In this document: piece after piece, positions 1-37,730 of the stretch | How positions within the stretch are numbered: position 1 is the first letter of the stretch | How the letters are laid out: each line of letters opens with the position of its first letter | Source: Cyclobacteriaceae bacterium | Lineage (GTDB): Bacteria; Bacteroidota; Bacteroidia; Cytophagales; Cyclobacteriaceae | Assembly (NCBI GenBank): GCA_027067135.1 | Contig: JAMOMJ010000038.1 | Location: forward strand, 1 to 37,730 | Length of the DNA stretch: 37,730 nucleotides | Reading direction: 5' to 3' | Program-made: the position numbers and the translations under genes | The notes under the pieces: model-generated | Told to the model about the DNA's origin: nothing | Databases searched by the model: none | The model's input: the letters and a program-made list of their open reading frames with translations, nothing else

Positions 1-20
1 AATAAATAAATTTAAACTAA

Positions 21-464
21 TTATTTCTCTGTCTCCAATTGATACTTGGAGGGTGAGTCAAGGTGCTTGCTAAGCTCTTTTTTTACCCACTCCTCAGCTT
101 TATCTCTGTCAGTAAATGCTCTGGCTTTTTCAATAAATGACAAAGCCATTGATACTAGTTTATTACTTAAAGTTTCAACTATAATATCATTAGGAATTAC
201 ATAAGCCTGACAATATAGTCCGCTTTCTACAGCCACAGGGTAATATGATTGCTTTAAAAAGTCCACCCCTTTCGAAAAAGAGCCATATATCTTTGTTATG
301 TCAACAATTGAGCCTTTAACCTCATTTTTAGAATAAAATTCAATTACAGCCTCTAAGTGCTTAATACCTAATTCAACATTCGACCTTCCTTTATATACCG
401 AAACAAGAATCTTTTCCTGTGGGTAAAAATGAGTTGTAACGAAAGAATTTCTAGCAATTAACAT
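21..464 (-). CDS. Small STAS/SpoIIAA-like protein of unknown function
   Basis: A 147-residue soluble protein with no signal peptide or membrane segment. Alternating short hydrophobic strands and helices (KILVSVYKGR near residue 18, then a helix, then GSIVDITKIYG near 50) give an alpha/beta pattern that resembles the small SpoIIAA/STAS-like proteins common in Cytophagales. That resemblance is a pattern judgement and not a firm family match. No catalytic motif is visible. The charged C-terminus (about 112-147) looks helical. Immediately upstream on the same strand lies a shortened, decayed copy that shares the YKGR and YPVAVE blocks, so this is the surviving member of a tandem pair. The stop is close to the window edge, so further members could lie outside. 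Confidence 0.7.
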   Translation of the reverse strand: MLIARNSFVTTHFYPQEKILVSVYKGRSNVELGIKHLEAVIEFYSKNEVKGSIVDITKIYGSFSKGVDFLKQSYYPVAVESGLYCQAYVIPNDIIVETLSNKLVSMALSFIEKARAFTDRDKAEEWVKKELSKHLDSPSKYQLETEK

Positions 465-498
465 CTTATAAGAACCTGATAAACGAAAGTTTAAATTT

Positions 499-705
499 TT
501 AAGTGATTTCTACAGCTACGGGATAAAATGACTTGCCTGAACGAGCCAGTGCTTTTAAAAAGAAATAATATATCTTGAAATCAATAATGGGAGCCAAAAG
601 GCCAAAGGGCACATCACCATTACCTCTACCTTTGTAAGTAGAAATAAGTAATTTCTTGTATCCCAAACACTCTGTAAGGCCTAATTTATCTTCAATTATA
701 GTCAT
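499..705 (-). pseudogene. Truncated tandem paralogue of the 21-464 gene
   Basis: The start at 705 aligns residue for residue with the intact neighbour over its first 27 positions, ending in the shared YKGR block. About 12 residues are then missing relative to the neighbour. A second block (KIYYFF... then SFYPVAVE) matches the neighbour's KIYGSF... SYYPVAVE. A stop codon follows immediately, so the C-terminal third to half (about 65 residues) is absent. The reading frame is open, so a 68-residue product could still be made. An internal deletion plus loss of the C-terminus makes a decaying duplicate more likely than a functional small protein. Confidence 0.65.
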
Positions 706-754
706 TATTAAAAAATAGCAATAGCACAATTTACGAATTTATTTTTAAACCTGC

Positions 755-762
755 TAACTTCG
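755..762 (+). promoter_or_regulatory. Probable -7 element for dapF
   Basis: TAACTTCG, one base off the Bacteroidota TAnnTTTG element, lies 6 bases before the dapF start codon. No clear TTG is seen about 20 bases upstream. Moderate to low support. Confidence 0.4.
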
Positions 763-768
763 TTGTAG

Positions 769-1566
769 ATGCAAATAAGATTTGAAAAATACCAAGCCGC
801 AGGCAACGATTTTATTATAATTGATAATAGAAAAAGTGTTTTCCCAAAAGATACTTCTCACATTGAAAAACTCTGTGATCGAAAGTTCGGAATTGGGTCT
901 GATGGTTTAATCTTAATTGAAAACTCTGACAAGGAAGAGTTTGAAATGATATTTTATAACCCCGATGGCTCTCAAAGCCTTTGTGGAAACGGTTGTAGGG
1001 CAGCCATAAGATTTGCAGAATCCTTAAAGATAACCTTTGAAAAAACTTCGTTCAATGCATTTGATGGTTCTCATCAAGCCATAATAAAAGGAAAAACCAT
1101 CAATTTACAAATGGCCAATGTACAAAATGGCAGACAAATAGAAGGTGCCCGCCTGCCGGACGGACAGGGCATTTTTCTTGATACTGGCTCACCACATGTT
1201 GTTTTATTTGTTGATAACGTTCAACAAGTTGATGTTGTAACTGAAGGAAGGAAATGGAGAAATTCTGGCCTTTTTGGATCTAGTGGTGCTAATATTAATT
1301 TTGTTGAAATTTTAGATAACGCCCACTTATTTGTACGCACCTATGAAAGAGGAGTAGAAAATGAAACTCTTTCTTGTGGTACTGGAGTAACAGCAGCAGC
1401 TTTGGCAGCATTCACAAAAGGATGCTCTTCACTACTAAACATCAAAACAAAAGGTGGGCAATTGGCAGTTAGTTTTGAACCTACTAAAGATGGTTACAAA
1501 AATGTATGGTTAGAAGGTCCCGCAGAACATGTTTTTTCAGGCAAAATACATCTCTCAGACCATTAA
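769..1566 (+). CDS. dapF: Diaminopimelate epimerase
   Basis: Converts LL-diaminopimelate to the meso form for lysine and peptidoglycan synthesis; cytoplasmic. At 265 residues it has the usual family length. The two-cysteine racemase machinery is intact: Cys72 in LCGNGCRA and Cys203 in SCGTG, which act as the acid/base pair in this family. The N-terminus FEKYQAAGNDF is the family hallmark and supports the chosen start. A weak promoter sits just upstream. secA follows 44 bases downstream but has its own -7 element, so it is probably not strictly in one operon with dapF. Confidence 0.97.
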   Translation: MQIRFEKYQAAGNDFIIIDNRKSVFPKDTSHIEKLCDRKFGIGSDGLILIENSDKEEFEMIFYNPDGSQSLCGNGCRAAIRFAESLKITFEKTSFNAFDGSHQAIIKGKTINLQMANVQNGRQIEGARLPDGQGIFLDTGSPHVVLFVDNVQQVDVVTEGRKWRNSGLFGSSGANINFVEILDNAHLFVRTYERGVENETLSCGTGVTAAALAAFTKGCSSLLNIKTKGGQLAVSFEPTKDGYKNVWLEGPAEHVFSGKIHLSDH

Positions 1567-1573
1567 AAGAGTG

Positions 1574-1581
1574 TACCTTTG
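1574..1581 (+). promoter_or_regulatory. -7 promoter element for secA
   Basis: TACCTTTG is an exact TAnnTTTG match 29 bases before the secA start, just after the dapF stop. The partner TTG expected about 20 bases upstream is not obvious, so the assignment rests on the -7 element and its position. Confidence 0.6.
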
Positions 1582-1610
1582 ACCCTTTAATTTAAAATTG
1601 TAAGTAAACA

Positions 1611-4600
1611 ATGGCTAGTTTTTTTAGCAAAACCGTTGCCAAGATATTTGGCACCAAATCAGACAAAGACATTAAGGCAATAATGCCCTATGTAGTTAAA
1701 ACCAATGAGGTTTTTGATACATTGCAACCTTTAAGCAATGATGAACTAAGGGCAAAAACTGAAGAGGTTAGAACTATCATAAATAACCACCTCCAATCCA
1801 TCGATGATCAAATTGCAGCTCTCCAAAAAGAGGCCACAGAAGATAAATCTCTTGATGTCCATCAAAAAGAAGCACTGTTTAACCAAGTTGATAAACTTGA
1901 AGAAGATAGAAATGAAGAGCTTGAAAAAGTATTATTAGATGTTTTACCAACGGCATTTGCCATTGTAAAAGAAACCGCCAAGCGATTTACTGAGAACGAA
2001 ACCTTAGAGGTAACAGCCACTATGCACGACAAGCAATATGCTGCACTTCACGACCATGTAGAGATAAATTACGATAAAGCTATTTGGAAAAATAGGTGGC
2101 AAGCGGCTGGTGTTGAAATGGTTTGGAACATGATTCATTATGATGTTCAACTCATTGGTGGTGTGGTTCTACACCAAGGAAAAATTGCTGAAATGGCTAC
2201 GGGGGAAGGTAAAACATTAGTTTCTACCCTCCCGTCATTTTTAAATGCCTTAGCTGGTAGAGGTGTTCATTTAGTTACTGTAAATAATTACTTAGCAACA
2301 AGGGATTCGGAATGGATGGGGCCTCTTTTAGAGTTCCACGGCATTAGTGTTGATTGTATCGATAAATATGAACCCCATTCTCTAGAAAGAGTTAAAGCGT
2401 ATAAAGCTGGGGTTGTTTATGGAACTAACAATGAATTTGGTTTTGATTATCTAAGAGATAATATGGCTAAAGAGCAAGATGACTTAGTTCAACGCAAGCA
2501 TCACTTTGCTATGGTAGATGAAGTGGATTCGGTATTAGTAGATGAAGCTAGAACTCCATTAATTATCTCAGGCCCTATTCCAAAAGGAGATGAGCACGAG
2601 TTTTACGACTTAAAGCCAAGAATTCAAAAGTTAGTTGATGCTCAGAAAAAAATTGTACATCAATATTTACTAGATGCAAAAAAACAATTAGCTGATACGC
2701 AAGAAAAAGAAGGAGGATTAGCATTATTTAGAGCTTACAGAGGCCTGCCTAAGGATAAACCTCTTATTAAATTTTTAAGTGAATCAGGCATTAAACAAGT
2801 TCTGCAGAAAACGGAGAACTTCTACATGCAGGATAACTCCAAAATGATGCCTGAGGCAGATGAGCCTCTTTACTTTACCATAGATGAAAAGCATAATAGT
2901 ATTGACTTAACTGAAAAGGGTATTGACCTAATTACAGGAGAAGGAGAAGACTCAAGTTTCTTTATCTTGCCAGATATTGGGGACGAGGTATCTAAGCTCG
3001 AGAAAGATGAGTCGCTATCTCCAGAAGAAAAGGTGAAGAAGAAAGATGAAGTAATTCAAGATTACTCCATTAAAGCACAACGGATTCATTCTGTTAACCA
3101 GCTATTAAAAGCATTTACCTTATTTGAAAAAGATACTGAATACATACTCGATGATGGTAAAATTAAAATTGTAGATGAGCAAACTGGCCGTGTTATGGAT
3201 GGCCGTAGATACTCCGATGGATTACACCAAGCCATTGAAGCTAAGGAAAATGTAAAGGTGGAGGATGCTACTCAAACCTATGCAACCATTACCTTGCAAA
3301 ACTATTTTAGAATGTATCATAAGCTTTCGGGTATGACGGGTACGGCCGAAACTGAAGCAGGTGAATTATGGGAAATTTACAAGTTAGATGTAGTGGTGAT
3401 TCCTACCAATAGAAATATTGTGAGAGATGATGCTGAAGATAAAGTGTATAAAACTGTTCGTGAAAAATTTAATGCAGTTGTTGAAGAAATAATAGAGCTA
3501 ACGAGCAAAAAAAGACCCGTGCTGGTAGGTACAACGTCCGTAGAAATATCGGAATTACTAAGTAGGATGTTGCAGCTTAAAAAGATTGACCACCAAGTAT
3601 TAAATGCAAAACAACACCAAAAAGAAGCCGACATTGTAGCTGCGGCAGGGAAGCCAGGCACCGTTACCATAGCCACCAACATGGCTGGTAGAGGTACCGA
3701 TATAAAACTAGCTCCTGAATCAAAAGAAGCAGGGGGTTTAGCCATTATTGGTACTGAAAGACACGAATCTAGAAGGGTTGATAGGCAGTTGAGAGGTAGA
3801 GCAGGACGACAGGGAGATGTTGGCTCGTCTCAGTTCTTTGTGTCATTAGAAGATAACCTAATGAGGCTATTTATGCCTGAAAGAATTGCGAAGCTAATGG
3901 ATAAAATTGGCTTGCAAGAGGGGGAAGTAATTCAGCATTCAATGATTACTAATTCCATTGAACGTGCACAGAAAAAAGTAGAAGAAAACAACTTTGGTAT
4001 TCGTAAACGTTTGCTTGAGTACGATGATGTAATGAACTCGCAACGTGAAGTAATTTATACTCGTAGAAAAAATGCACTAAATGGAGAACGACTTGAGCTC
4101 GATATCCTCAACATGCTCTACGACACATGTGATGACATTGTGCTAAATCATAAAGGAACCAATGATTTTGATGGTTTTAAACTTACCCTGTTAAGTTCTT
4201 TACAAATAGACTTGCCCATTACCAAAGAAGAGTTTGCCGAAATTGGGGAACAAGAGCTTACGGAGAAAACCTATGACTTAGCGTTAGAGCACTATAAACG
4301 TAAGAATAAGGCTATTACCGAAAAGTCTTTGCCCATTTTAAAGGATATTCAAAAAACAAGAGGAGCCACTGTTAAAAACATTTTGGTGCCATTTACTGAT
4401 GGTAAAAAACAAATTGGAGTAAGTGCAGATTTAGCCAAATGTGTAGAAACAGAAGGTGTGGAATTGATTAACGCCATGGAAAAAATGATTGTGCTAGCAA
4501 TCATCGATAATCTGTGGAAAGAGCATCTACGTGAAATGGATGACCTAAAGCAGTCCGTTCAAAATGCTGTTTATGAGCAAAAAGACCCTCTTTTAATTTA

Positions 4601-4967
4601 TAAGTTTGAAGGGTTTAATCTTTTCAAGCTATTTATTGCCAAACTTAATGAAGACACCATCTCATTTTTAATGAAGGCAGAAATACCGGTACAGGAGGCA
4701 GACGAAGTTCAAGAAGCAAGAGCTCAACGAAGGCAAAAACTTAATGAGCAAAAAGATGAAAGTCGATCTGCATTAAGTGATGGTCGCCAAGCTCATGACC
4801 CAAGCAAAACTCCTCAAAAAGTAGAACCTGCCAAAACACAAAAAATAGCTAGCAGAAATGAAAGAGTAACCGTTCAGTATGCTAATGGCAATGTTAAAAA
4901 AGATGTAAAATTTAAGGTGGTTGAAGAAGACGTGAGACAAGGTAATTGTGTTATTATTGAAAGTTAA
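1611..4967 (+). CDS. secA: Preprotein translocase ATPase SecA
   Basis: Motor ATPase that pushes unfolded precursors through SecYEG at the inner membrane. Walker A is MATGEGKT at residues 195-202; the Walker B/DEAD-like DEVDS lies near 303; the helicase C-terminal half carries [10 protein letters not shown] and [12 protein letters not shown]. At 1118 residues it is longer than the E. coli protein (about 900). The extra length includes a charged N-terminal insert (about 60-105) and an enlarged region at about 340-500, as usual in Bacteroidota. The C-terminus lacks the CxCxSGx8C(H/C) zinc motif that binds SecB and ends in a short basic/acidic tail. Its stop overlaps the next start by one base (TAATG), so the lipoprotein gene is probably translationally coupled. 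Confidence 0.98.
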
Positions 4968-5476
4968 TGATTAGAGTTAACCATATACTGATACTTATTT
5001 TAATGGTTTTAGGTACTGCTTGCCTATCAACGGTAAAATCTAATAAGGCAAATTCTTCCACCTATTCAGAAGACCTTAGCGCATATTTGCCTCCTGATCC
5101 TGTAGATTCTACCTCAGAAATTACAAAAAAAAATACTCCAGTAGTAATTGATACAACACTTATCATCACAGCGCGGCTAGACTCGGCCTTGCAAATAGTT
5201 AACAACTATAATTCCAATAAAACAACCTATGTGGAAGGGCTAACAATTCAGTTATACTCAGGCCATGATAGGTCTAAAGCCAAGGAGGTGCAACTTAGAG
5301 CATTTAGACATTTCCCAGAGAGTAAACCGAAAATTATATTTGACCAACCCAATTATAAAGTTAGAATGGGATACTTCTACAGCCAGTTAGAGGCTTACCC
5401 GGTCTATAAATCAGTGCAATCTAAATTTGGAAAAGCAATACTTGTACCAACGAGAATTCCTGTATCCAATAAATAA
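4967..5476 (+). CDS. SPOR-domain-like lipoprotein
   Basis: A 169-residue exported protein. Residues 1-19 form a signal peptide with lipobox LGTAC (lipidated Cys19), so it should be membrane anchored. A low-complexity Ser/Pro/Asp linker leads to a C-terminal domain (about 88-165) whose layout GLTIQLYSG ... RAFRHFP ... KVRMGYFYSQLEA matches SPOR domains, which bind glycan strands stripped of stem peptides. The family assignment rests on this pattern. The start overlaps the secA stop by one base, so it is likely expressed with secA. A role at the cell wall or division site is inferred from the domain only. Confidence 0.75.
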   Translation: MIRVNHILILILMVLGTACLSTVKSNKANSSTYSEDLSAYLPPDPVDSTSEITKKNTPVVIDTTLIITARLDSALQIVNNYNSNKTTYVEGLTIQLYSGHDRSKAKEVQLRAFRHFPESKPKIIFDQPNYKVRMGYFYSQLEAYPVYKSVQSKFGKAILVPTRIPVSNK

Positions 5477-5505
5477 GGCTTATTTTAGTATAACAATTTT
5501 AAGCT

Positions 5506-5886
5506 ATGGCCGATTACAAAAAATTATTGAGTTTTTTAAAAGTAGATTCTATTTTTGAAGATATAGTTGCCATTGTTGAAGCCAAAGTAGAATTACTAAA
5601 AATTGAGCTCAAAGAAGAAGCCGCCAAAACAGCTTCCAAAATAATCAGTGCTGTTTTTTTAGGCATAATGGTATTTCTGATAGTAATTTTTTTAAGTGTA
5701 ACAATTGCTTCACTAATAAATTACTTTATGGAAAGTAATTATTGGGGATACGCAATCGTAACTTTATTTTACATTTTATTACTTGTTGGGTATAAAGTGT
5801 TTAATGTGGGCAAAAAGTTAGAAATACGAATAGAAGAATCTTTGAATAATTTACATAAGAGCGAAGAAGAGGATGACCTTGAATAA
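5506..5886 (+). CDS. Phage-holin-family small membrane protein (DUF1469-like)
   Basis: 126 residues: an amphipathic, Lys/Glu-rich N-terminal helix (about 10-45), two membrane segments (about 47-70 and 79-97) and a charged C-terminal tail. This is the layout of the 'phage holin family' proteins (PF07332-like) widespread in Bacteroidota chromosomes. Despite the name, no lysis or phage genes are nearby, so a housekeeping envelope role is more likely. It lies 29 bases after the SPOR lipoprotein in the same direction. One base after its stop begins the left arm of a 36-bp perfect inverted repeat, whose right arm covers the start of the next gene. Confidence 0.75.
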   Translation: MADYKKLLSFLKVDSIFEDIVAIVEAKVELLKIELKEEAAKTASKIISAVFLGIMVFLIVIFLSVTIASLINYFMESNYWGYAIVTLFYILLLVGYKVFNVGKKLEIRIEESLNNLHKSEEEDDLE

Positions 5887-5887
5887 G

Positions 5888-6050
5888 CTAGTGTGTTAAT
5901 TACTAAATTCATTCACTATTTTTGCTTATATTTTTACTTTGGACAAGGCAAAAATTGAAAGCATAGCAGCGATACGGTTGAAATTTTTAACACAGTACAA
6001 AGGGAAAAGAAAGGAAAAATAGTGAATGAATTTAGTAATTAACACACTAG
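5888..6050. repeat. 36-bp perfect inverted repeat flanking 91 bp
   Basis: Positions 5888-5923 and 6015-6050 are exact reverse complements over 36 bp. After one mismatch the match continues for 3 bp inward (5925-5927 with 6011-6013). The intervening segment is 5924-6014. The left arm starts one base after the stop of the holin-like gene. The right arm contains the upstream region, the ATG at 6026 and the first eight codons of the next gene. I see no convincing TAnnTTTG promoter in the spacer; the closest is TACTTTGG at 5935-5942. Confidence 0.95.
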
Positions 6051-6433
6051 AGCAAGAAAAGGCCGAGCGTAGAAAGGAACTTTTGGCTATTCTTGAAAGT
6101 AAGAAAAAAGAGTTACAAAAGCACTTTGAAGAAAGTGCCAATAAGTCGATTGATGCAGGTAAAGGGCTATTAGTAATTGGTACAGGTATATTGTTGTTAT
6201 ACACCATATTCGACCGATTTTTAGAATCTAAATTTAGAGTAAAGCACACTGCTAAGGAAGCTTCTTCGAGTAAAGCCGTACCTAATAAACTGCTTTACCC
6301 TATTTTTTCAATGATGCTTCAGCAAGGTTCAAGCCTATTATTTAATGAAAGCCAAAAAAGGCTAGTTGATTATCTAAAAAATAAAAGATCAAAAAATGAA
6401 CGTATATCAGCAAGTATTTCAATCAAAAAATAA
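6026..6433 (+). CDS. Small coiled-coil membrane protein, unknown function
   Basis: 135 residues. A strongly charged N-terminal helix (about 8-42, rich in Lys/Glu) looks like a coiled coil; one membrane segment lies at about 46-61; the rest is basic. An in-frame TGA sits directly before the ATG, so no longer start is possible. The next alternative start would remove much of the coiled coil. Codons 1-8 lie inside the right arm of the inverted repeat, so a transcript that also contains the left arm would bury this start codon in a stem. It follows the holin-like gene, as such small envelope proteins often do in this phylum. Its end overlaps the GGGP synthase start by 38 bases. I do not recognise a family. 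Confidence 0.65.
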   Translation: MNLVINTLEQEKAERRKELLAILESKKKELQKHFEESANKSIDAGKGLLVIGTGILLLYTIFDRFLESKFRVKHTAKEASSSKAVPNKLLYPIFSMMLQQGSSLLFNESQKRLVDYLKNKRSKNERISASISIKK

Positions 6434-7142
6434 ATCCTTTGCTGTACTAATTGACCCAGATAAAACAGGGCCGTTTCAAGTTGAAACCACATTAAACACT
6501 ATAAATTCTATTAATGAAATTAGTGCCATTTTTGTTGGTGGTAGCTTAGTTGCCGATGGGAGCACCCAGCAGCTCATTCAATATATTCGAAAAAACACGA
6601 CTAAACCTGTTGTCTTATTTCCAGGAAATGTAAATCAAATTTGCGAAGCAGATGCCATCCTCTTTTTAAGCCTTATTTCAGGAAGAAACCCTGAATATTT
6701 AATCGGGCAACATATTTCGGGTGCTCCACTTATTAAAAAGCTAGGACTAGAGGCCATTCCTACCGGATATTTACTCATAGGAGAGCCTTCTAGTACCGCT
6801 TATGTTAGCAATACAACACCAATCCCCAATAATAAACCAGACCTTGCAGTAGCAACAGCTTTGGCGGGCGAAATGCTAGGTCAATCACTCATTTATATGG
6901 ATGCTGGCAGTGGGGCTACAAACCCTATTTCTGAAGATATGATTTCGAAAGTATCGGGTAGTTTAAACTCACCACTGATAATTGGTGGGGGAATTCGAAC
7001 TTATGAAGACGCAAAAAAGGCCCTCATTGCTGGGGCCCATTGTATTGTAGTTGGTAATGCGGCAGAAACTAACGCTGCTATTTTATTTGAAATAGCCAGT
7101 GCCGTTTCTGATATTAACCGAAGTTTAGAGGTTCATCAATGA
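6396..7142 (+). CDS. Geranylgeranylglyceryl phosphate synthase (PcrB/GGGPS family)
   Basis: 248 residues forming a TIM barrel of the family that transfers a polyprenyl group to sn-glycerol-1-phosphate, the first ether bond in archaeal lipids. Visible motifs: LIDPDKT near 18, FVGGSLVADGS near 46, YLLIGEPSST, YMDAGSGA, GGGIRTYEDA and the phosphate-binding VVGNAAETN near the end. Bacteroidota carry a bacterial branch (group II) of this family whose final product is not well defined. The start overlaps the previous gene by 38 bases, suggesting co-expression. The end overlaps the convergent AraC-type gene by 18 bases. Confidence 0.9.
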   Translation: MNVYQQVFQSKNKSFAVLIDPDKTGPFQVETTLNTINSINEISAIFVGGSLVADGSTQQLIQYIRKNTTKPVVLFPGNVNQICEADAILFLSLISGRNPEYLIGQHISGAPLIKKLGLEAIPTGYLLIGEPSSTAYVSNTTPIPNNKPDLAVATALAGEMLGQSLIYMDAGSGATNPISEDMISKVSGSLNSPLIIGGGIRTYEDAKKALIAGAHCIVVGNAAETNAAILFEIASAVSDINRSLEVHQ

Positions 7143-8054
7143 TTCTCTGCGCCTCATTTTTCCTGCAGGAATACCGAACATCATTTTAAATCTTCGGCAA
7201 AAATAAGCCGTATCCTTATAACCTACTTGCTTACCAATTTCTCGAATGCTATTTTTTGAAGTTCTTAATAAATTAACCGCCTCTTCCATTCGTTGGTATT
7301 CAATGTAATCCTGAGGGTTAATTCCTGTTAACATTTTAAAATACTGACCCACATAATCTTCAGAAACATTGGCAACTTCTGCCAATACTTTATTAGACAA
7401 GTCCCCATTTATATTTTCTCTAATAAAATTGAATATATCAATAAGACGAGGATCCTTAAAATAAGTACTATTTGTTGCTAGCTGCTCAACAAACAATCTG
7501 TTTTTAATAACATAACGAATAATTTCAACTACAAGCTGCTCAGTTTTTAACTTAACAACTCTACTACTTCCTGGTTCATCAGATATCGACTCTAGAAATA
7601 ACTGCTTAATTGTAAAATTGATATCATCGCTCTTAATCACAAATGGCTCAATATCTAACGAAGCAAAAAAGTTAACAGAGTTAAAGACCTTCGCTTCAAA
7701 AGTTACAACAATCATCGAATCTGTTACCGTAGGGTCCACAGCAACTCCTTGAGTATGAGATTGAAGGTAAAGTTCTTTCTTTGTCACAAACTCTTCCGCA
7801 GTTAACTCAGCTTTCGCATTGCTTCCGTAAGTTAATTTGGTTCGTTTTCCACCAGGAATAAATATAACCTCTCCTTCTTCGGCCTCTACCACGCCTGTTG
7901 AGTCTTCAAAACTCAGTTTACCAGATTTTACAAAAATTGCGGTATTTTCAACATCATAAAAATTAGAAATACTAACAGGCTGCTTAACATTTATGCTTTT
8001 AGCCTTAATATACCTTACCCCTAACGATTCAATTATTTTATTATAATCTTCCAT
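7125..8054 (-). CDS. AraC-family transcriptional regulator
   Basis: 309 residues. The C-terminal part (about 205-305) is a double helix-turn-helix of AraC type, with the first helix pair around NKVLAEVANVSEDYVGQYFK and the second ending in GYKDTAYFCRRFKMMFG. The N-terminal part (about 25-90) has cupin-like short strands and the turn EEGEVIFIPGGKRTKL, suggesting ligand sensing; the ligand is unknown. The gene has its own -7 element (8105-8112), and a 6-bp inverted repeat (8075-8080 with 8097-8102) lies in the leader, which could be an operator. It converges on the GGGP synthase gene with 18 bases of overlap. The acyl-CoA dehydrogenase upstream could be a target, but nothing shows this directly. 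Confidence 0.88.
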   Translation of the reverse strand: MEDYNKIIESLGVRYIKAKSINVKQPVSISNFYDVENTAIFVKSGKLSFEDSTGVVEAEEGEVIFIPGGKRTKLTYGSNAKAELTAEEFVTKKELYLQSHTQGVAVDPTVTDSMIVVTFEAKVFNSVNFFASLDIEPFVIKSDDINFTIKQLFLESISDEPGSSRVVKLKTEQLVVEIIRYVIKNRLFVEQLATNSTYFKDPRLIDIFNFIRENINGDLSNKVLAEVANVSEDYVGQYFKMLTGINPQDYIEYQRMEEAVNLLRTSKNSIREIGKQVGYKDTAYFCRRFKMMFGIPAGKMRRRESLMNL

Positions 8055-8104
8055 GTAATTTAGTGTTTAACCATCAAGAAACAATTGTGCAAAAAATTCT
8101 TGGA

Positions 8105-8112
8105 CAAATCTA
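8105..8112 (-). promoter_or_regulatory. -7 promoter element for the AraC-type gene
   Basis: TAGATTTG on the minus strand matches TAnnTTTG exactly, 50 bases before the start codon. The TTG partner is not clear. Confidence 0.5.
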
Positions 8113-8180
8113 ATACGCAATTTTTAAAATCCGAAATTTTAATGAATCTTTTTTGTACTATTATAAGAAATGGCTCTTTT

Positions 8181-9320
8181 CTACTTTAATAGCTCTCTTG
8201 CAATAACTATATTTTGGATTTCAGAAGTGCCCTCATAAATCTGGGTAATTTTCGCATCTCTCATAAACCTTTCTACATGGTACTCTCTTACATAACCATA
8301 ACCTCCATGAATTTGAACTGCTTCAATAGAAGCATCCATTGCGGTTTTTGAAGCAAACACTTTGGCCATTGCACTCGCTTTTGTAAAATCCTTATGTTGG
8401 TCTTTTAAATAAGCTGCTTGCAAACAAAGTAACCTAGCAGCATCAATATTTGTTGCCATTTCTGAAAGCTTAAACTGAATAGCCTGATGTTTGGATATTT
8501 CAACCCCAAAGGCTTTACGTTCTTTTGAATATTTCAAGGAAAGCTCTAATGAGCCAGCAGCAATTCCCAGCGCTTGAGAAGCGATACCAATTCTGCCTCC
8601 ACTAAGCACTTTCATAGCAAATTTAAATCCAAAACCGTCTTCGCCTATTCTATTCTCTTTAGGAACTTTAACATCTGTAAACATTAGGGAGTGAGTGTCG
8701 GAGGCTCTAATACCCATCTTTTGCTCCTTTTTTCCTACCACAAAACCTTCCATGCCTTTCTCAACAATCAAAGCGTTTATTCCCCTGTGCCCTTTTTCAG
8801 GGTGTGTTTGCGCAATAACAATATAGTATTCTGCTGAGCCACCATTCGTAATCCAGTTTTTGGTACCATTAAGTAAATAATAATCTCCTTTATCTTCAGC
8901 GGTTGTTTTTTGAGAAGTTGCATCTGATCCAGCTTCAGGCTCACTTAAACAAAAAGCGCCTATTTTTTGACCGGAAGCCAACTGAGTAAGGTATTTCTGT
9001 TTCTGATCTTCCATTCCAAACTTTTCAAGTCCCCAGCATACCAACGAATTATTTACTGACATTACAACCGAGGTTGATGCATCAACTTTAGAAATCTCTT
9101 CCATGGCCAACACATAGGAAACCGTATCCATTCCCCCTCCTCCATACTTAGGATCAACCATCATTCCTAAAAAGCCAAGTTCTCCAAGTTTTTTTACTTG
9201 TTCTGTAGGAAACTGTGCGTTCTCATCTCTTTCAATTACTCCTGGTAAAAGTTCGTTTTGAGCAAAATCTCTGGCTGCATCTCTAACCGCTAATTGCTCC
9301 TCGGTAAAATCAAAGTTCAT
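8181..9320 (-). CDS. Acyl-CoA dehydrogenase, short-chain/butyryl type
   Basis: FAD enzyme that introduces the 2,3-double bond in acyl-CoA and passes electrons to electron transfer flavoprotein. At 379 residues it is of typical length, with no N-terminal extension. The C-terminal YEGTSEIQ places the catalytic Glu at residue 363, as in short-chain and butyryl-CoA dehydrogenases. The signatures GAFCLSEPEAGSD and QIHGGYGYVREY are also present. It lies 33 bases after the zinc-protease gene on the same strand with no obvious promoter between, so it may be the last gene of the panC-led unit. Chain-length preference cannot be read from the sequence. Confidence 0.95.
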   Translation of the reverse strand: MNFDFTEEQLAVRDAARDFAQNELLPGVIERDENAQFPTEQVKKLGELGFLGMMVDPKYGGGGMDTVSYVLAMEEISKVDASTSVVMSVNNSLVCWGLEKFGMEDQKQKYLTQLASGQKIGAFCLSEPEAGSDATSQKTTAEDKGDYYLLNGTKNWITNGGSAEYYIVIAQTHPEKGHRGINALIVEKGMEGFVVGKKEQKMGIRASDTHSLMFTDVKVPKENRIGEDGFGFKFAMKVLSGGRIGIASQALGIAAGSLELSLKYSKERKAFGVEISKHQAIQFKLSEMATNIDAARLLCLQAAYLKDQHKDFTKASAMAKVFASKTAMDASIEAVQIHGGYGYVREYHVERFMRDAKITQIYEGTSEIQNIVIARELLK

Positions 9321-9353
9321 AATACTTTTAATTAATTATTTGTAAGGGGATGC

Positions 9354-10046
9354 CTAATCCCTTCCTCCAAGAAAAATCATTACATAATATAACAATGTTG
9401 TTAACGCTCCCAAAGCAGCAACGACATAAGTCATAGCAGCCCATTTAAGTGCATCTTTCGACATTTCATACTCTTGGGAAGTAACAACATTATTTGTTTC
9501 TATCCATTGTAATGCACGTTTACTAGCATCAAACTCTACAGGTAAAGTTACAAAAGCAAATAATGTAAAAACTAAATTAACCCCAATAACAACCAATAGT
9601 ACGAGTTGCATTGGAAATACGCTTGTTAAAAACATACCTCCAAATAGCATTGCAAAAAATATGATGTTCATTATTTTACCGCTTGCATTTTGCAGAGGTA
9701 CTAAGGTTGTTCTTAATGTTAGCATATTATAGGCTGTTGCATGCTGCACAGCATGCCCACATTCGTGAGCGGCAATGGCTGCCGAAGCTGCAGATCGGCC
9801 CATATATACGGCTTCACTCAAATTTACAGTTTTATTGGCAGGGTTGTAATGGTCTGTTAAGCTACCTCCAATATGAACTACACTTACATCATAAATACCA
9901 TTATCTCTAAGCATTTTTTCTGCCACTTCTTTTCCAGACATCCCAGATGCTAATGGTATTTGAGAATATTTTTTAAATTTTCTTTTTAACGTATTACTAA
10001 CAGCAAAACTGATAATAGCAAAAACGATGAATATAATAATTAACAT
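9354..10046 (-). CDS. Membrane zinc metallopeptidase (YugP-like)
   Basis: 230 residues with a membrane segment at the N-terminus (1-18) and three more in the second half (about 128-165 and 208-226). The zinc site HECGH lies at residues 94-98, inside AAIAAHECGHAVQHA, as expected for the YugP / Zn_peptidase_2 family (PF04298). In-vivo substrates of the family are not settled. The gene sits 16 bases after the flippase-like membrane protein and 33 bases before the acyl-CoA dehydrogenase, in one direction. Confidence 0.92.
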   Translation of the reverse strand: MLIIIFIVFAIISFAVSNTLKRKFKKYSQIPLASGMSGKEVAEKMLRDNGIYDVSVVHIGGSLTDHYNPANKTVNLSEAVYMGRSAASAAIAAHECGHAVQHATAYNMLTLRTTLVPLQNASGKIMNIIFFAMLFGGMFLTSVFPMQLVLLVVIGVNLVFTLFAFVTLPVEFDASKRALQWIETNNVVTSQEYEMSKDALKWAAMTYVVAALGALTTLLYYVMIFLGGRD

Positions 10047-10062
10047 AATAATTTATTTAAAG

Positions 10063-11070
10063 TTAAACATCAATTTTATTCTTTTTTACCCTCAAACTAA
10101 TAATAAAGCTTAACCCACCAAATAACAAAATTGACAATGTTTGAGAGGAGTGAATTAAAGTTGCGAAAAAATATCCATCCTTCTCAACTACTCCATACAA
10201 CCCTAACACAGAACCAACCAAAATATGGTAGGTTCCAAACCCTCCTTGTACTGGTGCAGACATACCCAAACCACCCATAATTAAGATTGACAATCCTGCC
10301 AATAAGCTAAGGTGGGAAGTTGTGGGTAGTGCAAAAACCACTACATAGGCCATAGCAAAGTAAAACACCCAAATCAATACTGTTGAGCTCCAAAACCCTA
10401 CTTTGTTTTCGAGTTTTAGAACGCTGCTAAACCCATCATATAGTTCAATTGTAAAAGATCGTAGTTTAAAATAGATGGGCAACCGCATAATTTTTGCCCG
10501 CATCCACCATAAAACTAAAGCAACAAATACAATTACCACACCAAGTACAATCATTAATTGAATAACCGAAGAATTTATGTCAACACCTGCAGTTTTTGAG
10601 TTAAAGAAATCCAGCATAAACCCACTCAGCCTATCAAACTGCAAGGTTAGGCCAAGCAATATAATAATAATTAGCCCAAGTAAATCCACTATTCGCTCTG
10701 CAACAACACTACCCAATGATACTGACATGTTGACACCATCATTCTTTTTCATAATGCCACACCTTGTAATTTCTCCAGCCCTTGGAGCTAACAGGTTAAC
10801 AAAATACCCAATCATAACAGCCAAAAAGGTTCTAAATGTAGTTAAGTGCTTATATCCAAGAGGCTTCAACAGCAAATTCCATCTATAGGCTCTAATAACA
10901 TGGCTAATAATTGAAAGAAAGACTGAGAGAAAAACCCAGGAATAATCTACTTGCTTAAACCTTTCTAACAAATCGCTTAAATCCCAATCTTTAAATACAT
11001 AATAAAGAAGGCTACCAGCTATTAGCAGCCCAACAGAGTATTTTAAAAATGTAATTAGCTTATTTTTCAA
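10063..11070 (-). CDS. Lysylphosphatidylglycerol-synthase-like transmembrane protein (YbhN/UPF0104)
   Basis: 335 residues with about seven to eight membrane segments spread over the whole length, and the family motifs VSLGSVVAERIVDLLGL (near 120) and GGFGTYHILVG (near 275). This is the membrane half of MprF-type proteins without the synthase domain; family members are proposed to move lipids or lipid precursors across the membrane. The gene begins two bases after panD ends and is clearly part of the same transcription unit. The substrate is unknown. Confidence 0.85.
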   Translation of the reverse strand: MKNKLITFLKYSVGLLIAGSLLYYVFKDWDLSDLLERFKQVDYSWVFLSVFLSIISHVIRAYRWNLLLKPLGYKHLTTFRTFLAVMIGYFVNLLAPRAGEITRCGIMKKNDGVNMSVSLGSVVAERIVDLLGLIIIILLGLTLQFDRLSGFMLDFFNSKTAGVDINSSVIQLMIVLGVVIVFVALVLWWMRAKIMRLPIYFKLRSFTIELYDGFSSVLKLENKVGFWSSTVLIWVFYFAMAYVVVFALPTTSHLSLLAGLSILIMGGLGMSAPVQGGFGTYHILVGSVLGLYGVVEKDGYFFATLIHSSQTLSILLFGGLSFIISLRVKKNKIDV

Positions 11071-11072
11071 AC

Positions 11073-11423
11073 CTATGAAACAAGTTTGTTATTATCATCA
11101 GGGAAAATTATTGTAGGCACATGTGTCCTACCTTCCTCTTTGTTTATCAATCCATAAGTAATTAATATAACCACATCCCCTACTTGGGCAAGCCGTGCAG
11201 CAGGGCCGTTTAAGCAAACTTCACCCGTACCTCTGGCTCCAGTAATAACATAAGTTTCTAAACGCTCTCCATTATTTATGTTTACTACTTGTACTTTCTC
11301 GTTCTCAACAATGTCCGCAGCATCCATCAAATCTTCATCCACAGTAATACTACCTACATAATGTAGCTCAGCTTGAGTGATTTTTACTCGGTGGATTTTG
11401 GATTTCATTACCTGTATTTGCAT
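11073..11423 (-). CDS. panD: Aspartate 1-decarboxylase proenzyme
   Basis: Makes beta-alanine for pantothenate; the chain cuts itself between Gly24 and Ser25 (YVGSIT), and Ser25 becomes the pyruvoyl cofactor. With the chosen start, this site and the preceding [14 protein letters not shown] align exactly with the family, which supports the start. The 116-residue length is normal. Later family motifs [10 protein letters not shown] and [12 protein letters not shown] are present. It overlaps the end of panC by 16 bases, so the two steps that meet in pantothenate are translationally linked. Confidence 0.97.
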
Positions 11424-12277
11424 TCCTTATATTCAAAAATTATGTTATCAATTAACCTTACACCTGCAACAAATGCAGCAACACACAAAGCTAGCCTATC
11501 TCCTTCACTTACTTTAGTTTTAGAAAGAAGAGTTTCTTCATCAACAATTTCAAAGTACTCTAGTTCAATACCATTCTCCTCTCTAAACACTCTCTCTACA
11601 TTATCCAGAACCATTTCTTGAGTGTATCCTTCTATTAATTGTGCCTTTGCTAGATGCAAAGCAGAATATATCGTAGTTGCGATTTTGAGTTCAGCATCAT
11701 TTAGCCTCCTATTTCTAGATGACATAGCCAACCCACTCGTTTCTCGAATAATAGGCACCAAGTGGAGCTTGATAGGTAAGTCAAAGTCAGCTATTAAAGT
11801 TGAAACAATTCTAAATTGTTGCAAGTCCTTTTGTCCAAAAAATGCACCCGTTGGTTCAACCAATCCAAATAGTTTCATTACAATAAGTCCCACTCCATTA
11901 AAATGACCGGGGCGATGTTTACCTTCCAATATTTCCTCTAAGTAACCAAAGTTTAGTCCTATGGTTACTTCTTTCTGGTAAATTTCTTTTACCTCCGGAA
12001 TAAAAATCACATCACAACCAGTTGCGCTTAGTTTCTCAATATCAGCCTCTTCTGTTTTAGGATACTTTTTAAGATCCGCCTTATTATTAAATTGAGTAGG
12101 ATTTACAAAAATGGTAGCAATTGTTACATCGTAATGTTGGTTTGCCGTTTCAACTAACTGCAAATGACCTTGATGCAAAGCACCCATGGTTGGAACTAAC
12201 CCTATACTAGCACGCTTGCTTTTTATATTTTTTATTACGGCTTTAAGGTCATATTTAGACCTAATTACTTGAGGCAT
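11408..12277 (-). CDS. panC: Pantothenate synthetase (start moved to 12277)
   Basis: Joins pantoate and beta-alanine using ATP. Motifs: [12 protein letters not shown] (HIGH-like nucleotide site), [16 protein letters not shown] and MSSRNRRL (KMSKS-like). The frame stays open to an ATG at 12325 (305 residues). The second ATG at 12277 (289 residues) fits the family better, and an exact -7 element TATTTTTG at 12311-12304 lies inside the longer version, so transcripts should begin after that first ATG. It is the head of a likely unit panC-panD-membrane protein-protease-acyl-CoA dehydrogenase. It diverges from the glycogen-synthase-like gene. Confidence 0.95.
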
Positions 12278-12303
12278 ACCGCTTGTTTTACAATATTGGG
12301 TGG

Positions 12304-12311
12304 CAAAAATA
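12304..12311 (-). promoter_or_regulatory. -7 promoter element for panC
   Basis: TATTTTTG on the minus strand matches TAnnTTTG exactly and lies 26 bases before the ATG at 12277. It supports the shorter PanC start. No TTG at the ideal distance. Confidence 0.55.
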
Positions 12312-12332
12312 CGTTTTTCATTCAAATTAATA

Positions 12333-12363
12333 TTGATAACAGCTTAAAAAAGGCGTATCTTTG
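12333..12363 (+). promoter_or_regulatory. Bacteroidota promoter for the glycogen-synthase-like operon
   Basis: TTG at 12333-12335, 20 bases of spacer, then TATCTTTG at 12356-12363: a full TTG-N20-TAnnTTTG promoter, 37 bases before the start codon at 12401. Confidence 0.75.
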
Positions 12364-12400
12364 TGCACCCATTTTATGGTCATATTAAAAATCAACATTT

Positions 12401-13213
12401 ATGTCGAAACTTCGAATACTCTATGTGGCAAGTGAGATTGATCCGTTTTTGCAAACCTCAGAGGTAGCAGACTTTGTAAGAAAGTTACCCCAGGCAATGC
12501 AAGAAAAAGGGATGGAAATACGAATTTTAGTGCCAAGATTCGGACTTATTAATGAAAGAAAAAATAGATTACATGAGGTTGTAAGACTTTCAGGAATCAA
12601 TATATCTGTAGGAGAAGAAGAAAAGCCATTGGTTATTAAGGTTGCTTCTATTCCTACGGCAAAACTTCAAGTATATTTTATCGATAACGAAGACTATTTT
12701 AAAAGAAAGTTCGTTTTTAACGATAAGGAAGATAAATTTTATGAAGACAATGACGAACGAGTTGTTTTCTTTTGTAAAGGTGCTTTAGAAACGGTTAAAA
12801 AACTTGGCTGGGCTCCAGACATTGTTCATTGTAACGATTGGATGACGAGCTTGATTCCATTATATATAAAAACTACTTACAAGAACGACCCTATTTTCCA
12901 AAACTCAAAAACTGTATTTACAGTTTATGATAATAAATTTAATCATAAATTTAATGGCGATTTGTTTAGCAAGGTTAAGATGATAGATGTTGAAGATGAA
13001 AATCTTAAAAATCTTAAATCGGCTGATTACTCTGGTTTTATGAAACTTGGCATGGAATATTCTGATGCTGTGATAAAATCAAGTGATGACCTTAATAAGG
13101 AGCTTTTACAATTGTTTGATGATTGTGAAGAGAAGAAGAAGATTAATACCATTGAAAAAGACGAAAATTTCACCGAATTATACTTCGAATTATATAATGA
13201 ACTTATTGGTTAA
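12401..13213 (+). CDS. Glycogen/starch-synthase-like protein, N-terminal domain only
   Basis: 270 residues matching only the N-terminal Rossmann half of GT5 glycogen synthases (full length about 480). LRILYVASEIDPF, ILVPRFG and VHCNDWMTSLIPLYIK align with family landmarks. The ADP-glucose-binding KTGG motif is QTSE here (residues 19-22), the usual HN(L/I) segment after the TVY strand reads VYDNKFNHKF, and the C-terminal glycosyltransferase half is absent. It should therefore not act as a synthase by itself; a binding or regulatory role is possible but unproven. It heads a unit with the DUF4270 gene (17-base overlap), glmS and an exported protein, behind a good promoter. Confidence 0.82.
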   Translation: MSKLRILYVASEIDPFLQTSEVADFVRKLPQAMQEKGMEIRILVPRFGLINERKNRLHEVVRLSGINISVGEEEKPLVIKVASIPTAKLQVYFIDNEDYFKRKFVFNDKEDKFYEDNDERVVFFCKGALETVKKLGWAPDIVHCNDWMTSLIPLYIKTTYKNDPIFQNSKTVFTVYDNKFNHKFNGDLFSKVKMIDVEDENLKNLKSADYSGFMKLGMEYSDAVIKSSDDLNKELLQLFDDCEEKKKINTIEKDENFTELYFELYNELIG

Positions 13214-14621
13214 GAAATTTAAGGTTGTAGCAGTAGTTCTGCTCACTCCTTTATTTTTTGTTTCGTGTGAAGACCCGGGTAAAATTGGATTAGATGTTGA
13301 TCCCAAAAACAGTGTAATTTCTACCAAATACAAGGAGTTTGTGTTACCCAGTATGCAAGTTCAGTTTAATCCCAGGTCAACAACAAACTCTATTTCATTG
13401 CAAGCAGGAATTTACACAGATTCGGATTTTGGAACAATTTCATCTAAATCATATACGTGGCTCGGAATTCAACCCTCAATACCGATATTAAGCTCTAGTG
13501 CTACCTATACTGGTACTTCACTATCAATCCAATTTGTTTCAATTTATGGCTCGGAAGGAGAGAATGATGAAATTCAGTCGTTTGATATTTACCAGCTTTC
13601 AGAGCCTCTTGAAGAGGGTGTAGATTACACAAGAGTGGATGAATTACAAGTTGGCTCTTTACTCGGAACTGCAGATATATTTATCCAAGAAAATGACACC
13701 CTTGCAACCGATTCATTATTCCAATTCGATATAAGTGATGATTTCGGAAAATTAATTTTCAACAAAATGGTTGCTAATGATCCTATTTTTGAAAATGAAT
13801 CTACCTTTAACGCCTTTATTAATGGAATCGCAATAGTACCAAGTTCTAATAATAATAAAATCCTTCACTTCAACACTTCAACATTCAGGATTAAAGTTAA
13901 TTATACCGAAGTAAATTCAGCAGGAGAGCTCGTAGATCGCTCCTATTCTCTCGACATAGGCAGTACAAATTTTTATCATATAGATTCGGATTTAGCCGGA
14001 ACTCCCCTTAACGGAATGATACCTAATAATCAAGATTTTGAACCAAGTAATGATTACAGGTATTTACAAGCAGGTACTCTGATAGGTCTAAAAGTAAACC
14101 TAAATACAGTTTACGATTACCTAAATAATGAGATGGCCTCTGATACTGTAAGCAATATAATTATACAAAAAGCAAGATTTGCTTTAGGCGACATTTCAAT
14201 TAACAAGTCTGGGGCAGATTACCCGTTTAGTTTACTCGGCTACTTTACTGACTCCGAAAATACTTGGCCTACGCTTGCATTACCACATGAAGATAGCCTT
14301 TTAAATGTTTTACAAGGAGAAATTATTGGAGGTAATACACCAACCTTCCCTGGTTATTATGGCGTACCGCAAGAGATTCTCTTTGGAACAATCGATTCAT
14401 TGGGCTATGATGCAACAATGTCAAATTTTTTCCAAAATATTATAGATGGTGGGTACAACACAAGTGAAACACCGTTGGAGCAGGGAGGTGAAATGATATT
14501 GTTTGTTCCTTCTAGTGTAAAAACCCCACAATCTGCCCCAAGCCATTCACAAACAAACTTTTTAAAAGTACATAAAGATAGTATTCGGGTAAAAATTGAT
14601 TACTCTACTACAAACTTCTAA
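13197..14621 (+). CDS. DUF4270 family lipoprotein
   Basis: 474 residues from the ATG at 13197. The frame is open further upstream (13083), but that part is antisense-free overlap with the previous gene and lacks signal character. From 13197 the protein starts with a clear signal peptide and lipobox FFVSC (Cys24), followed by EDPGKIGLDVDP, the usual opening of DUF4270 proteins. The remainder is beta-rich with Thr/Ser/Asn-rich stretches, as in surface-exposed Bacteroidota lipoproteins. The function is unknown. In this phylum the gene is often found between a glycogen-synthase-like gene and glmS, as here (17-base overlap upstream, 12-base gap downstream). Confidence 0.88.
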   Translation: MNLLVKKFKVVAVVLLTPLFFVSCEDPGKIGLDVDPKNSVISTKYKEFVLPSMQVQFNPRSTTNSISLQAGIYTDSDFGTISSKSYTWLGIQPSIPILSSSATYTGTSLSIQFVSIYGSEGENDEIQSFDIYQLSEPLEEGVDYTRVDELQVGSLLGTADIFIQENDTLATDSLFQFDISDDFGKLIFNKMVANDPIFENESTFNAFINGIAIVPSSNNNKILHFNTSTFRIKVNYTEVNSAGELVDRSYSLDIGSTNFYHIDSDLAGTPLNGMIPNNQDFEPSNDYRYLQAGTLIGLKVNLNTVYDYLNNEMASDTVSNIIIQKARFALGDISINKSGADYPFSLLGYFTDSENTWPTLALPHEDSLLNVLQGEIIGGNTPTFPGYYGVPQEILFGTIDSLGYDATMSNFFQNIIDGGYNTSETPLEQGGEMILFVPSSVKTPQSAPSHSQTNFLKVHKDSIRVKIDYSTTNF

Positions 14622-14633
14622 CCAACCAAACTA

Positions 14634-16469
14634 ATGTGTGGAATCGTAGCCTATATAGGCAAACAACAAGCGGCCCCTATTATCATAAAAGGTCTTAAAA
14701 GACTAGAATATAGAGGTTATGACAGCGCTGGGATAAGCGTTTTAAATGGAAACTTAAACGTCTATAAAAAGATGGGAAAAGTATCTGAACTTGAATCTCT
14801 TGTTAAAGACCAGTCATTAAAAAGTTGTATAGGAATAGGGCATACTCGATGGGCAACTCATGGGGAGCCAAATGACGAAAATGCTCATCCACATAAATCT
14901 AATTCAGGAAACCTCTCTATTATTCATAATGGAATTATAGAAAATTATGCTACCATAAAACAAGAACTGGTAAATAAAGGCTATAGTTTTAAAAGTGAAA
15001 CTGATACAGAAGTACTTGTTAATTTTATTGAAAACATTCAAAAAGAAAGGGACTGTTCTCTTGCTCGAGCTGTACGTATTGCACTAAACTCAGTGGTTGG
15101 CGCCTATGCTATTGTAGTTATGTCTAAAGACAACGATAATCAATTAATTGCAGCTCGTAAAGGGAGTCCCTTAGTTGTTGGTGTTGGCAAGGGCGAGTTT
15201 TTCTTCGCTTCTGATGCTACACCCATTATAGAATATACAAATGAAGTTGTGTATCTTAATGATTATGAAATTGCTATTGTTGAGAATGGTAAGCTCTCGA
15301 TTACAGATCTAAAAGACGTTGAAAAAACACCTTACATACAAACGATAGAGTTAGAGCTTGAGGCTATTGAAAAAGGGGGTTACGATCATTTTATGATCAA
15401 AGAGATTTATGAGCAGCCTAAATCCATTAAAGATTGTATGCGTGGCCGGCTAAATGCCGATGAAAACAGATTAGTTATTGGGGGAATAAGGGAATACGCC
15501 AACAAACTCACAAATTCTGATCGAATCATCATTAATGCTTGTGGTACGTCTTGGCACGCAGGTTTAGTGTCAGAATATTTCATTGAAGAGTTTTGCAGAA
15601 TACCTGTTGAAGTTGAATATGCTTCAGAATTTAGATATAGAAATCCAATTATTAATGAAGGAGATATTGTCTTTGCCATTTCACAATCTGGTGAAACAGC
15701 CGATACGTTAGCAGCCATTGATCTTGCGAAGTCGAAAGGAGCTATTATTTTCGGACTTTGTAACGTTGTGGGTTCCTCTATTTCTAGAGCTTCGCACGAA
15801 GGTGCTTATACACATGCTGGACCAGAAATTGGTGTTGCAAGTACAAAGGCTTTCACAGCACAGCTCACAGTTATGTTTATGATTGCCTTAAAAATGGCCT
15901 ATAAAAAAGGAACCATTGGTGATAGTGTGTTCAGAAATATGCTTTATGAGCTAGAAAATATTCCTCAAAAAGTTGAAAAAGCTTTACAACTTAATAATCA
16001 AATTGAAAAAATTGCTGCAAAGTTTAAGGATGCTACAAACTTTTTATATTTAGGAAGAGGATACAATTTTCCTGTTGCGCTTGAAGGAGCCTTAAAGCTT
16101 AAAGAAATTTCGTACATACATGCTGAAGGCTACCCAGCTGCAGAAATGAAGCATGGCCCAATCGCTCTAATTGATGAAGACATGCCTGTTGTTTTTATTG
16201 CTACTAAAGACAGTGGCTACGAGAAAATTGTGAGCAATATTCAAGAAGTTAAAGCTCGTAAGGGCCAGGTAATTGCAATAGTTACAGAAGGCGACACACA
16301 AATTAAAGACATTGCAGACTATACCATAGAAGTTCCAGATACTTTAGAGCCTCTTATGCCATTAATTTCTGTGATACCACTTCAATTATTGGCCTACCAT
16401 ATTGCTATTATGAGGGGTTGTAATGTTGACCAGCCGAGAAACCTGGCTAAATCTGTAACCGTAGAATAA
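14634..16469 (+). CDS. glmS: Glutamine-fructose-6-phosphate aminotransferase (isomerizing)
   Basis: Makes glucosamine-6-phosphate from fructose-6-phosphate and glutamine, the entry step for UDP-GlcNAc, peptidoglycan and lipid A. The start MCGIVAYIG gives the N-terminal nucleophile Cys2 after Met removal. The glutaminase domain covers about 1-220 (HTRWATHG and HNGIIENY visible). Two SIS sugar-isomerase domains follow (about 285-420 and 455-590; SQSGETADT and HAEGYPAAEMKHGPIALI), and the end PRNLAKSVTVE is the family C-terminus. At 611 residues it is full length. It sits 12 bases after the DUF4270 gene with no own promoter seen and no glmS-ribozyme-like leader. Confidence 0.98.
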   Translation: MCGIVAYIGKQQAAPIIIKGLKRLEYRGYDSAGISVLNGNLNVYKKMGKVSELESLVKDQSLKSCIGIGHTRWATHGEPNDENAHPHKSNSGNLSIIHNGIIENYATIKQELVNKGYSFKSETDTEVLVNFIENIQKERDCSLARAVRIALNSVVGAYAIVVMSKDNDNQLIAARKGSPLVVGVGKGEFFFASDATPIIEYTNEVVYLNDYEIAIVENGKLSITDLKDVEKTPYIQTIELELEAIEKGGYDHFMIKEIYEQPKSIKDCMRGRLNADENRLVIGGIREYANKLTNSDRIIINACGTSWHAGLVSEYFIEEFCRIPVEVEYASEFRYRNPIINEGDIVFAISQSGETADTLAAIDLAKSKGAIIFGLCNVVGSSISRASHEGAYTHAGPEIGVASTKAFTAQLTVMFMIALKMAYKKGTIGDSVFRNMLYELENIPQKVEKALQLNNQIEKIAAKFKDATNFLYLGRGYNFPVALEGALKLKEISYIHAEGYPAAEMKHGPIALIDEDMPVVFIATKDSGYEKIVSNIQEVKARKGQVIAIVTEGDTQIKDIADYTIEVPDTLEPLMPLISVIPLQLLAYHIAIMRGCNVDQPRNLAKSVTVE

Positions 16470-16486
16470 AATTTATTATCTCATTT

Positions 16487-17365
16487 ATGAAACAAGAGTT
16501 AGGCTTGAGCAATTTTATTCCGGCTTTTTCGTTACTCGAGTTGATGCGATTTTTTATTTTGGCTTTATTTTTTTTACCAACCATTACTTTTTCTCAAGTG
16601 GAAGAAGGAGGTGAAGACGATATGTTCACCATTTCTACTCCTATTACTATTGACCTAGGTAAGGAAGAAGAGGTTTATGAGAAGAAAAAAAAGAAGAGAA
16701 AAAAGAATGTTTATTACGGGCTAAAAACAAGGAAAAGCTTTGCAAGAAAAGGTGTTGGAAGCAAGGCTACTTTGGAGCTCTTCAACACCCTAAAGACACC
16801 ACAAACACCTGACCCCTACGTTAGAGATATTTATTATTACGACACCGAACGTAAACAAATACGCAAAACCAGAAAATACGACCCTCGGAAAGGCCCTTTA
16901 TTACACGGGCCATATTCAAAAAAAATAGGCGATATTACTTTAGAAGAAGGCATTTTTTATATCGGCACCAAGCACGGCAGGTGGATTAGAAAAGACAAAA
17001 AGGATATTCTTATTGATAAAGAGAAGTATTACAAAGGCTGGCCTAAAGAGTCGAGAGTAAGTTTTTATGACCCAGAAAGAACTAAGATTAAAGAAATTAT
17101 TCCTATTGAATATGGCGTAAAAGAAGGCAATTACTTCTACTTTTCATCTACGGGCGTTATTGCTATTACTGGGGAATTTAGGTATAATAAAAAAGTAGGG
17201 AAATGGTCTTCTTTTTACACGAATAGAAGAGGAAGAAAAATTCGAGAAATTCAATATAGAAAAGACCCTTTTGATGATAAATTTAAGCCCTATATTTTAA
17301 GAGAGTGGAATACCCGGGGAAAGCAGATTTACGACTACGTAAAAGACAAAAAGCGTCCTCAGTAG
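16487..17365 (+). CDS. Exported protein with MORN-like repeats
   Basis: 292 residues from 16487. An internal ATG at 16544 would start a cleaner signal peptide (MRFFILALFFLPTITFSQ), so the true start may be there (273 residues). After a Lys-rich stretch (about 65-72) come repeats of the form HGPY...GIFYIGTKHGRWIRK (about 143-170) and GEFRYNKKVGKWSSFYT (about 228-246), which resemble the MORN-repeat variant of Bacteroidota. The mature protein is very basic and rich in Tyr and Arg. It is probably periplasmic or outer-membrane associated. It is the last gene of the unit with glmS (17-base gap) and overlaps the convergent yraN gene by 7 bases. Confidence 0.72.
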   Translation: MKQELGLSNFIPAFSLLELMRFFILALFFLPTITFSQVEEGGEDDMFTISTPITIDLGKEEEVYEKKKKKRKKNVYYGLKTRKSFARKGVGSKATLELFNTLKTPQTPDPYVRDIYYYDTERKQIRKTRKYDPRKGPLLHGPYSKKIGDITLEEGIFYIGTKHGRWIRKDKKDILIDKEKYYKGWPKESRVSFYDPERTKIKEIIPIEYGVKEGNYFYFSSTGVIAITGEFRYNKKVGKWSSFYTNRRGRKIREIQYRKDPFDDKFKPYILREWNTRGKQIYDYVKDKKRPQ

Positions 17366-17712
17366 AAAGCATCCTCAAAATGCTTAACATCTAAGTTATC
17401 TCCACCTGTTAGAATTGAAACAATATCAAACCGAATGGATCCATGCCAATTTTTCTCGAATAAATAAGCTTCTGCTCCTTCTATTACCTTATTGGCTTTA
17501 GCTCCACCCACAAAAGACTCTGGGTGCCCAAACTTTATGCTAGATCTTGTCTTAACTTCAACAAATACAAGTAGATTATCTTTCTTACAAATGATATCTA
17601 TTTCAGATTTTCCTACTCTATAATTCTTTTCTAAAACAGAAAATCCTTTACTTTTTAAGTAATTAACAGCTAACTGCTCACCTTTATCTCCTATTTCTTG
17701 TTGAATTGCCAT
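17359..17712 (-). CDS. YraN/UPF0102 family nuclease-like protein
   Basis: 117 residues. The restriction-endonuclease-like core is visible: GEQLAVNYLKSKGF at the N-terminus, then EIDIICKKDNLLVFVEVKTR with the D...ExK arrangement (SEID and VEVKTR) of the PD-(D/E)xK fold, and IRFDIVSI near the end. The biological role of the family is not established; Holliday-junction-resolvase-like ancestry has been proposed. A TTG-N19-TTAATTTG promoter lies upstream. It runs divergently from pgi. Confidence 0.92.
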   Translation of the reverse strand: MAIQQEIGDKGEQLAVNYLKSKGFSVLEKNYRVGKSEIDIICKKDNLLVFVEVKTRSSIKFGHPESFVGGAKANKVIEGAEAYLFEKNWHGSIRFDIVSILTGGDNLDVKHFEDAFY

Positions 17713-17731
17713 GTAAAAACCGATTGCGGCT

Positions 17732-17761
17732 CAAATTAACGGTAAGATGTTTCATTATCAA
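17732..17761 (-). promoter_or_regulatory. Probable promoter for yraN
   Basis: On the minus strand TTG (17761-17759), a 19-base spacer and TTAATTTG (17739-17732, one base off TAnnTTTG), about 19 bases before the start codon. Confidence 0.45.
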
Positions 17762-17785
17762 CAACCAAAACTCTTTTTTTGCAGT

Positions 17786-19438
17786 ATGCAATCAATAAAC
17801 CCAACCCAAACTAACTCTTGGACTTCTTTATCCTCCCATTTCAAAGAACTAGAATCATTAGAAATAAAACAATTATTCAAAAACGATTCAAATAGATTCA
17901 ATGAGTTTCACATCTCATTTGAAGATATCCTGATTGATCTTTCTAAAAATAGAATTACTTCAAAAACATTAACTTATTTACAAGATTTAGCCAATGAATG
18001 CCAGTTGCATGAGGCCATTTCTTCTATGTTTAATGGCTCAGAAATTAACCATACTGAAAAAAGGGCTGTTCTACATACTGCACTTAGAAATAGAAGTAAT
18101 ACACCTGTTCTTGTTGATGGAGCTGATGTAATGCCTGATATTAACAAGGTACTGTTGAAAATGAAAGCCTTTTCGAACAAGGTGCATAGTGGAGAATGGA
18201 AAGGATTTACTGGGAAAAAAATTACGTCAATTGTAAATATTGGTATCGGAGGCTCTGACCTTGGCCCTGTAATGGTTACCGAAGCATTAAAGCCATACAA
18301 GGTAGAAGGAATAGAGACCTTTTTTGTATCGAATGTAGATGGAACACATATTGTAGAAACACTTAAAAAAGTGAACCCCGAAACCACCTTATTTTTGGTA
18401 GCTTCTAAAACATTTACTACCCAAGAAACTATGACCAATGCGCATTCGGCACGTACTTGGTTGCTTGATTATTATAAAGATGAAAAAACCGTAGCTAGTC
18501 ATTTTATAGCATTATCGACCAATGCAAAATCAGTGGCAGAATTTGGCATAGATACCAATAATATGTTTGAGTTTTGGGATTGGGTTGGTGGTCGTTACTC
18601 TTTATGGTCGGCCATAGGGTTATCAATTGCACTTACAATTGGCTATGATAATTTTGAGCAACTTTTAGAGGGGGCTCATGCTATGGACAATCATTTCAAG
18701 GATACAAGTTTCGATAAAAACATTCCAGTAATTCTTGCCCTTATTGGTATTTGGTACACCAATTTTCATAAATTTGAATCAGAAGCAATCCTTCCATACG
18801 ACCAATATATGCATCGTTTTGCCGCTTACTTTCAGCAAGGCAATATGGAAAGTAATGGTAAATACGTAGATAATAATGGTAACAAAGTAAACTACCAAAC
18901 GGGCCCTATTATTTGGGGAGAACCTGGCACAAATGGGCAACATGCTTTTTACCAGCTCATTCATCAAGGCACCAAAATAATTCCTTGTGATTTTATCGCA
19001 CCTGCAAAAAGCCACAATCCTATTGGCGACCATCACCCTAAATTAATGGCTAACTTTTTTGCTCAAACGGAAGCCTTAATGAATGGAAAAACGAAAGAAG
19101 AAGTATTAGCTGAACTGCAAGAATCAGGTTTATCCAATCAAGAAATTGAAAAACTATATCCGTACAAAATATTTGAAGGCAATAGACCCACCAACTCCAT
19201 CTTAGTTAAAGAAATAACACCATATACCTTAGGCTCTTTAATAGCTATGTACGAACACAAAATATTTGTGCAGGGTATAATTTGGAATATTAACAGTTTC
19301 GATCAGTGGGGCGTGGAACTAGGTAAAAAATTAGCAGGTAAAATATTGCCAGAGTTAAATGGGAAAGAACAAATCACTTCTCACGATAGCTCAACTAATG
19401 GATTAATTAATCAATACAAAGCGGTAAGAAATGACTAA
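17786..19438 (+). CDS. pgi: Glucose-6-phosphate isomerase
   Basis: Interconverts glucose-6-phosphate and fructose-6-phosphate. The second in-frame ATG at 17786 gives 550 residues, the usual size; the first ATG at 17747 would add 13 residues with no family similarity. Family signatures are intact: the sugar-phosphate site [28 protein letters not shown], and [18 protein letters not shown], which includes the ring-opening His. manA overlaps its end by 8 bases, so the two fructose-6-phosphate isomerases are translated from one message, followed by a lipoprotein. Confidence 0.97.
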
Positions 19439-20414
19439 ACCAGACCTGTATCCTTTAAAATTTGAACCCATCTTAAAAAATAAAATTTGGGGTGGCACCA
19501 AGCTAAAAACTGTGCTAGCTAAACCAACAGATAGCCTGGATTGTGGTGAATCCTGGGAAATATCGGGCGTGCATGGAGATATTTCTGTGGTAGCCAATGG
19601 AGCCCTAAAAGGGAAATCGTTAGTAGAATTGATTGAAAAGTATAAGGGCAGTTTGGTGGGAGAAAAAGTGTATAAAAAGTTTAACACTGATTTTCCACTG
19701 CTTATCAAATTTATAGATGCCAATCAAGACCTCTCCATTCAGGTGCACCCAGATGATGAAATGGCTAAAGAACGGCATAATTCCTTTGGCAAAACGGAAA
19801 TGTGGTATGTAGTGGATGCCGAGAAAGGAGCCAGTTTGATTGCAGGCTTTAATAAGCCCACAACTAAAAAAGAATACCTTGAATATTTCAATAATGGCAA
19901 ATTAACTGACCTCCTAAATCAGGAGCAGGTTGCCAACGATAATGTATTCTTTTTACCTGCTGGGCGTGTGCACACCATTGGCAGAGGACTGCTTATTGCA
20001 GAAATTCAGCAAACCTCTGACATTACTTATCGCATTTATGATTTTGACCGAAAAGATGCTAATGGAAACACTCGAGAATTACATGTAGAAGAGGCTATTG
20101 ATGCCATTGATTATGAGTTTTATGGTGAGTATAAAACGGCTTATAATAGAACTGCTCAAGAAGTTGAGCTTGAATCCTGTGAGTATTTTACAACTAGCAG
20201 GCTGTTAATTAACAAAGAGGTTTCTAGAGATTATTCAAACCACGATTCATTCATTATTCTAATGTGTTTGAAAGGAGAAGGGCAAATTAACTACGGGGGA
20301 GGAGTGATAGATTATAAATTAGGAGATAGCATTTTGATTCCTAATCAGCTTAATAGTATAAATATTAAGCCCTTGTTGGCAAGCGTTTTTTTAGAAGTGT
20401 ACGTACCTAGATAA
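19431..20414 (+). CDS. manA: Mannose-6-phosphate isomerase, class I
   Basis: Zinc enzyme that interconverts mannose-6-phosphate and fructose-6-phosphate, linking glycolysis to GDP-mannose and polysaccharide synthesis. The cupin zinc ligands are visible: Gln and His in IQVHPDDE, Glu in GKTEMWYV and His in GRVHTIGRG. The 327-residue length fits the short bacterial class I type. The opening [15 protein letters not shown] is characteristic and supports the start, which overlaps pgi by 8 bases. Confidence 0.95.
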
Positions 20415-20416
20415 TA

Positions 20417-20944
20417 ATGACATTCAAAAAAAACCTCTTATTTGCTGGTTTGCTGTTTGTTGTTGCAAGCTGTAACCAAGCGAGTATAGAAACCACCAAT
20501 ATTATAAGTGAAATTTTAGCCAATGGCCAGCATATAGAGGTTGAAAAAACAAATAAAGAAACCACTTCCATTGGCATTATTACAAAGCATAATTATGGCA
20601 CTACCCATAGCTTTAGGTATAAAATTACGCTTGATGAAATGGACATTGAGTGGAATGGAGGTAGTGGAGAACCCAAACACCTACTTTTTTGTAAAGACAC
20701 CGTTTATATCCACTTTCTGAAAAATAAATGGGTTGAAGTAGAAACAATTGACAGTGTAAACCAAGCCTCAAATGGGCAATACCAAATTCAAGAGGCCTAC
20801 CAAGTGTATATTGATAAGCGGTACTTTTTTAAGCTTTTGGGAGATGGCTATTGGGTTGATACTAATCCAGAAAAATATCGGAGGCAAAAATTAATTTGCA
20901 ACGAATTTCAGGTACCAAATGATAATGAATTGGTGTTAGAGTAG
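20417..20944 (+). CDS. Small lipoprotein, unknown function
   Basis: 175 residues with signal peptide MTFKKNLLFAGLLFVVASC and lipidated Cys19. The remainder is a compact beta-rich domain with several Trp and Tyr residues (MDIEWNGGSGEPKHLLFCKD, near 74-93). I do not recognise a family. It starts two bases after the manA stop and is therefore probably co-transcribed with pgi and manA. The left end of a MITE-like element begins at the last bases of this gene (20943) and includes part of its stop codon. Confidence 0.7.
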   Translation: MTFKKNLLFAGLLFVVASCNQASIETTNIISEILANGQHIEVEKTNKETTSIGIITKHNYGTTHSFRYKITLDEMDIEWNGGSGEPKHLLFCKDTVYIHFLKNKWVEVETIDSVNQASNGQYQIQEAYQVYIDKRYFFKLLGDGYWVDTNPEKYRRQKLICNEFQVPNDNELVLE

Positions 20945-21084
20945 TGTCTGTCCATAAAGTCCGCTATCTGCGTTATGCTCATTAAAAAAATGCTCGATTA
21001 CCCCGGTAAACTCCGCTTTTTTGAATTTCACAAGCCTTGATAGCAAACTTTCTGAATCAGATACTGAGTTTATAGACGAACACT
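20943..21084. repeat. MITE-like element with 16-bp imperfect terminal inverted repeats
   Basis: About 142 bp between two genes. The left end AGTGTCTGTCCATAAA (20943-20958) pairs with the right end (21069-21084, reverse complement AGTGTTCGTCTATAAA) at 13 of 16 positions, and the three differences are all C/T. No reading frame fills the interior. This looks like a non-autonomous mobile element or an intergenic repeat; copies elsewhere cannot be checked here. No target-site duplication is obvious. Confidence 0.55.
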
Positions 21085-21117
21085 AGAGTAGGGGTTGAAT
21101 ACCCTGACTCAGGATTC

Positions 21118-21780
21118 TTATACCATCCCCTTTAAATACTCCTTCTTTAACAAAGGGCAAATTTTATAACGTTCGTCTTTGGTATCTTCAAAAAGTGCAT
21201 CAAGTACTTCATACACATTATTAATGCCCCATTTAGCTGCCCACTCAAACGGCCCCATGGGGTAATTAGTACCCAGTTTCATTCCTAAGTCAATATCTTC
21301 TTTGGTTGCGGTACCTTCCATTACCGTATAAAAGGCCTCGTTAATAATCATGGCAATAATTCGAGGAGTCACCATACCCACTCGGTCATCAACCACTTCA
21401 ATGGCCAAGCCTAGATCATTCATTAATTTTTCAAGGTAGATTTTTTCGTCTTCATTAAACATTGAAACTTCTAATAAATTACGTTCAATAAACGTAGGAT
21501 GACCATTGAAACCAAAAAGCTTACATTCTACCTTAGTTTGATACACGGCTTGCTCTGCCAAACTAAAAGTAACCGCATTTAAAAAAATAGCTTTCTCAGG
21601 GTAGTTTACATATTGCTCAAGTGCCTCGGGGTTCTCTTCTATACTAAAATCAAAAATAACATCTGCTTTTTCTAGGTGCGATTCGGATAAAAATCCTGAA
21701 AACAATAAGGTGTGATCTCCTGTTACTTTTCCTTTGATTAATTCAGCCTGCGCTTTAGAGCCAACAACAATTATGTTCAT
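21118..21780 (-). CDS. 3-hydroxyacyl-CoA dehydrogenase-family protein with reduced N-terminal domain
   Basis: 220 residues against about 280 for the usual enzyme. The C-terminal half (about 123-215) matches the 3HCDH C-terminal domain: DRVGMVTPRIIAMIINEAF, KEDIDLGMKLGTNYPMGPFEW. The N-terminal half is a shortened Rossmann-like region starting IIVVGSKAQAEL, where the NAD-binding GxGxxG is missing. GFNGHPTF (about 94-101) sits where the catalytic-His segment GMHFFNP would be. Dehydrogenase activity is uncertain; it could be a divergent member with another role. It is transcribed divergently from ridA, with abutting -7 elements. Confidence 0.8.
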   Translation of the reverse strand: MNIIVVGSKAQAELIKGKVTGDHTLLFSGFLSESHLEKADVIFDFSIEENPEALEQYVNYPEKAIFLNAVTFSLAEQAVYQTKVECKLFGFNGHPTFIERNLLEVSMFNEDEKIYLEKLMNDLGLAIEVVDDRVGMVTPRIIAMIINEAFYTVMEGTATKEDIDLGMKLGTNYPMGPFEWAAKWGINNVYEVLDALFEDTKDERYKICPLLKKEYLKGMV

Positions 21781-21821
21781 CTGTTTTTATTTAAATACAA
21801 TGCTCCTATTGAATCATTGAC

Positions 21822-21829
21822 TAATTTTG
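21822..21829 (+). promoter_or_regulatory. -7 promoter element for ridA
   Basis: TAATTTTG, an exact TAnnTTTG match 21 bases before the ridA start codon. Confidence 0.6.
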
Positions 21830-21830
21830 C

Positions 21831-21838
21831 CAAAAATA
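21831..21838 (-). promoter_or_regulatory. -7 promoter element for the 3HCDH-like gene
   Basis: TATTTTTG on the minus strand, an exact TAnnTTTG match, one base away from the opposing ridA element. It leaves a leader of about 45 bases. Confidence 0.55.
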
Positions 21839-21850
21839 CAATAAAACATT

Positions 21851-22234
21851 ATGGATAAGAAAATCATAAATACAAGCAATGCTCCAGCTCCCATTGGTCC
21901 ATATAGCCAAGCTGTGGCATCCAATGGTATGCTTTATGTATCAGGACAAATTCCTTTAGACCCTGCTACGATGGAGCTTATTACTTCAGGTATTCAAGAC
22001 GAAACCCACAGGGTTATGAAAAGCTTAGGAGCCATATTGCAAGAAGCAGGAATTAGTTTCGATCACGTAGTTAAATGCAGCATTTTTGTTGCTGATATGG
22101 GTGATTTTGGCGCTATTAACAAAGTATATGGAAGCTATTTTGGAGAGAACCCTCCTTCACGAGAAACCGTTGAAGTAAGCACGCTTCCCAAAAATGTAAA
22201 TGTGGAAATTTCTTGTATTGCAGCGTTAAATTAA
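21851..22234 (+). CDS. ridA: RidA family enamine/imine deaminase
   Basis: Hydrolyses reactive 2-aminoacrylate and related enamines released by PLP enzymes; it forms trimers with sites at subunit interfaces. The 127-residue length is typical. Visible features: APAPIGPYSQAV, YVSGQIPLDP, and PPSRETVEVSTLPKNVNVEISCIA with the key Arg in PPSR. It is transcribed from a promoter abutting that of the divergent 3HCDH-like gene. A palindromic repeat follows the stop. Confidence 0.95.
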   Translation: MDKKIINTSNAPAPIGPYSQAVASNGMLYVSGQIPLDPATMELITSGIQDETHRVMKSLGAILQEAGISFDHVVKCSIFVADMGDFGAINKVYGSYFGENPPSRETVEVSTLPKNVNVEISCIAALN

Positions 22235-22261
22235 TTTATACAACAAGGCTAAAATTTTCAT

Positions 22262-22341
22262 CGTCATTCTGAACGTAGTGAAGAATCTGCTTATTGTAAT
22301 TTAGTGTACAATAAGAGATTCTTCGGCTCCTCAGCATGACG
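22262..22341. repeat. REP-like palindromic element between ridA and gltX
   Basis: About 80 bp that folds on itself. An inner stem CTTATTGTA/TACAATAAG (22290-22298, 22307-22315) and a flanking stem GAAGAATCT/AGATTCTTC are perfect apart from one bulged base. The outer ends CGTCATTCTGA and TCAGCATGACG pair with one mismatch. The CGTCATTCTGA...AAGAATCT wording is that of intergenic palindromes seen in many Bacteroidota genomes. It could also act as a transcript end for ridA. Confidence 0.8.
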
Positions 22342-22378
22342 CTTTTATACTATTAGTATTGCACTTAATAATTCAATA

Positions 22379-23893
22379 ATGATTCGAGTTCGATTTGCTC
22401 CCAGCCCAACAGGAGGGCTCCATATTGGAGGCGTACGTACCGCCTTATATAACTACCTTTTTGCCAAAAAACATGGGGGTAAGTTTATTTTACGAATAGA
22501 GGATACCGACCAAAAGCGTAAAGTTGATGGAGCCGAAGCCTATATTATGGAAGCTTTAGACTGGTGCGGAATTACTCCGGACGAAAGCCCATCAAACGGA
22601 GGAGCTTATGGCCCATACCGTCAGTCGGAACGGCTCCATTTATACAAACAGTATGCTCAGCAACTGTTAGATGCCGACTTTGCCTATTATGCCTTTGATA
22701 CCCCAGAGGAACTGGAAACAATGCGTACTAAATTGCAAGAGACAAAAGCTGCCAATCAACAGTATAGTTCTATTAATAGAATGGAGATGCGCAATTCGCT
22801 TACGCTTGAGAAACCCGAAGTAGAGTCGCTTCTTAATTCAGGAACTCCTTATGTGATTAGGATTAAATTAGAAGGCGATAAAACCGTAGAAGTAAATGAT
22901 ATTATCCGAGGTAAAGTAGTGGTTAATACCAATACAATGGATGATAAAATTTTAATGAAATCAGATGGTTTCCCTACCTACCATTTGGCCAATATAGTAG
23001 ATGACCATTTAATGGAAATTACCCATGTAATTCGTGGCGAAGAATGGCTGCCTTCAGCTCCACTTCATGTACTTCTGTATCAATATTTAGGATGGGATGC
23101 ACCTACATTTGCTCATTTACCATTACTCCTTAAACCAGAAGGAAATGGAAAGCTAAGTAAACGAGATGCTGATAAACACGGGTTTCCCATTTTTCCGTTA
23201 AATTATTCCGATGCCAAAACTGGAGAAGTAGCAGAAGGGTTTAGAGAAAAAGGGTATATGCCAGAAACAATGGTCAACTTTTTGGCGCTTCTTGGCTGGA
23301 ACCCTGGTACAGAGCAAGAAATTTTTTCGTTACACGAATTAGCAGAGGCTTTTGAATTAGAACGTATTAGCAAAGCTGGAGCTAAATTCGATATTCAAAA
23401 AGCCAATTGGCTTAACGAACATTATTTGAGAGCCACTCCAAAAGAAATTCTTTCAGGTTATATAATTAAAAAAGCAAATGAGGAAGCTATTTCTTGCTCA
23501 TTCGCAAAGGCCAAAGCGATTGTTGATTTGCTAATTGAACGAAGTACATTTATTCAAGACTTATGGAACAATGGGCAGTACTTTTTTGTTAGCCCAACAG
23601 AGTACGATGCTAAAACAGTAAAGAAAAAATGGAAAGAAGAAACTGTTCAAGCACTAAAATTATTCATTTCAAAAATTAAAGACTTAGAAAGCCCAACTCC
23701 TGAAACCTTTAAAGAACATTTTGAAAAGACTGTTAACGAATTAGAGCTTGGCTTTGGTAAAGTAATGCCAGGCTTACGATTAGCATTAACAGGCCAGGGG
23801 GGTGGGCCAGATTTAATGGGTATATTAGCAGTGCTTGGCGTAGAAGAATCAATAAAACGAATTGATACTGCCATTAAAACTATTAAGTTATGA
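22379..23893 (+). CDS. gltX: Glutamate-tRNA ligase
   Basis: Class I aminoacyl-tRNA synthetase that charges tRNA-Glu. The HIGH motif is in APSPTGGLHIGGVRTAL (about 7-23) and the KMSKS counterpart is GKLSKRDADKHG (near 260). The 504-residue length is normal. The insert after KMSKS (FPLNYSDAKTGEVAEGF) is a feature I associate with Bacteroidota enzymes. Whether it also charges tRNA-Gln cannot be told here; no gat genes are in view. The stop overlaps the start of a 54-codon gene by 4 bases (ATGA). Confidence 0.97.
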   Translation: MIRVRFAPSPTGGLHIGGVRTALYNYLFAKKHGGKFILRIEDTDQKRKVDGAEAYIMEALDWCGITPDESPSNGGAYGPYRQSERLHLYKQYAQQLLDADFAYYAFDTPEELETMRTKLQETKAANQQYSSINRMEMRNSLTLEKPEVESLLNSGTPYVIRIKLEGDKTVEVNDIIRGKVVVNTNTMDDKILMKSDGFPTYHLANIVDDHLMEITHVIRGEEWLPSAPLHVLLYQYLGWDAPTFAHLPLLLKPEGNGKLSKRDADKHGFPIFPLNYSDAKTGEVAEGFREKGYMPETMVNFLALLGWNPGTEQEIFSLHELAEAFELERISKAGAKFDIQKANWLNEHYLRATPKEILSGYIIKKANEEAISCSFAKAKAIVDLLIERSTFIQDLWNNGQYFFVSPTEYDAKTVKKKWKEETVQALKLFISKIKDLESPTPETFKEHFEKTVNELELGFGKVMPGLRLALTGQGGGPDLMGILAVLGVEESIKRIDTAIKTIKL

Positions 23894-24054
23894 GTAAGCA
23901 AAAAAAAGACAGCCCTAAAGTACATAAGGACTTAGAGGGGTTTGATATTAAAATTGATAAGTTTGGCGAAATTAAAGGCAACCTAGATATTGATAAAATA
24001 AATGCCTTTTTAGACAAAAACTTAGATGATAAAAAGTTGAAAAAAGAGGACTAG
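23890..24054 (+). CDS. Conserved-looking 54-residue acidic/basic small protein
   Basis: A short reading frame that starts inside the gltX stop (ATGA overlap) and ends one base before the next ATG (TAG-G-ATG). It is therefore linked to both neighbours and probably translated by coupling. The product is very charged (Lys and Asp/Glu), with a central segment GFDIKIDKFGEIKGNLDI followed by a helix KINAFLDKNLDDKKL. It has no signal, no membrane segment and no Cys. From memory, similar small proteins sit after gltX in Cytophagales; this cannot be verified here. The function is unknown. Confidence 0.75.
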   Translation: MSKQKKDSPKVHKDLEGFDIKIDKFGEIKGNLDIDKINAFLDKNLDDKKLKKED

Positions 24055-24055
24055 G

Positions 24056-24928
24056 ATGCAATCTGTCCTCTTGTCTTATATCAGCCTCTTATTCGATAAA
24101 CTCAAATCTTTTTGGGAAAGTAAAACGAGCTCTTATTTAATAAGTGTAACACTCGTAGCAAGTTTTGTGGTGCTCACCTTATTAAGTTTTTTAGTAATAA
24201 AAGACATCATTACCCTTGGGTCATTCACTTCAAAGTTTAAAAATCCGTTTTTCTCTATTGAAATAGTATTTACAATGCTATTAATTACAGAGCTTTTTGG
24301 GTTGATCTTTATTCTTCCCACTTCCGTTTCCAAGTCGGTAAGTAAACAATTTGAGCTTATATCGCTCATATTTTTAAGAGATGGATTTAAAGCCTTTAGT
24401 CATATGGGCTCCGATTTTAGTTGGGGAGCCACGTATGAGCCTCTCAAAGAAATGATGGTTTACGGCTTTGGTGCAATAGCTATATTTCTCATTCTAGGCT
24501 TAAACTCTAAGCTTCAAAAGCATATAAAAATATCAACTATCGAAGACGATCAGTATCAATTTATTCAACTTAAAAAAATGCTATCCTTGCTACTGCTTGT
24601 AGCTTTTGCAGTAGTTGGCTATATCGACATAAACAGGCTAATACAAACGGGTCATTATCTTCATTCCTTCCATACATTTTATACAATCCTAATTTTTAGC
24701 GATATTATAATTGTGCTCATTGCCCTACGATACACTATGAATTATTTCAAAATTTTTAGGTATTCTGCATTCGTTCTAGCCACTATTCTTATCCGTATTT
24801 CTCTTTCTCTTGAAGTGCTATATGATGTACTTATAGCCGTATTGGCCGCTGTTTTTATTCTGCTGTTAACACTGGTCTATAATTATTTTACCAAAGAAAT
24901 AGAAGAGCATCAACTGTCAGAACCTTAG
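24056..24928 (+). CDS. Multi-pass membrane protein, unknown function
   Basis: 290 residues with about seven hydrophobic segments (roughly 27-48, 65-86, 133-150, 174-192, 208-226, 235-252 and 255-282). A charged loop (about 150-175) lies between the third and fourth. No transporter or enzyme motif is recognised. The start is one base after the stop of the 54-codon gene, so gltX, the small gene and this one form one unit. It ends with a 4-base overlap against the convergent PAP2 gene. Confidence 0.65.
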   Translation: MQSVLLSYISLLFDKLKSFWESKTSSYLISVTLVASFVVLTLLSFLVIKDIITLGSFTSKFKNPFFSIEIVFTMLLITELFGLIFILPTSVSKSVSKQFELISLIFLRDGFKAFSHMGSDFSWGATYEPLKEMMVYGFGAIAIFLILGLNSKLQKHIKISTIEDDQYQFIQLKKMLSLLLLVAFAVVGYIDINRLIQTGHYLHSFHTFYTILIFSDIIIVLIALRYTMNYFKIFRYSAFVLATILIRISLSLEVLYDVLIAVLAAVFILLLTLVYNYFTKEIEEHQLSEP

Positions 24929-25884
24929 GCCTTAGAGATAGTAAAAACACCCATTAGTTTGCCTAAATAGAACGAAAGAATTAATGTAACAAAATTTAGA
25001 AAACTAAAAATCAGGAGGGGCATCAAACCTTCTTTTGGTAAGTGCAGCTTTTTAGATAAAAAGAACATTGAAAAATAAAGGGTCACAAAAACCAAAGTAT
25101 TTAACATTCGTTTTAGCGAAGAACTTACTAGTACAGGCTCTCCCCATATTCTAAGTATTAATAGTAAACCTAAATTTAACCCAATCAGTGCACCTGCTTG
25201 AAACCCTGGAATTACTGAGTATAGAAAGGCCAAAATAACCGGAGCAGCTAAGAACAATACCGTTATTTTACTTGTTGAAAATTCTTCTTTTAAGCCTGTT
25301 AATTTATAAAGCTTATTAAATCCAATACTAAAAATTAAGCCTAACACTAAACCCAAGCTTACATCTCCTAAATAGTGCATTCCTAAATACATTCTTGATA
25401 TAATAGTGAGAGTAATTAATGATACACTTACAACACAAAGCCACTTTTTCCGAAACAGCAACGCCATTCCTAACCACACAGCAGTAATTATCATCGTATG
25501 ACTAGAAGGTAAACCATGTCGCATAATCTTACTTGTCCTCGTTTTTAATAGCAACTCATCCGAAAATCCTTCAAAAAAACGAGTCGGTTGTAAAGCCACT
25601 AAGTTTTCAGGGGTCTTGTCTCTACCAAAACTTTCTAACGTGGCATCAACTGCCAAGGGTCGTGGGTAATCGAAATAGTTTTTTGCTCCTAACATAAACA
25701 AAACGCCCCAGCCTAATATGTTTAAAACCAAGAACCCTTTTCGCACATTTACTCCGCCAATTAAAATTAATATTGTTAATAAAAGCATATAAACTGTTCC
25801 CATAAACGAAACTATTTCCATAAACTGATGCAAGGGTTGTGAGTCGAAAGATTGCAAAAAATGGTTTAAGTCGGTTCTAAACAT
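24925..25884 (-). CDS. PAP2-family membrane phosphatase
   Basis: 319 residues, multi-pass. The three acid-phosphatase motifs are complete: KNYFDYPRP (K-x6-RP), PSSH and SRMYLGMHYLGD (SR-x5-H-x3-D), so the active site should work. Substrates in this family are lipid phosphates such as undecaprenyl pyrophosphate, phosphatidate or phosphatidylglycerophosphate; which one is unclear. The C-terminal third carries three to four extra hydrophobic segments beyond the minimal PAP2 fold. It is convergent with the preceding membrane-protein gene (4-base overlap). The nqrF terminator lies upstream of it, so it is transcribed on its own. Confidence 0.9.
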   Translation of the reverse strand: MFRTDLNHFLQSFDSQPLHQFMEIVSFMGTVYMLLLTILILIGGVNVRKGFLVLNILGWGVLFMLGAKNYFDYPRPLAVDATLESFGRDKTPENLVALQPTRFFEGFSDELLLKTRTSKIMRHGLPSSHTMIITAVWLGMALLFRKKWLCVVSVSLITLTIISRMYLGMHYLGDVSLGLVLGLIFSIGFNKLYKLTGLKEEFSTSKITVLFLAAPVILAFLYSVIPGFQAGALIGLNLGLLLILRIWGEPVLVSSSLKRMLNTLVFVTLYFSMFFLSKKLHLPKEGLMPLLIFSFLNFVTLILSFYLGKLMGVFTISKA

Positions 25885-25931
25885 ATTGTAATATTAATCA
25901 GGTTCCGGTTATTAGTATAATTGGCTAAAAC

Positions 25932-25961
25932 AAAAAAAGCCTGGCATTTGCCAAGCTTTTT
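25932..25961 (-). terminator. Intrinsic terminator after nqrF
   Basis: Read on the minus strand: stem GCTTGGCA/TGCCAGGC with a 2-base loop region and one mismatch, then seven T. It starts about 20 bases past the nqrF stop. Confidence 0.8.
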
Positions 25962-25980
25962 CCTATATGTTAATTATCTT

Positions 25981-27285
25981 TTATCCTCCAAAATCATCGA
26001 ACGATACATTTTCTGGAGGTACACCCCAATCGTCACACATTTTTTGAACTGCGTTATTCATCATTGGTGGTCCACAGAAATAGAATTCAATATCTTCAGG
26101 AGAGTCATGTTTTGATAACTGTTGGTCAATTACCGCATTATGCACAAATCCTAAGAATCCATCTCCATTAGGGTCATCCATATCTTTTTTCTCTACCCAA
26201 TTATCTTCTAGAAGCGGATCGGATAACACCACAAAGAATTTAAAATTAGGAAAGTCTTTTTCTATTTTTCTAAAATCTTCTACATAAAACAGCTCTCTTT
26301 TTGAACGACCTCCGTACCAATAAGTAACTTTTCTTCTTGTTTTAAGCGTATGAAACAAATGAAATAAGTGAGAACGCATTGGCGCCATTCCAGCACCACC
26401 GCCTACATACACCATTTCAGCATCTGTATCTTTAATAAAGAATTCGCCATAAGGGCCAGAAATAGTTACCTTATCACCAAGTTTACGAGAAAACACATAC
26501 GAAGAACAAATTCCAGGATTCACATCCATCCATCTGTTTTTAGCTCTGTCCCAAGGTGGAGTAGCAATACGAATAGTTAGCATTACAATATTGCCTTCGG
26601 CAGGGTGATTTGCCATAGAATAAGCTCTGAATATTTCTTCGTCATTCTTCATTTTCAAATCCCACAAACCAAACTTATCCCAGTCTTCTTTAAACTTATC
26701 TTTCCCTTCTGGGTCACTTGGGTCGGGCTCAATATTCATATCCTTAAAATCAACTTCAATTGGAGGCACATCTATCTGAATATACCCTCCTGCTTGAAAA
26801 TCTAAGGTTTCACCTTCGGGCAACCTAACTATAAATGCTTTTATAAAAGTGGCTACGTTATAGTTCGAAATAACCTCGCACTCCCATTTCTTAATCCCAA
26901 AAATTTCATCGTCAACCCTAATGTTAAGATCTTGCTTCACTTTAACTTGGCAGGCTAAACGAACATTATTCTTTTGCTCTTCTCTGCTCAAATGCCCAAC
27001 TTCGGTAGGAAGAACTTCACCACCTCCCTCTTCTACAGTACATTTACACATACCGCAAGTACCACCACCTCCACAGGCAGATGGTAAAAATATTTTGTTA
27101 GCTGTTAATGTTGTTAACAATGTGCCCCCTGCTGGAGTTACAATTGCGTTGTCCTTATCATCGTTAATAACAATATTAACATCGCCTGATTGCACTAGCT
27201 TAGACTGTGCAAATAATAAAATTAGCACCAACAAAAGTATAACTAGTGAAAATGCGACTATTGCAGAAATTATTACGGTACCCAT
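25981..27285 (-). CDS. nqrF: Na+-translocating NADH:quinone reductase subunit F
   Basis: Entry subunit of Na+-NQR: oxidises NADH at FAD and passes electrons to a 2Fe-2S cluster. The N-terminal membrane anchor spans about 5-26. The ferredoxin-type domain has Cys71, Cys77, Cys80 and Cys112. The FAD-binding RAYSMANHP and NADH-binding VGGGAGMAPMRSH follow, and the end NVSFDDFGG is the family C-terminus. At 434 residues it is slightly longer than usual because of an acidic insert (about 185-215). The usual upstream partner nqrE is not next to it; instead there is an own -7 element and then a radical SAM gene, and a terminator follows. It is therefore a single-gene unit here. Confidence 0.96.
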   Translation of the reverse strand: MGTVIISAIVAFSLVILLLVLILLFAQSKLVQSGDVNIVINDDKDNAIVTPAGGTLLTTLTANKIFLPSACGGGGTCGMCKCTVEEGGGEVLPTEVGHLSREEQKNNVRLACQVKVKQDLNIRVDDEIFGIKKWECEVISNYNVATFIKAFIVRLPEGETLDFQAGGYIQIDVPPIEVDFKDMNIEPDPSDPEGKDKFKEDWDKFGLWDLKMKNDEEIFRAYSMANHPAEGNIVMLTIRIATPPWDRAKNRWMDVNPGICSSYVFSRKLGDKVTISGPYGEFFIKDTDAEMVYVGGGAGMAPMRSHLFHLFHTLKTRRKVTYWYGGRSKRELFYVEDFRKIEKDFPNFKFFVVLSDPLLEDNWVEKKDMDDPNGDGFLGFVHNAVIDQQLSKHDSPEDIEFYFCGPPMMNNAVQKMCDDWGVPPENVSFDDFGG

Positions 27286-27314
27286 GGATCAATCTTTAAC
27301 TGTTATAAGTGGCA

Positions 27315-27322
27315 CAAATATA
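27315..27322 (-). promoter_or_regulatory. -7 promoter element for nqrF
   Basis: TATATTTG on the minus strand, an exact TAnnTTTG match 29 bases before the nqrF start. It indicates independent transcription. Confidence 0.6.
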
Positions 27323-27451
27323 TTCAATAAACGGACAAATAACCACGCTAACATGTTAAACCTTATACCTTGTTAATCATACTTAAAAAAATAGCTGCTT
27401 ATCCAGTTAAAGACCTTGAGAAGGCAGGTCTAGTGTTAAAAACGCTTAAGC

Positions 27452-28435
27452 CTAACTTCTAAATAATTGCTTCCAAGTACTTTTGTAATAATTGTATTTA
27501 AGTGTACTCGGTAACGCTTTAAACCAGTATTTATTTAGCTCAACACTAAAAGAAGGTTGCATATAACAGTTAATTGTACACCCTTCACAGGCTGGAAGTT
27601 TCCCTTCGCTTCTAACCAACTTTTTAACTTCCTCTGTTCGATATAAATCTTGAAGAGAGTCCTCAATTTTGAAACTTTTTTTACCTAGATGATAACATGG
27701 CAACACAAGCTCATCTTCTGGTGAAATAACTACCGTTGTACTCGCTGCTTTACAAACAGGGTTTGCAGTAGAGTTGCCTCCATTCTTACGAAGTTCTACA
27801 AATGCCTCGTTCAAATACACATTCTTTTTCTTTCCCCACCTGCTTAACTCTTCTATTTGCTTCATAGATAAGCCATCATCAACACCCAACCCATTATATT
27901 CAAAAGCAGGGTTTAAGATTAGTACTATGTTATTGGGCAGCACAATTTGCTCATACACAGGCTCAATTTGCTTAAAATTGCCTTTGAAAACCGTAAATAA
28001 AATATCGGGTCTTTCACCAAGTTTAGTTGCAATCTTTATCGACTCCATTACGTAATCGAAACAAGCAACACCTCTCATTTCGTTGTGCTCTTCGGCAATA
28101 GAAGAGTCGAGCGAAAAATGAAACATATCTATGAGGCCAGCCAAACTTTCTGCTTTTTTAGGATAAAGTAAACCGTTTGTGGTAACTGTTGTAATAAATT
28201 TAAGCTTTTTAGCTTCTGCTAATATTTCTGGTAAATCAGGATGAAGCAAAGGTTCTCCTCCTGTAAAATCAATTACTTTGACGCCTAATTTCTTAAGGTC
28301 TAAGAAGTTTTTCTTAATGGAATCAAGCCCCGCATACTTTGATGGAATTTTCCAAATATCGCAGAAACTACACTTAGCATTGCACTTGTAAGTAAGGTAG
28401 TAATTGCAGAGAATAGGGTGATTGATGAGTCGCAT
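27452..28435 (-). CDS. Radical SAM protein with C-terminal cysteine cluster
   Basis: 327 residues. The CxxxCxxC motif binding the 4Fe-4S/SAM centre is CNAKCSFC (Cys18, 22 and 25), followed by the GGEPLL motif (about 60-65). The C-terminal part has further cysteines: one in NPVCKAAS, one in VLPCYHLGK and the group CEGCTINC near 285-292. This resembles SPASM-like auxiliary cluster binding as found in peptide- or cofactor-modifying enzymes. No small precursor peptide gene is seen beside it, so the substrate is unknown. The 85-base leader contains TACTTTAG, a near match to the -7 element, and a short perfect palindrome (28476-28490). Confidence 0.88.
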   Translation of the reverse strand: MRLINHPILCNYYLTYKCNAKCSFCDIWKIPSKYAGLDSIKKNFLDLKKLGVKVIDFTGGEPLLHPDLPEILAEAKKLKFITTVTTNGLLYPKKAESLAGLIDMFHFSLDSSIAEEHNEMRGVACFDYVMESIKIATKLGERPDILFTVFKGNFKQIEPVYEQIVLPNNIVLILNPAFEYNGLGVDDGLSMKQIEELSRWGKKKNVYLNEAFVELRKNGGNSTANPVCKAASTTVVISPEDELVLPCYHLGKKSFKIEDSLQDLYRTEEVKKLVRSEGKLPACEGCTINCYMQPSFSVELNKYWFKALPSTLKYNYYKSTWKQLFRS

Positions 28436-28520
28436 TACCTTATTAAGTTCGTAGTGTCTAAAGTATGAAGTGCCCTAAAGTTAAACTTTAAAAACGCTAA
28501 ATACTCTGAACTTAAGGTAC

Positions 28521-29363
28521 TTAAGATTTTATCATTTTCAAAAGCTTAGTCAACCTAGCTTTTAAATCTCTTCTATCAACTATAAAATCTAAGAAACCAT
28601 GGTCCAACACAAATTCTGAACTTTGAAAACCTTTGGGTAAATCTTTACCAATGGTTTCTCTAATAACACGTGGCCCAGCAAAGCCAATCAATGCTCCTGG
28701 CTCTGCGATATTGAAATCACCTAACATAGCAAACGAAGCCGTAATCCCTCCTGTAGTTGGATCCGTTAATAGAGAGATGTAAGGCGTTGTAGTTTCAGAA
28801 AGCTGCGCTAATCGAGCAGAGGTTTTAGCCAATTGCATTAATGATAAACTTGCCTCCATCATTCGAGCTCCTCCAGATTTCGATATCATTAAAAAGGGCA
28901 CATCATTTTTTATAGAATACTCTATCGCTCTCGCAATTTTTTCGCCTACAACCGAACCCATAGAACCTCCAATAAAAGAAAAGTCCATACAGGCAATATT
29001 AATATCCATCCCATTGATTTTGCCATAAGCAGTTCGCACGGCATCCTTCAGGTTAGTCTTCTTTTTTACCGCTTCCAGTCTTTCAGTATATGGTTTTGAG
29101 TCAACAAAACCCAATGGATCAGCAGACTCCATGTCCGCATCCATTTCGGTAAATTTATTATGATCGAATAATAGCTCGAAATATTCCTTAGAACCAATAC
29201 GTACATGGTAGCCATCTTCTGGACTCACATACGCATTGTTTTTTAATTCTCTTGTATGAATTATTTTCCCTTCTGGTGTTTTATACCATAACCCATCAGG
29301 GGCTTCTTTTTTAGCTTCGGTTGGGGTTAATATCCCTTTATCTTTTCTTTTAAACCAGGCCAT
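28521..29363 (-). CDS. accD: Acetyl-CoA carboxylase carboxyltransferase beta subunit lacking zinc-ribbon cysteines
   Basis: Transfers the carboxyl group from biotin to acetyl-CoA together with AccA, the first step in fatty-acid synthesis. The carboxyltransferase core is normal ([18 protein letters not shown] and [16 protein letters not shown]). The N-terminus keeps the shape of the zinc ribbon, but the four cysteines are replaced: Thr29, Gly32, Ser47 and Asp50, in WYKTPEGK and YVSPEDGYH. There is no cysteine in the first 100 residues. At 280 residues the protein is otherwise typical. It has about 107 bases upstream to rplS, with the rplS terminator in that gap, so it should have its own promoter. 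Confidence 0.95.
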
Positions 29364-29420
29364 AATTATAATTTGAGGTCAAAAAAATACTAACTGGCAA
29401 TTGTAAAGGTATAACAAAAA

Positions 29421-29450
29421 AAGACCAATTGAATAAATCCAATTGGTCTT
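29421..29450 (-). terminator. Intrinsic terminator after rplS
   Basis: Perfect 11-bp stem AAGACCAATTG/CAATTGGTCTT with an 8-base loop. On the minus strand it runs into a T stretch (29415-29420). It starts 20 bases past the rplS stop. Confidence 0.88.
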
Positions 29451-29470
29451 CTAATGTTACGTTAGTAAAC

Positions 29471-29824
29471 TTATTTTCTTTCTTTGATACGTGCAGCTTT
29501 GCCCTGACGCCCTCTTAAGTAATAAAGTCTAGCTCTTCTTACTTTTCCTTTTCTAAGTACTTCAATTTTATCTACATTTGGAGATAAAATTGGAAATATT
29601 CTTTCAACAGCAATACCATTAGAAACCTTACGTACTGTAAAAGTTTCGCCATTAGTATTTACATTTTTACGTTGCATTACGGTTCCTTGAAATTGCTGAA
29701 TTCGCTCTTTCTCCCCTTCTTTAATTTTATAATGCACGTTAATTGTATCTCCTGATTTAAATTCTGGATGATTACCCCTAGCTGCTGCGTTTTCTTCTTC
29801 TACTAATTTGATTAAATCGGTCAT
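29471..29824 (-). CDS. rplS: 50S ribosomal protein L19
   Basis: Ribosomal protein at the 30S-50S interface. The 117-residue length and the motifs [44 protein letters not shown] and [20 protein letters not shown] are full matches to the family. It has its own -7 element and terminator, so it is a single-gene unit. In many bacteria it is the last gene of rpsP-rimM-trmD-rplS; here those three lie 4.3 kb away on the same strand with foreign genes between. Confidence 0.98.
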
Positions 29825-29862
29825 TTTTATACGGATTTATATTCGATCTAAAAATCGGACTG

Positions 29863-29870
29863 CAAATATA
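29863..29870 (-). promoter_or_regulatory. -7 promoter element for rplS
   Basis: TATATTTG on the minus strand, an exact TAnnTTTG match 38 bases before the rplS start. No TTG at the ideal distance. Confidence 0.55.
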
Positions 29871-29978
29871 GGATTATTTATAATAAATAGCATAGCAGGA
29901 GATAAAATTTGAGTAAAACTTATGCTTAAATATATCAATGAAGTAAAAATATCAACTATAAATATCTATTTTAGAATT

Positions 29979-31049
29979 ATGCTACAAAAACAAACCATTA
30001 ATACGGCTCAAAAGACCGCTGCGGTACTCATTACATTAACAGCAATTACTACCATTTTCTTGTTTTTCAAAAACTTTCTTCAGCCACTTGTAGTTGCACT
30101 TCTGTTTTGGTTTATCATTATTGAAGTAAGAGGGGGATTGAGTAAAATTAAGCTTTTCAAAAAATCTTTACCTCGCATTATTCTTACCATATTAAGTACG
30201 GGCATTGTATTTTTTAGTTTTTATGTTTCCATTAATATTATTGTTACTAACATTAATAAACTAACCTCCAACTTTGAATTATACACTACAAATCTCATTG
30301 CATTACTAGAAAAAATTGAATCATTAGTTGGTATAGAAGATCTTGGCAAAAACCTCGAAAATCAAAAAGGAGCATTTATGCAATCTGCAGCAACAGCCGC
30401 TTCCTCTTTGGCATCATTTATTGGCAGGTTACTGCTTGTGTTTTTTTATGTGCTATTTCTTTTGCTCGAAGAAACCAAAATCAATAAAAAATTAGAAAAA
30501 ATGTATGGCAGTGCCACCGAGTCTAATCGTATAACAAAAACGTGGGAAAAAATTCACAATTTGTTACACGACTATTTAACCATTAAGTTACTAACTAGTT
30601 TTTTAACAGGTTTTTTAAGCTTTTTCGTCTTATTATTTTTAGAGATTGAGCTGCCTGCTCTATGGGCATTTATCATCTTTATATTAAACTTTATCCCAAG
30701 TGTAGGCTCTATTATTGCAACTGCATTTCCTGTGCTTTTTTCTATTGTTCAATACGCAGATATAAAGCAAACTATTAGTGTTTTGGTTGGCGTGCTAGCA
30801 ATACAGGTACTTGTAGGTAATGTAATAGAGCCTAAATTAATGGGTAATAAATTAAACTTAAGTCCATTTGTGGTTATTATTAGCCTAGTATTTTGGGGCT
30901 CAATTTGGGGCATAATGGGTATGCTCTTGGCTGTTCCTATAATGGCCTCCTTAATGATTATTTTCAGCCAGTTTCCTAATACCAGAAATACGGCTATCTT
31001 CCTTTCTCAAAATGGAGAAATTGATTTAATTGCGAATGATGAAGATTAG
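29979..31049 (+). CDS. AI-2E family transporter (permease)
   Basis: 356 residues from the ATG at 29979; an earlier in-frame ATG at 29922 would add 19 residues without family character. A TATTTTAG (29967-29974), close to the -7 element, lies between the two. The layout is that of PF01594: two or three membrane segments at the N-terminus, a hydrophilic central part (about 80-130), then five segments, including the conserved FILNFIPSVGSIIATAFPV and NVIEPKLMGNKLNLSPFVVI...WGSIWGIMGMLLAVP. Family members export small molecules or act as Na+/H+ exchangers; the substrate is not evident. Its end runs against a decayed alcohol dehydrogenase gene on the other strand. Confidence 0.9.
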   Translation: MLQKQTINTAQKTAAVLITLTAITTIFLFFKNFLQPLVVALLFWFIIIEVRGGLSKIKLFKKSLPRIILTILSTGIVFFSFYVSINIIVTNINKLTSNFELYTTNLIALLEKIESLVGIEDLGKNLENQKGAFMQSAATAASSLASFIGRLLLVFFYVLFLLLEETKINKKLEKMYGSATESNRITKTWEKIHNLLHDYLTIKLLTSFLTGFLSFFVLLFLEIELPALWAFIIFILNFIPSVGSIIATAFPVLFSIVQYADIKQTISVLVGVLAIQVLVGNVIEPKLMGNKLNLSPFVVIISLVFWGSIWGIMGMLLAVPIMASLMIIFSQFPNTRNTAIFLSQNGEIDLIANDED

Positions 31050-31377
31050 CAATGATTAATGAGAAAATATTCAGGCTTTAACTTTCCTTGAGCTAAATAA
31101 CTAATTAGGGTTTTTCATAGACTCTGCCATAATAGGGTTATTAAAGAGTATAAATGAAACATGCTTACTGCATAACTTTTAGAAGGCTCTCTCCCTAACG
31201 CTCCTAATAAGTTGGTGGTAGGATTACCAGCTGCAATGCCAAACCAAATTAAGTGGCCGAGCGTGTCATCATTTTAAAATTATCACCAAAGTTGGGACCA
31301 CCTACGCAGTCTAAAATTAAATCAACCCCTTTTTCATCTGTATATTCAAGTACTTTTTCAACCACATTTTCTGGCAG
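31046..31377 (-). pseudogene. Zinc-type alcohol dehydrogenase/quinone reductase, C-terminal remnant with frameshifts
   Basis: This fills the only gene-less stretch over 300 bases. Read on the minus strand, pieces in three frames match consecutive parts of the MDR family C-terminus. The first is NVVEKVLEYTDEKGVDLILD then CVGGPNFGDNF (31377-31249, ends in a stop). The second is WFGIAAGNPTTNLLGALGRE then PSKSYAVSMFHLYSLI in the next frame. The third is NPIMAESMK in another. The last, KTLISYLAQGKLKPEY, follows a run of A. At least three frameshifts and loss of about 190 N-terminal residues show it is non-functional. The remaining 5' end abuts a CCCGA/TCGGG palindrome directly after the SDR gene. 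Confidence 0.85.
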
Positions 31378-31388
31378 CTATTCCTTAT

Positions 31389-31400
31389 CCCGAACTCGGG
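31389..31400. repeat. Short CCCGA/TCGGG palindrome
   Basis: CCCGAACTCGGG, a 5-bp stem with a 2-base loop, lies between the SDR stop and the pseudogene remnant. It shares its arms with the palindrome at 35385-35402 inside rpsP. Confidence 0.6.
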
Positions 31401-31403
31401 TTA

Positions 31404-32171
31404 CTAAATGGTGTATCCTCCATCGGCTGTAAATACAGCGCCTGTACAATACGAGCCAGCTTCTGCGGCTAAGAACAAGGCCAAACTCGCAATTTCTTCA
31501 GGTTGACCTACGCGCTGGGCTGGCAACTCTTTCATAAACGCATTCATAACTTCTTCATTGCTCCATAGAGCTTCGCTAAATTTGGTTTGAATAAGCCCAG
31601 GGCAAATTACATTCGCTCTAATACCAACTCTGCCCCATTCTTTCCCTAACACTTTGGTTAACGAAATAATGGCAGATTTACTTACACTATAAATGCCCAA
31701 CATAGCTTCAGGAGATAAGCCTCCAATGCTACTTATATTAATAATAGAGCCTCCACCTCTTTCTTTCATTATTGGATATATGAGCTTTGCCAGTTCAAAT
31801 GGCCCTTTCACGTTTACATTCATTATTTTATCAAACACATCGGCATCTGTATGTTGAACAGGCCCAAAACTTGGGTTAGCTGCAGCATTATTAACAAGAA
31901 TGTCAACGCCTCCAAAATGTGAGTTGGCTTTATTTACTAAGTCAACCATGCTTTGCCCATTTCCAATATTAGCCGCAACTGCCAATACCTCTATTCCTTC
32001 GGAATTAAACTCTGTTGCAACTTCATCTAAAGCCTCTTGTTTTCTACTAGAAATAACCACTTTCGCTCCTTTTTGGCCGAAAGCCTGCGCAATTGATTTA
32101 CCTATTCCTTTACTTGCTCCAGTAACCAAGGCCACCTTGCCTGTTAAGTCAAATTTTTGATCTATGTTCAT
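31404..32171 (-). CDS. SDR family oxidoreductase
   Basis: 255-residue classical short-chain dehydrogenase/reductase, probably NADP(H)- or NAD(H)-dependent. Cofactor motif TGASKGIG at residues 17-24; NNAA at 94-97; catalytic Ser148, Tyr161 and Lys165 (YSVSK); the C-terminal segment GSYCTGAVFTADGGYTI is of the usual form. The substrate cannot be named. It is flanked by the alcohol dehydrogenase remnant downstream and a regulator upstream on the same strand (75-base gap). Confidence 0.93.
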   Translation of the reverse strand: MNIDQKFDLTGKVALVTGASKGIGKSIAQAFGQKGAKVVISSRKQEALDEVATEFNSEGIEVLAVAANIGNGQSMVDLVNKANSHFGGVDILVNNAAANPSFGPVQHTDADVFDKIMNVNVKGPFELAKLIYPIMKERGGGSIINISSIGGLSPEAMLGIYSVSKSAIISLTKVLGKEWGRVGIRANVICPGLIQTKFSEALWSNEEVMNAFMKELPAQRVGQPEEIASLALFLAAEAGSYCTGAVFTADGGYTI

Positions 32172-32246
32172 TTAAAGAATTTCTTATTGAGAATAAAAAT
32201 TTGAAGATACAGAAATTGCCAACAATATGTGTCCAAACACTTGAAT

Positions 32247-33248
32247 TTAGAGCAGAAGTCTCTTTTCCAAATTTCCAATTTTTTGAATAATTACCTGAAA
32301 AAACTTATTTCGCTCTTTCTGGGAAGCGACACTTATTAAGCTTGATTTTTTAATGATATTTTTTAACGTTTGATGTGTTTCATTACAAAACTCAGGATTG
32401 CTTGTTGTTAAAATATTAAGCACATTATGGGTTATGTTGGCCACTTTTTGGTTGCCCATATCAAAAAATATGGTATTATCACCTATGGTTACTTCATTAT
32501 AATACAGCTTATAGTTTTCTTTATCTTTAGTAGTTGGGTGTACTAAAGAAGTTTTATAGCCAAGTTCTGCATCTTTTTTAACATGCAAAACCAATTGTTT
32601 CAATTCATCAAAAATTGATTTCAATAATTGAATATCCTTAAAATAGCCACAGTCATAATAAAACTCAATTTGGTTAAGCGTACTATTGATAGACTCCTTA
32701 TTCCATATTTCTACTGATGGAATTTTCATATAAGCACCACGAATTTGTCTTCCCGTTTCAAAAATTGAATTTGGAATTAAGGAAGGATCATACTGGTCGG
32801 CAGCAAAACTCTCATCTTCTAGGATAGTTTTATACCAGAAGAAAAGCTTAAAAGCAGTGATTTTAGGGTATTCAAAATATTGAACCAGAGGTAAGTCTTT
32901 AGCTACATAAATCAGTTCCTTTTTATCAAAACTAGCTACCTGTTTAAGGTTCACCAAAATGGAGTTAAAATAAGCCTCAAAGCTAATATTGCCATTAATA
33001 GATCTATAATTGAACGAAATATGGTGGAGGTCGTTTCGGAGCAACGAATCAAACGAGATATGATAAGCCGTGCCTAGTTTTAATAGCTCTTCAATGGAAA
33101 GAAATTTTTCGCCTCTAATTCTTCGATAGGCACTGTCGTTGCTAATACCTAACTGTAAAGCCAGTTCATCCACAAAAGCAGTTTCTGCAGGCAGAAGCTG
33201 CTTTATTTTTTCAAATATCCGATTTTGTATTTCTATGGCATTTGGCAT
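32247..33248 (-). CDS. Helix-turn-helix regulator-like protein, unknown target
   Basis: 333 residues from the ATG at 33248; an earlier ATG at 33278 adds 10 residues, but TAACTTTA, a near -7 element, lies between the two starts. The N-terminus (about 20-70) reads as a helix-turn-helix of Xre/BetR-like type: FVDELALQLGISNDSAYRRI then RGEKFLSIEELLKLGTAYHI. The remaining 260 residues are Tyr/Phe-rich and helical, with no known domain recognised. The gene runs divergently from a predicted outer-membrane lipoprotein. The 129-base gap contains an inverted repeat plus a third half-site, consistent with control of both genes; this is inference. Confidence 0.7.
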   Translation of the reverse strand: MPNAIEIQNRIFEKIKQLLPAETAFVDELALQLGISNDSAYRRIRGEKFLSIEELLKLGTAYHISFDSLLRNDLHHISFNYRSINGNISFEAYFNSILVNLKQVASFDKKELIYVAKDLPLVQYFEYPKITAFKLFFWYKTILEDESFAADQYDPSLIPNSIFETGRQIRGAYMKIPSVEIWNKESINSTLNQIEFYYDCGYFKDIQLLKSIFDELKQLVLHVKKDAELGYKTSLVHPTTKDKENYKLYYNEVTIGDNTIFFDMGNQKVANITHNVLNILTTSNPEFCNETHQTLKNIIKKSSLISVASQKERNKFFQVIIQKIGNLEKRLLL

Positions 33249-33280
33249 TGGTCTAAAGTTAGGAATTTTAAAAAGCAATT

Positions 33281-33299
33281 ATTTGCATTTTTTGCAAAT
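33281..33299. promoter_or_regulatory. Candidate operator between divergent genes
   Basis: Perfect inverted repeat ATTTGCA-N5-TGCAAAT. A further TTGCAAAA half-site lies about 14 bases to the right (from 33313). It sits between the regulator and the outer-membrane lipoprotein gene. Confidence 0.45.
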
Positions 33300-33377
33300 C
33301 TTAATTTTTGAGTTGCAAAAACTGCCAAGGGTGTATTGTAATTGGTTTCTATATTTAGACTACCAAACCAGCACAAT

Positions 33378-34115
33378 ATGAAAATTACTTTATCCTGCTT
33401 TTTTGCCCTTTGTCTAGCATCCTGCTCTCCCATATACTATGCCCCCAATGCACATAATGTTCCTCTCTTTAAAAAAAAGAATGATTTAAAAATAGCTGGA
33501 CACTATAGTATGGGAGAAGATATGAAGGCTATTGAGATACAGACTGCTTATTCATTTGACTCTTTATTTGCTTTTCAGATTAATGGCATGCATACTATTG
33601 ACAATGAAAAAGCTAATGGTTCATACCTTGATTTTGGCATTGGACACTACAAGAAATTACCTTATAATTGGGTGTTTGAGTTTTATGTTGGGTTTGGCAC
33701 AGGTGTTGTAAATTGGTTATATGGAGATTCATACAGCAATTATTTTGGTTTAGATAACCCAAAATCCAGAGTAAAATTTAATAAACTCTTTCTTCAACCC
33801 TCCATAGGTTATGCTGGCACTAACTTTAATTTTGCGTTTTCTTATAAATTTGGCTTTTTGAGCTACAGCAGTCTTTCAACTAATATACCATCAGATCAAT
33901 GGGCAAATTATGACTTGCCACTTATAAACGGAAGTTCATACCTTATGTCAGAACCTGCACTTACCCTTAGGTTTGGCGAAGAATTAATAAAATTCCATGC
34001 TCAACTTGGTTATTCAACAAGTCTTCAAAATAATGATTTTAAGTATAACCAAGATAACTGGAATTTGAATTTTGGCTTACAGTTTAGCCTTAATAAAAAG
34101 ACATTAGGGCTTTGA
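33378..34115 (+). CDS. Predicted outer-membrane beta-barrel lipoprotein
   Basis: 245 residues from the ATG at 33378; the longer frame from 33342 adds 12 residues ahead of the signal peptide. The signal peptide has lipobox LASC (Cys16). It is followed by SPIYYAPNAHNVPLFKKKND, an opening I associate with a group of Bacteroidota outer-membrane proteins. Thereafter alternating aromatic/hydrophobic strands with Gly/Asn turns suggest a small beta-barrel, ending in LNFGLQFSLNKK. The ligand or function is unknown. The gene is divergent from the HTH gene and probably controlled by it; it ends 4 bases from the convergent trmD. Confidence 0.72.
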   Translation: MKITLSCFFALCLASCSPIYYAPNAHNVPLFKKKNDLKIAGHYSMGEDMKAIEIQTAYSFDSLFAFQINGMHTIDNEKANGSYLDFGIGHYKKLPYNWVFEFYVGFGTGVVNWLYGDSYSNYFGLDNPKSRVKFNKLFLQPSIGYAGTNFNFAFSYKFGFLSYSSLSTNIPSDQWANYDLPLINGSSYLMSEPALTLRFGEELIKFHAQLGYSTSLQNNDFKYNQDNWNLNFGLQFSLNKKTLGL

Positions 34116-34119
34116 AAGC

Positions 34120-34797
34120 TCACTTTCCCATTCCAGGTCTTCGCTCCTCTGTTCTTTTAACTGCTTGGTCGTGCCTCCACTCTTCTATTTTTTTAGCGTG
34201 GCCAGAGAGCAAAACATCGGGGGTTTTGAGCCCTTTATATTCAGAAGGTCGTGTATAAACAGGAGGAGCCACAAGCCCATCTTGAAAAGAATCGGTTAAG
34301 GCAGAAGTTTCATCGGAAAGCACTCCTGGTAATAAACGGATAATGCTATCTGCAATAACGGCTGCGGCCAACTCACCACCGGTGAGCACATAATTACCAA
34401 TGCTTATTTCTCGCGTTATCAGATGCTCGCGCACCCGCTCATCTACCCCTTTATAATGCCCACATAAAATGATAATATTCCCTTTTAAAGAAAGCTCATT
34501 ACTCAATGGTTGGTCAAGCATTTGCCCATCAGGGCTGGTGTAAATGATTTCATCGTAATCGCGCTCGGTCTTTAGCTTGGAAATGCATTTATCGATGGGC
34601 TCAATCATAAGTACCATTCCCGCACCTCCACCAAAGGCATAATCATCTATCTGTCGGTATTTATTTGTAGAATAATCTCGCAGATCGTGAAGCACAATTT
34701 CTGCTAGGCCTTTGTCTTGGGCTCGCTTCATCATCGAATACTCAAAAGGACTTTTGAGCAAATCTGGCACCACTGTTATGATATCAATCCGCATCAT
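34120..34797 (-). CDS. trmD: tRNA (guanine-N1)-methyltransferase
   Basis: Methylates G37 next to the anticodon to prevent frameshifting. SPOUT-family knot motifs are present: [34 protein letters not shown], and [19 protein letters not shown] then [11 protein letters not shown]. The 225 residues are standard. The first two codons are both ATG, so the start could be 34794. It overlaps rimM by 14 bases and is the third gene of the rpsP-rimM-trmD unit. Confidence 0.97.
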
Positions 34798-35317
34798 CTG
34801 ACAAATATATGTCTAGCAATCCATCGGGCAATGTGGTGTAGATAGTTTTTGAGGGTTTGTCCACTTTTGTAACTACCTCATCGGTAAGTGGAATGAGCAC
34901 TTCTTTTTCTTGGTATTGCATGGCAATAAGGTCTTGGCTTCCTGAATCAAACACTCCTGAAATTTGGCCAAGCTCACCTTCCTTGCTATCAATTACTTTA
35001 AAGCCAATAAGCTCATGAAAATAGTAGCCATCTTCTAATTCGGGCAATACATCTAGAGGGAGATAGATACGAGAACCTTTCAGTTCTTTAGCTTGTTCAA
35101 TGGAATCAATTTCTTCGAACTTAATAAAGGCTTTGGTACCATTTAGTTGAATTCGCTCAATAAAAAATGGAACCAGTTTTTTGTTGACTTCAACAAAAAC
35201 CGATTCCATCTCATTGTATTCTTGTGGATTGTCAGCGTCTATTACAAGCACCAACTCTCCTTTTAATCCATGTGTTTTGAGCACGTACCCCAACTGGTAG
35301 CAGGACTCAAAGTTCAT
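34784..35317 (-). CDS. rimM: Ribosome maturation factor RimM
   Basis: Assists 30S head assembly by binding S19. The N-terminal RimM barrel (about 6-88; [16 protein letters not shown] is the signature) and the C-terminal PRC barrel (about 97-170; [27 protein letters not shown]) are both complete in 177 residues. It lies 8 bases after rpsP and overlaps trmD by 14 bases; all three share the promoter at 36059-36088. Confidence 0.95.
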
Positions 35318-35325
35318 AGCTTAAC

Positions 35326-36003
35326 TTATTTTTCTTCTTCTTTAGGAGCCTCTTCAGTAGCAGGAGCTTCTTCCTTTACTTCCGTCCCGACAGTTGTCGG
35401 GAGAGCCTCTTCTTTTACTTCAGCAACAGGTGTTTCTTCTTTAGCTTCTACTTCAGGTGCAGCAGCTTCTTCTGCTGGAGTCTCTTCTGCAGGTGCTTCA
35501 GCAGCCACTTTAGCAGCTTCTTCTGCTTCAACAGCAGCAATTGCATCTGCAGCTTTCTTCTGAATAGCTTCGGTACGTGCTTCTTTTACTTTGGTTTCAG
35601 CAGCCATTCTTGCTTTAGCCTTAGTAGCCTCTTCTGCTGAAAGTCCATCAAGTTTCGCTTGAACCTTAGCCTCTTTATCTTTCAACCACTCTGCATATTT
35701 TTTGTCGGCAACTTCTTGCGTAATTGCGCCTTTATTAACACCTACTTGTAAGTGTTTTTTCATCATCACACCTTTGTATGATAAAATTGCTCTTGTTGTG
35801 TCGGTTGGTTGTGCACCATCCATTACCCATTTAAGTGCGCTTTCTTCGTTTAATACAATTGTTGCTGGATTTGTATTAGGATTGTAATTACCTAATTTTT
35901 CGATAAAACGACCATCTCTTGGTGATCTTACATCTGCTACTACAATGTCGTACATTGCATGTGCTTTTCTACCTCTACGGGCTAATCTAATTTTAACTGC
36001 CAT
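35326..36003 (-). CDS. rpsP: 30S ribosomal protein S16 with long Ala/Glu-rich tail
   Basis: Residues 1-80 are a regular S16 (MAVKIRLARRGRKAHAMYDI, DGRFIEKLGNYNP, GAQPTDTTRAILSYKG). Residues 80-120 form a short helical extension, and residues 120-225 a low-complexity tail of Ala, Glu, Lys and Pro. S16 is about 80-90 residues in E. coli; Bacteroidota often have extensions, but this one more than doubles the protein. Near residue 200 the tail reads EVKEEA-LPTTVGT-EVKEEA; the middle seven codons contain the palindrome 35385-35402. It is the first gene of rpsP-rimM-trmD behind a full promoter and a hairpin-bearing leader. Confidence 0.96.
   Translation of the reverse strand: MAVKIRLARRGRKAHAMYDIVVADVRSPRDGRFIEKLGNYNPNTNPATIVLNEESALKWVMDGAQPTDTTRAILSYKGVMMKKHLQVGVNKGAITQEVADKKYAEWLKDKEAKVQAKLDGLSAEEATKAKARMAAETKVKEARTEAIQKKAADAIAAVEAEEAAKVAAEAPAEETPAEEAAAPEVEAKEETPVAEVKEEALPTTVGTEVKEEAPATEEAPKEEEK
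35385..35402. repeat. In-frame palindrome inside rpsP
   Basis: TCCCGACAGTTGTCGGGA, an 8-bp perfect stem with a 2-base loop, encodes part of LPTTVGT in the S16 tail, between two EVKEEA copies. The same CCCGA/TCGGG arms occur at 31389-31400. Confidence 0.75.
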
Positions 36004-36022
36004 AACTTTTATTCGTTTCTCG

Positions 36023-36039
36023 TGCGGATCTCGTCCGCA
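36023..36039 (-). repeat. Hairpin in the rpsP leader
   Basis: TGCGGATCTCGTCCGCA: a 6-bp perfect stem with a 5-base loop, 20 bases before the rpsP start and after the predicted transcription start. It is either a leader hairpin (possible ribosomal-protein feedback site) or a copy of an intergenic palindrome. Confidence 0.55.
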
Positions 36040-36058
36040 TTTTTTGTTAAATGAGGTG

Positions 36059-36088
36059 CAAAAGTAATTGATTGTGAGGGAAAAGCAA
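36059..36088 (-). promoter_or_regulatory. Promoter of rpsP-rimM-trmD
   Basis: On the minus strand TTG (36088-36086), 19 bases, TACTTTTG (36066-36059): an exact TTG-N19-TAnnTTTG. The leader would be about 48 bases. Confidence 0.8.
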
Positions 36089-36212
36089 TGGTGAGAGATA
36101 TTATTAATAGCTAGGCCAGAAGATTGAAGTCAGAAGCTAAACTTTTTAAATTGACAAATATTCAATTCTTGCTTAACCGCTTATACGGTTTTTTAATATC
36201 AAACACAAACCA

Positions 36213-36220
36213 TACCTTTG
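36213..36220 (+). promoter_or_regulatory. -7 promoter element for sucA
   Basis: TACCTTTG, an exact TAnnTTTG match 25 bases before the sucA start. Upstream at 36175-36190 a 5-bp stem AACCG/CGGTT followed by T residues is visible; its role is unclear. 36089-36174 holds nothing else I can support. Confidence 0.6.
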
Positions 36221-36245
36221 GCAACTTATTAGGCAACAAACCGTT

Positions 36246-37730
36246 ATGGACAAGTATTCCTACATTGCCAATGCACATGGCAATTACCTAGATGAAGTAT
36301 ATATTTCGTACAAACAAGACCCTACCTCTGTTGATGAAAGTTGGCAGCGATTTTTTGAAGGTTTTGAATTTTCTCAACAAACATTTGGCAAAGATGAACC
36401 TGCTCCTGCAATTGGAAATAAAGAAATCAACGTTAGAAACCTAATCCACGCCTACCGAACACGTGGGCATTTAGAAGCTACCACTAACCCTGTTCGACAA
36501 CGAAAAGATAGAGGAGCACGATTGGCTTTGCAAGACCATGGTCTATCTGAATCTGATCTTGATACCGAATTTGAAGTTGGAAACGAGCTAGGAATCGGGA
36601 AGGCTACGCTACGTAAAATTGTTGAAGCCCTACGTTCAACCTATGCAGGAGCTATTGGCTTCGAATACATGTACATTCGTGATCCGGAAATGCTCGATTG
36701 GTTTAAGCAAAAAGTGGAACGTGATGCACAAACATTTAATCCATCAACCAAAGAAAAAGAGCGGATATTAAGCAAGCTTAATGAAGCGGTTGTCTTCGAA
36801 AATTTTCTTCATACCAAATATATAGGACAAAAACGATTCTCTTTAGAAGGAGGCGAAAGCACCATTCCTGCCTTAGATGCGATGATTAATGCAAGTGCAG
36901 AACTTGGCGTAGAGGAAGTCGTGATTGGCATGGCTCACCGTGGCCGGTTAAATGTGCTTGTAAATATTATGGGCAAAACCTACGAACAGGTTTTTAACGA
37001 GTTCGAAGGAGAAGTATTGCCGGATATGACCATGGGAGATGGGGATGTGAAATACCATATGGGGTATTCCTCCCAAATCATAACTGAAACGGGTAAGAAA
37101 ATAGATTTAAAACTAGCCCCTAATCCATCTCACCTTGAAGCTGTAAACCCTGTTGTAGAAGGCTTTGTTAGGGCCAAAGCAGAAGGGCAATACGATAAAG
37201 ATTTCGACAAAGTGCTTCCTATTCTCATTCATGGTGATGCCGCCATTGCTGGTCAGGGCATTGGCTATGAGCTTACGCAAATGAGTATGTTAGATGGTTA
37301 TCATACAGGTGGAACCATTCATTTCATTATTAATAACCAGGTTGGGTTTACCACTAATTTTGAAGATGCCCGATCTAGTATTTACAGCTCGGATGTAGCC
37401 AAAATTATTGATGCTCCAGTACTTCATGTAAATGGAGATGATCCCGAAGCGGTTGTGTATTGTGTTAAAACGGCTGCTGAATTTAGAGAGCGCTATAACC
37501 GGGATATTTTCATCGATATGGTCTGCTATCGTAGGCACGGACATAACGAAAGTGATGAGCCCAAATTTACACAGCCACAACTTTATAATATCATTTCGAA
37601 GCACCCTAACCCAAGGGAAATCTATAATAAACAATTAATTAGCAGGGGCGATATTGATGCAGAGCTTGCCAAAAAGATGGACAAATCCTTTAGAAATGAA
37701 CTGCAAGACAGACTAAATCTAGTAAAACAA
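36246..37730 (+). CDS. sucA: 2-oxoglutarate dehydrogenase E1 component, 5' part (cut by window edge)
   Basis: Thiamine-diphosphate enzyme of the TCA cycle that decarboxylates 2-oxoglutarate within the OGDH complex. The frame is open from ATG 36246 to the last base (495 codons), about half of a usual 920-residue E1. The N-terminal domain has YIANAHGNYLDEVYISYK and SWQRFFEGFEF. Then come the catalytic-core segments GMAHRGRLNVLVNIMGK, KLAPNPSHLEAVNPVVEG and the ThDP motif GDAAIAGQG...IINNQVGFTT, and finally YRRHGHNESDEP. An exact -7 element lies 25 bases upstream. sucB would be expected downstream, outside the window. Confidence 0.96.
   Translation, partial: MDKYSYIANAHGNYLDEVYISYKQDPTSVDESWQRFFEGFEFSQQTFGKDEPAPAIGNKEINVRNLIHAYRTRGHLEATTNPVRQRKDRGARLALQDHGLSESDLDTEFEVGNELGIGKATLRKIVEALRSTYAGAIGFEYMYIRDPEMLDWFKQKVERDAQTFNPSTKEKERILSKLNEAVVFENFLHTKYIGQKRFSLEGGESTIPALDAMINASAELGVEEVVIGMAHRGRLNVLVNIMGKTYEQVFNEFEGEVLPDMTMGDGDVKYHMGYSSQIITETGKKIDLKLAPNPSHLEAVNPVVEGFVRAKAEGQYDKDFDKVLPILIHGDAAIAGQGIGYELTQMSMLDGYHTGGTIHFIINNQVGFTTNFEDARSSIYSSDVAKIIDAPVLHVNGDDPEAVVYCVKTAAEFRERYNRDIFIDMVCYRRHGHNESDEPKFTQPQLYNIISKHPNPREIYNKQLISRGDIDAELAKKMDKSFRNELQDRLNLVKQ

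What the first reader, a model, noticed from the sequence alone, without database searches (positions are those of the whole stretch)
5888..6050. 36-bp perfect inverted repeat that embraces a translation start: possible invertible switch or self-masking mRNA
Two exact 36-bp arms flank 91 bp. The left arm begins one base after a stop codon; the right arm carries the ATG and the first eight codons of the 135-residue membrane protein gene. Perfect identity over 36 bp, partly coding and partly not, is unlikely to persist by drift and suggests recombination between the arms (inversion of the 91-bp core) or a recent origin. Invertible promoters between inverted repeats are a known control device in Bacteroidota. 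Alternatively, a message read through from the upstream gene would hide the start codon in a 36-bp stem, while a transcript starting within the spacer would not. I find no clear promoter in the spacer and no invertase gene in the window, so the mechanism is open.
Basis: partly seen in the sequence, partly recalled or inferred. Interest (0 to 1): 0.72.

Follow-up and report, generated by a model that had tools for sequence, protein, structure and literature searches.

The report
Mobile hairpin DNA supplies start codon
The inverted repeat is a 163-base, transposase-free jumping element that landed in the first codons of a small membrane-protein gene, cut off its old start codon and offers one of its own; the element is of an ordinary kind, the replaced start is the unusual part.

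Summary
In detail: exact 36-bp arms (5888-5923, 6015-6050) flank 91 bp, and the right arm carries the ATG of the 135-aa gene. An invertible promoter is not supported. The whole 163 bp is one copy of a repeat family: a second copy in the same genome (89%), 12 places in a congener, one place each in four other genera. 15 of 17 right ends read ACTA, and a second insertion has an empty site at CTAG in the congener. So this is a MITE (non-autonomous transposon) of TA-duplicating, IS630/Tc1-like type; no parent transposase was identified. In relatives without the element the gene's ATG overlaps the upstream holin-like gene (5 of 6 verified). Joining the flanks restores an in-frame start at 5873; with the element, that start gives only MTLNKLVC* and the right arm supplies ATG plus seven codons. 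The gene stayed intact (dN/dS about 0.07). The perfect arms are secondary: only here has the left arm the right-arm sequence, as template-switch correction would give. In a read-through mRNA the new ATG is predicted fully paired; a ribosome stopping on the 8-codon remnant would expose it.

The parts
5888..6050 (+). MITE copy, 163 bp including the outer C and G of the CTAG target; TA-GTGTG...CACAC-TA at 5889-6049
   Evidence: multi-copy family in own genome and congener; alignment
5888..5923 (+). left arm (terminal inverted repeat), converted to right-arm sequence
6015..6050 (-). right arm; carries ATG 6026 and seven further codons of the downstream gene, reading outward
5924..6014 (+). 91-bp core, itself an imperfect palindrome; the whole element is 79% identical to its own reverse complement
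5889..5890 (.). TA, left copy of the presumed target-site duplication
   Evidence: CTAG at the empty site of the C390 copy in G004; copies without flanking C or G
6048..6049 (.). TA, right copy of the presumed target-site duplication
   Evidence: as for the left copy
5506..5886 (+). upstream gene, Phage_holin_3_6 (PF07332) membrane protein; its 3' end overlapped the next gene's start before the insertion
5873..5899 (+). original start codon (5873) now opening only an 8-codon remnant, MTLNKLVC*, that stops inside the left arm
   Evidence: homologous starts in relatives
6026..6433 (+). 135-aa gene with element-supplied start; no Pfam family
6396..7142 (+). PcrB-family gene downstream, overlapping the 135-aa gene

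Best explanation
The inverted repeat is a MITE: a short, transposase-free mobile element with terminal inverted repeats that duplicates TA inside a CTAG target (shown by copies and by one empty site of a sister copy; the IS630/Tc1 type of the mobilising transposase is inferred). It inserted at codons 6-7 of the 135-aa gene, which used to start inside the 3' end of the holin-like gene (shown by relatives and by joining the flanks). The insertion ended the old frame after eight codons. The gene survived because the element's right arm has an ATG and an open frame running out of the element in the phase of the gene (sequence shown; use of this ATG inferred). At some time the left arm was overwritten with right-arm sequence, giving perfect 36-bp arms (sequence state shown; template switching inferred). 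Expression is most likely still from the operon transcript, with the new ATG in a long stem, opened in part by ribosomes that end on the eight-codon remnant, or escaping through transcripts that start or are cut within the element (inferred).
For: Whole 163 bp recurs: G000 C390 at 89%, 12 places in G004, one place each in G155, G115, G112 and, in part, G084. Empty site of the C390 copy in G004 at CTAG. Element absent at this gene in 4 of 4 congeners. Old start overlaps the holin gene in 5 of 6 homologues; the joined flanks read MTLNKLEQEKAERRKELLAILE, like MKNNLEELKAARRKELLAILE of G004. Gene intact, dN/dS 0.067 against G004, the same as holin 0.067. Arm diagnostics: 0 of 10 other left arms have the right-type tract; the window has it in both arms. 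Hairpin z -10.3. Unpaired probability of the ATG 0.00 / 0.98 / 0.93 for read-through / ribosome on the remnant's stop / start at the spacer.
Against: No parent transposase with matching ends was found; the only IS630-like fragment in the own genome (23.3 bits, below the Pfam cut-off) shares TAGTGT, but its next 35 bp do not resemble the window's arms (1950 and 1393 of 2000 shuffles as good). There is no exact empty site for this very insertion, because G004 differs there. dS is near saturation, and pairwise dN/dS averages over time before and after insertion. TTG 6083 could be a shorter start. With a ribosome on the remnant's stop the wider start region is still mostly paired (0.28 unpaired). 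All expression steps are folding predictions for 37 C with an assumed footprint.
Confidence: 0.85

Rival explanations
1. Site-specific invertible promoter: a recombinase flips the 91-bp core between the arms and switches the 135-aa gene on and off.
For: Perfect inverted arms around a non-coding core upstream of a gene; such switches exist in Bacteroidota (recalled).
Against: Arms and core travel together as a multi-copy unit; no promoter-like site in the element; the ATG lies in an arm and is not moved by inversion; arms of the other copies aligned are imperfect; the 16 window proteins scanned against Pfam gave no recombinase (other ORFs and the rest of the genome were not scanned).
Confidence: 0.03
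2. The element has broken the gene: translation from the hidden ATG is negligible and the 135-aa frame is an early pseudogene.
For: Read-through mRNA is predicted to hide the ATG completely; the overlap with the holin gene seen in relatives is lost.
Against: No stop or frameshift in 128 codons after the junction, constraint against G004 no weaker than in the two neighbouring genes, and no excess of lineage-specific residue changes (7 versus 6 in G004; holin 14 versus 7; pcrB 23 versus 13). A very recent insertion would look the same; the window copy is 11% diverged from the C390 copy, which argues against that only if it diverged in place.
Confidence: 0.2
3. Assembly or amplification artefact that created a fold-back at this place.
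For: The genome is a fragmented draft (472 contigs); fold-backs occur in such data (recalled).
Against: The element is a full-length member of a family found at other places in this and other genomes, differs from the other copies aligned, and the genes on both sides keep their order in G004, G001 and G002.
Confidence: 0.02
4. Perfect arms are kept by selection for an RNA hairpin (regulator or RNase III site) rather than produced by a neutral correction event.
For: Strong fold; neisserial MITE RNAs are cut by RNase III (PMC2229807, passages read).
Against: Of the copies whose two arms were compared only this one has perfect arms; copies with imperfect arms can fold as well (element alone: window -62.1, C80b -64.5, G115 -66.5 kcal/mol); one template-switch event explains all tract differences at once.
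Confidence: 0.1

Closest known systems
Bacterial MITEs of the Correia/NEMIS, ERIC and Yersinia palindromic kinds
   Same: Some 100-170 bp, no transposase, terminal inverted repeats, 5'-TA-3' motif in several, hairpin RNA, mostly between genes (PMC2229807, passages read)
   Different: Other hosts; no sequence comparison made. Here the right arm supplies a start codon to an older conserved gene
Rickettsia palindromic elements (RPE)
   Same: Palindromic repeat of about 150 bp that can become part of coding sequence (PMC10969869, passages read)
   Different: RPEs make in-frame fusions within genes; this element stops the old frame and only its last 25 bp are coding, as a new N terminus
MITECca01 of Cardinium (Bacteroidota)
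   Same: MITE in the same phylum (PMC9769881, passages read)
   Different: Derived from an IS982-family element, about 240 bp; parent known
Quasipalindrome template-switch correction
   Same: Imperfect inverted arms made alike in one step (PMC8604942, abstract read)
   Different: That paper describes yeast genes; here the arms are transposon ends

Membership tests
MITE | Short, no transposase gene | tested here: met
   163 bp; the + strand frame that overlaps it is the host gene
MITE | Terminal inverted repeats | tested here: met
   36 bp exact here; shorter and imperfect in other copies
MITE | Several dispersed copies with different flanks | tested here: met
   (copies in G004 C39 and C80b share flanks with each other)
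MITE | Target-site duplication against an empty site | tested here: met
   C390 copy: G004 has one CTAG where G000 has CTAG...CTAG; for the window copy only joined flanks could be examined
MITE | Parent autonomous element with matching ends | tested here: inconclusive
   PF13358 found in G000 (fragment below cut-off) and G004, in 1 of 8 further genomes; no matching ends shown
IS630/Tc1-mariner-derived MITE | TA duplication | tested here: met
   15 of 17 right ends read ACTA; the base after it is A, not G, in C80a, C80b, C39a, C39b and C150, so CTAG is a preference
IS630/Tc1-mariner-derived MITE | Mobilised by an IS630-family transposase | not testable with these tools
   needs a transposition assay
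Invertible promoter (invertase switch) | Promoter inside the invertible segment | tested here: not met
   no TTG-N17-23-TAnnTTTG-like site (5 of 6 or better; consensus recalled) and no sigma-70-like site in 5888-6050; consensus scans only
Invertible promoter (invertase switch) | Both orientations present in a population | not testable with these tools
   no reads available

The most novel reading that the evidence does not exclude
A transposon end serves as a ready-made translation start under leader-peptide control: the gene's own former start codon now makes an eight-codon peptide whose terminating ribosome uncovers the left-arm bases that pair with the new ATG, so that an insertion that should have broken translational coupling of two overlapping genes re-created it through a 36-bp stem across about 130 bases.
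Probability: 0.15. Interest if true: 0.6.

Novelty: new member of a known kind. Interest (0 to 1): 0.33.

Why it matters
It shows how a selfish hairpin can land in the coding start of a conserved gene without killing it, by lending it a start codon and N terminus, and how such ends can become perfect palindromes by correction and not by recent duplication. If the coupling reading holds, it would be a concrete case of a transposon replacing the translational link between two operon genes. It also warns that perfect inverted repeats at gene starts in Bacteroidota should be checked for MITEs before they are called invertible promoters.

Tried and rejected
Parent transposase: PF13358 (DDE_3) was sought in G000 and G004 and in eight further genomes, one of which (G374) had it (its loci were not examined further). 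G004 C65 has a 354-aa open frame, but inverted 11-mers in its locus gave no such ends. A fragment in G000 C12 (below the Pfam cut-off) ends in TTTACACTAG; beyond the shared TAGTGT its end does not resemble the window's arms or the family's left arm (1950, 1393 and 964 of 2000 shuffles as good) and only weakly resembles the ends of a sister subfamily (41, 49 and 241 of 2000). Left open.

Start-codon supply as a general habit of the family: rejected. Of 17 copies examined, 13 have the right-arm ATGAAT; in the 12 others the frame runs 12-65 aa, and none coincides with an ORF of 70 aa or more.

Promoter in the element: none found. The nearest full match to the Bacteroidota-type pattern is TATTTTTG at 5550, inside the holin-like gene, one of 8 such perfect matches in the window on both strands; it could start an operon-internal transcript, which would still hold both arms. 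Rfam: no family in the window at gathering scores. Order draw searched for the 19-base end with one mismatch (390 genomes): own genome and one single hit in G374. Phylum draw searched with the element (395 genomes, about two candidates per genome scored): own genome only. So the range given is a lower bound.

Literature: searches, of which only the top of each list was shown (20 of 236, 15 of 35, 10 of 20, 10 of 38, 10 of 214; one search found none). In these listings I saw no paper on a MITE that supplies a start codon. 'start codon' occurs 0 times in each of the four MITE papers searched inside (PMC2229807, PMC9769881, PMC10969869, PMC5896051).

Full report
What is there. Exact 36-bp arms at 5888-5923 and 6015-6050 flank 91 bp (40 bp at 98%). 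Apart from these arms, only one pair of inverted 14-mers lies within 1 kb of each other in the window, so this is not chance. The upstream gene (5506-5886) is a Phage_holin_3_6 protein, the 135-aa gene (6026-6433) has no Pfam family, and a PcrB-family gene follows.

It is one unit of a repeat family. A search of the own genome with 5506-6433 returned the 163 bp 5888-6050 at C390 (89%), one arm at C44 and related cores at C428, C158, C43 and C13 (75-76%). In the same genus, G004 has it at 12 places (C242, C80 twice, C31, C39 twice, C136, C60, C150, C96, C44, C211; several truncated); G002 and G003 have none and G001 only a weak 46-bp match. With the C390 copy as query a thirteenth, partial place turned up in G004, C223. 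G004 corresponds to contigs of a Cyclobacteriaceae MAG (JALSJD01; same contig numbers, lengths and positions). In the family, 6 of 196 genomes match: own, G004, G155, G115, G112 and, over 82 bases, G084. In a draw of 395 genomes of the phylum only the own genome matches (about two candidates scored per genome).

Spread. The window copy is 84-90% identical to the G004 copies that lack the 23-bp insert mentioned below (those with it align at 74-76%), while synonymous sites of the neighbouring genes are nearly saturated between the two genomes (pS 0.67-0.71). The family therefore seems to have spread after the two species split, which would need some horizontal movement; this is inference.

Ends and target. 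15 of 17 right ends read ACTA (the worn ones are G115 and G112); the next base is G in ten of these and A in five (C80a, C80b, C39a, C39b, C150). The C390 insertion has an empty counterpart in G004: filled GCATG-CTAG...CTAG-TATTT, empty GCATA-CTAG-TATTT. This is TA duplication with a taste for CTAG, as in IS630/Tc1-mariner elements (family trait recalled). Four G004 copies carry all or part of a 23-bp palindromic insert at one spot of the core.

What the insertion did. In relatives without the element the start codon of this gene lies inside the end of the holin-like gene. This was verified in 5 of 6 homologues (G004, G001, G002 and two other genera, G010 and G042); in the sixth, G003, the upstream frame was not recovered by the script. 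In the window the equivalent ATG is at 5873, 11 bases before the holin stop codon. Joining the flanks at one TA reads MTLNKLEQEKAERRKELLAILE, which resembles G004 MKNNLEELKAARRKELLAILE. With the element present, 5873 gives MTLNKLVC and stops at 5897-5899 in the left arm. The right arm then supplies ATG 6026 and MNLVINT, in phase with LEQEK. No other in-frame ATG lies before 6311; TTG 6083 is a possible shorter start.

Is the gene still used? The 128 codons after the junction are open. Against G004, dN/dS is 0.067, the same as the holin gene (0.067) and lower than pcrB (0.127); residues changed only in G000 number 7, only in G004 6 (holin 14 and 7, pcrB 23 and 13). dS is above 1.6 in all three, so these ratios are rough, and they average over the time before the insertion. 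The window copy is 11% diverged from the C390 copy. If that divergence arose in place, the gene outlived the insertion by some time; the element could also have arrived diverged.

Why the arms are perfect. In the family the two arms share about 22 bases and then differ. Of 10 other left arms, 6 read GGTTTACT, 2 (C39a, C39b) have lost the stretch by deletion and 2 distant ones read AGCTTACT or GGCTAACT; none has CATTCACT. Of 14 other right arms 9 read CATTCACT exactly. The window has CATTCACTATTTTT in both arms, while the core next to its left arm is still of left type. The left arm was therefore overwritten by right-arm sequence, before or after the insertion. Template switching at imperfect palindromes does this (PMC8604942, abstract read, on yeast; general mechanism recalled). 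Perfect arms do not make this the strongest hairpin of the family: the element alone folds at -62.1 kcal/mol against -64.5 for C80b and -66.5 for G115.

How it may work now. As RNA 5840-6100 folds at -83.5 kcal/mol (z -10.3). In a read-through transcript the ATG has unpaired probability 0.00; a ribosome on the holin stop does not change that (0.00); one on the remnant's stop gives 0.98, although the wider start region stays mostly paired (0.28); a transcript beginning in the spacer gives 0.92-0.93; the joined flanks give 1.00 for the old ATG. No promoter-like site lies in the element; a full Bacteroidota-type match at 5550, inside the holin-like gene, is one of 8 in the window. The 8-codon remnant is thus well placed to open the new start, but this is a prediction from a footprint that I assumed (block 5885-5912).

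Invertible switch. Arms and core move together, no promoter-like site sits in the core, and inversion would not displace the ATG. No reads were available and the genome was not searched for invertases, so rare inversion is not excluded.

Not a habit of the family. Of 17 copies 13 carry the outward ATG, and only in the window does it open a gene; in the other 12 the frame ends after 12-65 codons.

Literature. Bacterial MITEs with TA ends, hairpin RNAs and fused reading frames are well described (PMC2229807, PMC10969869, PMC5896051: passages read), and one MITE is described in Cardinium of the same phylum (PMC9769881, passages read). In the listings I saw no report of a MITE end that supplies the start codon of a conserved gene; the family's sequence itself could not be searched in papers.

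Verdict. Apparently a new family of an ordinary kind of element, with an unusual consequence at this site.

Noticed in passing
G000 C428:135-219, C158:44857-44941, C43:7207-7291 (L005, L006, L007): A sister MITE subfamily shares the core of the window element but has other ends (such as TAGTGTAACGATTCCTAAAAAAGCCG), so core and ends have been reshuffled.
   Followed up: partly
G004 C39, C80, C60, C96 (L022, L023, L024, L030): Four copies carry all or part of a 23-bp palindromic insert (CCTGTCTGCCGAATACAGGCAGG) at the same spot of the core, a second small repeat nested in the first.
   Followed up: no
G004 C39 and C80 (L020, L022, L023): These copies share their flanks (attgaatttctg...acatagacagattccgcat), so the MITE sits inside a longer repeat.
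   Followed up: no
G004 C136 (L021, about 1621-2300): This copy is cut by tandem REP-like repeats followed by an open frame that looks to me like a REP-associated transposase (recognised by eye, no HMM run).
   Followed up: no
G000 C390:2940-3104 (L002): The other full copy in the own genome sits one base from the ATG of an open frame, so both full copies found there lie at gene starts.
   Followed up: partly
window 6396-6433: The 135-aa gene also overlaps the start of the PcrB-family gene by 38 bases, so these genes form a chain of overlaps and the MITE broke one link.
   Followed up: no
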